Source: Rhizobium sp. Q54 (GTDB lineage: Bacteria; Pseudomonadota; Alphaproteobacteria; UBA7879; VGCX01). Taken from it: DNA of 46,437 bases. Shown in pieces: positions 1 to 46,437 of this stretch. The position numbers and the translations under genes were made by a program. Under the pieces are notes generated by a model. The model had not been told where the DNA came from and searched no databases. It worked only from the letters and a program-made list of their open reading frames with translations. Location: NCBI GenBank assembly GCA_945870825.1, contig CAMBTM010000010.1, forward strand, positions 1-46,437, in the 5' to 3' direction. Position 1 is the first letter of the stretch, and each line of letters opens with the position of its first letter.

Positions 1-214
1 ACATCCAACAAACCCAACCTGAATCCTAAAAACCCAGATCTTTTAATGAACATCTTTTTTAAATTCTCTCAAGGCCTGTATCAACAAGCCTCCACCCTTA
101 TATAACCCCTTCATCCCACCAGTCAACCCCTTCCTTAAACTATTTTTAAGTAAAATCAGAGCATTTATTACTTTTATGTTTTTTAGCCCCACACACGCCC
201 CCTCTAGGGCGGTG
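1..214. other. Gene-poor stretch before repeat copy A
   Basis: No gene can be supported here. A minus-strand open frame (43-231) runs into this stretch, but it begins inside the inverted end of the adjacent repeat, so its start is repeat-derived. Its last 45 or so codons are basic and hydrophobic and could be the tail of a gene truncated by the repeat. I recognise no family. Confidence 0.4.
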
Positions 215-580
215 CTCTGGAGCTGAACCAACGCCTACGAAATTTATGACAAAGAAAAACCCTTTTCTCCATCGATCATTCAGACACCGCTAAAGCCCCA
301 CCAGTTCCGTCCTCCAAAGCCCACCGAAGGTGGGCGTGGGATCGAGAAAAATAGCCCGTTAGGGCTACTCACGATTTGACTCCCTCACCATTTTAGAGGG
401 GTGAAAGGCGGCATTTTAGCCATTCGGCTAACCTCCTGGGTCCCACGCCCTGCCTGCGGCAGGACTCTGGAAGACGGCGTCGGGGGGGGCTAAAATACAG
501 TATTTTCAAGGACTTTAAAACCAAAAAAAAGCCTACATTTCTCTCACACATTTCGTAGGCGATGGTTCAGCTCTGGAGGC
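215..580 (+). repeat. Dispersed hairpin-rich element, copy A
   Basis: This is a roughly 365-bp element bounded by inverted ends: AGCTGAACCAACGCCTACGA at 221-240 is matched in reverse complement at about 549-574, with one mismatch over 23 bases. Between the ends lies a chain of short perfect hairpins: GCCCACC-gaa-GGTGGGC, TAGCCC-gtta-GGGCTA, TTAGCC-attc-GGCTAA, CCTGCC-tgc-GGCAGG and AAAATAC-a-GTATTTT. The same sequence recurs at 13966-14440, 36237-36598, 45565-45698 and 46103-46437. It encodes no transposase, so it is MITE-like. The inverted ends and copies are seen directly; mobility is inferred. Confidence 0.9.
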
Positions 581-633
581 CAGATGCACAGGGGGAGGGG
601 CAGCCACAAAGGTAAAGTGTCGTTTGTCGCCAT

Positions 634-662
634 AAAAAAAGCCCTCTGACCGAGGGCTTTTT
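634..662 (-). terminator. Rho-independent terminator of rpmG
   Basis: On the minus strand a 9-bp stem (AAAGCCCTC / GAGGGCTTT) with a 5-base loop is followed by a run of T. It lies 23 bases beyond the rpmG stop codon. Confidence 0.85.
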
Positions 663-684
663 CATTCATAAAACTTAAAAAGCT

Positions 685-852
685 TTACTTCATTTTTGTT
701 TCTTTGAACATCACATGTTTGCGCACGCGAGGATCATACTTCATCAATGCTAATTTTTCAGTCATTTGACGGGGATTTTTTTTGCGCACGTAAAAATAAC
801 CCGTGTCAGCAGTGCTTTGCAATTTGATCAATAATGTTTTGGACTTGGCCAT
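685..852 (-). CDS. rpmG: 50S ribosomal protein L33
   Basis: The 55-residue product starts [20 protein letters not shown] and continues through the L33 signature [20 protein letters not shown] to a basic C-terminus. It is a small basic protein of the large ribosomal subunit. The length is normal for bacterial L33, and the segment around residues 20-45 matches the conserved L33 core. It contains no CxxC pairs, so it is the zinc-independent form. It is the last gene before a strong terminator, and infC lies upstream on the same strand after an 87-base gap. The start is the only ATG in frame. Confidence 0.93.
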
Positions 853-939
853 GTGAAACTCTCTTTTAAAAATTCTATATCCCTTAAGTATAAATTCAGG
901 GCCGTCTTGTCAAGGGAAATCCGTCTTGCAGACGTATAA

Positions 940-1482
940 TTATTTCACCGGTGACACCATCATCAATACCTGGCGTCCTTCAAAGGCGGGTTGATTATCG
1001 GGGGTGCCGAAACCTTCGACGTCTCTTGTTACCCGTTCAAAGACCTTGAATCCCAGTTCCTTGTGGGCCATTTCACGGCCACGGTAACGCAGCGTTACTT
1101 TGACTTTGTCCCCTTCGGAGAGGAATTTTTTCATTTGTTTCAGTTTGATTTCATAGTCATGGTCACCAATCATGGGACGCAACTTGATTTCTTTGATTTC
1201 TATGATTTTTTGGTTCTTTTTGGCTTCATTTTTCTTCTTCTGAAGCTCGTACTTGTACTTCCCATTGTCAAGCAGTTTGCAAACGGGGGGCTCGGCTTGG
1301 GGGGAAATTTCGATGAGATCAAGACCGACATTTTCAGCCCGTCTTAGGGCCTCTGACAGGGAAACAATCCCCACCATCTCGCCGTTTTCATCCACTAATC
1401 GTACTTCTGGTACTTGAATTTGATGATTGACCCGAGGGCCTTCTTGTTTTGGCTTTACGTTAGCGCGGATATTCTTAGAAAT
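940..1482 (-). CDS. infC: Translation initiation factor IF-3
   Basis: IF-3 binds the 30S subunit, prevents premature 50S joining and checks start-codon pairing. The frame starting at a GTG (1395) would give only 151 residues, but conserved N-terminal sequence (VNHQIQVPEVRLVDENGEMV) continues upstream with no ATG, GTG or TTG at a sensible place. A Shine-Dalgarno AAGAGGAG at about 1490-1497 is followed by ATT-ATC-ATT. The ATT at 1482 (spacing 7) gives a 180-residue protein of normal length; ATC at 1485 is the alternative. The N-domain spans about residues 10-85 and the C-domain about 95-180 (KEIKLRPMIGDHDYEIKLKQ). An AUU-type start is known from E. coli infC, where IF-3 discriminates against it and so represses its own synthesis; the same control is inferred here. 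thrS lies just upstream, a common bacterial arrangement. Confidence 0.9.
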   Translation of the reverse strand: MSKNIRANVKPKQEGPRVNHQIQVPEVRLVDENGEMVGIVSLSEALRRAENVGLDLIEISPQAEPPVCKLLDNGKYKYELQKKKNEAKKNQKIIEIKEIKLRPMIGDHDYEIKLKQMKKFLSEGDKVKVTLRYRGREMAHKELGFKVFERVTRDVEGFGTPDNQPAFEGRQVLMMVSPVK

Positions 1483-1528
1483 GATAATACTCCTCTTATT
1501 TCTGTTTCATCAATTTTGTGCATCAACT

Positions 1529-3448
1529 TTATTCATGTCCTGGACTTTGAGCTTCTTTTTGAAGCCGGTCAATCCCTTCCCCTAAAGAAAGCGTTAACTG
1601 ATCTTGTCGGCCCAACATCCGAAGGACAACGGTACCGTTCTCTGCCTCTTGTTTCCCAAGGACAATAATATAGGGGACCTTTGCCAAACTGTGCTCTCTT
1701 ATCTTATAAGAGATTTTTTCGTTGCGCAAATCCATTTCTGTACGGATGCCCGCATTTTTTAATTTTTCAAAAACCTGTTGTGCATAAGCATCAGCATCGC
1801 CCGTAACGGTTGTAATCACAGTCTGTACGGGGGCGAGCCATAAAGGGAAACGTCCAGCGTAGTGTTCGATCAAGACGCCAATAAACCGCTCGATGGACCC
1901 AAAGATGGCCCGGTGCAGCATGACGGGACGGTGTTTTTGGCCGTCTTCTGCAATATAACTTGCATCCAACCGCTCAGGCAAGACAAAGTCGACCTGTAAT
2001 GTGCCACACTGCCAGTCACGGCCAATGGCATCACGCAAAACAAATTCTAGTTTTGGCCCATAAAATGCCCCTTCGCCGGGGTTGAGTGTATAAGCAAGAC
2101 CCGCTTCCCCCACAGCCTTCTTTAAAGACTCTTCTGCTTTATCCCAAACAGCATCTGTGCCAGCGCGCACCTCGGGACGGTCAGAGAACTTCACAATCAC
2201 ATCATTGAATCCAAAGTCCTTATAAATGCCCAAAAGCAATGAACAAAATGACTTTGTTTCAGACGTAATTTGGTCTTCTGTACAAAAAATGTGGGCATCA
2301 TCTTGGACAAAGCGCCTGACACGCATCAAGCCATGCATAGCGCCTGAGGGTTCATTCCTATGACACGACCCAAATTCCCCCATGCGTAGCGGCAGATCCC
2401 GGTAGCTTTTGGACCCTTGTTTAAAAATCTGCACATGGCACGGACAGTTCATGGGTTTAATGGCCAAGGTGCGGCCTTCTTCGGCTTGAACGGTGAACAT
2501 GTTTTGACCAAACTTTTCCCAGTGGCCAGACGCTTCCCAGAGTTTGCGGTCCACAAGCTCTGGCGTATTAACCTCGACATACTCAGCTTTTTCCAGCTTC
2601 TGGCGCATGTATTTCTTCAATGTTTGGTAAATGGTCCAGCCTTTGGGGTGCCAAAAGACACTGCCAGCGGCTTCCTCTTGCATGTGAAACAGGTCCATTT
2701 CTTTGCCGAGTTTCCGGTGATCCCGCTTTTCAGCTTCTTCCAGTTTGAAAAGATAATCTTTCAGCTGCGTGTCGTCAGCCCAGGCTGTGCCGTAAACCCG
2801 TTGCAACATGGCATTTTTGGAATCTCCCCGCCAATAGGCGCCGGCCAACTTCAACAGTTTAAAGGCTTTGCCGACTTTTTTGGTAGAAGGCGCGTGGGGA
2901 CCCCGACAAAGGTCAATAAAGTTTCCTTGGCGGTACAAAGAAATAGGTTCACCTGCAGGCAAATCATTGATAATTTCTGCCTTGTAATGTTCCCCAATGC
3001 TTTTGAAGAAGGCCACAGCGTTGTCCCGGTCCCAAACTTCGCGCGTGATGGGTTCATCCCGGTCCACGATTTCTGCCATGCGTTTTTCTAACTTTTCCAA
3101 GTCTTCGGGTGTGAAGGGGGTTTTTCTGGCAAAGTCGTAATAAAATCCATTGTCAATGGCAGGGCCGATGGTGATCTGCAGGTCATCACCGTAAAGTTCT
3201 TTGGCGGCCTCAGCCAACAAGTGCGCCACATCGTGGCGGATGACATCTAATGCGGCAGGATGACTGCGTGTGATAATTTCAACCTGGGCCCCGTCGTGTA
3301 AGGGATGAGTCAAGTCCAAAAGGGCGCCATCAACGCGCATGACAAGGGCGTCTTTCAAAAGACTTTTGCTGATGGCTGTGGCCAGATCAAGGCCTGTTGC
3401 GCCTTGATTCAGGGTGCGTGTGCTGCCGTCTTTGAGGATGATATTCAT
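1529..3448 (-). CDS. thrS: Threonyl-tRNA synthetase
   Basis: This 639-residue class II synthetase charges tRNA-Thr in the cytoplasm, and its length is typical. An N-terminal TGS domain (residues about 1-60) is followed by the editing domain with [11 protein letters not shown] near residue 73 and a CRGPH motif. The catalytic core holds the zinc-ligand Cys in [10 protein letters not shown] and class II motif 2 around [11 protein letters not shown]. The C-terminal anticodon-binding domain begins near residue 540. The ATG at 3448 is preceded by AAGGAAATAACT. The gene is followed by infC after 46 bases, giving thrS-infC-rpmG, probably cotranscribed. No T-box or other leader is visible; the upstream gap to tRNA-Ser is only 38 bases. 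Confidence 0.96.
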
Positions 3449-3486
3449 AGTTATTTCCTTGTTTTCTAAGGACTAGGGGTTATGAA

Positions 3487-3577
3487 TGGCGGAGGGAGAG
3501 GGATTCGAACCCTCGATACGGGTTTAGCGTATACACACTTTCCAGGCGTGCGCCTTCAACCACTCGGCCACCCCTCC
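3487..3577 (-). tRNA. tRNA-Ser (anticodon GGA)
   Basis: On the minus strand a 91-base sequence folds as a class II tRNA with a long variable arm. The acceptor GGAGGGG pairs with TCCCTCC, G is the discriminator base, and the T-arm is GAGGG-TTCGAAC-CCTC. The anticodon loop carries GGA, and a 3' CCA is encoded. It lies between thrS and the divergent gene at 3742. Confidence 0.95.
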
Positions 3578-3741
3578 GGAATCTCGAAAACTACCCCATT
3601 ATCTACAAGTGCTCAAGATAAAATTTCTTTTTTTTGGTTATTTTCTGCTTCTGCCTAATAATGCATCACGTTTTCCAGTAGAAAGTCTCTATCCAAATCC
3701 AATAATTGAATTATAATGAATAAAAAAAGATTACAAAAATC

Positions 3742-5985
3742 ATGCGACAGAAGAAACTTTTAAAATATTTCACAATGTTTTTTGCCATTGGACTGGGTCT
3801 TTATTTATCCCTAGAACCATTTTATACCCCGACAGCCATTATAACCCCCCCACACATGTTTAATTTTCCCCGTATTATAGCCCATAAATCCATTGTCTCC
3901 GGTGATTTTCAGGGCAATACCTTAGAAGCAATCCTTGATGCTTTGGGCAGTGATGTGAGGGGCATTGAAGTGGATGTGCGTTCCTCTAAAGACAATGTTC
4001 TTTTCTTGTACCATGCCGATAGGTTGGAAATATACACCAATGGCCATGGCAAACCAGAAGACCATACCTGGGAAGAACTTGCAAAATTATCATATAAAGG
4101 AAATATTCCAACACACCTTGTAACACTTGATCAACTTTTAAGTCTTGTTGGGACACAGAAATTTGTTTTTCTCGATATAAAATCCAACGGTCTTTTTGAA
4201 CAAAAAATCGCACACACGCTTATCACTCTCATTAAAAAGCACCATCTTCAGGAAAATGTGGTTGTTGAATCCTTTAATCCATTATTTTTGGTTTTCATGC
4301 GTCTCCTCTCTCGCGATGTAATGCTGATGTACGATTTCGTAGAAAAAACAGAGGCTATTGGCGAAGAGGTTCAGGCACAGTTTGATCGTATTCCTTGGAT
4401 TTTAAAGCAGCCTTGGATGCAAAAGCAAATAAGACGTATCGTAAGGCCTGATATGTTGGGGCCCCGATTTAATACAGATAAAAAAATCTTAAAATCCTTG
4501 ATAGATCATGGCTATCCTCTTATTAGCTGGACGGTTGATGATGTGACCGTTGAAGAAGAGCTTTATGCCTTGGGCGTCAAAGGGTTTCAAACCAATAAAC
4601 CGTTGATGTTGGGGAGTCTGCGGCATCAAACAACAAGGATGGTCTATGATGCTGGAGGGACAAAAGTTTGTATTGGTGAAGTGATTCCTGTATCGTCCAT
4701 GGACGATATCGTAAAAACCGTTAAAAGAGCTATCCTTGAACATAAACACATCACCATCGCTGGACGTCGCCATTCTATGGGGGGCCAGACGCTTTTAGAA
4801 CATTCATTACAATTGGATATGTTAAATTTTAATCATGTGACCTATGACTCGAAAACGAAAAGGGTTAGGGCCCAGGCGGGGGCGAGTTGGAAAAAAATCC
4901 AAGGGATCTTGGATGCCCATCATCGGTCCGTCAGCGTCATGCAATCGGACAATATTTTTACAGTAGGGGGATCAGTGAGTGTTAATGTGCATGGCTGGCA
5001 GGTCGGCTCACCCCCCATTGCATCAACGGTTATGTCGATGACAGTGGTCACGGCAGATGGCACCATCAAGCGTATTTCGAAAAATTCAGACCCTGATTTA
5101 TTGAGGGCGATTTTGGGAGGATATGGATTATTTGCCGTTATTGTGGATGTTGAATTGGAAACGGTCGACAATCCTAGTCTAACCTTTCATGCCAAATTTA
5201 TGCCCCCTCAAAAGCTAGCGCACAATTTTGAACGATGGGTCCAAAAAAATCCCAGGGCAGAACTTGCCTATGCCCGTCTTTCTGTTGATCAAAAGGAATT
5301 ATTCCATGAGGTTGGCTTGTTTTGGTATGAACGATCAGATCAATCCCTTGTTCAAAGCATTAAGCCTGAAAGTCTTATCGCCCTCAAAAGGGGTCTCTTT
5401 AGGACCTCTCAATATGGCAATCTTGGCAAGAAAGTGCGGTGGTCGGCTGAGAAATTGTACGCCAAGATGATGGCCAGGGGTAAGCCTATCTCACGTAACA
5501 ATGCGATGAATACAGATATCCATGTCCTCTGGCCACTTTATGGAACAAGCAAAGATATTCTCCATGAATATTTCGTCCCCAAGCACAAAGTCGCTGAGTT
5601 TATCGATAGACTACGCAAGAACATCTTGCAGTACGATATTAATATGCTGAATGTAACGATTCGAGAAGTTAAAAAAGATTCCTTGTCACTTCTGCCCTAT
5701 GCGCGGGAAGATGTGTTTAGTTTAGTCTGCCTCATTTCCCAAAAACAAACGGATTTAGAGGAGCGGGTGATGGAGGGTTTTACAAAAGCCACGATTCAAG
5801 ATGTCTTGGCGCTGGGGGGAACTTTTTATTTGCCTTACCGACTGCACTACGATGCCTCTTTGCTGCTTAAGGCTTATCCTCATATTTTAAAGTGGCTTCA
5901 GTTTAAGAACAAAGTCGATCCTTCTGGCGTGTTTCAGAGTAATTTCTTTCAATACATCGAGAAAATTCTCCACCCCTCTACCTGA
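3742..5985 (+). CDS. GDPD-like domain fused to FAD-linked oxidase
   Basis: The 747-residue protein has an N-terminal membrane anchor (residues about 9-26). A glycerophosphodiester phosphodiesterase-like domain covers about 43-290: IIAHKS in place of the usual AHRG, the acidic pair in GIEVDVR (E76, D78), LYHADRL with H91, and a late WTVDD and GFQTNKP where GDPDs usually have TDxP. From about residue 310 to the end is a PCMH-type FAD-binding oxidase, with the flavin-binding segment AGRRHSMGGQ (about 339-348), a second segment around DNIFTVGGSVSVNVHG, and a C-terminal oxidase part resembling sugar-lactone oxidases. The GDPD half departs from consensus at several sites, so activity is uncertain. 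The protein is probably periplasm-facing. It stands alone, between tRNA-Ser and grxD. The domains are seen in the sequence; the substrate is unknown. Confidence 0.8.
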   Translation: MRQKKLLKYFTMFFAIGLGLYLSLEPFYTPTAIITPPHMFNFPRIIAHKSIVSGDFQGNTLEAILDALGSDVRGIEVDVRSSKDNVLFLYHADRLEIYTNGHGKPEDHTWEELAKLSYKGNIPTHLVTLDQLLSLVGTQKFVFLDIKSNGLFEQKIAHTLITLIKKHHLQENVVVESFNPLFLVFMRLLSRDVMLMYDFVEKTEAIGEEVQAQFDRIPWILKQPWMQKQIRRIVRPDMLGPRFNTDKKILKSLIDHGYPLISWTVDDVTVEEELYALGVKGFQTNKPLMLGSLRHQTTRMVYDAGGTKVCIGEVIPVSSMDDIVKTVKRAILEHKHITIAGRRHSMGGQTLLEHSLQLDMLNFNHVTYDSKTKRVRAQAGASWKKIQGILDAHHRSVSVMQSDNIFTVGGSVSVNVHGWQVGSPPIASTVMSMTVVTADGTIKRISKNSDPDLLRAILGGYGLFAVIVDVELETVDNPSLTFHAKFMPPQKLAHNFERWVQKNPRAELAYARLSVDQKELFHEVGLFWYERSDQSLVQSIKPESLIALKRGLFRTSQYGNLGKKVRWSAEKLYAKMMARGKPISRNNAMNTDIHVLWPLYGTSKDILHEYFVPKHKVAEFIDRLRKNILQYDINMLNVTIREVKKDSLSLLPYAREDVFSLVCLISQKQTDLEERVMEGFTKATIQDVLALGGTFYLPYRLHYDASLLLKAYPHILKWLQFKNKVDPSGVFQSNFFQYIEKILHPST

Positions 5986-6070
5986 TATAGCCCCTCACTT
6001 AATAGAAAAAATCGTGCAAATCCTTTCACAATCATGTATAAAATCCTGAACAATTCTAAAGGATGAAGTC

Positions 6071-6418
6071 ATGAATCAATCATCAATTCAAACCGTTATT
6101 GAAGGGCATATCAAGGATAATCCCGTTGTGCTTTATATGAAGGGGACTGCTGATTTTCCCCAATGCGGTTTTTCAGCCGTTGTGTGCCAGATCTTGAAAA
6201 ATCTGGGCGTTACCTTTAAGGACTTTAACGTGTTGGATGATCCAGACCTGCGTCAAGGCATTAAGGATTATGCCAATTGGCCAACCATTCCCCAGCTTTA
6301 TATGAAGGGTGACTTTATCGGAGGCTGTGACATTGTGCGTGAAATGCTGCTGTCTGGCGAACTTCAAACCCTTTTAGAAGAAAAGAACATTCCTTTTAAA
6401 CACATAACAACTGAGTAA
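6071..6418 (+). CDS. grxD: Monothiol glutaredoxin Grx4/GrxD
   Basis: The 115-residue protein has the single-cysteine active site CGFS at residues 32-35 within MKGTADFPQCGFSAVV, followed by the TVP-like WPTIPQLYMKGDFIGGCDI segment that binds glutathione. Grx4-type proteins carry and deliver [2Fe-2S] clusters, usually with BolA; no bolA is in this window. The length is normal. AAAGGATGAAGTC precedes the ATG. lysS follows after two bases, so the two are probably translated from one message. Confidence 0.95.
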   Translation: MNQSSIQTVIEGHIKDNPVVLYMKGTADFPQCGFSAVVCQILKNLGVTFKDFNVLDDPDLRQGIKDYANWPTIPQLYMKGDFIGGCDIVREMLLSGELQTLLEEKNIPFKHITTE

Positions 6419-6420
6419 CG

Positions 6421-7914
6421 ATGACCCACGAAAAATTAAATGCAGAAGATCATCTTCGCCAAGTCCGTATTGATAAATTAGATAAAATTCGGGCATTAGG
6501 GGATAATCCCTATCCTTATAAATGCGAGGTGACACACCATGCGGGATCTTTGCAAGAAACATACAAGGACCTTAGTAATGAAACGGAAACGGGGGATCAG
6601 GTGGCCGTTGCAGGGCGCGTGATGTCAAACCGCAATAGCGGCATGTTTATTGATTTGCAGGACGTGACGGGACGGATTCAGATTTTTTCCAATAGCGACT
6701 GTTTGAATGCCCATTCTTTAAAGATTCTGGATCTTGTGGATTTGGGGGATTGGATTTCGGTCAAAGGGTTCATCCGCCGGACCAAACGGGGTGAACTGAC
6801 CATCAATGCCCAGGAACTATCGATTATTTCAAAAGCATTATTGCCGCTTCCTGAAAAATACCATGGCTTGGCGGATATTGAAAAACGCTATCGTCAACGG
6901 TATCTTGATTTGATTGTGACAGAAGAAAGCCGTACCCGTCTTCGCAACCGCAGTAACATTATTCAAACGCTCCGGAGTCTTTTGACTGAGCGAGGCTTTT
7001 TAGAAGTCGAAACACCCATGCTTCAAACCATTCCAGGGGGCGCTGCGGCTAAACCCTTTATCACCCATCATAATTCCTTGGATATGTCTATGTATCTGAG
7101 GATTGCCCCCGAGCTTTTCTTAAAGCGTCTCATCATCGGGGGATTATCTGACAAAGTTTTTGAAATGAATCGGTGTTTTAGAAACGAAGGGTTGTCACCA
7201 CGGCACAACCCAGAATTCACCATGGTTGAAATGTATCAGGCCTTTGCGGACTATCATGATTTGATGGAACTGGCTGAAACGTTGGTTTCAACCGTTGCCC
7301 AGACAGTTTTAGGCACCATGAAGGTCACCTACGGGGATCATGAGATCGATTTTACACCGCCTTGGGATCGGCGCACCATGACATCCTTGGTTGAAGAAAA
7401 AACAGGGGTGGATTTTAATCTGATCCAGGGTGACGCCGAGGCGCGGGCTGCTGCTATCAAAGCATGTCCAGATGTGCAAGTGCCAAAGGGTGCGACATGG
7501 GGTGAGGTCATTGCGTTGCTTTTTGAAGAAAAGGTGGAAGAGCATTTGATTCAACCCATTCATGTGATTGATTTGCCCTTGGACATTTCGCCCCTAGCCA
7601 AAGTCCATCAACACGATCCACGGCTTACAGAACGGTTTGAAACATTTGTTAATCGCTGGGAAGTGGCCAATGCCTTTTCGGAATTGAATGATCCCCTTGA
7701 TCAGTTTGAGCGGTTTAAAAAACAAGTCACTCAGCAAGAAGCAGGGGCAGACGAGACACACCCGATGGATGAGGATTTCGTCACAGCCTTGGAGCACGGC
7801 ATGCCCCCGACAGGCGGCCTTGGGATTGGGATTGATCGCCTCGTGATGTTGTTGACCAACGCCCCAAGCATCCGGGATGTGATCGCATTTCCGACCATGA
7901 GACCTAAGGAGTAG
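6421..7914 (+). CDS. lysS: Lysyl-tRNA synthetase, class II
   Basis: This 497-residue protein charges tRNA-Lys. It has an N-terminal OB-fold anticodon-binding domain (about 60-160, with AVAGRVMSNRNSGMFIDLQD). The class II catalytic core contains motif 1 near FLEVETPML, motif 2 FRNEGLSPRHNPEFTMVEMY and motif 3 GLGIGIDRLVMLLTN close to the C-terminus. The length is normal for bacterial LysS. It begins two bases after grxD stops and is followed eight bases later by the GT39 gene, giving a three-gene run. Confidence 0.96.
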   Translation: MTHEKLNAEDHLRQVRIDKLDKIRALGDNPYPYKCEVTHHAGSLQETYKDLSNETETGDQVAVAGRVMSNRNSGMFIDLQDVTGRIQIFSNSDCLNAHSLKILDLVDLGDWISVKGFIRRTKRGELTINAQELSIISKALLPLPEKYHGLADIEKRYRQRYLDLIVTEESRTRLRNRSNIIQTLRSLLTERGFLEVETPMLQTIPGGAAAKPFITHHNSLDMSMYLRIAPELFLKRLIIGGLSDKVFEMNRCFRNEGLSPRHNPEFTMVEMYQAFADYHDLMELAETLVSTVAQTVLGTMKVTYGDHEIDFTPPWDRRTMTSLVEEKTGVDFNLIQGDAEARAAAIKACPDVQVPKGATWGEVIALLFEEKVEEHLIQPIHVIDLPLDISPLAKVHQHDPRLTERFETFVNRWEVANAFSELNDPLDQFERFKKQVTQQEAGADETHPMDEDFVTALEHGMPPTGGLGIGIDRLVMLLTNAPSIRDVIAFPTMRPKE

Positions 7915-7921
7915 AGGTTTT

Positions 7922-9568
7922 ATGAAAGGGAAAAATCCTTATCTTGTTCGGGATCTTCTTTTGATATCCCTTGCTTTGGGACTTCTCTTTTTCGTTTTCC
8001 TTGGGAATCGTCCCCTGGCGGCCCCCGATGAGGGCCGGTATGTGGAAGTCCCGCGCGAAATGGTTGCAACAGGGGATTACCTGACGCCCCATTTAAATGG
8101 TCTTAAGTATTTTGAAAAGCCGCCACTTCTTTATTGGGTTCAGACGATCCCTATCCATCTTTTTGGCATCCAGGAATGGGCCATGCGCCTGCCTGTGGCA
8201 TTCTTGGCGTTGTTTGGATGCCTTTTGACGTACTTTTTTACACAGCACCTCTATGATCGGCGCACAGGCCTTTTTGCGACCGGCATTCTTGGAACAAGCC
8301 TTCTTTATAATGTTTTAGGACGGCTTTTGACCCTTGATATGGGGGTTTCTGTTTTCTTAACAGGGACGCTTTTTTCATTCCTTGCGGCAACCGAGGAACC
8401 GGCCCCCAAGAAACGTCGTCTTTGGATGATTGGGGCAGCCTGTTTTGCAGCCTGTTCTATGTTGTCCAAAGGTCTTATTGGCATTGCGGTGCCAGGCATG
8501 ATTATTTTCTGCTGGTTTCTTTTAACGAACCAATGGCGGATTCTTCCAACCCTTTTTCTCCCTTCTGCTATAGGGGTCTTTCTGTTGGTGGCAGCGCCCT
8601 GGCATATTCTGGTTTCCCTTAAAAATCCTGGCTTTTTTGATTTCTATTTTATTCACGAGCATTTTGAACGGTATCTGACCACCGTCCACCGGCGTCATCA
8701 ACCTTTGTGGTTTTTTATTCCGGTTGTGTTGCTCGGTCTTTTTCCTTGGACATCCCTTTTGTTCAAAAGCCTTTTTCAACGGTACTCTAAAAAACCCAGG
8801 GAACTTTTTTTCTTCCTTTGGTTTTTAGTCCCATTCATCTTTTTTAGTATTTCTCATTCCAAGTTGATTCCCTATATCCTGCCGGTTTTTCCAGCCCTTG
8901 CGGTTTTGATGGCACGGCGGATCGGGGAGGGTGCTTCTTTTAAAGCGGAGATCTTGACCCATAGTCTTTTTTCTATGGTGTTGGGGGTGGCTGTCATGGT
9001 TGTTATTGGTGATGTAGATCCCGATCTTAAAATGATTCTCAAGACCCACCTTGTGGCCCTTTCTGGGGTCCTAGGTGGGAGCGCCATTTTGGTGCCTATC
9101 CTTTTTTGGAAATATGGTGGGACCATTAAAGCCTTTGGAGGCATTCTGATCACAGGGATTGTTGTGGTTTTTATTGTTATTATGGCAGCCCCCTTGGTGC
9201 CGCGGCTTTCTATTAAGCCTTTGGCTAATATATTTTTGGATAAAATGCCAAAAGACACAGACGTTTTTACGTACATTACCTATTACCAAGATCTGCCACC
9301 CTATTTGGGAAGAACGGTGACGGTTGTTGAATGGCAGGGGGAACTGGCCTTTGGAATGAATGATGACCCAGCGCAAACCCAGATTGTAACGCATGAAATG
9401 TTTGAACAGGCGTGGCGGACCAAACCCCGGGTTTGTGTCTTTACAAGACAGAATCGTTATGAAAACTTAGCAACATACTCCTGGTTTACCCATACAGTCC
9501 TTGGAAGGCATGATGGACAAGTGTTGGCGTGCCGCAATGATTTTGAACAAATTCGGCATCAGGATTGA
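7922..9568 (+). CDS. GT39/ArnT-like membrane glycosyltransferase
   Basis: The 548-residue polytopic membrane protein belongs to the dolichyl-phosphate-mannose/ArnT (GT39) group, which moves a sugar from a lipid-phosphate carrier to an envelope acceptor. After the first membrane helix comes the acidic catalytic loop APDEGRYVEVPREMVATGDY, then LNGLKYFEKPPLLYW, the hallmark of the bacterial ArnT-like family. About a dozen hydrophobic segments follow up to residue 430, then a soluble C-terminal domain (about 440-548). It closes the grxD-lysS run and ends at a strong terminator. The exact sugar and acceptor (lipid A, protein or other) cannot be told from sequence. Confidence 0.85.
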   Translation: MKGKNPYLVRDLLLISLALGLLFFVFLGNRPLAAPDEGRYVEVPREMVATGDYLTPHLNGLKYFEKPPLLYWVQTIPIHLFGIQEWAMRLPVAFLALFGCLLTYFFTQHLYDRRTGLFATGILGTSLLYNVLGRLLTLDMGVSVFLTGTLFSFLAATEEPAPKKRRLWMIGAACFAACSMLSKGLIGIAVPGMIIFCWFLLTNQWRILPTLFLPSAIGVFLLVAAPWHILVSLKNPGFFDFYFIHEHFERYLTTVHRRHQPLWFFIPVVLLGLFPWTSLLFKSLFQRYSKKPRELFFFLWFLVPFIFFSISHSKLIPYILPVFPALAVLMARRIGEGASFKAEILTHSLFSMVLGVAVMVVIGDVDPDLKMILKTHLVALSGVLGGSAILVPILFWKYGGTIKAFGGILITGIVVVFIVIMAAPLVPRLSIKPLANIFLDKMPKDTDVFTYITYYQDLPPYLGRTVTVVEWQGELAFGMNDDPAQTQIVTHEMFEQAWRTKPRVCVFTRQNRYENLATYSWFTHTVLGRHDGQVLACRNDFEQIRHQD

Positions 9569-9613
9569 CAATTCCCTGATCTTCCTTTAGAAATAAGCTT
9601 CCAAACATCGGGA

Positions 9614-9660
9614 ATATCCCCAGGGCACACTTTGGAGTGGTGCTCTGGGGATTTCTTTTT
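9614..9660 (+). terminator. Strong rho-independent terminator
   Basis: A long stem (ATCCCCAGGGCAC paired with GTGCTCTGGGGAT, one G-T pair) is followed by TTCTTTTT. It lies about 45 bases after the GT39 stop and between convergent genes. Confidence 0.85.
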
Positions 9661-9683
9661 GGGTGTATTCCCATAGGCCCTCT

Positions 9684-10007
9684 TTAAAGAATAGCCTTAA
9701 GACCTTTTTGTTTGACGAGGGAAAGAAGCTTAAGGGCGGGACCAGCAGGTTTTTTCTCTCCCCGTTCCCATTTGCTAATGGAGTCTTTTGTAACATTCAT
9801 ATAAAACGCAAAAATCGTCTGACTTACATCTTCACGTTCCCGTAATGCTTTGATATCAGGGCCGGTAAAATCTTGAATAGGGGTTAAACATGTATTATCA
9901 AAATGCCGCATGGTTTTTTTAGTGATAATTCCTGCATCATGCATCCCAACGGCTATGTCGTGAATAGCCTCAAAGGCTTTGTCTTTATACGATGGCTTCT
10001 TGTGCAT
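9684..10007 (-). CDS. XRE-family antitoxin (HTH, HigA/NadS-like)
   Basis: The 107-residue protein has an N-terminal lead (about 1-45) and a helix-turn-helix domain at about 50-105: LREREDVSQTIFAFYMNVTK followed by DSISKWERGEKKPAGPALKL. It overlaps the 3' end of the upstream RelE-type toxin gene by 23 bases. Antitoxins of this type neutralise the toxin and repress the operon. Toxin-first order and the overlap support a working pair. The family is clear; the pairing is inferred from position. Confidence 0.85.
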   Translation of the reverse strand: MHKKPSYKDKAFEAIHDIAVGMHDAGIITKKTMRHFDNTCLTPIQDFTGPDIKALREREDVSQTIFAFYMNVTKDSISKWERGEKKPAGPALKLLSLVKQKGLKAIL

Positions 10008-10458
10008 GGTATTTTATCTCCTCAAAAGTTCCGTTAAGCCTTAGTTTCATAAGTTGTGTATCGTTTAAGGCAAGCATTAGTTTTCCTTGTTTTTTAAAAG
10101 TATTTTTTTGCTCTTCATCAATATTTTCTAGGTCTTTTTTAGCAAAGCCGTAGATAAAGAAAATTTTATCATTCTTTCGATAATAAATAATAGCCCTATA
10201 ACCACCAGACTTTCCTTCATTCTTCCTGGCGATACGTTGTTTGATAACACCCCTACCATAATTGACGTCAATCTCTCCTTGATTGACTTTTGTTGCTATT
10301 TTGCAGAGCCTTCTGTTATCAATGCCTTCTTTATCTGCGAATTTTTTGAACGGTCTACTCTTAAAAATTCTTAGACGATCATGTTTTAATATATAGTCTT
10401 TAGAACTACAAATCAAGCAGGGGAGTGAGAGAAATTTTTCTTTCCAAAATCTTATCAT
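9985..10458 (-). CDS. RelE/ParE-type toxin of a toxin-antitoxin pair
   Basis: The core (from about LRIFKSRPFKKFADKEGIDN onward) matches the RelE-like toxin family, including VIKQRIARKNEGKSGGYRAI and IYYRKNDKIFFIYGFAKKD; such toxins usually cleave mRNA or block growth. With the ATG at 10458 (one base after the cupin stop) the product is 157 residues, about 28 longer at the N-terminus than is usual. That extension (MIRFWKEKFLSLPCLICSSK) is not family-like, and no ATG lies nearer the core, so the true start is uncertain. The 3' end overlaps the antitoxin by 23 bases. Confidence 0.8.
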   Translation of the reverse strand: MIRFWKEKFLSLPCLICSSKDYILKHDRLRIFKSRPFKKFADKEGIDNRRLCKIATKVNQGEIDVNYGRGVIKQRIARKNEGKSGGYRAIIYYRKNDKIFFIYGFAKKDLENIDEEQKNTFKKQGKLMLALNDTQLMKLRLNGTFEEIKYHAQEAIV

Positions 10459-10459
10459 T

Positions 10460-10798
10460 TCACCGCCCGTACACATCTTCAAACCGTGTGATGTCGTCTT
10501 CGCCAAAATAAGAACCTGTTTGGACTTCGATTAAGACAAGGGGGAGGGGGCCATTGTTAGCAAGGCGGTGTTTTTCCAGTGTTTTAATGAAGATACTGTC
10601 TTGAGGCTGCAGCTGGATCACTTTTTCACCTTGAGTAACGGTCGCTGTTCCGCTGATGACAATCCAATGTTCTGAGCGGTGTTGGTGGCTTTGAAGGGAT
10701 GTCTTATGTCCTGGATTGACGGTGATGCATTTAACCTGAAACAAAGGATCCGTCTTAAGAATGTCGTACGTACCCCACAGGGGCGGATTGTTTTCATG
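10460..10798 (-). pseudogene. Mannose-6-phosphate isomerase-type cupin, damaged start
   Basis: From 10744 (TTG) to the stop at 10460 the frame encodes a 94-residue cupin domain like the C-terminal part of type II mannose-6-phosphate isomerase/GDP-mannose pyrophosphorylase, with NPGHKTSLQSHQHRSEHWIV and SGTATV. Matching sequence continues upstream in the same frame (LWGTYDILKTDPLFQVK) but with no start codon. A good ATG at 10797 opens the neighbouring frame as MKTIRP. Joining the two at the C-run and TGTGG near 10775-10784 restores the family's RPWGTY start. A 1-2 base indel or sequencing error there is the simplest reading. If TTG 10744 is used, a shortened cupin is made. The gene lies between recJ and the toxin gene. 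Confidence 0.7.
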
Positions 10799-10802
10799 AC
10801 TT

Positions 10803-12656
10803 TTATGCCACCATAATATCTTTAATGACCAATTGGGGTGATGACCGTCCTTGCCACTGGTTCACGTTCAAGGTGCCAACGATATGATACAGTTGGCGGC
10901 GTTCTGCGGACAATAAAAATTGGCCCAGAGGGGTGTCTTTGGCTTGAAAGGCAATAGCTCCCAGTTTTTTCCTGTCTTCGCTTTCAATGGTACACCGTAC
11001 ATGATTGGTCCCGACCACACTGGCATAGATAATTCTGACATGGGGGATGACGAACAAAGGGGTGGGGTTGGATGGGCCAAACGGGGACAGTTGTTCAAGG
11101 GATTGGATCAGATCAAGGGATGCTCCCCCGACGGTTAAAGACCCATGAATATCAAGAATGTTACTATCGGCATTCAAAGAGACTTGGGTTCCAAGAAAAT
11201 CTCGGAAGGCATCGATCTGGTCGGATGCAATGGTGACTCCTGCTGCCATGGCATGGCCCCCGCCATTAATCAACAGTCCCGCTTGCCTGGCACTGTGGGC
11301 TAAGGCCCCTAAATTAACGCCAGGCACAGAGCGGCCAGATCCTTTGCCAATGCCTTTGCCATCAATAGCAATGACAAAGCAGGGTTTATTGTACCGTTCC
11401 TTAATGCGTCCTGCCACAATACCCACAATACCCATATGCCAGGTGGGGGAGGCCACACAAATAACCGGATGATTTTGAAGGGTTTGTTCTTCTACTTGGG
11501 CCAAGGCTTCGCTCATCATCTGGAGTTCCATTAGCTGACGTTCTTTATTCAAAAGGTTTAACGTCATGGCAACAGTTTTGGCTATGTCAGGGTCATTGGT
11601 GGATAAAAGGGTTGCACCTAAGTCCGACTGTCCGATACGTCCGCCTGCATTAATGCGAGGGCCAAGGATAAAGCCCAGATGGTAAGGCGAGGGCCTTTCA
11701 TTGATTTCCGTGATCTCCAGCAGGGTTTTGATCCCCAAATTTTGTTGCTTGAAAAGGACTTTTAGGCCCTGAATCACATAAGCCCGATTCAATCCCACCA
11801 AGGGGACTACATCACAGATTGTCCCAAGGGCAACCAAATCCAAGTATCCCCTTAAATCGGGGAGGGGGGAAGCGGCCCCTATTTCCTTTAATCGTTTGCA
11901 AACCCCGGCTACAAAAAGAAATGTAAGGCCCACTGCGCAAAGGTATGTATAGGGGGATGTTTCATCGCGTCTATTGGGATTCACAAGGGCAAACGCTGGG
12001 GGAAGGGTTTCTTCACTGATATGATGATCAAGGACAATCACATCCATGGTGTTGTCTTTGGCCCAGGTGAGGGCGTCAAAGGACGTTGTCCCACAGTCAA
12101 CCGTTAAGACTACAGTGTATCCCTCAGCCTTCAAGGTCTCGAGTGCTTGTTGACTGAGACCATACCCTTCAAGGGCGCGGTTCGGGATATAGATCCGACA
12201 GGGCACTTCCATATCATCAAAGAACCGTTTCAACAGGGCAGAAGAGGTGGCACCGTCTACATCGTAGTCCCCAAAAATCAGGATCTTTTCTTTTTTTTCA
12301 ATAGCTTGTATAAGCCTCACAACGGCTTTGTCCATATCTTTGAGATGAAAAGGATCAGGCATCAAGTCCTTCAACGTCGGGGATAAAAATCCTTGGACTT
12401 TATCTACGTCAATTCCCCGTTGGGCCAGAAGACGGGCCACCAGTTCAGGCAGATTATGGCGTTGCTGAAGATAGGTAATATCCCGCACAGGGCCTGATTG
12501 TTGGACCCAACGACGATGGGTGCAAGACAGCTTCCCATCAAACAGCATATACCAATCATCCTTCAAGTTTTGGGTTTTCGAATCCAGAACTTGAACTATT
12601 TCAGGGATAGACGCAAAAGGGGAATTCATCACATCACGGTTTTTGACTAAGGGCAT
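10803..12656 (-). CDS. recJ: Single-stranded-DNA exonuclease RecJ
   Basis: The product has 617 residues from the first in-frame start at 12656, or 608 from the ATG at 12629 (MNSPFASIPE). RecJ degrades single-stranded DNA 5' to 3' in recombination and mismatch repair. The DHH phosphoesterase core is clear: FGDYDVDGATS (about residue 117), LTVDCGT, VLDHHISEETLP and RINAGGRIG. DHHA1 follows with NGGGHAMAAGVTI, then the C-terminal OB domain. The length is normal. The start overlaps the 3' end of the lipoprotein gene if 12656 is used. The cupin gene begins immediately after the stop. Confidence 0.93.
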   Translation of the reverse strand: MPLVKNRDVMNSPFASIPEIVQVLDSKTQNLKDDWYMLFDGKLSCTHRRWVQQSGPVRDITYLQQRHNLPELVARLLAQRGIDVDKVQGFLSPTLKDLMPDPFHLKDMDKAVVRLIQAIEKKEKILIFGDYDVDGATSSALLKRFFDDMEVPCRIYIPNRALEGYGLSQQALETLKAEGYTVVLTVDCGTTSFDALTWAKDNTMDVIVLDHHISEETLPPAFALVNPNRRDETSPYTYLCAVGLTFLFVAGVCKRLKEIGAASPLPDLRGYLDLVALGTICDVVPLVGLNRAYVIQGLKVLFKQQNLGIKTLLEITEINERPSPYHLGFILGPRINAGGRIGQSDLGATLLSTNDPDIAKTVAMTLNLLNKERQLMELQMMSEALAQVEEQTLQNHPVICVASPTWHMGIVGIVAGRIKERYNKPCFVIAIDGKGIGKGSGRSVPGVNLGALAHSARQAGLLINGGGHAMAAGVTIASDQIDAFRDFLGTQVSLNADSNILDIHGSLTVGGASLDLIQSLEQLSPFGPSNPTPLFVIPHVRIIYASVVGTNHVRCTIESEDRKKLGAIAFQAKDTPLGQFLLSAERRQLYHIVGTLNVNQWQGRSSPQLVIKDIMVA

Positions 12657-12819
12657 CTCGATCTTTTTTCATCAATGCCACTTCTGCCTTGGCTTCTTCC
12701 AACGTGATGGAAGGTTTTTTATCCACACTTGGACCATCAGAAAGGCGAGGATAGGGACCTTCATACCCACAGTGGGCCAATAAAAATAGGGCAATACAAA
12801 AGAAAATAGAGGTTCTCAT
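12634..12819 (-). CDS. Small lipoprotein
   Basis: The 61-residue product starts MRTSIFFCIALFLLAHCGYE: a short hydrophobic signal with lipobox LLAHC, so the mature protein would begin at Cys17. The mature part is charged at the end (EEAKAEVALMKKDRDALSQK). I chose the ATG at 12819 because AAGGAA precedes it and the signal peptide begins there. It overlaps the 5' end of recJ, suggesting coupling. I know no specific function. Confidence 0.7.
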   Translation of the reverse strand: MRTSIFFCIALFLLAHCGYEGPYPRLSDGPSVDKKPSITLEEAKAEVALMKKDRDALSQKP

Positions 12820-12976
12820 GGGATTAATTCCTTCCATCATTTCCTCCAACCTACGTTATGAATATGCTTATGACAAGACACTCAAAGAGAGTTTTTCTTG
12901 AAAAAAATTCCAACCAGGAGAATTTTATTTGAACGCATGGAGGATCTTCGCTAGGATGACAGTAGAAAGATAAACA

Positions 12977-13957
12977 ATGTCCGATAATATTCTTGTGATT
13001 CAGCCGTTGCCTGGTATCGGGGATGCCCTTTGGTTTCTGCCTCATCTTGTGGCACTTCGACGTCATTACCCTAATGACGCGTTGACGCTTCTTACCAAAC
13101 CAAGTTCTAAGGCAGATGACGTTTTGGGAGAAACAATTTCTCTTGATCATATCATCTGGTTGCAGCGGGATAGCGGAAAACACAAGGGCCTGAGGGGTTT
13201 TTTCAGCCTTGTGGGTGAACTTAAAAAGCAAAATTTTAGCGTGGCTTGGTTGCTTCATAAAAGCCCACGGTACGCTTTGGCTGCAAAATTAGCTGGTATT
13301 AAGACAATTTATGGGTACGGCCAGTCTTTCAGCCGATTTCTGGTTAAATCCCCCGTTCTAACCATTGAAGAACAAAGACGCCATCCCATTGAGCAAGCAA
13401 CCTTGTTGTTAAAACATCACGGGATTACGGTTGATCCTATGACATGCCTAAAGATTCTTCCTAAATTTCAAAAGAATTTACGCCAAGAATATGGCCTGAA
13501 AGCTAAAGATAAGATTCTTGTGTTAGGGATTGGGGGGAGTGAGGTTTATAAAAAATGGCCAGCCGCCTCTTTTGCATCCGTTGCAACACAATATCACACC
13601 AAAGGTTATCGGATCTTTATTTTAGGGGGTGCCCAGGAAAAGCGTGAGGCACTCTTGATTGCAGCCATGGTGGAAGAACAAGGTGGCGCTGCGACAGCCG
13701 TTTTTCATCTATCCATTCAAGAATCTTTTGCATTACTGAGCCTTGCGACCCTTTTTATTGGCAATGACACGGGGATGTTGAACGGGGCGGCGCTTTTGAA
13801 TGTCCCCACCTTTGGACTTTTTGCAAAGACCCATCCTTTGGCTTACCGCCCTAATCTGCACCCCCTGACACCGCCATTATCTGTCTTAGAACCCAGTGTG
13901 GGCGACATTACTGTTGACCAGGTGATGGGGGCTTCTCATTCTATCATCTCGAAATGA
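12977..13957 (+). CDS. Glycosyltransferase family 9 (heptosyltransferase-like)
   Basis: The 326-residue protein has the GT9 layout. The N-terminal domain opens ILVIQPLPGIGDALWFLPHL, with the GDxLWxxP nucleotide-sugar-enzyme start. The C-terminal domain has GIGGSEVYKKWPAASFASVA, a segment FILGGAQEKREALLI, and a late FIGNDTGMLNGAALLNVPTF in place of the usual NDSGPMHLA. GT9 enzymes add heptose to the LPS inner core. This one could be a WaaC/F/Q-like enzyme for a variant core, and the acceptor is unknown. It is divergent from the lipoprotein-recJ operon and stands alone, with a dispersed repeat directly after the stop. Confidence 0.85.
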   Translation: MSDNILVIQPLPGIGDALWFLPHLVALRRHYPNDALTLLTKPSSKADDVLGETISLDHIIWLQRDSGKHKGLRGFFSLVGELKKQNFSVAWLLHKSPRYALAAKLAGIKTIYGYGQSFSRFLVKSPVLTIEEQRRHPIEQATLLLKHHGITVDPMTCLKILPKFQKNLRQEYGLKAKDKILVLGIGGSEVYKKWPAASFASVATQYHTKGYRIFILGGAQEKREALLIAAMVEEQGGAATAVFHLSIQESFALLSLATLFIGNDTGMLNGAALLNVPTFGLFAKTHPLAYRPNLHPLTPPLSVLEPSVGDITVDQVMGASHSIISK

Positions 13958-13965
13958 CTCATCAC

Positions 13966-14440
13966 ATATTTCGTAGGCGATGGGTCAGCTCTGGAGCTGA
14001 ACCAACGCCTACGAAATTTATGATAAAGAAAAACCCTTCTCTCCATCGATCATTCAGACACCGCTAAAGCCCCACCAGTGCCGTCCTCCAAAGCCCACCG
14101 ATCCCCCCGACGCCGTCTTCCAGAGCCCACCGAAGGTGGGCGTGGGATCCAGAAAAATAGCCCATTAGGGCTACTCACGATTTGACTCCCTCACCATTTT
14201 AGAGGGTTGAAAGGGGGCATTTTAGCCATTCGGCTAACCTCCTGGGTCCCACGCCCTGCCTGCGGCAGGACTCTGGAAGACGGCGTCGGGGTGCTAAAAT
14301 ACAGTGTTTTCAAGGGCTTTAAAACAAAAAAAGCCTACATTTCTCTCACACATTTCGTAGGCGTTGTATCAGCTCCCGAACCACGCCTACGGGGTGGTGT
14401 GGGGACCCAGGAGAATTTAGCTATTTGGCTAAAAACTTAA
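13966..14440 (+). repeat. Dispersed hairpin-rich element, copy B (composite)
   Basis: Same element and orientation as copy A. It starts with a complete palindrome of two inverted ends placed head to head (about 13967-14017), as if one element's end lies against another's start. It carries an extra segment with a second CCCACCGA near 14096-14130. After the right end at about 14375 comes a further hairpin (GAACCACGCC / GGGTGGTGT) and a second copy of the GACCCAGGAG...TTAGC...GGCTAA segment. An open frame at 14207-14440 is purely the repeat read through. Confidence 0.88.
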
Positions 14441-14824
14441 AAACCACATTTTATTTTTCTAAAAGGAACATGCAGAGTCAAATACTCTGGAACAAACATC
14501 AGAGAGTTTAAAAGGATTATTTTTAGGCAAATGCCTAAATTCTTCTGGGTCACCGCATCGCTGTTTCTAGACACTAAGCTTCAGGAAACATATGCTCCCC
14601 ACATCGTCATCCCCGTTTCCCCCGATTGTCATCCCCTAGGGGATGACAAAAAAGGAATGGGTTGCCCACGTCGCTGTTTTCCGAAGGTTCCGCACCAAAA
14701 AGCCCTTTCTCCTCGCGGCGCGACGGCGGGAGGGAGTTGCTTTCTTACCCCCGCCAATCTGTTAAGGATATATGATTAATTTCACGGGCCTTGTACCAAC
14801 TGTGGAGCTGATACAACGAAGCTT
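14441..14824. other. Gene-free stretch with a perfect palindrome
   Basis: No convincing gene lies here. An 82-codon frame at 14531-14779 has no ribosome site and no protein-like character. A perfect 20-base palindrome GTCATCCCCTAGGGGATGAC lies at 14628-14647 and is followed by AAAAAAGG. Near 14790-14818 is a degenerate relic of the dispersed repeat's inverted end (GTACCAACTGTGGAGCTGAT). Confidence 0.5.
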
Positions 14825-16696
14825 CTAGATCAAAAGATGAGTATCTCCCAAAGGTTCAGGACCGAAGGCATTTACCCAGCTCGCTATATCAGGGTTCCAT
14901 AACATCTTCAAAGTCTTTTGCCCCAAAGAAATCCAAAGATTGGTCGTATTAAATGCCGGTACGAAAAAGAATGTTTCTAAGCCTCCAGTACCAGTAAATA
15001 CGGGCATCACTTTAGAAAACTCAATATAAGACGTGGTGGATATCAGCTTTTTTTCCAGGTCTTTTATATCCGTAATAAACTCTAAATCCACAATACCGAT
15101 GGAATATTGACCATTTTTTTTAATACGTAACGTAATGGGAAAATTTGGATGATACCAAATATGTTGAATGGATTGTCCATAGCTGTTTGTATGATTAGGA
15201 TCTTCTAATTTTTTGAACTTATAGTTTGCTAATGTCGCTGCAAGGTCTTTTTTATAGTGCTTAAAAGGGTGGAAAAGAGAATATCCAGCCGACGAGCAAA
15301 CATCTGTTAAAAAAGGCATAATAAGGGCATCATGTTTACGAAGCGTATCAAGAAGACGTGCATATTTTTTAGCAACAGGAACCGTTAAAGATGAAACATC
15401 AGCATAATTTGTCCAGTGAAATAATCGAATATTTTTTAAAACTTCTCTGGTTACGGCTGCATAAGTTACGTAACTATTTTCAAAATCTCCATCAATAGAT
15501 GAGGCATGTTCAAAATAGTGCAAAGCCCCCTCAGCAGATTGAATCATATCCAGCAGATCATTCATGACATCAGAACGGACAGGATCTTTCTTGCCAATAT
15601 GTTTGTTAAAATTAGCAAAAGAGGATCCATATTTCTTTTGAATAAAAATATCGCCTACTGTTGAAGCAGCTAACTCTTCATTTTCGTTATGAAAATCAAT
15701 GAAAGCATCAAATTCCTCTTGGTCTATCAGTTCACCAGAGATTTCAGATTTAAGATCTTCCAAAGCACTCTGCAGGTCATCTGCCCTTATCACGTAAGAC
15801 AACTTGTTGCATACAATCCTGGGGTCTGAAAATTTAAGACCTGTCGGCGTTCTTAATTTTTCTAGAATGGTGATCCTAGGAAATACTGAAGAAAAAGACT
15901 CGATGGTTTCTCCATAGAGAAGAGAGAAAAAATCATCGCAAGAAGAGATAAACTTGCGCCGTATCTGAGGTAATTTAGTGGTACGTGGTGCAATAAATTC
16001 AGCGATATCTTTTAAGCCCAATATACCGATACTCGCGTAGTGCCTATCAGGGGGCGTTGAAATTCCCATCATTTTATTTTCAATTTCTAGGGTTGAATTG
16101 AGAAAAGACTGAATAACAGCCTCTGTCCCTATGCCTAAGTCCTCGCCGATATGATGAATAGATTTTTGCAATTTAGATAATGTTACTAACTTAGAATTTA
16201 ATAGAGAAAATCTTTCTACCTTCTCACTTAACGCATTAAGTGAGCATAATATTGGGTTTTGAAGAAGATATATCAATTCTCCCTTCAAACTATTGGTCTC
16301 TTGTTTGTAAAAAGAACTCATGTCAGATATTTTACAGTCCTTATTGAGAACCTCCATTATTCCTAGACATTTTAAAAGAATATCACTGACGTTAGCATCC
16401 CCTCCCTCTATTTGGGCACGTAAAGATGAAAAACGTTCATCAGTAATTTCAACATCCATATACTCAGCCAGTTTTTTAAGCTGTTTTGAAGGGTCTTGTG
16501 GAACAATTCCTGTGAAAAAATGCTCAAAAGCAAAAGCCGGTTCGTCAGGCATATCTGTATTAAACTCCTGAAGCATCTGATGATGCTGACGATCCATAAA
16601 ATCTGCATTGATAAATAAATCAGGATAACGATTGGCCCCATGCCCATAGGAAAAGAAAAAGGAAGTAGAAAGACTGATAAATAATACTTTTTTCAT
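14825..16696 (-). CDS. Secreted protein of unknown function, 623 aa
   Basis: I do not recognise a family. The N-terminus MKKVLFISLSTSFFFSYGHG looks like a Sec signal peptide, cleaved near residue 20. The rest is a large soluble protein with many predicted helices, no obvious repeats or membrane helices and few cysteines. AGAGGTAATTATC precedes the ATG. The gene stands alone, flanked by repeat-rich DNA and by the probable frameshifted gene at 16727. In a protist-associated bacterium an effector or surface role is possible, but nothing in the sequence shows it. Confidence 0.7.
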   Translation of the reverse strand: MKKVLFISLSTSFFFSYGHGANRYPDLFINADFMDRQHHQMLQEFNTDMPDEPAFAFEHFFTGIVPQDPSKQLKKLAEYMDVEITDERFSSLRAQIEGGDANVSDILLKCLGIMEVLNKDCKISDMSSFYKQETNSLKGELIYLLQNPILCSLNALSEKVERFSLLNSKLVTLSKLQKSIHHIGEDLGIGTEAVIQSFLNSTLEIENKMMGISTPPDRHYASIGILGLKDIAEFIAPRTTKLPQIRRKFISSCDDFFSLLYGETIESFSSVFPRITILEKLRTPTGLKFSDPRIVCNKLSYVIRADDLQSALEDLKSEISGELIDQEEFDAFIDFHNENEELAASTVGDIFIQKKYGSSFANFNKHIGKKDPVRSDVMNDLLDMIQSAEGALHYFEHASSIDGDFENSYVTYAAVTREVLKNIRLFHWTNYADVSSLTVPVAKKYARLLDTLRKHDALIMPFLTDVCSSAGYSLFHPFKHYKKDLAATLANYKFKKLEDPNHTNSYGQSIQHIWYHPNFPITLRIKKNGQYSIGIVDLEFITDIKDLEKKLISTTSYIEFSKVMPVFTGTGGLETFFFVPAFNTTNLWISLGQKTLKMLWNPDIASWVNAFGPEPLGDTHLLI

Positions 16697-16726
16697 GATA
16701 ATTACCTCTAATTTTCCAAAGGCCTT

Positions 16727-17181
16727 TTACAAGCCGAAGGGGATCCTAAAAGAGTCTCTGGATAAAGTCAATGGATGAAATTGTTGGTGTATGAGTTTAC
16801 CATAACCGGCGGGTGAAGATCCCTCCCCCAATACCGGGACCGCTTTAACGGTACCTGCATGATGGGTGAAAAGAAATGGAGCCCCCCCTTCTACATGGGT
16901 ATTTTGAACATAACAAGGTCGCCGCTCGTAAGACGACACGTAAAGTGCAACGCCCCCTCAGACAAGGTTTTTACGGGTTCCGTGCCGTTGGCAAATTCCT
17001 TCTTTTCAGCAGCACTTAAAGGGCGCATCAGGACATAGATGAGGACTTCTTCGATGTCGGTGCGTTTCGTAAATGTCCTTAAAAAATCAAGTTGAAACGC
17101 CCGATCTCGCATCGTCTCTTTAAACGATTCATTAAAAAGTAAATGGGTAAGCCGGCCGTTGTCTTGTTGGGGGTGTGTCAT
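16727..17181 (-). pseudogene. Probable frameshifted gene of unknown family
   Basis: A 96-codon frame (17181-16891) starts at an ATG with a strong ribosome site (AAAAAGGAGAATAACG), begins MTHPQQDNGRLTHLLFNESF and ends ...SGDLVMFKIPM. In the next frame, beginning at about 16895, protein-like sequence continues (VEGGAPFLFTHHAGTVKAVP ... LTLSRDSFRIPFGL) to a stop at 16727. One missing base just before GTAGAAGGGGGGG would join them into about 151 residues. I cannot assign a family. The frameshift is inferred from the quality of the downstream sequence; a sequencing error in the G run is also possible. Confidence 0.5.
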
Positions 17182-17354
17182 CGTTATTCTCCTTTTTATT
17201 ACGCTTCATCTCGCGAGAAAGCATACACAACTGCCCCAAAATAAAAAGTTGAAAAATCCATATTTTTCAACAGGTAATTGAAAATTATGCGCATATGAAG
17301 CAAGCCCCCCTTTTCTCGTAGTCCTTCCGATATAACTATGATATTGATACGGAT

Positions 17355-17618
17355 ATGATTGATTTATTTAATCCGATACTCCCTGAACGCCTTAGCGTGA
17401 AAGTCACGCCTAAAGCAGCGTCCAATCGTATAAAAGTCGAACATAAAGCGGATGGCACCCTCTTGGTCAGGGTTTATGTGACAGTCGTTGCAGAAGATGG
17501 GAAAGCCAATGAGGCGGTGATTGCGCTTCTGGCTAAAGAATTAAACATTCCCAAAAGCGCCCTCACCATTCTTCAAGGATTTAAAACCCGGGATAAGGTG
17601 TTGCGGATTAATCATTGA
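17355..17618 (+). CDS. DUF167 (YggU-family) protein
   Basis: The 87-residue protein matches the small DUF167/YggU family: RLSVKVTPKAASNRIKV at about 13-29, then EDGKANEAVIALLAKELNIP and a terminal GFKTRDKVLRI. Family members are compact single-domain proteins of unknown role, widespread in alphaproteobacteria. The length is normal. It is a plus-strand gene between minus-strand accessory genes; its stop abuts that of the convergent gene at 17619 with no terminator visible. Confidence 0.88.
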   Translation: MIDLFNPILPERLSVKVTPKAASNRIKVEHKADGTLLVRVYVTVVAEDGKANEAVIALLAKELNIPKSALTILQGFKTRDKVLRINH

Positions 17619-18218
17619 TTAATCACAGCCACCTTCACGAACACATCCGTGATTCCTACACTCTCTTGGAAACTGAATAACCTCTTTCAATGTTGCATTA
17701 ATATCTGTTCCTGGATTGTGAGCAACCATATTAATCAAATTTTGCAAACGCTTTTCAACCTTAGCCCTTGTTGATATTGCTTGCTTTCCACGATATTTCT
17801 TCAACTTGTTTTTTGCTATATCCTTTAAACTTGTCAGAATTTCTTGATTTAAATAAAAAACTGCATTATCTTTTTTAGTCTTCACACAGTTCAAGGCGCT
17901 CTTAAAATCCTCATAGGTTGGGGTCTTTGATGTATTAAAATTCCCAACCCATACCATCTGACTAGGTTCACTGGTCCCTTTTTGATGCCAATCATCACCA
18001 GATTTTGCTGCAATGTTAACGTGAAGTTGATAAGTCGTCTTATTACTGATTGTTGAACACTGAAGTTCAATAAGGTCCTTCATCTCACGCAAGCTTAGAC
18101 GACCATCTATCCCTGTTTGAACAAGTGGACGTGTAGCAGATTTTACAGAACCACCTTGACTAGAAAAACCACACAAGGTCACACAGCCAACCATTAGAAT
18201 TTTTAGCGCTTTTTTCAT
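17619..18218 (-). CDS. Secreted protein of unknown function, 199 aa
   Basis: No family is recognised. The N-terminus MKKALKILMVGCVTLCGFSS is a signal peptide, possibly with a lipoprotein-type Cys (VTLC). The C-terminus is cysteine-bearing (ECRNHGCVREGGCD), suggesting disulphides in the periplasm or outside the cell. The ATG overlaps the tail of a 46-codon gene upstream (TAACATG), so the two are probably coupled. The stop meets that of the convergent DUF167 gene. Confidence 0.65.
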   Translation of the reverse strand: MKKALKILMVGCVTLCGFSSQGGSVKSATRPLVQTGIDGRLSLREMKDLIELQCSTISNKTTYQLHVNIAAKSGDDWHQKGTSEPSQMVWVGNFNTSKTPTYEDFKSALNCVKTKKDNAVFYLNQEILTSLKDIAKNKLKKYRGKQAISTRAKVEKRLQNLINMVAHNPGTDINATLKEVIQFPRECRNHGCVREGGCD

Positions 18219-18219
18219 G

Positions 18220-18360
18220 TTATGTTTTCCTTAATTTTCTACCAGCAGGGTTTTTACATTCCATTAGTGTTCGTTGAACTTGGTCAATAAAACTCTCTAA
18301 AATACCTTCTGCAAAACGCCGATCAGAGGTTGAATATGTCTTCAATCCCACTTTTGTCAT
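18220..18360 (-). CDS. Small protein, 46 aa, coupled to the secreted protein
   Basis: This frame opens MTKVGLKTYSTSDRRFAEGI and ends NPAGRKLRKT. It is preceded by a strong ribosome site (AAGGGGGGTGAGT before ATG), and its stop is separated by a single base from the next ATG at 18218. The product is soluble and basic at the C-terminus. No family is recognised. Support comes from the ribosome site, the coupling and the natural composition. Confidence 0.5.
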   Translation of the reverse strand: MTKVGLKTYSTSDRRFAEGILESFIDQVQRTLMECKNPAGRKLRKT

Positions 18361-18421
18361 ACTCACCCCCCTTGTTTTTTAATTATTATATTATCATTCT
18401 ATACCCTCGAATGAATTTCTG

Positions 18422-18931
18422 TCAAACCGTCCTTTTAACCAACGCTGTGAGGGATTCAATCTGTTGGGTTAGACGCTGAAAGACGTCGATTTTTACCTCC
18501 TGCACGCGTGCTTCGGGGTTACTTGGAAATGTTACGAGGGAAATTTCTTCCAAAACGATGGATTCTAAACACCGTCCCTTGGGGGTTTTGGACGCTTTTA
18601 AGGGTCTGTACCCGATGGATAACCCATCCACAACACCAGTTTTTAATAACAGGTGGACCTCCCTTCCCCTTTGTAAATCGAGAAATAATCTCCCTTTGAC
18701 AAACAGTCCACGACTGTCTTCTGTGATGGATAACCATTCCCCAATGGGGTCTGCTGGATCATGATGCCACAGCATTTTGGGCCATGACTCTTGTGATTTT
18801 AGCACACCAAAAGCGCCTGGCATCACCCAATCTTCTTGGGAATCCACCAGATGATAAACACTGGCGTACCCAGAGAATGTGCCAATATCTTCCAATGATT
18901 TTATAGAAAAACATGTGTGTAATTTTTGCAT
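18422..18931 (-). CDS. HK97-type prohead protease (GTA g4-like)
   Basis: The 169-residue protein, from the ATG at 18931 with AAAGGAAATTATT before it, belongs to the S78 prohead protease family, which cleaves the capsid scaffold domain during head maturation. It shows FSGYASVYHLVDSQEDWVMP, the catalytic-His region LWHHDPADPIGEW, GLFVKGRLFLD, the catalytic-Ser region GVVDGLSIGYRPL and EISLVTFPSNPEA. The frame extends to 19030, but that part is not protease-like. In Rhodobacter-type GTAs this gene lies between portal and capsid. Here it lies downstream of the portal and is separated from it by a secreted orphan and a RhuM gene. Confidence 0.88.
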   Translation of the reverse strand: MQKLHTCFSIKSLEDIGTFSGYASVYHLVDSQEDWVMPGAFGVLKSQESWPKMLWHHDPADPIGEWLSITEDSRGLFVKGRLFLDLQRGREVHLLLKTGVVDGLSIGYRPLKASKTPKGRCLESIVLEEISLVTFPSNPEARVQEVKIDVFQRLTQQIESLTALVKRTV

Positions 18932-19023
18932 AATAATTTCCTTTTTTGGGTAATTTCTTGAGAAAAAATGTAAGTATTCCGGAATGGCAATACGGATTAT
19001 TGATGGGAGGGGGAATTTGCGTA

Positions 19024-19053
19024 AAAACAAGGGGCCGATTGGCCCCAGTTTTA
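19024..19053 (-). terminator. Hairpin terminator candidate
   Basis: GGGGCC-gatt-GGCCCC with flanking A/T pairs forms a compact hairpin downstream of the 149-aa gene and about 95 bases upstream of the protease start. The minus-strand side is followed by TTGTTTTT. Confidence 0.55.
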
Positions 19054-19174
19054 GTCCTGTATTTTTTATAACGGAAGATTCTTATCGCCTTCCTGTTTAT
19101 TATTATCGTTACTAGTTCTCATTATATGATGACCAGCACGTATTCCCCCAGATTAGAGCGCCTCCCTGCCCCTC

Positions 19175-19624
19175 CTAGGAACCTAGTTGCACGACTCCTG
19201 CAACAGCGTTTGATCTTTCTTTTTGCTGTTCGCGATGCAGGATTTGCAATTCGTTGAGTAATTCATTGGTTGTCTCTCGTTCTTCATAAAATTTACGAAC
19301 ATCTTTTTGCTTAGTCGCATTCAGTATGTCCCTTAACTTTTTCTGAGAAATTTCGTTTAATCTTTTATAGGTCTTTCGAAATTCACTTTGTGGATTATCC
19401 ATAGATTCCAAAGCACTATTCCAACACCGTTCATAAACTTCCATACCACACCATGCGGCGCAATGACCTGCGGTAATCACATCAGTCGCGCAATTTTCTG
19501 GCACGCAAACAGAACATTCAAAATATCTTTTATCGAAACTAGGCTGTTGGAAATTGGATGCATATCCCAATACTGGCACCCAAAGGATCGTTAACTTTAT
19601 TATTTTTTTTATTTTTTTGAGCAC
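19175..19624 (-). CDS. Secreted cysteine-rich protein of unknown function
   Basis: The 149-residue product has an N-terminal signal sequence (LTILWVPVLGYAS after a lysine-rich start), then a cysteine-rich part (CSVCVPENCATD, GHCAAWCGMEVYERCW), then a charged, probably coiled helical tail rich in Glu, Lys and Arg. The start is a GTG at 19624 preceded by AAGGGAGAAC; no ATG fits. The cysteines (at least seven in residues 35-70) suggest a disulphide-bonded domain outside the cytoplasm. No family is recognised. It sits among phage-head genes, but nothing links it to them functionally. Confidence 0.6.
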   Translation of the reverse strand: MLKKIKKIIKLTILWVPVLGYASNFQQPSFDKRYFECSVCVPENCATDVITAGHCAAWCGMEVYERCWNSALESMDNPQSEFRKTYKRLNEISQKKLRDILNATKQKDVRKFYEERETTNELLNELQILHREQQKERSNAVAGVVQLGS

Positions 19625-19928
19625 GGTCCGTGTTCTCCCTTAATCAAAAGCTTAAGCCCCCTTTAAGGCACCCGTCAAGTGCTTTTTTTGAAAAGAAATG
19701 AACCCTGGGAAATTCTTTGTGGCATTGAATATCAGGGGGGAAAAATTTGAAATTTTTACTAAATTTCAATCGCCTAACGTTCTCAAAAATCGGATAGTTT
19801 CCCCTGTCGCTCTGGGTGACGAACTCGTCAGTTACTTAAAATATTAACATGTTTGAAAACTAGTCTGAGATCCGTGATCTGGGGAAAATATGGAACAACA
19901 CCGAATGGGGCTATTACGAAGGGGTTAT
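19625..19928. other. Gene-free stretch beside the RhuM insertion
   Basis: About 300 bases without a supportable gene. It contains small A/T inverted repeats (AAATTTGAAATTT region near 19745-19770) and a weak hairpin before a T run (GCAC...GTGC-TTTTTTT near 19669-19688). It is probably the original sequence downstream of the portal gene before the RhuM unit arrived. Confidence 0.4.
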
Positions 19929-19996
19929 CCCCTCCTCAGCCCCGGGGCCCATAGCCTAGGGCCTCACGTTTTTCATTGTCGGTGAGGAAACTGCAT
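19929..19996. repeat. 68-bp direct repeat, left copy (att-like)
   Basis: CCCCTCCTCAGCCCCGGGGC is the first part of a 68-base sequence that recurs without a single difference at 21114-21181. The right copy is the 3' end of the portal coding sequence (last 20 codons and stop). This left copy lies outside any gene. The two bracket exactly the RhuM gene and its 76-base leader. Confidence 0.95.
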
Positions 19997-20072
19997 AACA
20001 CCATCTTTTGATTGCAGAGATCGCGATTTTTTGCGAGGGTACATAGAAAACTAGCTTCGTCATGAGGTCACG

Positions 20073-21113
20073 ATGGAAAAAAAATATACACTTCCCAATG
20101 AGATCATCTTTTATGAGACAAAGGACCGAAAAATTTCCATCGCTGTGAGATTTGAGAATGACGACATATGGCTGACTCAAAAACATATGGCAGAGTTATT
20201 TGAGGTGAATATCAGAACTATCAGTGAACATCTAAAAAATATCTTTACAAGCAAGGAACTTAATAAAGATTCAGTTATCCGGAAATTCCGGAATACTGCT
20301 ACTGATGATAAACATTACGTAACTCAGTTTTATAACCTTGAGGCCATCATTGCTGTTGGTTATAGAGTGAATTCAGAACGTGGCATCGCTTTTCGCATTT
20401 GGGCAACTGATAAACTCAAAAACTATATTTTCAAAGGTTTTGCCATTGATGCAAATAGATTCAAAGAAGGCTCTAAATTCGATAAACGATTCTTTGATGA
20501 ACTTCTAGAAGAAATAAGGGAGATTAGGGCATCCGAACGGATGGTTTACCAAAAAATAACAGATATTTATGCCACAGCTATAGATTATTCCCCTCAATCC
20601 GACACTTCTTTCCATTTTTTTTCGTCTGTTCAAAATAAGTTACACTTTGCAGCAACTGGCAGTACGGCTGCAGAAATTATTGCCAGCAGAGTCGATGCTG
20701 CCCATCCTAACATGGGCCTTACAACCTGGCGGAAAGGCCCGAGGGGAAAGATATTTCTATCAGATGTAAGTGTTGCCAAGAATTACCTAACTCATACAGA
20801 GCTTTCAAAGCTCAATCGCATCGTGAATATGTATATAGATTACGCAGAATTTCAGGCTATCAATGGAAAATTGATGACCATGAAAGAGTGGTCAGAAAAA
20901 TTAGATGCCTTTTTGACATTTAATGAGCAAGATATTCTAAAGGGTCTTGGCAACATATCCCACGAAACTGCAAAAACGTTGGCCGAGAAAGAATATGAAC
21001 TTTTTAGAAAGAACCAAGACCAACTCTACCAGTCTGATTTTGATAAACTTTGCAATACTACGAAAGATTTAAGTCTGTTTAAAAAACCCAAAATAAACAG
21101 TGAGCCCGTTTAA
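20073..21113 (+). CDS. RhuM-family protein
   Basis: This intact 346-residue member of the RhuM family, named after a Salmonella island gene, is common in mobile and phage-derived DNA. The N-terminal region has a DNA-binding-like segment IWLTQKHMAELFEVNIRTIS followed by HVTQF-like HYVTQFYNLEAIIAVGYRVN, and RGIAFRIWATDKLKNYIFKG, the family's best-conserved block. The C-terminal half (about 170-330) holds FAATGSTAAEIIASRVDAAH and MTMKEWSEKLDAFL. The molecular function of the family is not established. The ATG at 20073 follows AGGTCACG. The gene is opposite to its phage-type neighbours and its stop directly abuts the right 68-bp repeat, so it arrived as a one-gene insertion. Confidence 0.92.
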   Translation: MEKKYTLPNEIIFYETKDRKISIAVRFENDDIWLTQKHMAELFEVNIRTISEHLKNIFTSKELNKDSVIRKFRNTATDDKHYVTQFYNLEAIIAVGYRVNSERGIAFRIWATDKLKNYIFKGFAIDANRFKEGSKFDKRFFDELLEEIREIRASERMVYQKITDIYATAIDYSPQSDTSFHFFSSVQNKLHFAATGSTAAEIIASRVDAAHPNMGLTTWRKGPRGKIFLSDVSVAKNYLTHTELSKLNRIVNMYIDYAEFQAINGKLMTMKEWSEKLDAFLTFNEQDILKGLGNISHETAKTLAEKEYELFRKNQDQLYQSDFDKLCNTTKDLSLFKKPKINSEPV

Positions 21114-21181
21114 CCCCTCCTCAGCCCCGGGGCCCATAGCCTAGGGCCTCACGTTTTTCATTGTCGGTGAGGAAACTGCAT
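21114..21181. repeat. 68-bp direct repeat, right copy within portal 3' end
   Basis: Identical to 19929-19996. On the minus strand it encodes the portal C-terminus (ECSFLTDNEKREALGYGPRG and stop). Integration that rebuilds the end of the target gene is typical of site-specific recombinases acting at gene 3' ends. No recombinase is visible here. Confidence 0.95.
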
Positions 21182-22293
21182 TGTTCCAGTCTTGACCACA
21201 AGGACTCACGTCTTAAAACAAGGGCGGGTATGTTTTCTATATCATAGGTGAATTGAAAAGCCTCACCATACAAGGAACATAACCATCGGTTCATCTCAGA
21301 CATGATTTTATCCAAAAGTGGCAAAATCGTATCTTCCCACAAATGAAAGCGTGCCTCTCGGTAATTGGCAAAGGTCGCATCACCCGGCACCCCCACCAAC
21401 ATAGCGGGCACCCCAAAGGCTTGGGCGATTTCACGCGCTGACAGGTACTTGCCCGACACATAATCCAGATCCTTGGGTTTAACCCCCATCTCTTGCCATT
21501 TTATATCCCCTTCTAACAAAACCACACGTCCTGCATTATCACTCCCTTGAAACGCTTCTTTCAAGTCATCTCTGAAGGTTTGAAATTCTTCCTCAGACAT
21601 ATACTTCTGGTTAAGTTGGTTAAAAATCAAAGCACCACTAGGACGTCCTCCATTTTTCATCAATGCCAAGTTATGGTGCCCCACCTCGTTGTGCTGGTCG
21701 ATACTGGCCGCTGCTGCCTCAACGGCACTCATGCCATACCAATCATTCAAAGGATGAAAGGTCTTGATGTGCAATAAAGGGGAAACAGAAGCCTTGGGGG
21801 ACCGTTGAATGACACGAGATCGGTCCCCCACTGTATAAAGATAGTAGGGTTCAGGGGCATCTGGTACCACCTGTACCCGGTCAGGACGCAAAAGATAACA
21901 TTCACGCTGCTTCTTTTCTGTTGCGACCAGTTCCACATAGGCGTTGCCAGATAACATTAGATGGGATGTGAGCGCCTCCAAAAAAGAAACCCCGGTTTGG
22001 CCGGGGTTGGGGGTTCGTATAAGATCCAATAAAGGATGATGATCAAGTGGTTGATTTGCCTTATGAAGCACCCAAGGCACGCTCGCCAAGTTCCGCGCGA
22101 CCAAGGTCACAGAGCGATACACAATGATATTTTGATTATAGCCCTCCTTGACAAGGTGGTGATAGGACCGAGGCGTTCCAACAGGAATCCCAGGCGTTGC
22201 CCCCATGAGAGGCCGATTCTTTTTACGCGGTTTATTGGTCCGCTTTGACTCTTGTATCAATGTTTCTTTAATTTTAGTAAGCCATGATTTCAT
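21121..22293 (-). CDS. HK97-type phage portal protein (GTA g3-like)
   Basis: The 390-residue protein is counted from the ATG at 22293 (MKSWLTKIKETLIQESKRTN), which has AAGAAGGA upstream; the open frame upstream of that is not portal-like. Portals form the dodecameric ring at the capsid vertex through which DNA is packaged. Family features: NQNIIVYRSVTLVARNLASV, HPLLDLIRTPNPGQTGVSFL, HLMLSGNAYVEL, LHIKTFHPLNDWYGMSAVEA, AREIAQAFGVPAMLVG and the terminal LTDNEKREALGYGP. The length and end are typical of alphaproteobacterial GTA portals. The gene looks intact although its 3' end is duplicated 1.1 kb away. A DUF4143 gene interrupts the cluster upstream. Confidence 0.92.
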   Translation of the reverse strand: MKSWLTKIKETLIQESKRTNKPRKKNRPLMGATPGIPVGTPRSYHHLVKEGYNQNIIVYRSVTLVARNLASVPWVLHKANQPLDHHPLLDLIRTPNPGQTGVSFLEALTSHLMLSGNAYVELVATEKKQRECYLLRPDRVQVVPDAPEPYYLYTVGDRSRVIQRSPKASVSPLLHIKTFHPLNDWYGMSAVEAAAASIDQHNEVGHHNLALMKNGGRPSGALIFNQLNQKYMSEEEFQTFRDDLKEAFQGSDNAGRVVLLEGDIKWQEMGVKPKDLDYVSGKYLSAREIAQAFGVPAMLVGVPGDATFANYREARFHLWEDTILPLLDKIMSEMNRWLCSLYGEAFQFTYDIENIPALVLRRESLWSRLEQCSFLTDNEKREALGYGPRG

Positions 22294-22330
22294 AACGTAT
22301 TTTTCCTTCTTATTGATTAATGTTAAAAAA

Positions 22331-22375
22331 TAGACCATACTCCAGAAATAGCTGCGAAAATTGGAGCATGGTCTA
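22331..22375 (-). terminator. 14-bp inverted repeat between portal and ATPase genes
   Basis: TAGACCATACTCCA (22331-22344) is matched in reverse complement at 22362-22375 with one G-T pair and a 17-base loop. Read on the minus strand it is followed by TTTTTT, so it can act as a terminator ahead of the portal gene. It also lies just upstream of the plus-strand ATPase start and could be an operator. The structure is seen; the role is inferred. Confidence 0.6.
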
Positions 22376-22381
22376 AAAATA

Positions 22382-23551
22382 ATGTTTGTTGAGCGATTAT
22401 TAAAGTTTCCCCATGAAAGAAGCTTTTTTCTGTTTGGGGCAAGAAACACAGGCAAAAGAACCCTTTTAAAGCATGTTTTTCGGGAAAAAGAAGCCCTATG
22501 GATCGACTTGCTCGATCCAGAAACAGAAGAACGTTACGCCCGCAATCCTTCTTCTTTTCGCCAAGAAGTTCTGGCTCTCAAGGATCCTATAAAATATGTA
22601 ATTATCGATGAAATTCAGAAACTCCCAAAACTTCTGGATCTCGTCCATCAACTGATTTAATCCACTCCCCTCATTTTTATTATGACAGGATCCAGTGCCC
22701 GCAAACTAAAGTATGGGGGTGCTAATCTTTTGGCTGGCAGAGCCTTTGTTTACAACCTCTATCCCCTAACATCTTTAGAAATAGGCAAAAATTTCGATTT
22801 AGACCAAGCGCTCTGTTGGGGGACACTTCCAGCGATTCTCTACAAAATGAAAACCGATGAAGACAAAATTAATTTTCTCAGATCCTATACACAGTCTTAT
22901 TTAAAGGAAGAAATATGGCTTGAACAATTCATTCGTAAAGTCGACCCTTTCCGGAAATTTTTGGAAGTCGCCGCCCAATGTAATGGTGAGATTATTAATG
23001 TTGCCAATATTGCACGCGATGTGGGTGTGGATGATAAAACCGTTAGGCAATATTTTTCTATTCTTGAAGATACGCTCATGGGATTCAGGCTTGAACCTTA
23101 TAGCACTTCTTTGAGAAAAGGGCTCCTGTCAAAACCTAAGTTTTATTTCTTCGATGGTGGTGTTTCCAGGTCATTAACAAGAATGCTAACCGTTCCATTA
23201 AAAAAAGCCAGCAGCGATTATGGAAAAGCCTTTGAGCACTTCGTCATTCTTGAGTGCATCCGTCTTGCCAATTACTACTATCCAGATTATCGGTTTTCTT
23301 ACTTAAGGACTAAAAACGAGGTGGAAGTTGACTTAGTCGTTGAACGTCCAGGCAAAAAAACTCTCTTCATCGAAATCAAAAGTGCCCAAGAGATTTATCC
23401 AGAAAAACTTTCTTCATTTCTTACCTTTACAAAAGATATCCCCCACAGTGAGTCCATCTGCATGTCTCAAATACATCAGGCTCAAAAAATAGACCATGTC
23501 CTTGTATTGCCCTGGCGCGAAGCACTCCAGACATATTTTGTTGATTCTTAG
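22382..23551 (+). pseudogene. AAA ATPase with DUF4143, broken by a stop
   Basis: From the ATG at 22382 the frame encodes about 389 residues of the AAA_14/DUF4143 ATPase family, but codon 93 is TAA (22658-22660). Sequence on both sides is in the same frame and continuous with the family (VIIDEIQKLPKLLDLVHQLI | stop | STPLIFIMTGSSARKLKYGG), so a single GAA-to-TAA change explains it. The Walker A segment is also abnormal, GARNTGKRTLL, with Arg26 where Ser/Thr is required. The DUF4143 C-terminal half is intact (GKAFEHFVILECIRL, NEVEVDLVVERPGKKTLFIE). It lies opposite the phage-head genes it splits. Such ATPases are often mobile and of unclear function; this one is probably inactive. Confidence 0.88.
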
Positions 23552-23668
23552 TATTTTTTTAGGCCCCATCCCCATACCACCGAGGAAGAGGCAAGGGAAA
23601 GAAGAGGGCCTGATCGACCCCCTCCTCTCTTTGTGCCCGAAGAAGGCGTTCAATGAGAACAGTTTCTT

Positions 23669-24223
23669 TCATGATGATCCTAATTGCCTTGGGAAAAGAA
23701 CCCCATAAAGCGTTTCAGATTTTTCATAAAGCTTGGCAACCTTCACCAAAATCTGATGATGGAGTGATAGAGGAACCATTTCTGGTGTGTCCCCATACCC
23801 AACACGCAAATCCGCCTGGAGGGTATCACCATCAGCCACTTTCACTGTCAACCGATGGGGTCCTCGCGTATGGGACAGTGACCAAAACCGTGGCTCAATA
23901 AGCCGCCGTCTGCCGTCTAGGCGAAAAACCTCCACCCGTTCTACCAATTGGATTGGGTGAAGCGGTAATGTGATAAAGGGATAATGGGAAAAATGTCGCG
24001 CCTCTGGCCGAAGCCCCCGGGTACGATCATGGATGAGAGGGCCTGTTATCCGAACCCTTTGTGTCAAGGCATAATGCCCTTGACGTTCTGCCACCAAGGC
24101 TTCAGCTGTTTTAATTAAATGCACCAACAATCGATCTTCCCGGGGACTGAGGATCTTTAAAAAAGCCTTGACCTCATCTAGAGATAATGACATCTCAAGG
24201 GGTGCTGACAGTGATTGAATCAT
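23669..24223 (-). CDS. Head-tail connector protein (GTA g6-like)
   Basis: The 184-residue protein resembles the gp6-like head-tail connector/phiE125 gp8 family found directly after the capsid gene in alphaproteobacterial GTAs. It has an N-terminal helical part (SLSLDEVKAFLKILSPREDR, LLVHLIKTAEALVAERQGHY), then a beta-rich middle (FITLPLHPIQLVERVEVFRL), and a C-terminal part VPLSLHHQILVKVAKLYEKS. It would sit under the portal ring. It starts 17 bases after the capsid stop, so the two are cotranscribed. The next gene on this strand, the portal, is cut off by the ATPase insertion. Confidence 0.82.
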   Translation of the reverse strand: MIQSLSAPLEMSLSLDEVKAFLKILSPREDRLLVHLIKTAEALVAERQGHYALTQRVRITGPLIHDRTRGLRPEARHFSHYPFITLPLHPIQLVERVEVFRLDGRRRLIEPRFWSLSHTRGPHRLTVKVADGDTLQADLRVGYGDTPEMVPLSLHHQILVKVAKLYEKSETLYGVLFPRQLGSS

Positions 24224-24240
24224 AGAAACCTCTTTTAAGA

Positions 24241-25377
24241 TTATTCAGCATCGACAACCAACGGAGCTTCACAGAACGATAACATCACAAGGGATTCAAA
24301 ATTGATGACACCCCCGCCAACGCGTTTATTGATGTAAAATTCCACGTAAGGCTTATGACTATAAGGATCCCGCAGAATACGCATATCGTGACGATCCACA
24401 ATCTGATACGCCTCCCTAAAATTCCCAAAAATTACCGATGTGCTGGGTGTTCCTGGCAGAAGGGCCGGCATTTCATCCATTAAAATCACAGGGTATCCAA
24501 AGATCTGTGTGCGGAATGGCGCATCCAAGCTATGGTCGTGGTAAGGCCGTCCACCAGGTGTCTTCAAAGACCGAATTCGGGCCAAAGCTGAACTGGACAT
24601 TAGCCACACAGCCCCTTCCAAATAACGGGTTGGTAGTTGATGCATCACGTCAATCAAGACCTCTGGATGATCGGGGTGAAAGTCCCCGTTTTGCCCGGTA
24701 TAGATGGCCCGGAAATTTTCCCATCGAGGTTCCGCCTCTTGTGTCAAAGGATAGGTCAAAATGCCTTTAGGTTGATTGTCCCCCATTCCCATCAAGAAAC
24801 TCATGTTTTCAAGGCGCCTGATCTTTTGGGCCACTTTTTCCACAAGCCAGGCCTCCACATCAATTTCTGAATCCTCCAACAATTTTTGGGTCGCGCACGG
24901 CTTGGCATAGAGTTCATGGACCATAATTCGGGTTTTAAGCAATTCTGCCGTCTCTGTTTCTTCTCTTTCATCCCGTTCTTCAACCCACCGGGCTTCTGGA
25001 AGGCCCATGTCGATCACCATATCCACAAAGCTGGAGGAAATCTGGAGGGTTCTTGCCAAAGACCGAAAGGATCCAGGCCCCTTAAGGTCAGACTGTATGC
25101 GTGATTGAAGATGGATGGGAATTGTAAAACTGCCCGGCTCATCCCCTGCAGACAATGATTTCACGGCAAAGGCAGCATGCCCCCGTAAAAAGGCCGCAAA
25201 GTTTTTAGCGTCTAAGTCGGCTTCTTTATGGGACAACGCTGGGGGTGATGAAACACCCACCTGATGGGCTGCAAATCCTTCCTCCAAACGCTCTAAACGT
25301 TTGCTGTGATCGTCTTTGAAGTCTTTAAGGGTTACACCTAATGTGTCTATACTGTTTTGAAGCGTTGTGAATGTCAT
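24241..25377 (-). CDS. HK97-type major capsid protein (GTA g5-like)
   Basis: The 378-residue protein is counted from the ATG at 25377 (MTFTTLQNSIDTLGVTLKDF), preceded by AAAGAAAGGA; the frame extends upstream to 25455 without capsid similarity. The N-terminal ~90 residues are a helical scaffold (delta) region that the prohead protease would remove. The rest is the HK97 fold: SLSAGDEPGSFTIPIHLQSR, ATQKLLEDSEIDVEAWLVEK, MGMGDNQPKGIL, and a C-terminal FGNFREAYQIVDRHDMRILR that matches the capsid 'FGDxxxxYxIxDR' region. The length is normal for GTA capsids. The connector follows directly. Confidence 0.93.
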   Translation of the reverse strand: MTFTTLQNSIDTLGVTLKDFKDDHSKRLERLEEGFAAHQVGVSSPPALSHKEADLDAKNFAAFLRGHAAFAVKSLSAGDEPGSFTIPIHLQSRIQSDLKGPGSFRSLARTLQISSSFVDMVIDMGLPEARWVEERDEREETETAELLKTRIMVHELYAKPCATQKLLEDSEIDVEAWLVEKVAQKIRRLENMSFLMGMGDNQPKGILTYPLTQEAEPRWENFRAIYTGQNGDFHPDHPEVLIDVMHQLPTRYLEGAVWLMSSSALARIRSLKTPGGRPYHDHSLDAPFRTQIFGYPVILMDEMPALLPGTPSTSVIFGNFREAYQIVDRHDMRILRDPYSHKPYVEFYINKRVGGGVINFESLVMLSFCEAPLVVDAE

Positions 25378-25411
25378 GATTTTTTTTCCTTTCTTTGTTA
25401 TTGGAATAAAA

Positions 25412-25440
25412 AAAGCCACGAATGCGTGATTCATGGCTTT
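25412..25440 (-). terminator. Terminator-like hairpin in the capsid leader
   Basis: On the minus strand AAAGCCATGAAT-cacgc-ATTCGTGGCTTT is followed by TTTTTTT. It lies about 35 bases upstream of the capsid start codon, between the candidate promoter at 25538-25565 and the gene, so it could act as an attenuator or block read-through. Confidence 0.6.
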
Positions 25441-25537
25441 AGGGTTAACCGGCAAGAAATTTATTCCCCCGATAGGGGTTAAAAGGGAATAGACCTCCTG
25501 CCTATGGTAGGGGATTTTCTAACACTTTTTTCCAATT

Positions 25538-25565
25538 ACAATACTTTTTTGTGAAAATTTGTAAA
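25538..25565 (-). promoter_or_regulatory. Candidate promoter for the capsid-connector genes
   Basis: On the minus strand TTTACA and TATTGT are separated by 16 bases in a very AT-rich stretch about 160 bases upstream of the capsid ATG. This is a motif match only. Confidence 0.3.
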
Positions 25566-25629
25566 AAGTTTTGAAAATGGTAAAAGCGTCATCATTTTTT
25601 AGGAGGGGTTGGAGAATGTGCATGATCTA

Positions 25630-25774
25630 TAATACCACCTCCCATTTTAAATTGAGTGTTAGGAAAACGACTGGTGAGCGCGATGAGCCTATCGTTTATA
25701 GGTGACACACCTTCTGCCCAAAGGGTGATCTGGAAGTTTAAACGCCATAATCATTTAAAAGGGGTGATGGTATA
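25630..25774. repeat. 145-bp inverted-repeat element, copy 1
   Basis: It begins TAATACCACCTCCCATTTTA and ends ATTTAAAAGGGGTGATGGTA-TA. The ends are imperfect inverted repeats of about 22 bases with TA at the borders. A second copy of exactly the same length lies at 45710-45854 with related but diverged interior sequence. No coding capacity, so it is MITE-like. Confidence 0.7.
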
Positions 25775-25835
25775 ACAGCTCATCTTTTTTTGTGTCTCAT
25801 GTCTTCAATGCCCCACAGGGGGATTCTTATTCATA

Positions 25836-25862
25836 AAAAAACGCCCCGAAAAGGGCGTTTAG
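25836..25862 (-). terminator. Rho-independent terminator of the 289-aa gene
   Basis: On the minus strand AAACGCCC-tttt-GGGGCGTTT is followed by TTTTATG. It lies 21 bases beyond the stop at 25883. Confidence 0.8.
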
Positions 25863-25882
25863 GAGAAAGTAAAATAAAGAAG

Positions 25883-26752
25883 CTATTTTCGAAGAGCACG
25901 TCCACGAAGGGCTTTAGCCTCCTGCAATAATCTTTTGAGCTCTGCCTTTTTATCCCCAGCACTCGCCCCGCCACCACCCCTAGCAGCTTTTCCTGCAGTA
26001 CTACTCCCAAGAACCCATGGATCATCTAGGACCGGAGCAAGAGAATCTCCCTTAAAATTTCTTAAGGAAAAGTTCATTGTCCAACCCTTGTAACGCTTTT
26101 CTCCTTCATGCTTTAAATTGATAGAAACATATGGACCATTGTAACATCCACACTCCAACTCTATATTTTCGTAGTCAGTGTTTTTAGGAAAAAATAAAGG
26201 TTTTTTTTGTTTAAAGATACTTACTGCACTGTCATCAGTCTTCCATAAGACAATTTCAAATTCCTCGACTTTCCATACCTGAAATCCCTTACGACTTGGG
26301 TAAAGCTCCCCTATGGAAGTGTCTAATTTCAAAAAATCTTGAGGGAACTTAACCTCTCGTTCATCTTCACAAACATTACACAGGTCTTGAAGCTTATAAA
26401 AATCACAATCATATTCATGAGGATAAGACCAGGTCTGTTCACCGTTGCTCAAATGTACAGTCCCTCTAAACCCTATTTTATCGGAAGAAGTTTTAAGACG
26501 ACCCCATGTATCTGTATCATTTGCTGATAAGCTGAGAAGTCTTCTTGTTACTGTAGATGATGTAGTTTCTTTTCCTGAAGCGTCAATACGCATCAATTCT
26601 TCGTCAAAAGCATCATCAGAAAGGTCTCTCAGTGCCTTGAATCCACACATATGAGAAACTTTATGAGGATTTTCTCCCCGCAGCTCACTCGCCATGACTA
26701 TGGGCCCTGAAATAATAGCCATAGAAAATAAAATACTTTTAATACTGTTCAT
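25883..26752 (-). CDS. Secreted protein of unknown function, 289 aa
   Basis: No family is recognised. The N-terminus MNSIKSILFSMAIISGPIVM followed by ASEL is a Sec signal peptide with likely cleavage after MAS. The middle has paired cysteines (YDCDFYKLQDLCNVCEDERE; ELECGCYNG) consistent with an extracytoplasmic domain. The C-terminus is a Gly/Ala linker (ARGGGGASAGD) followed by a basic helix (KKAELKRLLQEAKALRGRAL). A candidate promoter lies upstream and a clear terminator downstream, so it is a single-gene unit. It lies between the capsid gene and tRNA-Pro. Confidence 0.7.
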   Translation of the reverse strand: MNSIKSILFSMAIISGPIVMASELRGENPHKVSHMCGFKALRDLSDDAFDEELMRIDASGKETTSSTVTRRLLSLSANDTDTWGRLKTSSDKIGFRGTVHLSNGEQTWSYPHEYDCDFYKLQDLCNVCEDEREVKFPQDFLKLDTSIGELYPSRKGFQVWKVEEFEIVLWKTDDSAVSIFKQKKPLFFPKNTDYENIELECGCYNGPYVSINLKHEGEKRYKGWTMNFSLRNFKGDSLAPVLDDPWVLGSSTAGKAARGGGGASAGDKKAELKRLLQEAKALRGRALRK

Positions 26753-26792
26753 TTATTAATCCCTTCAAGTAATTAATGTTAAATATATAAGT

Positions 26793-26820
26793 AATATAGG
26801 GAACATTATTTATCATTCAA
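26793..26820 (-). promoter_or_regulatory. Candidate promoter for the 289-aa secreted protein
   Basis: On the minus strand TTGAAT and TATATT are separated by 16 bases, ending about 40 bases upstream of the ATG at 26752. Good sigma-70 match by eye. Confidence 0.45.
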
Positions 26821-26887
26821 GTGATCTAAATGGAAAAATTAAAGACACTCTTCCTCACAGAAGAGACTTGGAGAAAAATTAAAAAGA

Positions 26888-26964
26888 TGGTCGGGGCGAG
26901 AGGATTCGAACCTCCGGCCTCCTGGACCCAAACCAGGCGCGCTACCAGGCTGCGCCACGCCCCG
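26888..26964 (-). tRNA. tRNA-Pro (anticodon TGG)
   Basis: 77 bases on the minus strand. The acceptor CGGGGCG pairs with CGCCCCG, the D-arm is GCGCAGCCTGGTAGCGC, the anticodon stem CCTGG/CCAGG holds TTTGGGT with TGG, and the T-arm has GGTTCGAATCC. A 3' CCA is encoded. It lies just downstream of rnj. Confidence 0.95.
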
Positions 26965-27025
26965 ACACAAGTGTCATGGATACACGAAACCCTTTCAAAC
27001 AGCAAGGGGGACAGGGTGTTTTTTT

Positions 27026-28669
27026 TTACACCCTCAGCACATGCACCAACACCAAAGGTTTCTTGCCATTGATTTGACTGATAACACGCCGGACATATTT
27101 TTCAACAGAGATTTGAACGTTACCTTCATTATCCAATTCACTACGTGCGAGATGGCTGTAACCATCTTGAATAGCCTGATAGACAGCGTCCGTCATGTCA
27201 CTTTGGACAACAAATCCCTTGGTGGAAAAAGCGGAATCCTTCAACGCGTTCTTGGTGTCCAACACAAGACTGACGGAAACAACGCCATTGCTTTCAAGAA
27301 TTCGGCGCTCTTTAAGGGTTCCATGATCAAACGTCACCAACACATCCCCGTCTAAGGCCAAGCGGCCTGAGGCGACTTCATCGATAATGCCAGCCTCGCC
27401 TTCAGATACCTCAATCAACGTCCCGTTTTCGGGGACAACGATTTCTTTAATCCCATGACGCCGTCCAAGACGACCTTGTTCAACCATGTGTTGAAGCTCA
27501 CCATGAACAGGAATCAAAATTTTAGGACGGATCCAATCGTACATTTGTTCTAATTCAGAACGCGCGGGGTGTCCTGAAACGTGCAAATCCAGATCATGGC
27601 GTGTGATCACATGAACCCCTAAGCGAATCAGTTTATTTTTAATGGCATTGATAGACCGTTCATTGCCTGGAATAACCCGCGACGAGAAAATCACCACATC
27701 CCCATCATTGATGGACACATGCTTCATGGTTCCCGCTGCAATGCGGCTCAGGGCCGCCCGGCTTTCGCCTTGGCTTCCAGAACAAAGATAAAGGACTTTG
27801 CTCGCTGGCATAGTGGCCGCGGCCTCTGCTGTAATAAAAGGGGCGACTTCTTTCAAATATCCGTTCTCACGGGCCACTTCCACCATCCGGTCAAAGGATC
27901 GCCCAAACAAGACCACACGGCGCCCAGCTTCTTGAGCCGCCAACGCCACTGTCTCAAGACGTGCCAGATTGGATGCAAAGCATGTCACAAAAAGTTTTTC
28001 TTTTTTATACCCACCGATCACACTTTTAAGATTTTCCCGCACATCCCCTTCGGACCCAGAAAATCCTTCGCAAAAGACATTGGTAGAGTCACAAACCATG
28101 GCCAACACACCCTCATCCCCCAGCGCCTTGAGTTTTTCACTGTCGATGGGATCCCCCACCATAGGATTTGGATCAATTTTCCAGTCACCCGTGTGAAAAA
28201 TGGTTCCCGCTTTTGTGCGGATAACAACACCATTGGGTTCTGGGATAGAGTGGGTTAAAGACACGAGCTCAATATCAAATGGTCCGATTTTCTGATGGCC
28301 TTTTAAGGGAATTTCATGGATAAAATCCCCGTAATCAATATGACGCTCTTTGAACTTTCGGCGCACCATTTCTGCTGTGAAAGGGGTCGCATAAATAGGG
28401 CACTTCAATTGTTCCCAAAGATAAGGAACCGCGCCAATATGATCTTCATGGGCATGGGTCAACAATAACCCTTTAAGGTCTTTGCGCCTCTCCACAATAT
28501 ATTGGGGATTAGGCATCATCACATCAACGCCAAGGCGATCGTAGAAGGAAACCCCTAAATCTACCATCAACCACTCATTATTATAGGCATAAAGGTTTAA
28601 GTTCATGCCAATTTCTCCAGATCCCCCAAGGGGCAGGAAGTATAATTTATCTTTTTCCATTGTACTCAT
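27026..28669 (-). CDS. rnj: Ribonuclease J
   Basis: The 547-residue metallo-beta-lactamase/beta-CASP ribonuclease has endo- and 5'-exonuclease activity in RNA decay and rRNA maturation. The zinc motif is [12 protein letters not shown], with HTGDWKIDP and the beta-CASP parts [31 protein letters not shown] and [28 protein letters not shown] completes the active site. The ATG at 28669 ([16 protein letters not shown]) is preferred over the upstream TTG-type start at 28684. It is the last gene of the nuo-birA-rnj operon and follows birA closely, a usual alphaproteobacterial order. The stop is within a GGGTGT/ACACCC hairpin. Confidence 0.95.
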
Positions 28670-28684
28670 TTGTTTTTCTTTCAA

Positions 28685-29413
28685 TTATCGTTGTTGCATT
28701 ATATCAGCTGCGCTGAAGGTTCTTAAGTCCTGAGGAGAAATCTCTAATTTCAAATGACCCCGATGATCCATGCCTTGGAATACACCGGCCAAGGGGCCCT
28801 GAGCTGTCAGAATATGAATGGTTTTCCCAACATAAAGGGCAGATTTGTGCCACGCCCTTGATATTTCTAAAAACCCCTCTTTTAACCATAAATCCTTGTA
28901 TCTGTCAAACAAAGGGATAAAAGCCTTGAGAAACGTCATTGGAGGAATAATAAGTTCACTCTCATCACAGATAGAGGTTGTTGGATAATTATTCAAGGGG
29001 GGGGCCTGTTTTAAATTCACCCCAAAGCCCATAACAATAGCACGGGTCTCAGTTTTTTCATGGGTTTCAATTAAAATCCCTGCAATCTTTTTCCCTTGAA
29101 TCAAAATATCATTGGGCCATTTATACCCAATATTGACCCCTGGACAAAGAGTGCGCAATGTATCTCCCGCTGCTAACGCTGCAACGAAAGAAAGGACTGA
29201 AAAGTCCTCAATATGGGCTGCAATCCAAAACCCCAAAGAAAATGACAAATTGCCTTCCAGTGTTTCCCAAGAACGGCCCCGCCGTCCCCGCCCCTTGGTC
29301 TGACGATCCGCCATGATAAGGCACGATCCCGTCAGATGATCATTCAACCAAGAAAATACCTCATCCATGGTGCTTTCACAGGTAACTTTGTGAATAAAGG
29401 TGTAGGGGCCCAT
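28685..29413 (-). CDS. birA: Biotin--[acetyl-CoA-carboxylase] ligase
   Basis: The 242-residue class I biotin protein ligase joins biotin to the carrier subunit of acetyl-CoA carboxylase. The biotinyl-AMP loop GRGRRGRSW (residues about 41-49) is intact, followed by GNLSFSLGFW and GYKWPNDILIQGKKIAGILI. There is no N-terminal repressor HTH, unlike E. coli BirA, so it is an enzyme only. It starts at the ATG (29413) two bases beyond nuoN and precedes rnj, as in many alphaproteobacteria. The C-terminal domain is short (GPLAGVFQGMDHRGHLKLEI). Confidence 0.93.
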   Translation of the reverse strand: MGPYTFIHKVTCESTMDEVFSWLNDHLTGSCLIMADRQTKGRGRRGRSWETLEGNLSFSLGFWIAAHIEDFSVLSFVAALAAGDTLRTLCPGVNIGYKWPNDILIQGKKIAGILIETHEKTETRAIVMGFGVNLKQAPPLNNYPTTSICDESELIIPPMTFLKAFIPLFDRYKDLWLKEGFLEISRAWHKSALYVGKTIHILTAQGPLAGVFQGMDHRGHLKLEISPQDLRTFSAADIMQQR

Positions 29414-29415
29414 TG

Positions 29416-30630
29416 TTACCTATCTCCTTCAAAGAACATCACCCGCAAGATATTCAGATAGTAAACAAGGGCCACAAGACTGCCCCCTAAAGCCAAGAAA
29501 GCCTGACCATATTGACCTCTTTCAGCGATTTCAATAAGGATATTAAATTTCGTCCAAAATCCCGGCAATGGTGGAATCCCCGCCAATACAAAAACCATGA
29601 GGGCAAGAAAACCCGCATGAAGGGGCTTTCGTTCAAACAACCCCTTGAAGTCCTCAACCCTTTCCACAGGGTGCCCCTTGTTGGCACCTATTTTAAGGAT
29701 AAAAAAGAATCCATTAAAGGCAAAGGCATAGACCAGAAAATACAAAAGGCAAGAAAATGATACGTCAAGTCCCACCAGCACAAAGCCCATATGATGAATG
29801 GACCCATAAGCAAAAAGTCGACGGATATTGTGTTGTCGTAGCGCCATAAATGCCCCCATTACAATGGAGGCAACCGCAAGCCAGGAAAGAAGGGTAGACC
29901 CTTGCACAAGGCGGAAAAGCAGGAATAAAGCCATACATTTGGACACAACGCCCATAAAGGCAACCTGGTCGTTAGTACTTCCCTCATAGACATCCCCGAT
30001 CCAGCCATGGAAAGGAACAATGGCCAATTTAAAAAGAATCCCTGCCATAATAAAAAATAATCCCCCCTGAAACAGATGCCCCGTTTGTCCTTGAAAAACA
30101 CCAAGATCCATACGGCCCGTCGATGCATAAACCAACCCCATGCCATAAAGGATAAAGAGAGAGGCAAGGGTTCCTAATATAAAATATTTAAGACTAGCCT
30201 CCATGGAAAAAGGCCGATCCCGACGCAAAGCAATAATCCCATAGAGTGGCAAAACATGGAGTTCAAGCCCCACATAGGCCGTAATCATATGATGGCTGGA
30301 GATAACAATGCAGACTCCAAGCAAAGACAGGAGGTAGAGCGCGATCGATTCCCCCTGTTTTTCAATCCAAGGCAACCCAAAGGCAAGAATCAGTCCTTTT
30401 TGAGAAAGTGTCAGGAGATCCACCCCCATAGTGCCACAAAAGTGTTCACCGTGGAGACCTGGATTCACGATGAGAACCGCTAAAATCCCTGCCATAAAAA
30501 GAACCCAAACAAAGGAAATAAGCGGATGTTTCAACAAACGGTCGTGATCCAAAAGAAGCGCACACGCCGTCAACAACAACCCTATTTCTGGAAGAAACGC
30601 TAAAAGACTATAAAACACCCAATCCTCCAA
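29416..30630 (-). CDS. nuoN: NADH-quinone oxidoreductase subunit N
   Basis: One of three antiporter-like proton-pumping membrane subunits of complex I. From the TTG at 30630 the product is 404 residues, noticeably shorter than the usual 470-490; the core is present (MITAYVGLELHVLPLYGIIA, MEASLKYFILGTLASLFILY, KLAIVPFHGWIGDVYEGSTN with the buried Lys and Asp/Glu). A GTG at 30618 is an alternative start. It overlaps the nuoM end by 23 bases. Missing length is mainly at the N-terminal helices. Membrane-embedded. Confidence 0.93.
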   Translation of the reverse strand: MEDWVFYSLLAFLPEIGLLLTACALLLDHDRLLKHPLISFVWVLFMAGILAVLIVNPGLHGEHFCGTMGVDLLTLSQKGLILAFGLPWIEKQGESIALYLLSLLGVCIVISSHHMITAYVGLELHVLPLYGIIALRRDRPFSMEASLKYFILGTLASLFILYGMGLVYASTGRMDLGVFQGQTGHLFQGGLFFIMAGILFKLAIVPFHGWIGDVYEGSTNDQVAFMGVVSKCMALFLLFRLVQGSTLLSWLAVASIVMGAFMALRQHNIRRLFAYGSIHHMGFVLVGLDVSFSCLLYFLVYAFAFNGFFFILKIGANKGHPVERVEDFKGLFERKPLHAGFLALMVFVLAGIPPLPGFWTKFNILIEIAERGQYGQAFLALGGSLVALVYYLNILRVMFFEGDR

Positions 30631-31933
30631 TCAATCCCGGTTTCACCCCAAGGACAAAAATGGTCAAGATCAATGCGCCAAGAATGATTCCTTCATTCCA
30701 ATGGAGTATCTCTGGTTTTTCTTCCTCTGTTGCAACCCCAAAAAGAATACGATGCCATAAAAAGATCATAACAATACCATTCAAAAGAAAACTCACAGCC
30801 GCAACAGAGGCCCACAGAGGATAGGTATTAAAAAGCCCCAAAACGACCAAGAATTCCCCCACAAACCCACTGGTCAAGGGAAAGCCCATGGCAGAAAGAC
30901 CCACAAGGATAAAAAGAATGGACCACCGGGCATGGGTTTTCAAAAGTCCTTTATAAGCGGTGATAGCGTACGTCCCATAGGACTGGTACAAAATACCTAC
31001 CAACAAGAAAAGGGCACTAGACGTAAGCCCATGACTGATCATCTGGACAACCGCCCCTGTGATCCCATGCGGGTGATGAGAGAAAATCCCAAAAGTCACA
31101 ATTGCCATATGGGCAATAGAAAGGTACGCCACAAGACGTTTCATGTCCGTTTGTCTAAAAGCAACCACCGCCATGACTATAAGCCCTGCGCTGCTTAAAG
31201 CAAAAACAACAGGGGCATACAGATGGGATGCCGTTGGAAAGAGGGGAATGAGATACCGTACCATGCCGTATCCCCCAAGTTTCAGGACAATACCCGCCAA
31301 TACCATGGAAACCCCTGTGGAAGCTTCACTGTGAGCATCAGGCAACCACGTATGCAAGGGCCATAAGGGCATTTTTATGGAAAAGGCCAAGAAAAACAAA
31401 ATCCAAAGACATTTTTCTATCTCTAAGGGAAAATGAATCATTTGAAGAATTTTCAGATCAAAGGTCCCTTGATAATGATAAAGAATCAAAAGCCCCATTA
31501 ACATGAGGAGAGATCCAGCCGCTGTATAAAGGAAAAATTTCAAGGCTGCTTCAAGGCGCCCTGCCCCACCCCACAGACCCATCAAAAAAAACAGCGGCAC
31601 GACAGATGCTTCAAAAAAGACATAAAAGGAAAGGAGATTGACGGATGTAAAGGCCCCCAATAATAAACTTTCAAGCAACAAAAAGAGGCTATAATACAAG
31701 GGCTTTTGAGGACCTCGTATCATCATAGACAAGGGAATCACAGACGTTGTCAAAAGGACAAAAGGCAAGGAAAGATTGTCCACGCTGGCGGTCATCGTAA
31801 GGCTCATGACAAACGTCATGATGGAAAAAGCCACACCCACCCGCTGAGCATAGTGATCTTTGACAAAACCCAGGACAAAGGCCCCCAACAGAGAAGGACC
31901 CATCAAAAAAGCCATGAAAGGAAGAATGCTCAT
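30608..31933 (-). CDS. nuoM: NADH-quinone oxidoreductase subunit M
   Basis: This 441-residue antiporter-like complex I subunit is counted from the ATG at 31933, which overlaps the nuoL stop as ATGA. The conserved helices include LSFYVFFEASVVPLFFLMGL with the buried Glu, KMPLWPLHTWLPDAHSEAST and KLGGYGMVRYLIPLFP with the pumping lysines, and YLSIAHMAIVTFGIF. Slightly shorter than the usual ~500 residues. Membrane protein, cotranscribed within nuoH-N. Confidence 0.95.
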   Translation of the reverse strand: MSILPFMAFLMGPSLLGAFVLGFVKDHYAQRVGVAFSIMTFVMSLTMTASVDNLSLPFVLLTTSVIPLSMMIRGPQKPLYYSLFLLLESLLLGAFTSVNLLSFYVFFEASVVPLFFLMGLWGGAGRLEAALKFFLYTAAGSLLMLMGLLILYHYQGTFDLKILQMIHFPLEIEKCLWILFFLAFSIKMPLWPLHTWLPDAHSEASTGVSMVLAGIVLKLGGYGMVRYLIPLFPTASHLYAPVVFALSSAGLIVMAVVAFRQTDMKRLVAYLSIAHMAIVTFGIFSHHPHGITGAVVQMISHGLTSSALFLLVGILYQSYGTYAITAYKGLLKTHARWSILFILVGLSAMGFPLTSGFVGEFLVVLGLFNTYPLWASVAAVSFLLNGIVMIFLWHRILFGVATEEEKPEILHWNEGIILGALILTIFVLGVKPGLIGGLGVL

Positions 31934-33660
31934 TGACATACCCCATACAATAAAAGTGCCACGAGTCCCAAAACCAACCCATAAAGCGCATGACAAATAT
32001 GTCCCGTTTGAAGACGGCCCAAAATATGATGAATTCTCCTGGCACCCCTTACAAAAGCCATCGGTCCATCGTGATCGATACGTCCTTCAAGAAAGGCCAT
32101 GGCCTTCGCAAACCGTTGAAAGGGTTTTACAAAAAGACCCTGACAAAGACTATCGCCGTACGCCTCCTGCACAAAAAAAGTGTGAAGTGCTGGGAATTTT
32201 TCTTTCAAAAAAACAGATGTGTGTGGCAAAACGCCGTAAAGGGCATAGCCAACAAAGATGCCTGCAAAAGAAACCCAAACAGTGATGTGTCCGGAAAAAG
32301 ATAAAGGCGCTGGGAAAGGAAGTGACAAAAGAAGACGCCCCCATACTGCATAGCCGATATAGCCAATCGCAAGGCTCAGCAGCGATAAAATCACCAAGGG
32401 GGTCGATAGTAGGGGAGAAACTTTTCCAAAAGAACCTTGTTTCCCTTTGCCCCCATGGAATACCCGCCACATCACACGGGTGGCATAAAGTCCCGTCATG
32501 AACGCTGTTAAAAGAGCCAATGTCAACAGAACAAACGATCCTTGGTGGAACGCAATCTCTAAAATCATTTCCTTAGAAAAGAACCCAGCAAAGAAGGGCA
32601 TCCCAGTTAAAGACAAGAATCCAACAAGCATCGCCGCATAAACGACAGGCGCCTTGACCCCTAAGGCCCCCATACGCGTCACATCCTGTTCCCCTTTATA
32701 AAGATGAATGACAACACCCGCCCCTAAGAATAAAAGGGCCTTAAAGAATCCATGGGTTATAAGATGAAATAGCGCAGCATTCACCGCCCCAAGACCGATC
32801 GCCATCATCATTATGCCCAGCTGACTAGCCGTTGAATAAGCCAAAATACGTTTGAGATCTTTTTGGAAAAAGGCCATAACCGCCCCAAAAAGGGCTGTCA
32901 CCCCCCCGACATATCCTGCAACGGTCAATATAGGGGGAACACTTTCTAGAAAAGGGCTGAGTTTAAGCAAAAGAAAAATCCCTGCTGTTACCAGGGTTGC
33001 TGCATGAATAAGGGCAGAAACAGGGGTTGGTCCTTCCATAGACCCTGGAAGCCAAAGATGAAAGCCGATTTGTGCTGACTTAGCCATGGCGGCTAAAAGA
33101 AAGCTCACCCCAACAAATGTTGGAAATGTGCCCCAAAAATGACCCACAATACCTAAGATGAAAAAGAAATCCCCTACCCTATTCATAATAAATGCCCTTA
33201 AAGCCGCCTTCGCTGCCGCCTCTTTTTCAAACCAGAAACCGATCAGAAAATAAGAACAAACCCCAACACCTTCCCATCCAACAAAGAGTTGAATCAACGT
33301 CGGCGCCGTCACCAAAATAAGCATGAAGAACGTAAAAAGGCTTAAAAGACCCATAAACTGCCTTTGTCTTGAGTCCTCCGCCATATACTCCAAAGCATAT
33401 ACATGAACCAAACAAGAAATGAGACTAATGAATGTGACCATAGTGACTGACATGGCATCGATAGAAAGCCCCCAGTCGATGGCGCCCATCCATTTAAAAA
33501 GGATTACTGGCGATGACATAGGATCTGCTGCAAACGTGATAACAAGCAAAAGAGACGATAGCGTTCCAAGCAAAAGACATCCAACAGGAACATACTTGCC
33601 AGGAATGAGGGCACCAAAAAGGGGCAAAAAAAGTGTCAGGATTAAAAAAGACAACAGCAT
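31930..33660 (-). CDS. nuoL: NADH-quinone oxidoreductase subunit L
   Basis: The distal proton-pumping subunit of complex I, 576 residues against the usual 610-660. Conserved: LLVTAPTLIQLFVGWEGVGV (buried Glu), KSAQIGFHLWLPGSMEGPTP and VSALIHAATLVTAGIFLLL, KRILAYSTASQLGIMMMAIG, LTGMPFFAGFFSKEMILEIA. The long lateral helix region at the C-terminus is present but compact. It starts three bases after nuoK stops, and nuoM follows by ATGA overlap. Confidence 0.95.
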   Translation of the reverse strand: MLLSFLILTLFLPLFGALIPGKYVPVGCLLLGTLSSLLLVITFAADPMSSPVILFKWMGAIDWGLSIDAMSVTMVTFISLISCLVHVYALEYMAEDSRQRQFMGLLSLFTFFMLILVTAPTLIQLFVGWEGVGVCSYFLIGFWFEKEAAAKAALRAFIMNRVGDFFFILGIVGHFWGTFPTFVGVSFLLAAMAKSAQIGFHLWLPGSMEGPTPVSALIHAATLVTAGIFLLLKLSPFLESVPPILTVAGYVGGVTALFGAVMAFFQKDLKRILAYSTASQLGIMMMAIGLGAVNAALFHLITHGFFKALLFLGAGVVIHLYKGEQDVTRMGALGVKAPVVYAAMLVGFLSLTGMPFFAGFFSKEMILEIAFHQGSFVLLTLALLTAFMTGLYATRVMWRVFHGGKGKQGSFGKVSPLLSTPLVILSLLSLAIGYIGYAVWGRLLLSLPFPAPLSFSGHITVWVSFAGIFVGYALYGVLPHTSVFLKEKFPALHTFFVQEAYGDSLCQGLFVKPFQRFAKAMAFLEGRIDHDGPMAFVRGARRIHHILGRLQTGHICHALYGLVLGLVALLLYGVCQ

Positions 33661-33663
33661 CCC

Positions 33664-33966
33664 CTACCCCTTTAACTGGGCGATATCATCAACATCTGTG
33701 CGTTGATAGCGCCGATAGAAAAGAACTAACAAGGATAGACCAACGGCCACCTCCGCGGCCCCGACACCCAGCACAAAAAGACTCATCACCTGGCCCTGCA
33801 GATCCCCTAAAAAAGCAGAGGAAGAAACAAACAAAAGATGTACAGATAAAAACAATACCTCAAGGGCCAAGAGGGCCCGGATTAGATGCCGGCGATTCAT
33901 CATAAGACCCACCAAACCAATAATAAAAACGATGCTGCTCAGGATAAGAAAATGCAAAAAGGTCAT
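33664..33966 (-). CDS. nuoK: NADH-quinone oxidoreductase subunit K
   Basis: The 100-residue, three-helix membrane subunit of complex I has the two conserved buried glutamates in LIRALLALEVLFLSVHLLFV and VLGVGAAEVAVGLSLLVL. The length is exactly that of the family. The ATG overlaps the nuoJ stop (ATGA), so translation is coupled. Confidence 0.95.
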   Translation of the reverse strand: MTFLHFLILSSIVFIIGLVGLMMNRRHLIRALLALEVLFLSVHLLFVSSSAFLGDLQGQVMSLFVLGVGAAEVAVGLSLLVLFYRRYQRTDVDDIAQLKG

Positions 33967-34535
33967 CGCTTAATTCCTTTTCCACGTTCTGGATTGGTTA
34001 ATGTCAGGCGGTCACTGGCCTTGACGTCACTTTGATGCTCTTGGCGTTTGTGGCGCCGGCCCTTTTCCCAAAGCAACCCCACCGCAATGATCATGGCTGT
34101 CAATAAAATGACCCCCATAATCTGAAAAGGAAAGATGTAATGTGTGTAGAGAACCTCACCGAGGGCATGGGTATTGCTTTGGGTTGTCTTAACAAGCACT
34201 GGAACAGTGTGTTCTTTTAGGATCAAAAACACCCCCATTTCAATGAGCAACAGTCCCCCTATAACCATGGGAGGCTTTTTGTAAAACCCACCTTTTGTTA
34301 TAGATACATTCAACGTCATCAGAATGAACAAAAAGAGAAGGGCAACAGCCCCCACATTCAAAATGATGAGGACAAATGCCAGAAACTCAGCCCCAAGCAA
34401 AAGGAAAAGACCTGAGACATTGAAGAACGCCCCAATTAAAAACAAAACACTCTCCATCACCTGCGGCATAAAAAGGGCCGCCATCGTACAGCCAATAGTT
34501 CCCACCGCCAGCATGTAAAAAAGGATTTCCGTCAT
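33963..34535 (-). CDS. nuoJ: NADH-quinone oxidoreductase subunit J
   Basis: The 190-residue membrane subunit of complex I is counted from the ATG at 34535, which overlaps the nuoI stop as ATGA; the frame upstream of this is not NuoJ. Typical sequence: [20 protein letters not shown] and [14 protein letters not shown]. After the last helix ([20 protein letters not shown]) the C-terminus is basic and hydrophilic ([20 protein letters not shown]), as in alphaproteobacterial NuoJ. Confidence 0.94.
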
Positions 34536-35017
34536 AAGGACCCCTTCTGTTCCAAGCGCACTTTGATGGCACTTTCCCAAAGATCCCCGTTTTCTAACAA
34601 TTTTTCTTTGGTGTAGTAAAGCGCTTCACGTGTTTCTTGGGCAAATTCATAGTTCGGCCCTTCCACAATAGCATCAACCGGACAAGCCTCTTCACAAAGA
34701 CCGCAATAAATGCACTTGGTCATATCAATGTCATAACGGGTGGCAAAGCGTGTCCCATCTTCTTTTTCATCCGATTCAATAATGATGGCTTGGGCGGGAC
34801 AAACGGCCTCGCACAGTTTGCAAGCGATACACCGCTCTTCCCCATTATCATAACGTCTTAGGGCATGTTCGCCCCGAAAACGAGGACTCAAGGGATTTTT
34901 TTCAAAGGGATAATTAAGGGTAACTTTTGGTTTCCAAAGATAGGTCAAAGTCTTCCAAAGACCCCCTAAAAGATCCACGAGCAAAAACCGTTTTATGTGT
35001 TTACGAAACATGCTCAT
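34532..35017 (-). CDS. nuoI: NADH-quinone oxidoreductase subunit I
   Basis: The 161-residue iron-sulphur subunit of complex I carries clusters N6a and N6b: [16 protein letters not shown] and [16 protein letters not shown], each with CxxCxxCxxxCP spacing. N-terminal amphipathic anchor ([20 protein letters not shown]). I chose the ATG at 35017 because it overlaps the nuoH stop (ATGA); the ATG at 35011 is the alternative. Normal length. Peripheral arm, at the membrane interface. Confidence 0.95.
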
Positions 35018-35976
35018 TGCGTCAATACCACAACCCCTGCCGTTAGAATAACCCACGCAAAAGAAAAGGGAAGTAAAACCTTCCACCCCAACCGCATCAG
35101 TTGATCGTAGCGCAGACGGGGAAAAGAAGCCCGAACCCACATGAACAAAAATAAAACCAAGCTTATTTTTAAACAAAACCACACAGGTCCTGGAAGGTGG
35201 ATAAGCCCCTCACAAGGCGATAACCATCCCCCTAAAAAGAGAATGGTCGCCATGGCACTCATCAAAATCATGTTGGCATATTCGGCAAGGAAAAAAAATG
35301 CAAAGGACATGGATGTATATTCCACATGATATCCTGCGACCAATTCGGCTTCAGCCTCTGGTAAATCAAAGGGGGCACGGTTCGTTTCAGCAAAAACACT
35401 GATGAGGAAAATTACAAACATGGGGAATAAGGGAATGATAAACCAAAGATTTTGTTGGGCTTCCACAATTGCGGTCAGGTTCAAAGACCCTGACAAAAGA
35501 AGGACCGGCACCAAAACAAGACTAAGGGAGATTTCATAAGAAATCATTTGGGCAGCAGAGCGCAAAGACCCCAACAACGCATAAGTCGATTGGCTGGCCC
35601 ACCCAGCGATTAGAATGCCATAACCAGAAAGTGACGTGAGAGCCATCAGGTAAAGGAGTCCAACCGAAATATCCGCAAAGACGTACCCTGCCCCAATAGG
35701 AATCACGGCCCACGCCATGAAACTGAAAAAAAACGTTAAAACGGGGGCTAAAAGAAAAAGGATTTTTGGGGAAAGGGATGGAACAATCGTTTCCTTGTGG
35801 AGGAGTTTTAACGCATCCGCAAAGGGCTGCAAAAGACCAAAAAACCCAACTATATTGGGCCCCTTCCGCCGTTGGATTGCGGCAATAATCTTGCGTTCTA
35901 CATAGATTAAATAAGCCACCAACAAGAGGAGGAAGATAATGGCAAGGGCCACACGGCCAAAAAGTTCAAGAACCAT
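35014..35976 (-). CDS. nuoH: NADH-quinone oxidoreductase subunit H
   Basis: This 320-residue membrane subunit lines the quinone-binding site of complex I. Typical stretches: [81 protein letters not shown]. The ATG at 35976 is chosen over a GTG at 35982. It is the first nuo gene in the window: nuoG, which normally precedes it, is absent. In its place are 250 bases of possible remnants and then dispersed repeat copy C. Confidence 0.95.
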
Positions 35977-35992
35977 TATCACACTTTTCCGC

Positions 35993-36091
35993 CTATCGCT
36001 GATTGTCTTGGAATTTTAAACTGTCAGCCTGCTCTTGAAAGACGATAGAATAATCATCACGGTTGAACTTTTCTGTTTGGTAATCCTTCAT
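35993..36091 (-). CDS. Possible 32-aa leader ORF before nuoH
   Basis: A short frame ([20 protein letters not shown]...) starts at an ATG with a strong ribosome site (GAAGAGGAGATATC) and ends 16 bases before the nuoH ATG. It could be a small cotranslated peptide or what remains of a gene once located upstream of nuoH. No family is recognised. Confidence 0.35.
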
Positions 36092-36103
36092 GATATCTCC
36101 TCT

Positions 36104-36175
36104 TCATGCTCTAAGATCCAGCAAACTGAGCGCTTTCTTCACCACTGGATCAAAGCCTTCCGGAATTTTTCCCAT
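36104..36175 (-). pseudogene. Possible 3' remnant of a gene upstream of nuoH
   Basis: A 23-codon frame (MGKIPEGFDPVVKKALSLLD...) ends just before the ribosome site of the next small frame. It is protein-like but has no ribosome site of its own, and a stop lies a few codons upstream. It may be the tail of a gene lost when repeat copy C or a rearrangement reached this point. Confidence 0.25.
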
Positions 36176-36236
36176 GCTTGCAGATTATTTGAATATTTTC
36201 AACCACTGTTTTTTTATTCCTTCCCCTAATGTTGTC

Positions 36237-36598
36237 CTCCAGAGCTGACCCATCGCCTACGAAATGTGTGAGAGAAATGTAGGCTTTTTTTGGTTTTAAA
36301 GTCCTTGAAAATACTGTATTTTAGCCCCCCCGACGCCGTCTTCCAGAGCCCCGCTGCAAGCGAGGCGTGGGATCCAGAAGGTTAGCCGAATGGCTAAAAT
36401 GCCCCCTTTCAACCCTCTAAAATGGTGAGAGAGTCAAATCGTGAGTAGCCCTAACGGGCTATTTTTCTGGATCCCACGCCCACCTTCGGTGGGCTTTGGA
36501 GGACGGCACTGGTGGGGCTTTAGCGGTGTCTGAATGATCGATGGAGAGAAGGGTTTTTCTTTTTCATAAATTTCGTAGGCGTTGTATCAGCTCTGGAG
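36237..36598 (-). repeat. Dispersed hairpin-rich element, copy C
   Basis: A full copy in the opposite orientation to A and B: CCAGAGCTGACCCATCGCCT at the left end and its inverted partner at about 36571-36596. All the internal hairpins except CCTGCC/GGCAGG are kept; that one is replaced by CCCGCTGCAAGCGAGGC. A further partial end (GGACGGCGTCGGGAAAGG, then GGTGGGCGTTGTATCAACC) follows to about 36640. Confidence 0.9.
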
Positions 36599-36668
36599 GA
36601 CGGCGTCGGGAAAGGCCTTCGGTGGGCGTTGTATCAACCTATGAGTAAAATCTGACTATTGAGAGAGT

Positions 36669-36761
36669 TTACTCAATCTCATACACATCGCACTCTTCAA
36701 GTGGTGTTTCAAGACCTTTCTGAGCAGATTCTGTAAAAATAATGGACCCAAGATGTTGCAT
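36669..36761 (-). pseudogene. Truncated toxin candidate after the antitoxin
   Basis: A 30-codon frame (MQHLGSIIFTESAQKGLETP...) starts one base after the antitoxin stop, the place of a toxin gene in relBE-type operons. IIFTESAQKGLE vaguely resembles a RelE start, but the product ends after 30 codons. Beyond it lies dispersed repeat sequence, so the toxin may have been cut away. Confidence 0.35.
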
Positions 36762-36762
36762 G

Positions 36763-36975
36763 CTAATCAAGCCCCGCCAGTTTTTTGACCTCTTCTAGGG
36801 AGAATCTCTTACCATTATCTTTTTCAAGAGCTGCAATAGCTAAAAGATAATCTTCTTGATCTTCTAAAAATTGCTGTATCGCTTTTGTTGCATAATAGCT
36901 TTTCGATCTATTCGTTGTTTTTGAAATTTTTTCCAATCTCTCTTCTAAGTCTTTAGATAAACGAAGGGATAACAT
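36763..36975 (-). CDS. Ribbon-helix-helix antitoxin (RelB/CopG-like)
   Basis: The 70-residue protein is counted from the ATG at 36975 (MLSLRLSKDLEERLEKISKT), preceded by AAGAGGTTAAA. The N-terminal ribbon MLSLRLS and helices EERLEKISKTTNRSKSYYAT form an RHH DNA-binding domain; the C-terminal part (EDQEDYLLAIAALEKDNGKR...) is the toxin-binding type of tail. It resembles antitoxins that pair with RelE-like toxins. Its partner is missing or truncated. It is transcribed towards the dispersed repeat. Confidence 0.8.
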   Translation of the reverse strand: MLSLRLSKDLEERLEKISKTTNRSKSYYATKAIQQFLEDQEDYLLAIAALEKDNGKRFSLEEVKKLAGLD

Positions 36976-37042
36976 TTTAACCTCTTTCTTAAATACATCC
37001 ACATTTCCAATACATACATGTATTACATGTCGTGCAACTGAT

Positions 37043-37546
37043 TTAATTATTCCCTCCCCGCACTACAGAAAACCCAATGTTCATCTCAAAATCATACTTT
37101 TTTCGTTGAACAATCTTGATCTCTTCTAGCATTACAAGGCCTGGAAGGTTCTTCGAAAAATCGTGTGCTATTGCGTAAAGCGATCCCTCATGTCTTGACG
37201 TCAAGCGAAGATGAATGGGCCAGTGGGCAATACCTTCATCCAGCAGGGGTGCCCCTATTTCGATCTTTTGGATATGGCCACGGTGGGTCCTTACAATACT
37301 GGTTAAAGTCTCCATCACTTTCTCTGGGTTAAACACAATGAAAAAACCTTGGTTCTCCATTGTCGCAATATTGTGGCACATTGTCTGATGGGCAAGAAAA
37401 TCCTGATAGTCATGGTTTGTTTTCTCACGCATTTTCATGAGGTCATCGCGTCGATTTTTCTCTTGAGATAGATCGAGAAACACTTTCAAAAGAATCCCTG
37501 TGCTCAGTATAAAAAAGCCAATCACCCGTTTTGTTGATAGTTTCAT
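37043..37546 (-). CDS. GspM/PilO-like assembly protein
   Basis: The 167-residue product has one N-terminal membrane helix (VIGFFILSTGILLKVFLDLS, residues about 9-28), a short coiled segment, and a ferredoxin-like periplasmic domain. This is the topology of GspM/PilO, the inner-membrane platform partner of GspL/PilN. The assignment rests on topology and on being the gene directly after the GspL-like one, which it overlaps by 4 bases; sequence similarity by eye is weak. Last gene of the operon. Confidence 0.6.
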   Translation of the reverse strand: MKLSTKRVIGFFILSTGILLKVFLDLSQEKNRRDDLMKMREKTNHDYQDFLAHQTMCHNIATMENQGFFIVFNPEKVMETLTSIVRTHRGHIQKIEIGAPLLDEGIAHWPIHLRLTSRHEGSLYAIAHDFSKNLPGLVMLEEIKIVQRKKYDFEMNIGFSVVRGGNN

Positions 37547-38655
37547 GGCGTGGTAAACTGAATACCATGACTATCCGCCGAAAAACTTATTGTATAGGGC
37601 GGAAAAGGCTTTTGTATTTGATCAGTCAACCCCTGCTTTTTTTCATGGCGCGGGCCGCTATAATGAAGATGCAAGACAATGGTTTCTTGAGGGGATCTAT
37701 GCCAAAGAATCTCTGCCACGGTCCAGGGATCCAAAAGCCAGGAAGAAAGGCTTTCGAATAAGGTGAGAGGATCGGGCACAGTTTCTCTTAAAGACCGGTA
37801 TCGATCCCACAAAGCCCCTTTCTCAGCCTCTATGGGTGGAAGAGGGGGGGAGGATATTGTAGGACTGACATCTTCTAATATCGTGTTATGGCGGTGACGT
37901 TCCAGATAAAGGCTCAAGATAATGACAAGGACAATGGAACAAATACTCAGCCCTAAAAGGATTTTTCGACAATAGGCCTCACGTCTTGATGGTTCCAAAG
38001 CCTTAAGACGCAGGGATAAAACCGGTTTTCTAGAACGCGGAATAAACGGAAATGGAACTGGTATCAACGCCACGTCATCTCGTTCAATCCCGTATTCTTT
38101 TTGAAGATACGTCAGAAGCTGTCCTTTTTCAAAATCATCATCTTGGACAGGAACCAGACGAGTCAGAAGAAAATGGCCTTGATGAAGGACGACCTGTCTT
38201 AGACCTAAGAATTTTGAAGAGTACGTAATAACTGTACAGGGTTTTTTCACGCCAAATGCCAAAGATGCCATTTCAAGGGGCATGAGGCGGACAAACTTTA
38301 TGGGACTTGGAAGGGTTTTTAAAAAATTTAACCAATCTCTTTGAGAAGGGGAGAGATGCAGGTCAATAAAAAGATAGGTGGTAGGATTTTGTTGCAGATA
38401 CCCGATCCAGTGAGAGTCTGGATCGTCGACCCTTAACCGTTCAGTAAGCCAATTTTTCAAAAGTCCTTTCTGGGAGATAGTCTCACGTCGATAAACCGCT
38501 GAAGACGTGTCAAAAAATATATCTAATGTTCCATAGGGATAGCGAAGAAATGGCCCCTCATTTTCTAGGGATTCGATCGTTGAATAAAACCGGGTTGTAT
38601 GTCCTGGAATAACCACCATACATCCTTGATCTAACAATACGGCAATCAGTCTCAT
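37543..38655 (-). CDS. GspL/PilM-PilN-like assembly protein
   Basis: The 370-residue protein has a cytoplasmic N-terminal part (residues about 1-220), one membrane helix (ILLGLSICSIVLVIILSLYL, about 231-250) and a periplasmic part of about 110 residues. That is the GspL layout: an actin-like cytoplasmic domain that binds the GspE ATPase and a periplasmic ferredoxin-like domain. The match is by architecture and by position after gspF, which it overlaps (ATGA). Sequence is divergent. Confidence 0.6.
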   Translation of the reverse strand: MRLIAVLLDQGCMVVIPGHTTRFYSTIESLENEGPFLRYPYGTLDIFFDTSSAVYRRETISQKGLLKNWLTERLRVDDPDSHWIGYLQQNPTTYLFIDLHLSPSQRDWLNFLKTLPSPIKFVRLMPLEMASLAFGVKKPCTVITYSSKFLGLRQVVLHQGHFLLTRLVPVQDDDFEKGQLLTYLQKEYGIERDDVALIPVPFPFIPRSRKPVLSLRLKALEPSRREAYCRKILLGLSICSIVLVIILSLYLERHRHNTILEDVSPTISSPPLPPIEAEKGALWDRYRSLRETVPDPLTLFESLSSWLLDPWTVAEILWHRSPQETIVLHLHYSGPRHEKKQGLTDQIQKPFPPYTISFSADSHGIQFTTP

Positions 38656-39671
38656 AGAATAATAGCTCCCAAAATATCATAAAGGGGATAGAATAGAGAA
38701 AAAATAATCCAGCAGAGAAAAAGTCCAATCAAAAGAAGGCAGAGAGGCTGAATCGTCTCCATCAACAAGGTCATCTGACGATCCAGTATTTTTTCCAAAA
38801 TTTCCGCAATTTTGGAAAAAGAATCCCCCAACGTTCCGGTCGATTCCCCAAGGGTCAAAAGCGCCATCACCAAGCCATTACCCTTTAAACATAGTGCAAA
38901 CGCTTCAGAAAAAGGGGTTCCCTTGTCCATAAAGCCAATCATTTTATGGAGGGATGCTTGAACATAGTGATTGACTGTGTGATGGGCCTGCAACTTTAAA
39001 GCGGTCATCACATGAACCCCAGCAGTGAGATTAAAAGACAGGGTTTGAAAAAAAAATACCGTCTGGGTCAAACGATTAAGGGGGCCGATGAAAGGGCATT
39101 CCATCCAGAATGCATCATAATAATACCGGGTTTTAGAATATTTCAGCCCTATCAAAATAAGGATAAGCAAGAGAATAAAATATCCGACGATTCTGACTCC
39201 TTGGATCAGATGAGGACTGTTAGACATCATTTTTTGGCCAGGGTGCAATTGTGCCAAAAATCCGTCCATGCTATCCAAAAAGGGAGGCAAGAAAAGCACC
39301 AAAACAGTCACGATAAAAATGCCTAAGAAGCTGGGATAGTAAAGGGCTTTGCGGATTTTCTTTCTGATGTTATCCTGTCTTTCACCGTAATGATGTAGAT
39401 TCAAAAAACACTGTCCCAACGTGCCACCTTCTTCTGCAATCAGGATGCTGCTAATCATCAAAGGATCTAAGAATGCTTGCGATTCAAGGGACTCCCCCAG
39501 GGACATTCCTTGGGTAAGATCTTGATGGACAGCAGTCATCATGTGCTCATGAGATTTCATCCCCTGTCCGTAGGTGCTTAAGGCATCTAAAACAGGTAGA
39601 TGATGAGTGAGAAATGTTCCCATATGGCGACAAAAGATGGCCTGTTTTTGAAGGGGCCATCGCTTTATCAA
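38652..39671 (-). CDS. Type II secretion/type IV pilus platform protein GspF/PilC
   Basis: The 339-residue inner-membrane platform protein has two GspF repeats (about 5-120 and 190-320) with the conserved GMSLGESLESQ / ILIAEEGGTLGQCFLNLHHY and GTPFSEAFALCL / LLTLGESTGTLGDSFSKIAE pairs. Three long hydrophobic helices lie at about 110-130, 160-175 and 305-335. It transmits ATPase motion to pseudopilin assembly. It overlaps gspE by 4 bases and gspL by 4 bases, so this is a tight operon. The N-terminal domain is shorter than in typical ~400-residue GspF. Confidence 0.88.
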   Translation of the reverse strand: MIKRWPLQKQAIFCRHMGTFLTHHLPVLDALSTYGQGMKSHEHMMTAVHQDLTQGMSLGESLESQAFLDPLMISSILIAEEGGTLGQCFLNLHHYGERQDNIRKKIRKALYYPSFLGIFIVTVLVLFLPPFLDSMDGFLAQLHPGQKMMSNSPHLIQGVRIVGYFILLLILILIGLKYSKTRYYYDAFWMECPFIGPLNRLTQTVFFFQTLSFNLTAGVHVMTALKLQAHHTVNHYVQASLHKMIGFMDKGTPFSEAFALCLKGNGLVMALLTLGESTGTLGDSFSKIAEILEKILDRQMTLLMETIQPLCLLLIGLFLCWIIFSLFYPLYDILGAIIL

Positions 39672-41256
39672 TGTATTTCTCCCATTATTTCTCCAAGGGT
39701 GAGGAAGATTTCATCTGGTGTTGTAAGGCTTTCTTTTAAAAGATATTGGGCCTGGTCAGATAAAGATAAAAATCCTCTTTTTTCAACATGGGTCCGGATT
39801 TGCGATAAGGGGAGACGGTTTTGAAAAAGGGATCGAACTTCTTCATCCATCACGAGAATTTCTGCGATAGGACGGCGTCCATAATATCCAGTGCCCTTAC
39901 ACCATGAACAAGAGGCAGGGGGGGTGCAATGGTGACAACGGATCCGGATTAACCGTTGGTTTACGACCCACGTTAGGTGCGATAAAAAATCTTCCCTCTT
40001 CAAGCCTAAGTCCTCTAACCGTTGAACAACTGCAAAACTATCCCCGGCATGAAGCGTCGTATAAACAGGGTGTCCCGTCATGGAGGCTCGAAGACTCATC
40101 TGTGCTGTTTCTAAATCGCGGATCTCACCGACAAATAAAATATCTGGATCTTGCCTTAAAAGAGACCGGATTCCTTCCCCAAAGGTCAATCGCCCCTTTT
40201 CATGAATTTCCGTTTGGCGGATCAGGGGCAGTTGGTATTCAATAGGTTGTTCAAGGGTCATGATGTTCCGGTTCAAAGCGCCCATATGGGATAAAGGGCA
40301 TAAAGGGTTGTTGTCTTGCCGGATCCCGTAGGACCTGTAAAAATCACCAATCCTTGGGGATGGCTTGCGATGCGCTTTAAAAGGGAAACTTGAGGTGATG
40401 GGAATCCTAATGCCTCCAGACTTTGAATCCCCTGGGTTTTGTCCAAAAGGCGAATGACTATATTTTCCCCATAATAGGTCGGATGGGTGGATAGGCGAAA
40501 ATCTAGTTCTTTCCCCCAAACAAACCTTGAAAATCGTCCGTTTTGCGGAAAGCGCGTTTCTGCGATATCCAGATTAGCCATCAATTTTAAACGGATACAA
40601 AGGGCTTTCCAATGACGTTCATGAAAGGTGATCACTTGGGATAACTGACCATCTATGCGATGTCTGATCCGGATAAAATAGCGTTCCGGCTCAAGATGGA
40701 TATCGGACGCCCTGTTTTTGACGGCTTCCAGCAACATCACTGTGACAAGACGTACAGTTGGATTGGCATATCCCCCATCGTCCAGGATTTTTGCTGTTTG
40801 GTCCATCTCTTTGAAAATGCCTTCTAATGACAAATCATAGTCATAGGTTCGCGATAAGCCCTCCATCAAGTGATGAGACGTTACCCGGTAATAATGAAAA
40901 ACAGAAAATGTTGGAAAAGATAGACGGACTTTATCCCGTGCCAAAAGATCGTTGGGATTCACCATGGCCACATGAAGAGAGGTATTTTCTTCAAACAAAG
41001 GCAGGATTTGGTACGTTTCTGCCATATCTCTTGTAAAATCGGGAAAAGCATCGGGGAGAAGAAGGACTTTAGAAAGGTCCAAGGGTGGAAGAGCAGAGTC
41101 TTCTGCAAGAAGGTCACTTAGCAGGGCTTCACTAATGAATCCCAATGACACGAGGATATCCTGCAAAGGACGGTTTTGTTTTTGTGCCTCAATGGTCGCG
41201 ACGCGCCACTGATCAGGCGATAGGATCGTTTGAAGACGTTGTTCTTGAAGGGCCAT
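39668..41256 (-). pseudogene. GspE/PilB assembly ATPase with frameshift
   Basis: The gene should encode about 529 residues. Frame one (41256-40273) gives the N-terminal domain, then YLGENIV-like YYGENIVIRLLD and the Walker A GPTGSGKTTT at residues 308-315, and then runs to a stop 12 codons later. The other frame resumes within four codons (SHMGALNRNIMTLEQPIEYQ), with the Asp box, the Walker B DPDILFVGEIRDLETAQMSL, the His box TTLHAGDS, and the four-Cys zinc site CHHC...CSWC. One missing T in the TTT at 40292-40294 explains it. Such ATPases power pseudopilus or pilus assembly. It may be a true mutation, a sequencing error or slippage at the T-run; every motif is otherwise intact. Confidence 0.88.
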
Positions 41257-41314
41257 GGATTCTTCCTTTTTCTTGGAAAAACCCTATCACTCCGGAATTA
41301 GAAAACCCAGTTGA

Positions 41315-41758
41315 TTAAAAATACAATTTCAACCAGAAAGTGAAAATGAATCCCAGGCTGATGGCAGGCGCAAAAGGAAAGGGTTCTTTTTGTTGAGAGA
41401 TAACTTTGGTGCAAAGTCCAAAAGCCCCAATCCACAAGCAAAATGATGGCAACATCACTGGGGTTAAGAAAAAACAAAGAACTGTAAAGAGTTTGACATC
41501 ACCGAAACCCAACGCTTTTTTGCCCTTAAGGGTTGTTACGGCTGATCCCAAAATAAAAAGGAGGACAAATCCCAATCCTGCCGCTCCAAGATGGCTTACA
41601 AAAGATTGATTGGTCAAATAACCTAACCCCCCCCCGACGAGAGAAAGAAGGATCAGTCCAATGTCTGGAATCCTGCGTGTATGCCAATCAACCCAGGAAA
41701 GATAAAAAAGCGTTGTTCCTAAAATACTGTGAAGAAAGGCTAAAAAAAGGAAATACAT
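41315..41758 (-). CDS. Prepilin peptidase (A24 family)
   Basis: The 147-residue membrane peptidase has the two catalytic aspartates of the A24 family, D24 in WVDWHTRRIPD and D87 in GFGDVKL, plus a late PFAPAISLGFIF. It lacks the N-terminal N-methylation domain of full GspO/PilD, as is common in small alphaproteobacterial versions. The ATG at 41758 is preceded by AAAGGAGAG. It cleaves prepilin leaders, so it fits with the adjacent gspE-F-L-M genes 59 bases downstream. No prepilin is in the window. Confidence 0.88.
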   Translation of the reverse strand: MYFLFLAFLHSILGTTLFYLSWVDWHTRRIPDIGLILLSLVGGGLGYLTNQSFVSHLGAAGLGFVLLFILGSAVTTLKGKKALGFGDVKLFTVLCFFLTPVMLPSFCLWIGAFGLCTKVISQQKEPFPFAPAISLGFIFTFWLKLYF

Positions 41759-41790
41759 GGGAAGCTCTCCTTTTGTAACGATACGCAAGA

Positions 41791-41864
41791 TGGCTGGGGG
41801 ACAAGGATTCGAACCTTGGCTGCTCGAGTCAGAGTCGAGGGTTCTACCACTAAACTATCCCCCA
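41791..41864 (-). tRNA. tRNA-Gln (anticodon CTG)
   Basis: 74 bases on the minus strand: acceptor TGGGGGA/TCCCCCA, G discriminator, encoded CCA, anticodon stem CTCGA/TCGAG with loop CTCTGAC (anticodon CTG), T-arm AAGGTTCGAATCCTT. It lies between the prepilin peptidase and a secreted orphan. Confidence 0.95.
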
Positions 41865-41870
41865 AATGTA

Positions 41871-41902
41871 AAAAGACTCTGACAAAAAACATTGCCAGAG
41901 TC
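41871..41902 (-). terminator. Rho-independent terminator of the 278-aa gene
   Basis: GACTCTG and CAGAGTC form a stem around a 14-base loop; on the minus strand a run TTTTTAC follows. It lies 40 bases beyond the stop at 41943 and just before tRNA-Gln. Confidence 0.75.
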
Positions 41903-41942
41903 AAGAACGGGATTAAATATAGGATGACGAAATAAAAAAGGG

Positions 41943-42779
41943 TTACCGCTTTGCCAATCTCAAAACACTCATGTCACCCGTTGACAATTGCTTGATGAAG
42001 TTGCCAGAATTTCTTGTAATATATCCTTCATTAAAAGGAGATCCAGATCCGATGGTTGCTGCTGTTCCATTAATCTGTAATGTTGATCCTGTTGACGACG
42101 TTAAAGTAACAAGACCACTACTGTTAGGTCCCTCTGCTGTGATACTTCCTTGAATATAAATCGACAAAAGCTGAGCTTTGAACGCTAGAATCTTTTGTGA
42201 CTGTGGCCAACTGGCCGAATCAGGATTCGATGGATCGGGGGTATATCCAACAGGCATAAGATAAGATCCACCATTCACCAAGATGGTACACAAAGGGACA
42301 AATGTGGGGGTAAGTTTGGACAACAAGACTGTCAGGGTATCTACTGGCGTTGTGGAAGTACCATCAGGCTTAACGGACGTGAAAATGCCATCTTGTGAAA
42401 TAATTAAGCTTGCGAAGGTACTTGCACTGACTGCAGCAGACAATATAGAGGACACATCACGCACATCAACACCAGATATCTTAAGGATAGACAACACACA
42501 TGTCACAAAAGGGGCGGAACTTGCAATAAGTTTTCCAACATCTTCCGCAGCAGAGGTTAAATGGCCACCGACAGCTGCAGCAACCCTTGCAGTGTCAACT
42601 GTGTTAATTTGGGTTTGTAATGCTCTGCAACCCAAGAAACAACCTTTAACAGCAGTTGCACCAAGAGCGATGCCAGCACCTGTCATAACGTCTTGGTAGC
42701 TTTCACCAGACGCTCTACTTTGCTGTCCTGACATCAACCCTAATGCCAATACAGATGGTATTAAAAATCTTTTTTTCAT
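41943..42779 (-). CDS. Secreted protein of unknown function, 278 aa
   Basis: No family is recognised. MKKRFLIPSVLALGLMSGQQ with SRASGE is a signal peptide cleaved near residue 24. The mature protein is rich in Ala, Ser, Thr and Gly with long uncharged stretches (SSILSAAVSASTFASLIISQ; LVTLTSSTGSTLQINGTAAT) and only four cysteines, so it is likely exported to the surface or outer membrane. A strong ribosome site (AAAGGAGGATTATC), a candidate promoter upstream and a terminator downstream make it a well-defined single-gene unit. Confidence 0.75.
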   Translation of the reverse strand: MKKRFLIPSVLALGLMSGQQSRASGESYQDVMTGAGIALGATAVKGCFLGCRALQTQINTVDTARVAAAVGGHLTSAAEDVGKLIASSAPFVTCVLSILKISGVDVRDVSSILSAAVSASTFASLIISQDGIFTSVKPDGTSTTPVDTLTVLLSKLTPTFVPLCTILVNGGSYLMPVGYTPDPSNPDSASWPQSQKILAFKAQLLSIYIQGSITAEGPNSSGLVTLTSSTGSTLQINGTAATIGSGSPFNEGYITRNSGNFIKQLSTGDMSVLRLAKR

Positions 42780-42815
42780 GATAATCCTCCTTTAGGATAA
42801 TTTATTGTTAATAAA

Positions 42816-42844
42816 ATTTTATGGAGAAGTTTTTAAAAAATCAA
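42816..42844 (-). promoter_or_regulatory. Candidate sigma-70 promoter for the 278-aa secreted protein
   Basis: On the minus strand TTGATT and TAAAAT are separated by 17 bases, about 37 bases upstream of the ATG at 42779. Confidence 0.5.
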
Positions 42845-43001
42845 GAAAATTCAATAAGAAACCTTATGGGTCGACTCTTTTTGGCTGGCCTCGGGGTGAC
42901 AAAACAGCGATAACGACTAAAAAGTGTTTGATTGAACTTATACAATACAGATACCCAAAAAATACTACCATCCTTTTCCATTCTCAGTTATAAATCACCT
43001 C

Positions 43002-43091
43002 ATGCTTCCTTATTTCGACAGTGCGTTTAAACGATTTCTTTATGTCCTTGGACCTTTGGTGGTTCTTTGGATGCTTGTCCTATGGTTTTAA
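43002..43091 (+). CDS. Possible 29-aa membrane peptide upstream of znuC
   Basis: The frame MLPYFDSAFKRFLYVLGPLV followed by VLWMLVLWF encodes a single hydrophobic segment after a basic start. It ends 17 bases before the znuC ATG at 43109. No clear ribosome site. It resembles small membrane proteins sometimes found before transporter genes, but could be chance. Confidence 0.3.
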   Translation: MLPYFDSAFKRFLYVLGPLVVLWMLVLWF

Positions 43092-43108
43092 GACCTATGG
43101 GTTTCAAA

Positions 43109-43837
43109 ATGGATAACCACTCAAAACATATTCAAATTCAGCATCTCACTGTTGCCTACGGTGAGACGGTGGCGTTGGAAAACATTTCAGGCACCCTTCA
43201 CCCCAATGCGCTCATGGCACTTTTTGGTCCCAATGGCGGGGGAAAAAGTACTTTTGTTAATGTATTGGCGTCAATCATTAAGCCGACTTCTGGCACCATT
43301 ACACATCAATGCCGGACAACCTGTTCACCGGCGTATTTACCTCAACAATCGACCATGCATCGCCAATTCCCCTTAACGGTTCGCGAAGTGGTGGCCATGG
43401 GGCTTTGGGGTCAAGCTGGCCCTTTTCATGCACTTGATCCAGGTCATCAAGAAAAAATTGACGAGGCTTTGGAGCGCGTAGGACTTCAAGACTATGATCA
43501 GAGATTGATTGGAACCTTGTCGGGGGGACAATTTCAACGGATGCTTTTTGCGCGCATCATTCTAGAGGATTCATCCCTTATTATTCTGGATGAACCCTTT
43601 ACAGCCATTGATATTCAAACGTCTGAGACATTACTGCAGTTGATTCAAGAATGGCATAAACTTGGTAAAACTATTCTGGTTGTTTTGCATGATTTGGACA
43701 TTGCCCGGCGGTATTTTCCAGAAACGATTCTATTGTCAAAAACCTGTTTAGGGTGGGGGAAGACGGAAGATGTTTTAACAGATCACAATCTTATCAAAGC
43801 CTATGCACAAAGTATGAGGACGACACACCATGCTTGA
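43109..43837 (+). CDS. znuC: Zinc/manganese ABC transporter ATP-binding protein
   Basis: The 242-residue ATPase is counted from the ATG at 43109 (MDNHSKHIQIQHLTVAYGET); in-frame starts further up (43067) add a non-conserved stretch. Walker A GPNGGGKST (about 35-43), Q-loop AYLPQQSTMHRQFPLTVREV, signature LSGGQFQRMLFARII, Walker B LIILDEPFTAID, H-loop VLHDLDIARRYF. It is the ZnuC/MntB type. It pairs with the membrane and binding proteins downstream; znuB starts 8 bases before it ends. No Zur/Mur box is evident upstream. Confidence 0.92.
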   Translation: MDNHSKHIQIQHLTVAYGETVALENISGTLHPNALMALFGPNGGGKSTFVNVLASIIKPTSGTITHQCRTTCSPAYLPQQSTMHRQFPLTVREVVAMGLWGQAGPFHALDPGHQEKIDEALERVGLQDYDQRLIGTLSGGQFQRMLFARIILEDSSLIILDEPFTAIDIQTSETLLQLIQEWHKLGKTILVVLHDLDIARRYFPETILLSKTCLGWGKTEDVLTDHNLIKAYAQSMRTTHHA

Positions 43838-44687
43838 AGAATTTTTCTTGAATCCCTTTGATTACGAATTCATGCGCAATGCTTTGCTGAGCTGTTTCTG
43901 CCTCAGTCTTGGCTGTGGGCCGGTTGGTGTTTTCCTTGTTTTGCGCCGCATGAGTTTGATGGGGGATGCGTTATCCCACGCTGTGTTGCCGGGGGCTGCT
44001 ATTGGGTATATGATTGCGGGCTTATCACTTCCAGCCCTCAGCCTTGGGGGGTTTTTGGCAGGTTTTCTCGTGGCGCTTTTGGCGGGCCTTGTATCGCGTA
44101 CAACTTTATTGAAAGAAGATGCCAGTTTTGCAGGCTTTTTCCTGATTGCTCTGGCGCTGGGTGTTTTCATCATTTCCATGCGGAAAAGTTCCATTGATTT
44201 GATGAACATTCTTTTTGGGTCCGCTTTGGCTGTCACGCATCAAGCTCTTTTATTAATGGCATCCATCACAACCCTCACCCTGTCTGTTTTGGCCTTTATT
44301 TATCGTTCCCTTGTGGTCGAATGTTTTGATCCGCAATTTTTTCAACGTGTTCATGGGAAAGGCACTTTATACCATATGCTTTTCTTGATGCTGGTTGTAT
44401 TGAATCTTGTTTCAGGGTTCCAGTCTATGGGGACGTTATTGTCCCTTGGGATTATGATGCTGCCTGCCACAGCAGCCCAGTTCTGGAGTCGTCAAATTTG
44501 GTCCATGGGGGTCTTGTCAGTTGTTTTTGCCATGATTGCGGGGTATTTAGGGCTTCTTTTATCCTATCACCTCAATTTCCCCACGGGCCCTTCGATTGTG
44601 TTGATGGCAGGGCTTTTTTATATCATTTCTCTTCTTGTAGGACGGTTTGGAAGTGTCTTGCAACATATGAAAAACAGGGTTGCTTAA
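43830..44687 (+). CDS. znuB: Zinc/manganese ABC transporter permease
   Basis: The 285-residue ABC-3 family permease has about eight hydrophobic segments and the characteristic RMSLMGDALSHAVLPGAAIG with LVLRR before it, then SIDLMNILFGSALAVTHQAL and FQSMGTLLSLGIMMLPATAA. It forms the channel for Zn2+ or Mn2+ driven by the adjacent ATPase. Overlaps znuC by 8 bases; znuA starts one base after its stop. Confidence 0.93.
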   Translation: MLEEFFLNPFDYEFMRNALLSCFCLSLGCGPVGVFLVLRRMSLMGDALSHAVLPGAAIGYMIAGLSLPALSLGGFLAGFLVALLAGLVSRTTLLKEDASFAGFFLIALALGVFIISMRKSSIDLMNILFGSALAVTHQALLLMASITTLTLSVLAFIYRSLVVECFDPQFFQRVHGKGTLYHMLFLMLVVLNLVSGFQSMGTLLSLGIMMLPATAAQFWSRQIWSMGVLSVVFAMIAGYLGLLLSYHLNFPTGPSIVLMAGLFYIISLLVGRFGSVLQHMKNRVA

Positions 44688-44688
44688 T

Positions 44689-45561
44689 ATGATGATACGT
44701 GTTCTTTTTTTCTGCATTCTCTCTTGTACTGCTTTTTCAAAGCCAATCAAGATTGTGGCTAGTTTTAGTATTCTTGCTGATTTGGTAAAACAAGTGGGTC
44801 TTGAAAAAGTGGATGTACGTACCATCGTAGGGCGCAACGGCGATGCCCACATGTATGAACCAACACCCCTCGATGTTAAAGCAATGAATAATGCTGATAT
44901 TGTTTTTATCAATGGTCTTGGGTTTGAAGGATGGATTGAGCGGCTGATCAAGGCTTCTGGCTTTAAGGGGCCACTGGTGGTCGTTGGCAAAAATATTCAC
45001 CCCCGGCTTGTCTTTGAAGGACGATTGGTAGAGGATCCCCATGCGTGGCATAGCATTCCGAATGCGATTGTGTATATCCATAATATTCAAGAAGCCTTGG
45101 GCACTAAGGACCCCCATCATAAAGCTTTTTATGAAAAAAATGCACAGCAGGTTATCCATCGGTTGAATGCTATTGATGCATCCATACGTCAACGGCTGAG
45201 CCATATTCCACCCAGACACCGTAAGATTATTACCGCGCATGATGCTTTTGGTTATTTTGGCAATAGTTATGGGGTCGAGTTCTTATCACCGGTTGGAACC
45301 AACACGGAATCCGAGCCTTGTGCAAAAGATATGGTGAAACTGATTGAGGCGATTAAGACGTATAAGGTTAAGACCATATTCTTGGAAAACATTACTAATC
45401 CCAAATTGATTCAGCAGCTGTCCCGTGAGACGAAGGCAAAGGTAGGCCCGGTTCTTTATTCCGACGCCTTGTCGATGCTTGATGGTCCAGCGCCCACTTA
45501 TGAGACGATGATCCAATATAATTTTGAACGATTTCTTGATGCTATGAAAGAAATGGGATGA
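44689..45561 (+). CDS. znuA: Zinc/manganese ABC transporter substrate-binding protein
   Basis: The 290-residue periplasmic cluster A-I (ZnuA/PsaA-type) protein is counted from the ATG at 44689. Signal peptide MMIRVLFFCILSCTAFSK; metal ligands in GDAHMYEPTP, DPHAWHSIPN and ITAHDAFGYFGNSYG, and a late Asp in LYSDALS. There is no histidine-rich loop, so zinc versus manganese cannot be decided. It captures the metal and passes it to ZnuB. It is the last gene of the three-gene operon and is followed by repeat copy D. Confidence 0.93.
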   Translation: MMIRVLFFCILSCTAFSKPIKIVASFSILADLVKQVGLEKVDVRTIVGRNGDAHMYEPTPLDVKAMNNADIVFINGLGFEGWIERLIKASGFKGPLVVVGKNIHPRLVFEGRLVEDPHAWHSIPNAIVYIHNIQEALGTKDPHHKAFYEKNAQQVIHRLNAIDASIRQRLSHIPPRHRKIITAHDAFGYFGNSYGVEFLSPVGTNTESEPCAKDMVKLIEAIKTYKVKTIFLENITNPKLIQQLSRETKAKVGPVLYSDALSMLDGPAPTYETMIQYNFERFLDAMKEMG

Positions 45562-45564
45562 TGG

Positions 45565-45698
45565 CCCCCCCAAGACCGTCTCTAGAGCCCACCGAAAGTG
45601 GGCGTGGGATCCAGAAAAATAGCCCGTTAGGGCTACTCAAGATTTGACGCACCCAAGATTTAGACAGTTGAAAGGGGGCATTTTAGCCATTTGGCTAA
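45565..45698 (+). repeat. Dispersed hairpin-rich element, partial copy D
   Basis: The middle of the element only: CCCACCGAAAGTGGGCGTGG, ATAGCCCGTTAGGGCTACTC, then a diverged stretch and TTTTAGCCATTTGGCTAAAC. The inverted ends are missing and one hairpin arm has decayed (GAAAGTGGGC). Same orientation as copies A and B. It ends against the 145-bp element at 45710. Confidence 0.8.
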
Positions 45699-45709
45699 AC
45701 AATCATGTA

Positions 45710-45854
45710 TAATACCAATTCCCATTTTTAAATGATGGCTCAAGCAAACAAGCGGTTAAGGCCGAGGAGCGTATTAAATATACGTGACCCCAGGCCCCAA
45801 GAAGGCCGATCACCATGTTCAACGACGCAATCGTTCAAAAGGGGATTTGGTATA
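45710..45854. repeat. 145-bp inverted-repeat element, copy 2
   Basis: Begins TAATACCAATTCCCATTTTT and ends TTCAAAAGGGGATTTGGTAT-A. Same length and end sequences as 25630-25774, with a diverged interior: shared blocks include GTGAC near the middle and AATC.TT.AAAAGGGG near the end. TA at both borders. Confidence 0.7.
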
Positions 45855-45908
45855 AGGAGCAACGTAGGTTGTCATGTGCTAGCGCATCGCCTTTGGGCTC
45901 ATCTTGGA

Positions 45909-45975
45909 TCCCCACACCACGCCGTTTGTCTTCGCCCTAAGGGACTTTGACGCAATGCGGCGTGGTTCGGGATGA
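45909..45975. repeat. Long inverted repeat
   Basis: ATCCCCACACCACGCCG near 45909 is matched in reverse complement by CGGCGTGGTTCGGGAT near 45959-45974, giving a stem of about 16 bases around a 34-base spacer. The motif ACCACGCC/GGCGTGGT also occurs in the hairpin at 14376-14405. No gene here. Confidence 0.55.
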
Positions 45976-46102
45976 CCGCCCGTAGGGAAATGGCATCGTT
46001 TGACCTGGAAAACCGTTTTCTAAAATCAAGTTTCTACTGTTATTTTTGGCTCTTATGCAAAACGAGTGGGTAAGCATTTAAAAACACCCCCGCTGCCCGT
46101 CA
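45976..46102. other. Gene-free stretch between repeats
   Basis: About 130 bases without coding potential between the long inverted repeat and repeat copy E. Nothing further can be supported. Confidence 0.4.
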
Positions 46103-46437
46103 TCCAGAGCTGAACCATCGCCTACGAAATGTGTGAGAGAAATGTAGGCTTTTTTTGTTTTAAAGCCCTTGAAAATAATGTATTTTAGCACCCCGACGCC
46201 GTCTTCCAGAGTCCTGCCGCAGGCAGGGCGTGGGACCCAGGAGGTTAGCCGAATGGCTAAAATGCCCCCTTTCAACCCTCTAAAATGCTGAGGGAGTCAA
46301 ATCTTGAGTAGCCCTAACGGGCTATTTTTCTGGATCCCACGCCCACCTTCGGTGGGCTTTGGAGGACGGCACTGGTGGGGCTTTAGCGGTGTCTGAATGA
46401 TCGATGGAGAGAAGGGTTTTTCTTTATCATAAATTTC
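46103..46437 (-). repeat. Dispersed hairpin-rich element, copy E (cut by window end)
   Basis: CCAGAGCTGAACCATCGCCT begins the element in the same orientation as copy C. All internal hairpins are present, including CCTGCC/GGCAGG. The window ends inside the right inverted end. The 65-codon minus-strand frame here is repeat-derived and parallels the one in copy B. Confidence 0.9.

Follow-up and report, generated by a model that had tools for sequence, protein, structure and literature searches.

A lone rhuM gene between 68-bp copies of a phage portal gene end, and the same duplication footprint around other RhuM and DUF4143 genes

At the 3' end of a phage portal gene, a single rhuM gene is enclosed by two perfect 68-bp direct repeats, one of which is the end of the portal gene itself. 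A comparable footprint, that is, a lone gene between long copies of a neighbouring gene end, recurs at other RhuM genes as well as at DUF4143 genes, and our main interest is that these two unrelated families have it in common. The best account of the footprint, and in our judgement a likely one, is a cargo-tolerant insertion that duplicates its target, putatively through staggered-break or template-switch repair.

A single rhuM gene lies between two copies of a portal gene end

The window analysed here is a stretch of 46,437 nucleotides which constitutes the entire contig C10 of a 1.15-Mb genome in 29 contigs; judging by its nearest named relatives, the genome is alphaproteobacterial. The genes around the rhuM unit encode phage head functions (capsid, portal and prohead protease). 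An earlier note on this DNA had described two perfect 68-bp direct repeats around a single RhuM gene, a 76-base leader, and a RhuM stop codon in contact with the right repeat, and we confirmed all of these observations. The two copies are identical at 68/68 positions and can be extended to 72 bp with one mismatch, exactly 76 nt separate the left copy from the ATG, and the TAA (21111-21113) immediately adjoins the right copy (Table 1). The description of the right copy as the last 20 codons and stop of the portal gene was essentially right; the exact content is the final 19 and one-third codons and the TGA (21121-21123), with 7 nt past this stop. The sole ORF of the 1117-bp insert is rhuM, preceded by its leader, and no transposase or integrase was found between the repeats, in agreement with the earlier statement that the unit has no integrase.

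Table 1. Features of the rhuM unit and its target in the window
Feature	Position	Strand	Remarks
68-bp direct repeat, left copy; non-coding, duplicated from the portal 3' end	19929..19996	.	68/68 identity; two copies in the genome
rhuM leader, 76 nt, begins the insert	19997..20072	+	insert 1117 bp, no terminal motif
rhuM, 346 aa, Pfam Virulence_RhuM, PADLOC candidate PDC-S05	20073..21113	+	profile matches
Right repeat copy: 7 nt downstream, stop and last 19 portal codons	21114..21181	.	
HK97-type phage portal gene, insertion target, intact	21121..22293	-	PF04860, TIGR01537

An exact 68-bp repeat at 1.2 kb spacing cannot be a product of chance, since nothing else among the direct repeats of the window approaches this pair. 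The repeat occurs twice in the whole 1.15-Mb genome (29 contigs), and a dispersed palindromic element was ruled out on this ground. The residues CSFLTDNEKREALGYGP encoded by the repeat are kept in the portals of congeneric and confamilial genomes; therefore the repeat derives from the target and not from the insert. Residual portal homology past the left copy (residues 360-371) proved to be an extension without identity, which we attribute to chance. Searches found no plasmid DNA relatives, and 40 bp taken from the repeat had no match among viral contigs. The second 68-bp copy could in principle be an artefact of assembly, but the same footprint was seen across many independent assemblies. A dispersed repeat 300-400 bp long also occurs several times in the window (214-561, 13968-14375, 36250-36593 and 45598-46425), in either orientation and in part near the contig ends, and it is probably the element that broke the assembly.

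RhuM is a phage-defence candidate

The window RhuM gave a full-length match to PF13310 (E = 1.6e-102, positions 1-249/252) and matched the PADLOC phage-defence candidate PDC-S05 (E = 7.6e-141). Many of its relatives are found in restriction-modification (RM) operons and defence islands, and RhuM-like proteins have been proposed as toxins or as a defence domain in RM and PrrC neighbourhoods (PMC3710099). We found no sequence relative of the protein in the PDB. Its predicted structure (mean pLDDT 83, pTM 0.60) weakly matched DdrC of Deinococcus, a DNA-binding damage-response protein (Foldseek E = 1.4e-3, TM 0.22/0.30), and we treat a possible DdrC-like fold as a lead only. In the literature that we searched, we found no account of how RhuM genes insert.

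The footprint recurs around RhuM genes

The earlier note had suggested looking for duplicated gene ends beside further RhuM genes, and such cases were indeed found. We assembled about 300 RhuM gene calls with their flanks from genomes and viral contigs, and a first look revealed 8 clear cases. Enclosure was subsequently scored by a fixed criterion (repeat length 40-300 bp, identity 85% or more, both copies no more than 300 bp from the gene ends); as this was fixed after the first look, the independent test is the second sample only. Repeats enclosed 9/138 RhuM genes of the first sample and 5/400 other genes, the nine including L208, which together with L133 is a weak case because the repeats of these two loci resemble a terminator and a dispersed repeat. 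In the second sample, fetched afterwards, the counts were 4/58 and 0/143, and with both samples pooled the difference between RhuM and other genes is significant (p = 5e-5). Among the enclosed control genes were a Bro-N gene, an AAA_13 ATPase gene and an hsdS gene. Scans of RhuM-Fic and of other single proteins in viral sequences yielded few loci.

The length of the duplication varies from 42 to 263 bp across cases, and in the usual layout one copy is the true end of the neighbouring gene while the other is a truncated duplicate. The target genes, several of which were named by eye from the sequence without a profile scan, are diverse. Those with a duplicated 3' end encode HsdM (L130), HsdS (L288), an MmeI-type methylase (L028), a repressor (L178, 125/127 bp) and an iron-sulphur assembly protein (L320). 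A 5' end is duplicated at hsdM (L098, copies 89% identical), hsdR (L282, 215 bp, 98%), glnD (L120) and a helicase gene (L277, copies 86% identical), the leader of an integrase gene is duplicated at L150 (63/63 bp), and short intergenic or unassigned DNA at L045, L115 and L182. A flush junction at the RhuM stop codon was considered as a special feature of these units and rejected (7/15 versus 44/172 in the background, p = 0.13, not significant). E. coli was also rejected as a population test, as its RhuM lies at selC, mostly as a remnant, and no insertion polymorphism can be read there.

DUF4143 genes carry the same footprint

When the same criterion was applied to DUF4143 genes (PADLOC PDC-S01), 7/38 were found to be enclosed (p = 1e-6 versus the pooled other genes), four of them in the genome of the window itself. 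The idea that the unit is special to RhuM could thus not be upheld, as DUF4143 genes show the same signature more often. At one of the four (L408, contig C21, 1840-3377), a DUF4143 gene lies between 104-bp copies of the engB/ysxC 3' end; the cargo gene is convergent and its stop is 12 bp from the intact engB copy, which is the layout of the portal rhuM unit. At another of the four, 57 bp of the 3' end of an integrase gene are duplicated. The remaining two are weaker, the duplicated DNA being intergenic and partly repetitive. This 1.15-Mb genome holds ten DUF4143 genes, an unusual expansion. In a congener, G002 (L425, contig C35, 1035-3603), three copies of the lgt 5' end occur and a DUF4143 gene separates the first from the second; this site is a case of stacked insertions.

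State of the target sites in related genomes

The earlier note had also suggested a search for an empty portal 3' region in relatives. In a confamilial genome (G001), 12 bp separate the portal gene from the prohead protease gene that comes after it, with no RhuM at the junction. In the congener G002, a DUF4143 gene is convergent on the portal 3' end, with no duplication. These relatives have one portal end and no RhuM, at a portal identity to the window of only 57-62%, so they do not provide a same-species empty site at the DNA level. Different species have thus acquired different lone genes at the portal 3' end. The window also contains a DUF4143 ATPase gene (PDC-S01; 22361-23551, + strand) immediately upstream of the portal gene, with one in-frame stop after about 99 codons; no long repeats were found to flank it.

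A single-copy target without the insert was seen at the DNA level at the hsdR site (L282), where the 5' end is present once and RhuM is absent in five congeners. The carrier's two copies share 98.1% identity with each other, versus 95.8 and 93.4% with the nearest relative, and it follows that the duplication is local and recent. At the glnD site four close relatives likewise have no RhuM and one glnD 5' end each. The repeats there are only 86-89% identical, so that import with foreign DNA is possible at this site. Other inserts are also present in this glnD intergenic region, which is a hot spot, and some of these have long repeats of their own. Between glnD and a ThiF/MoeB-like gene (L240 and L243, in genomes G669 and G790), various lone genes accompany duplications of 150-255 bp of a neighbour end.

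The hsdM-hsdS junction of related genomes (L130, L237, L239) is empty or contains RhuM-Fic or RhuM-Fic plus ORF6N. At L130 the duplicated hsdM end accompanies the second gene, ORF6N, whereas in a relative RhuM-Fic stands at the same junction without duplication. Some repeats may therefore stem from operon rearrangement and not from insertion. For L320 the genus is represented by one genome, and the viral relatives of the L150 and L178 target genes are too distant to reveal an empty site.

A proposed insertion process and its alternatives

According to the scheme that we favour, a fragment of about 1.1 kb with the lone defence-candidate rhuM would have entered just past the portal 3' end. Each strand may have been nicked or broken once, at points separated by tens to a few hundred bases, and gap filling would then have duplicated the stretch between them; alternatively, one-ended repair may have switched template and so copied the target a second time. 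Either way the target gene would keep one complete copy, so that insertions at gene ends are tolerated, and this preservation by duplication would explain why insertions appear at gene ends. Homologous recombination between the flanking repeats could later result in loss or tandem amplification. Since the process accepts different cargo, it probably reflects host or general repair and not an activity of RhuM, with selection enriching selfish or defence genes. No motif is common to the duplicated targets (their longest shared words are as in shuffles), no common insert ends were found among the units compared, and no recombinase within the units examined. Together with the variable lengths, these findings rule out both a constant att site and a classical transposon. 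An IS or transposon was also rejected on the missing transposase and on the 68-bp duplication, a length which, as had been pointed out before, is too great for a transposase target duplication.

The alternative that survives best, which we nevertheless regard as rather unlikely, is homology-assisted import, in which foreign DNA brought RhuM already beside a related gene end. One junction would form by homologous recombination within the gene end and the other illegitimately, leaving the gene end doubled. The exchange of cargo between hsdM and hsdS in RM operons fits this scheme, as do copies that differ from each other as much as from related species (glnD, 86-89%; L098, 89%; L277, 86%). However, the copies in the window, L150, L178 and L282 differ little or not at all, those of L282 are nearer to each other than to the nearest relative, no donor with a portal-RhuM linkage was found, and the core genes engB, lgt and glnD would each require a matching donor. 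Import is possible for the older, more diverged cases.

The earlier note had read the unit as site-specific integration at the portal 3' end, with the recombinase possibly supplied in trans. The rebuilt gene 3' end, the repeat flush with the RhuM stop and a tyrosine-integrase gene elsewhere in the genome agree with this reading, but we now find it very improbable, as the targets are unrelated and share words only at shuffle level, the lengths span 42-263 bp, 5' ends and intergenic DNA are used as well as 3' ends, and every unit examined lacks a recombinase. The interpretation given in that note is thus, as a whole, partly supported. There is least to recommend the view that RhuM drives its own insertion as a one-gene mobile element: RhuM is the sole gene common to RhuM units, is enriched over its neighbours and has a weak fold likeness to the DNA-binding DdrC, but the footprint is also present at DUF4143 units, which lack RhuM, conserved ends are missing from the insert, the protein has no PDB sequence relative, and the DdrC match is weak.

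Relation to known systems and significance

The target-duplicating insertion that we favour resembles the "insertion with long target duplication" that is known from restriction-modification genes of H. pylori (Nobusato et al. 2000, Gene 259:99, as cited in PMC1643837 and PMC3031569). As far as these citing accounts describe it, both have an extra gene between long target repeats of variable length, no transposase, and a single-copy empty site in relatives (here at L282). Our cases differ in that the cargo is a single non-RM gene (RhuM, RhuM-Fic or DUF4143; in the window RhuM only, with no RM gene set), and in that the insertions are often at core or phage gene ends and occur several times in one small genome. 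Judged from the same accounts, RM genes are what has so far been reported as cargo and do not belong to the mechanism itself, so that the window case is a variant. A gene 3' end is also duplicated at the border of integrative elements that restore the 3' end of a gene or tRNA; unlike these elements, the present units have no integrase and no constant att site, and they use 5' ends and intergenic targets. A site-specific integrative element was rejected for the window unit, which has one ORF, no integrase and no common core. We conclude that the window case belongs to a known insertion type, that its cargo is new, and that the type recurs within one genome.

More tentatively, lone defence-candidate genes (RhuM, RhuM-Fic, DUF4143) could be integrase-free one-gene mobile units which share an insertion machinery that duplicates 40-260 bp and prefers or tolerates gene ends, with at least five events in this genome; we hold this possible, though the odds are somewhat against it. 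The footprint bears on how lone defence genes jump without an integrase or transposase, and it would mark a general integrase-free way for such genes to move. Its recurrence in two unrelated families at rates of about 7% (RhuM) and 18% (DUF4143) versus 1%, together with repeated events within a single genome and, at another locus, congeners in which the site is empty, makes the mechanism testable by comparing carrier and empty strains, and the footprint provides a simple search rule for other mobile lone genes.
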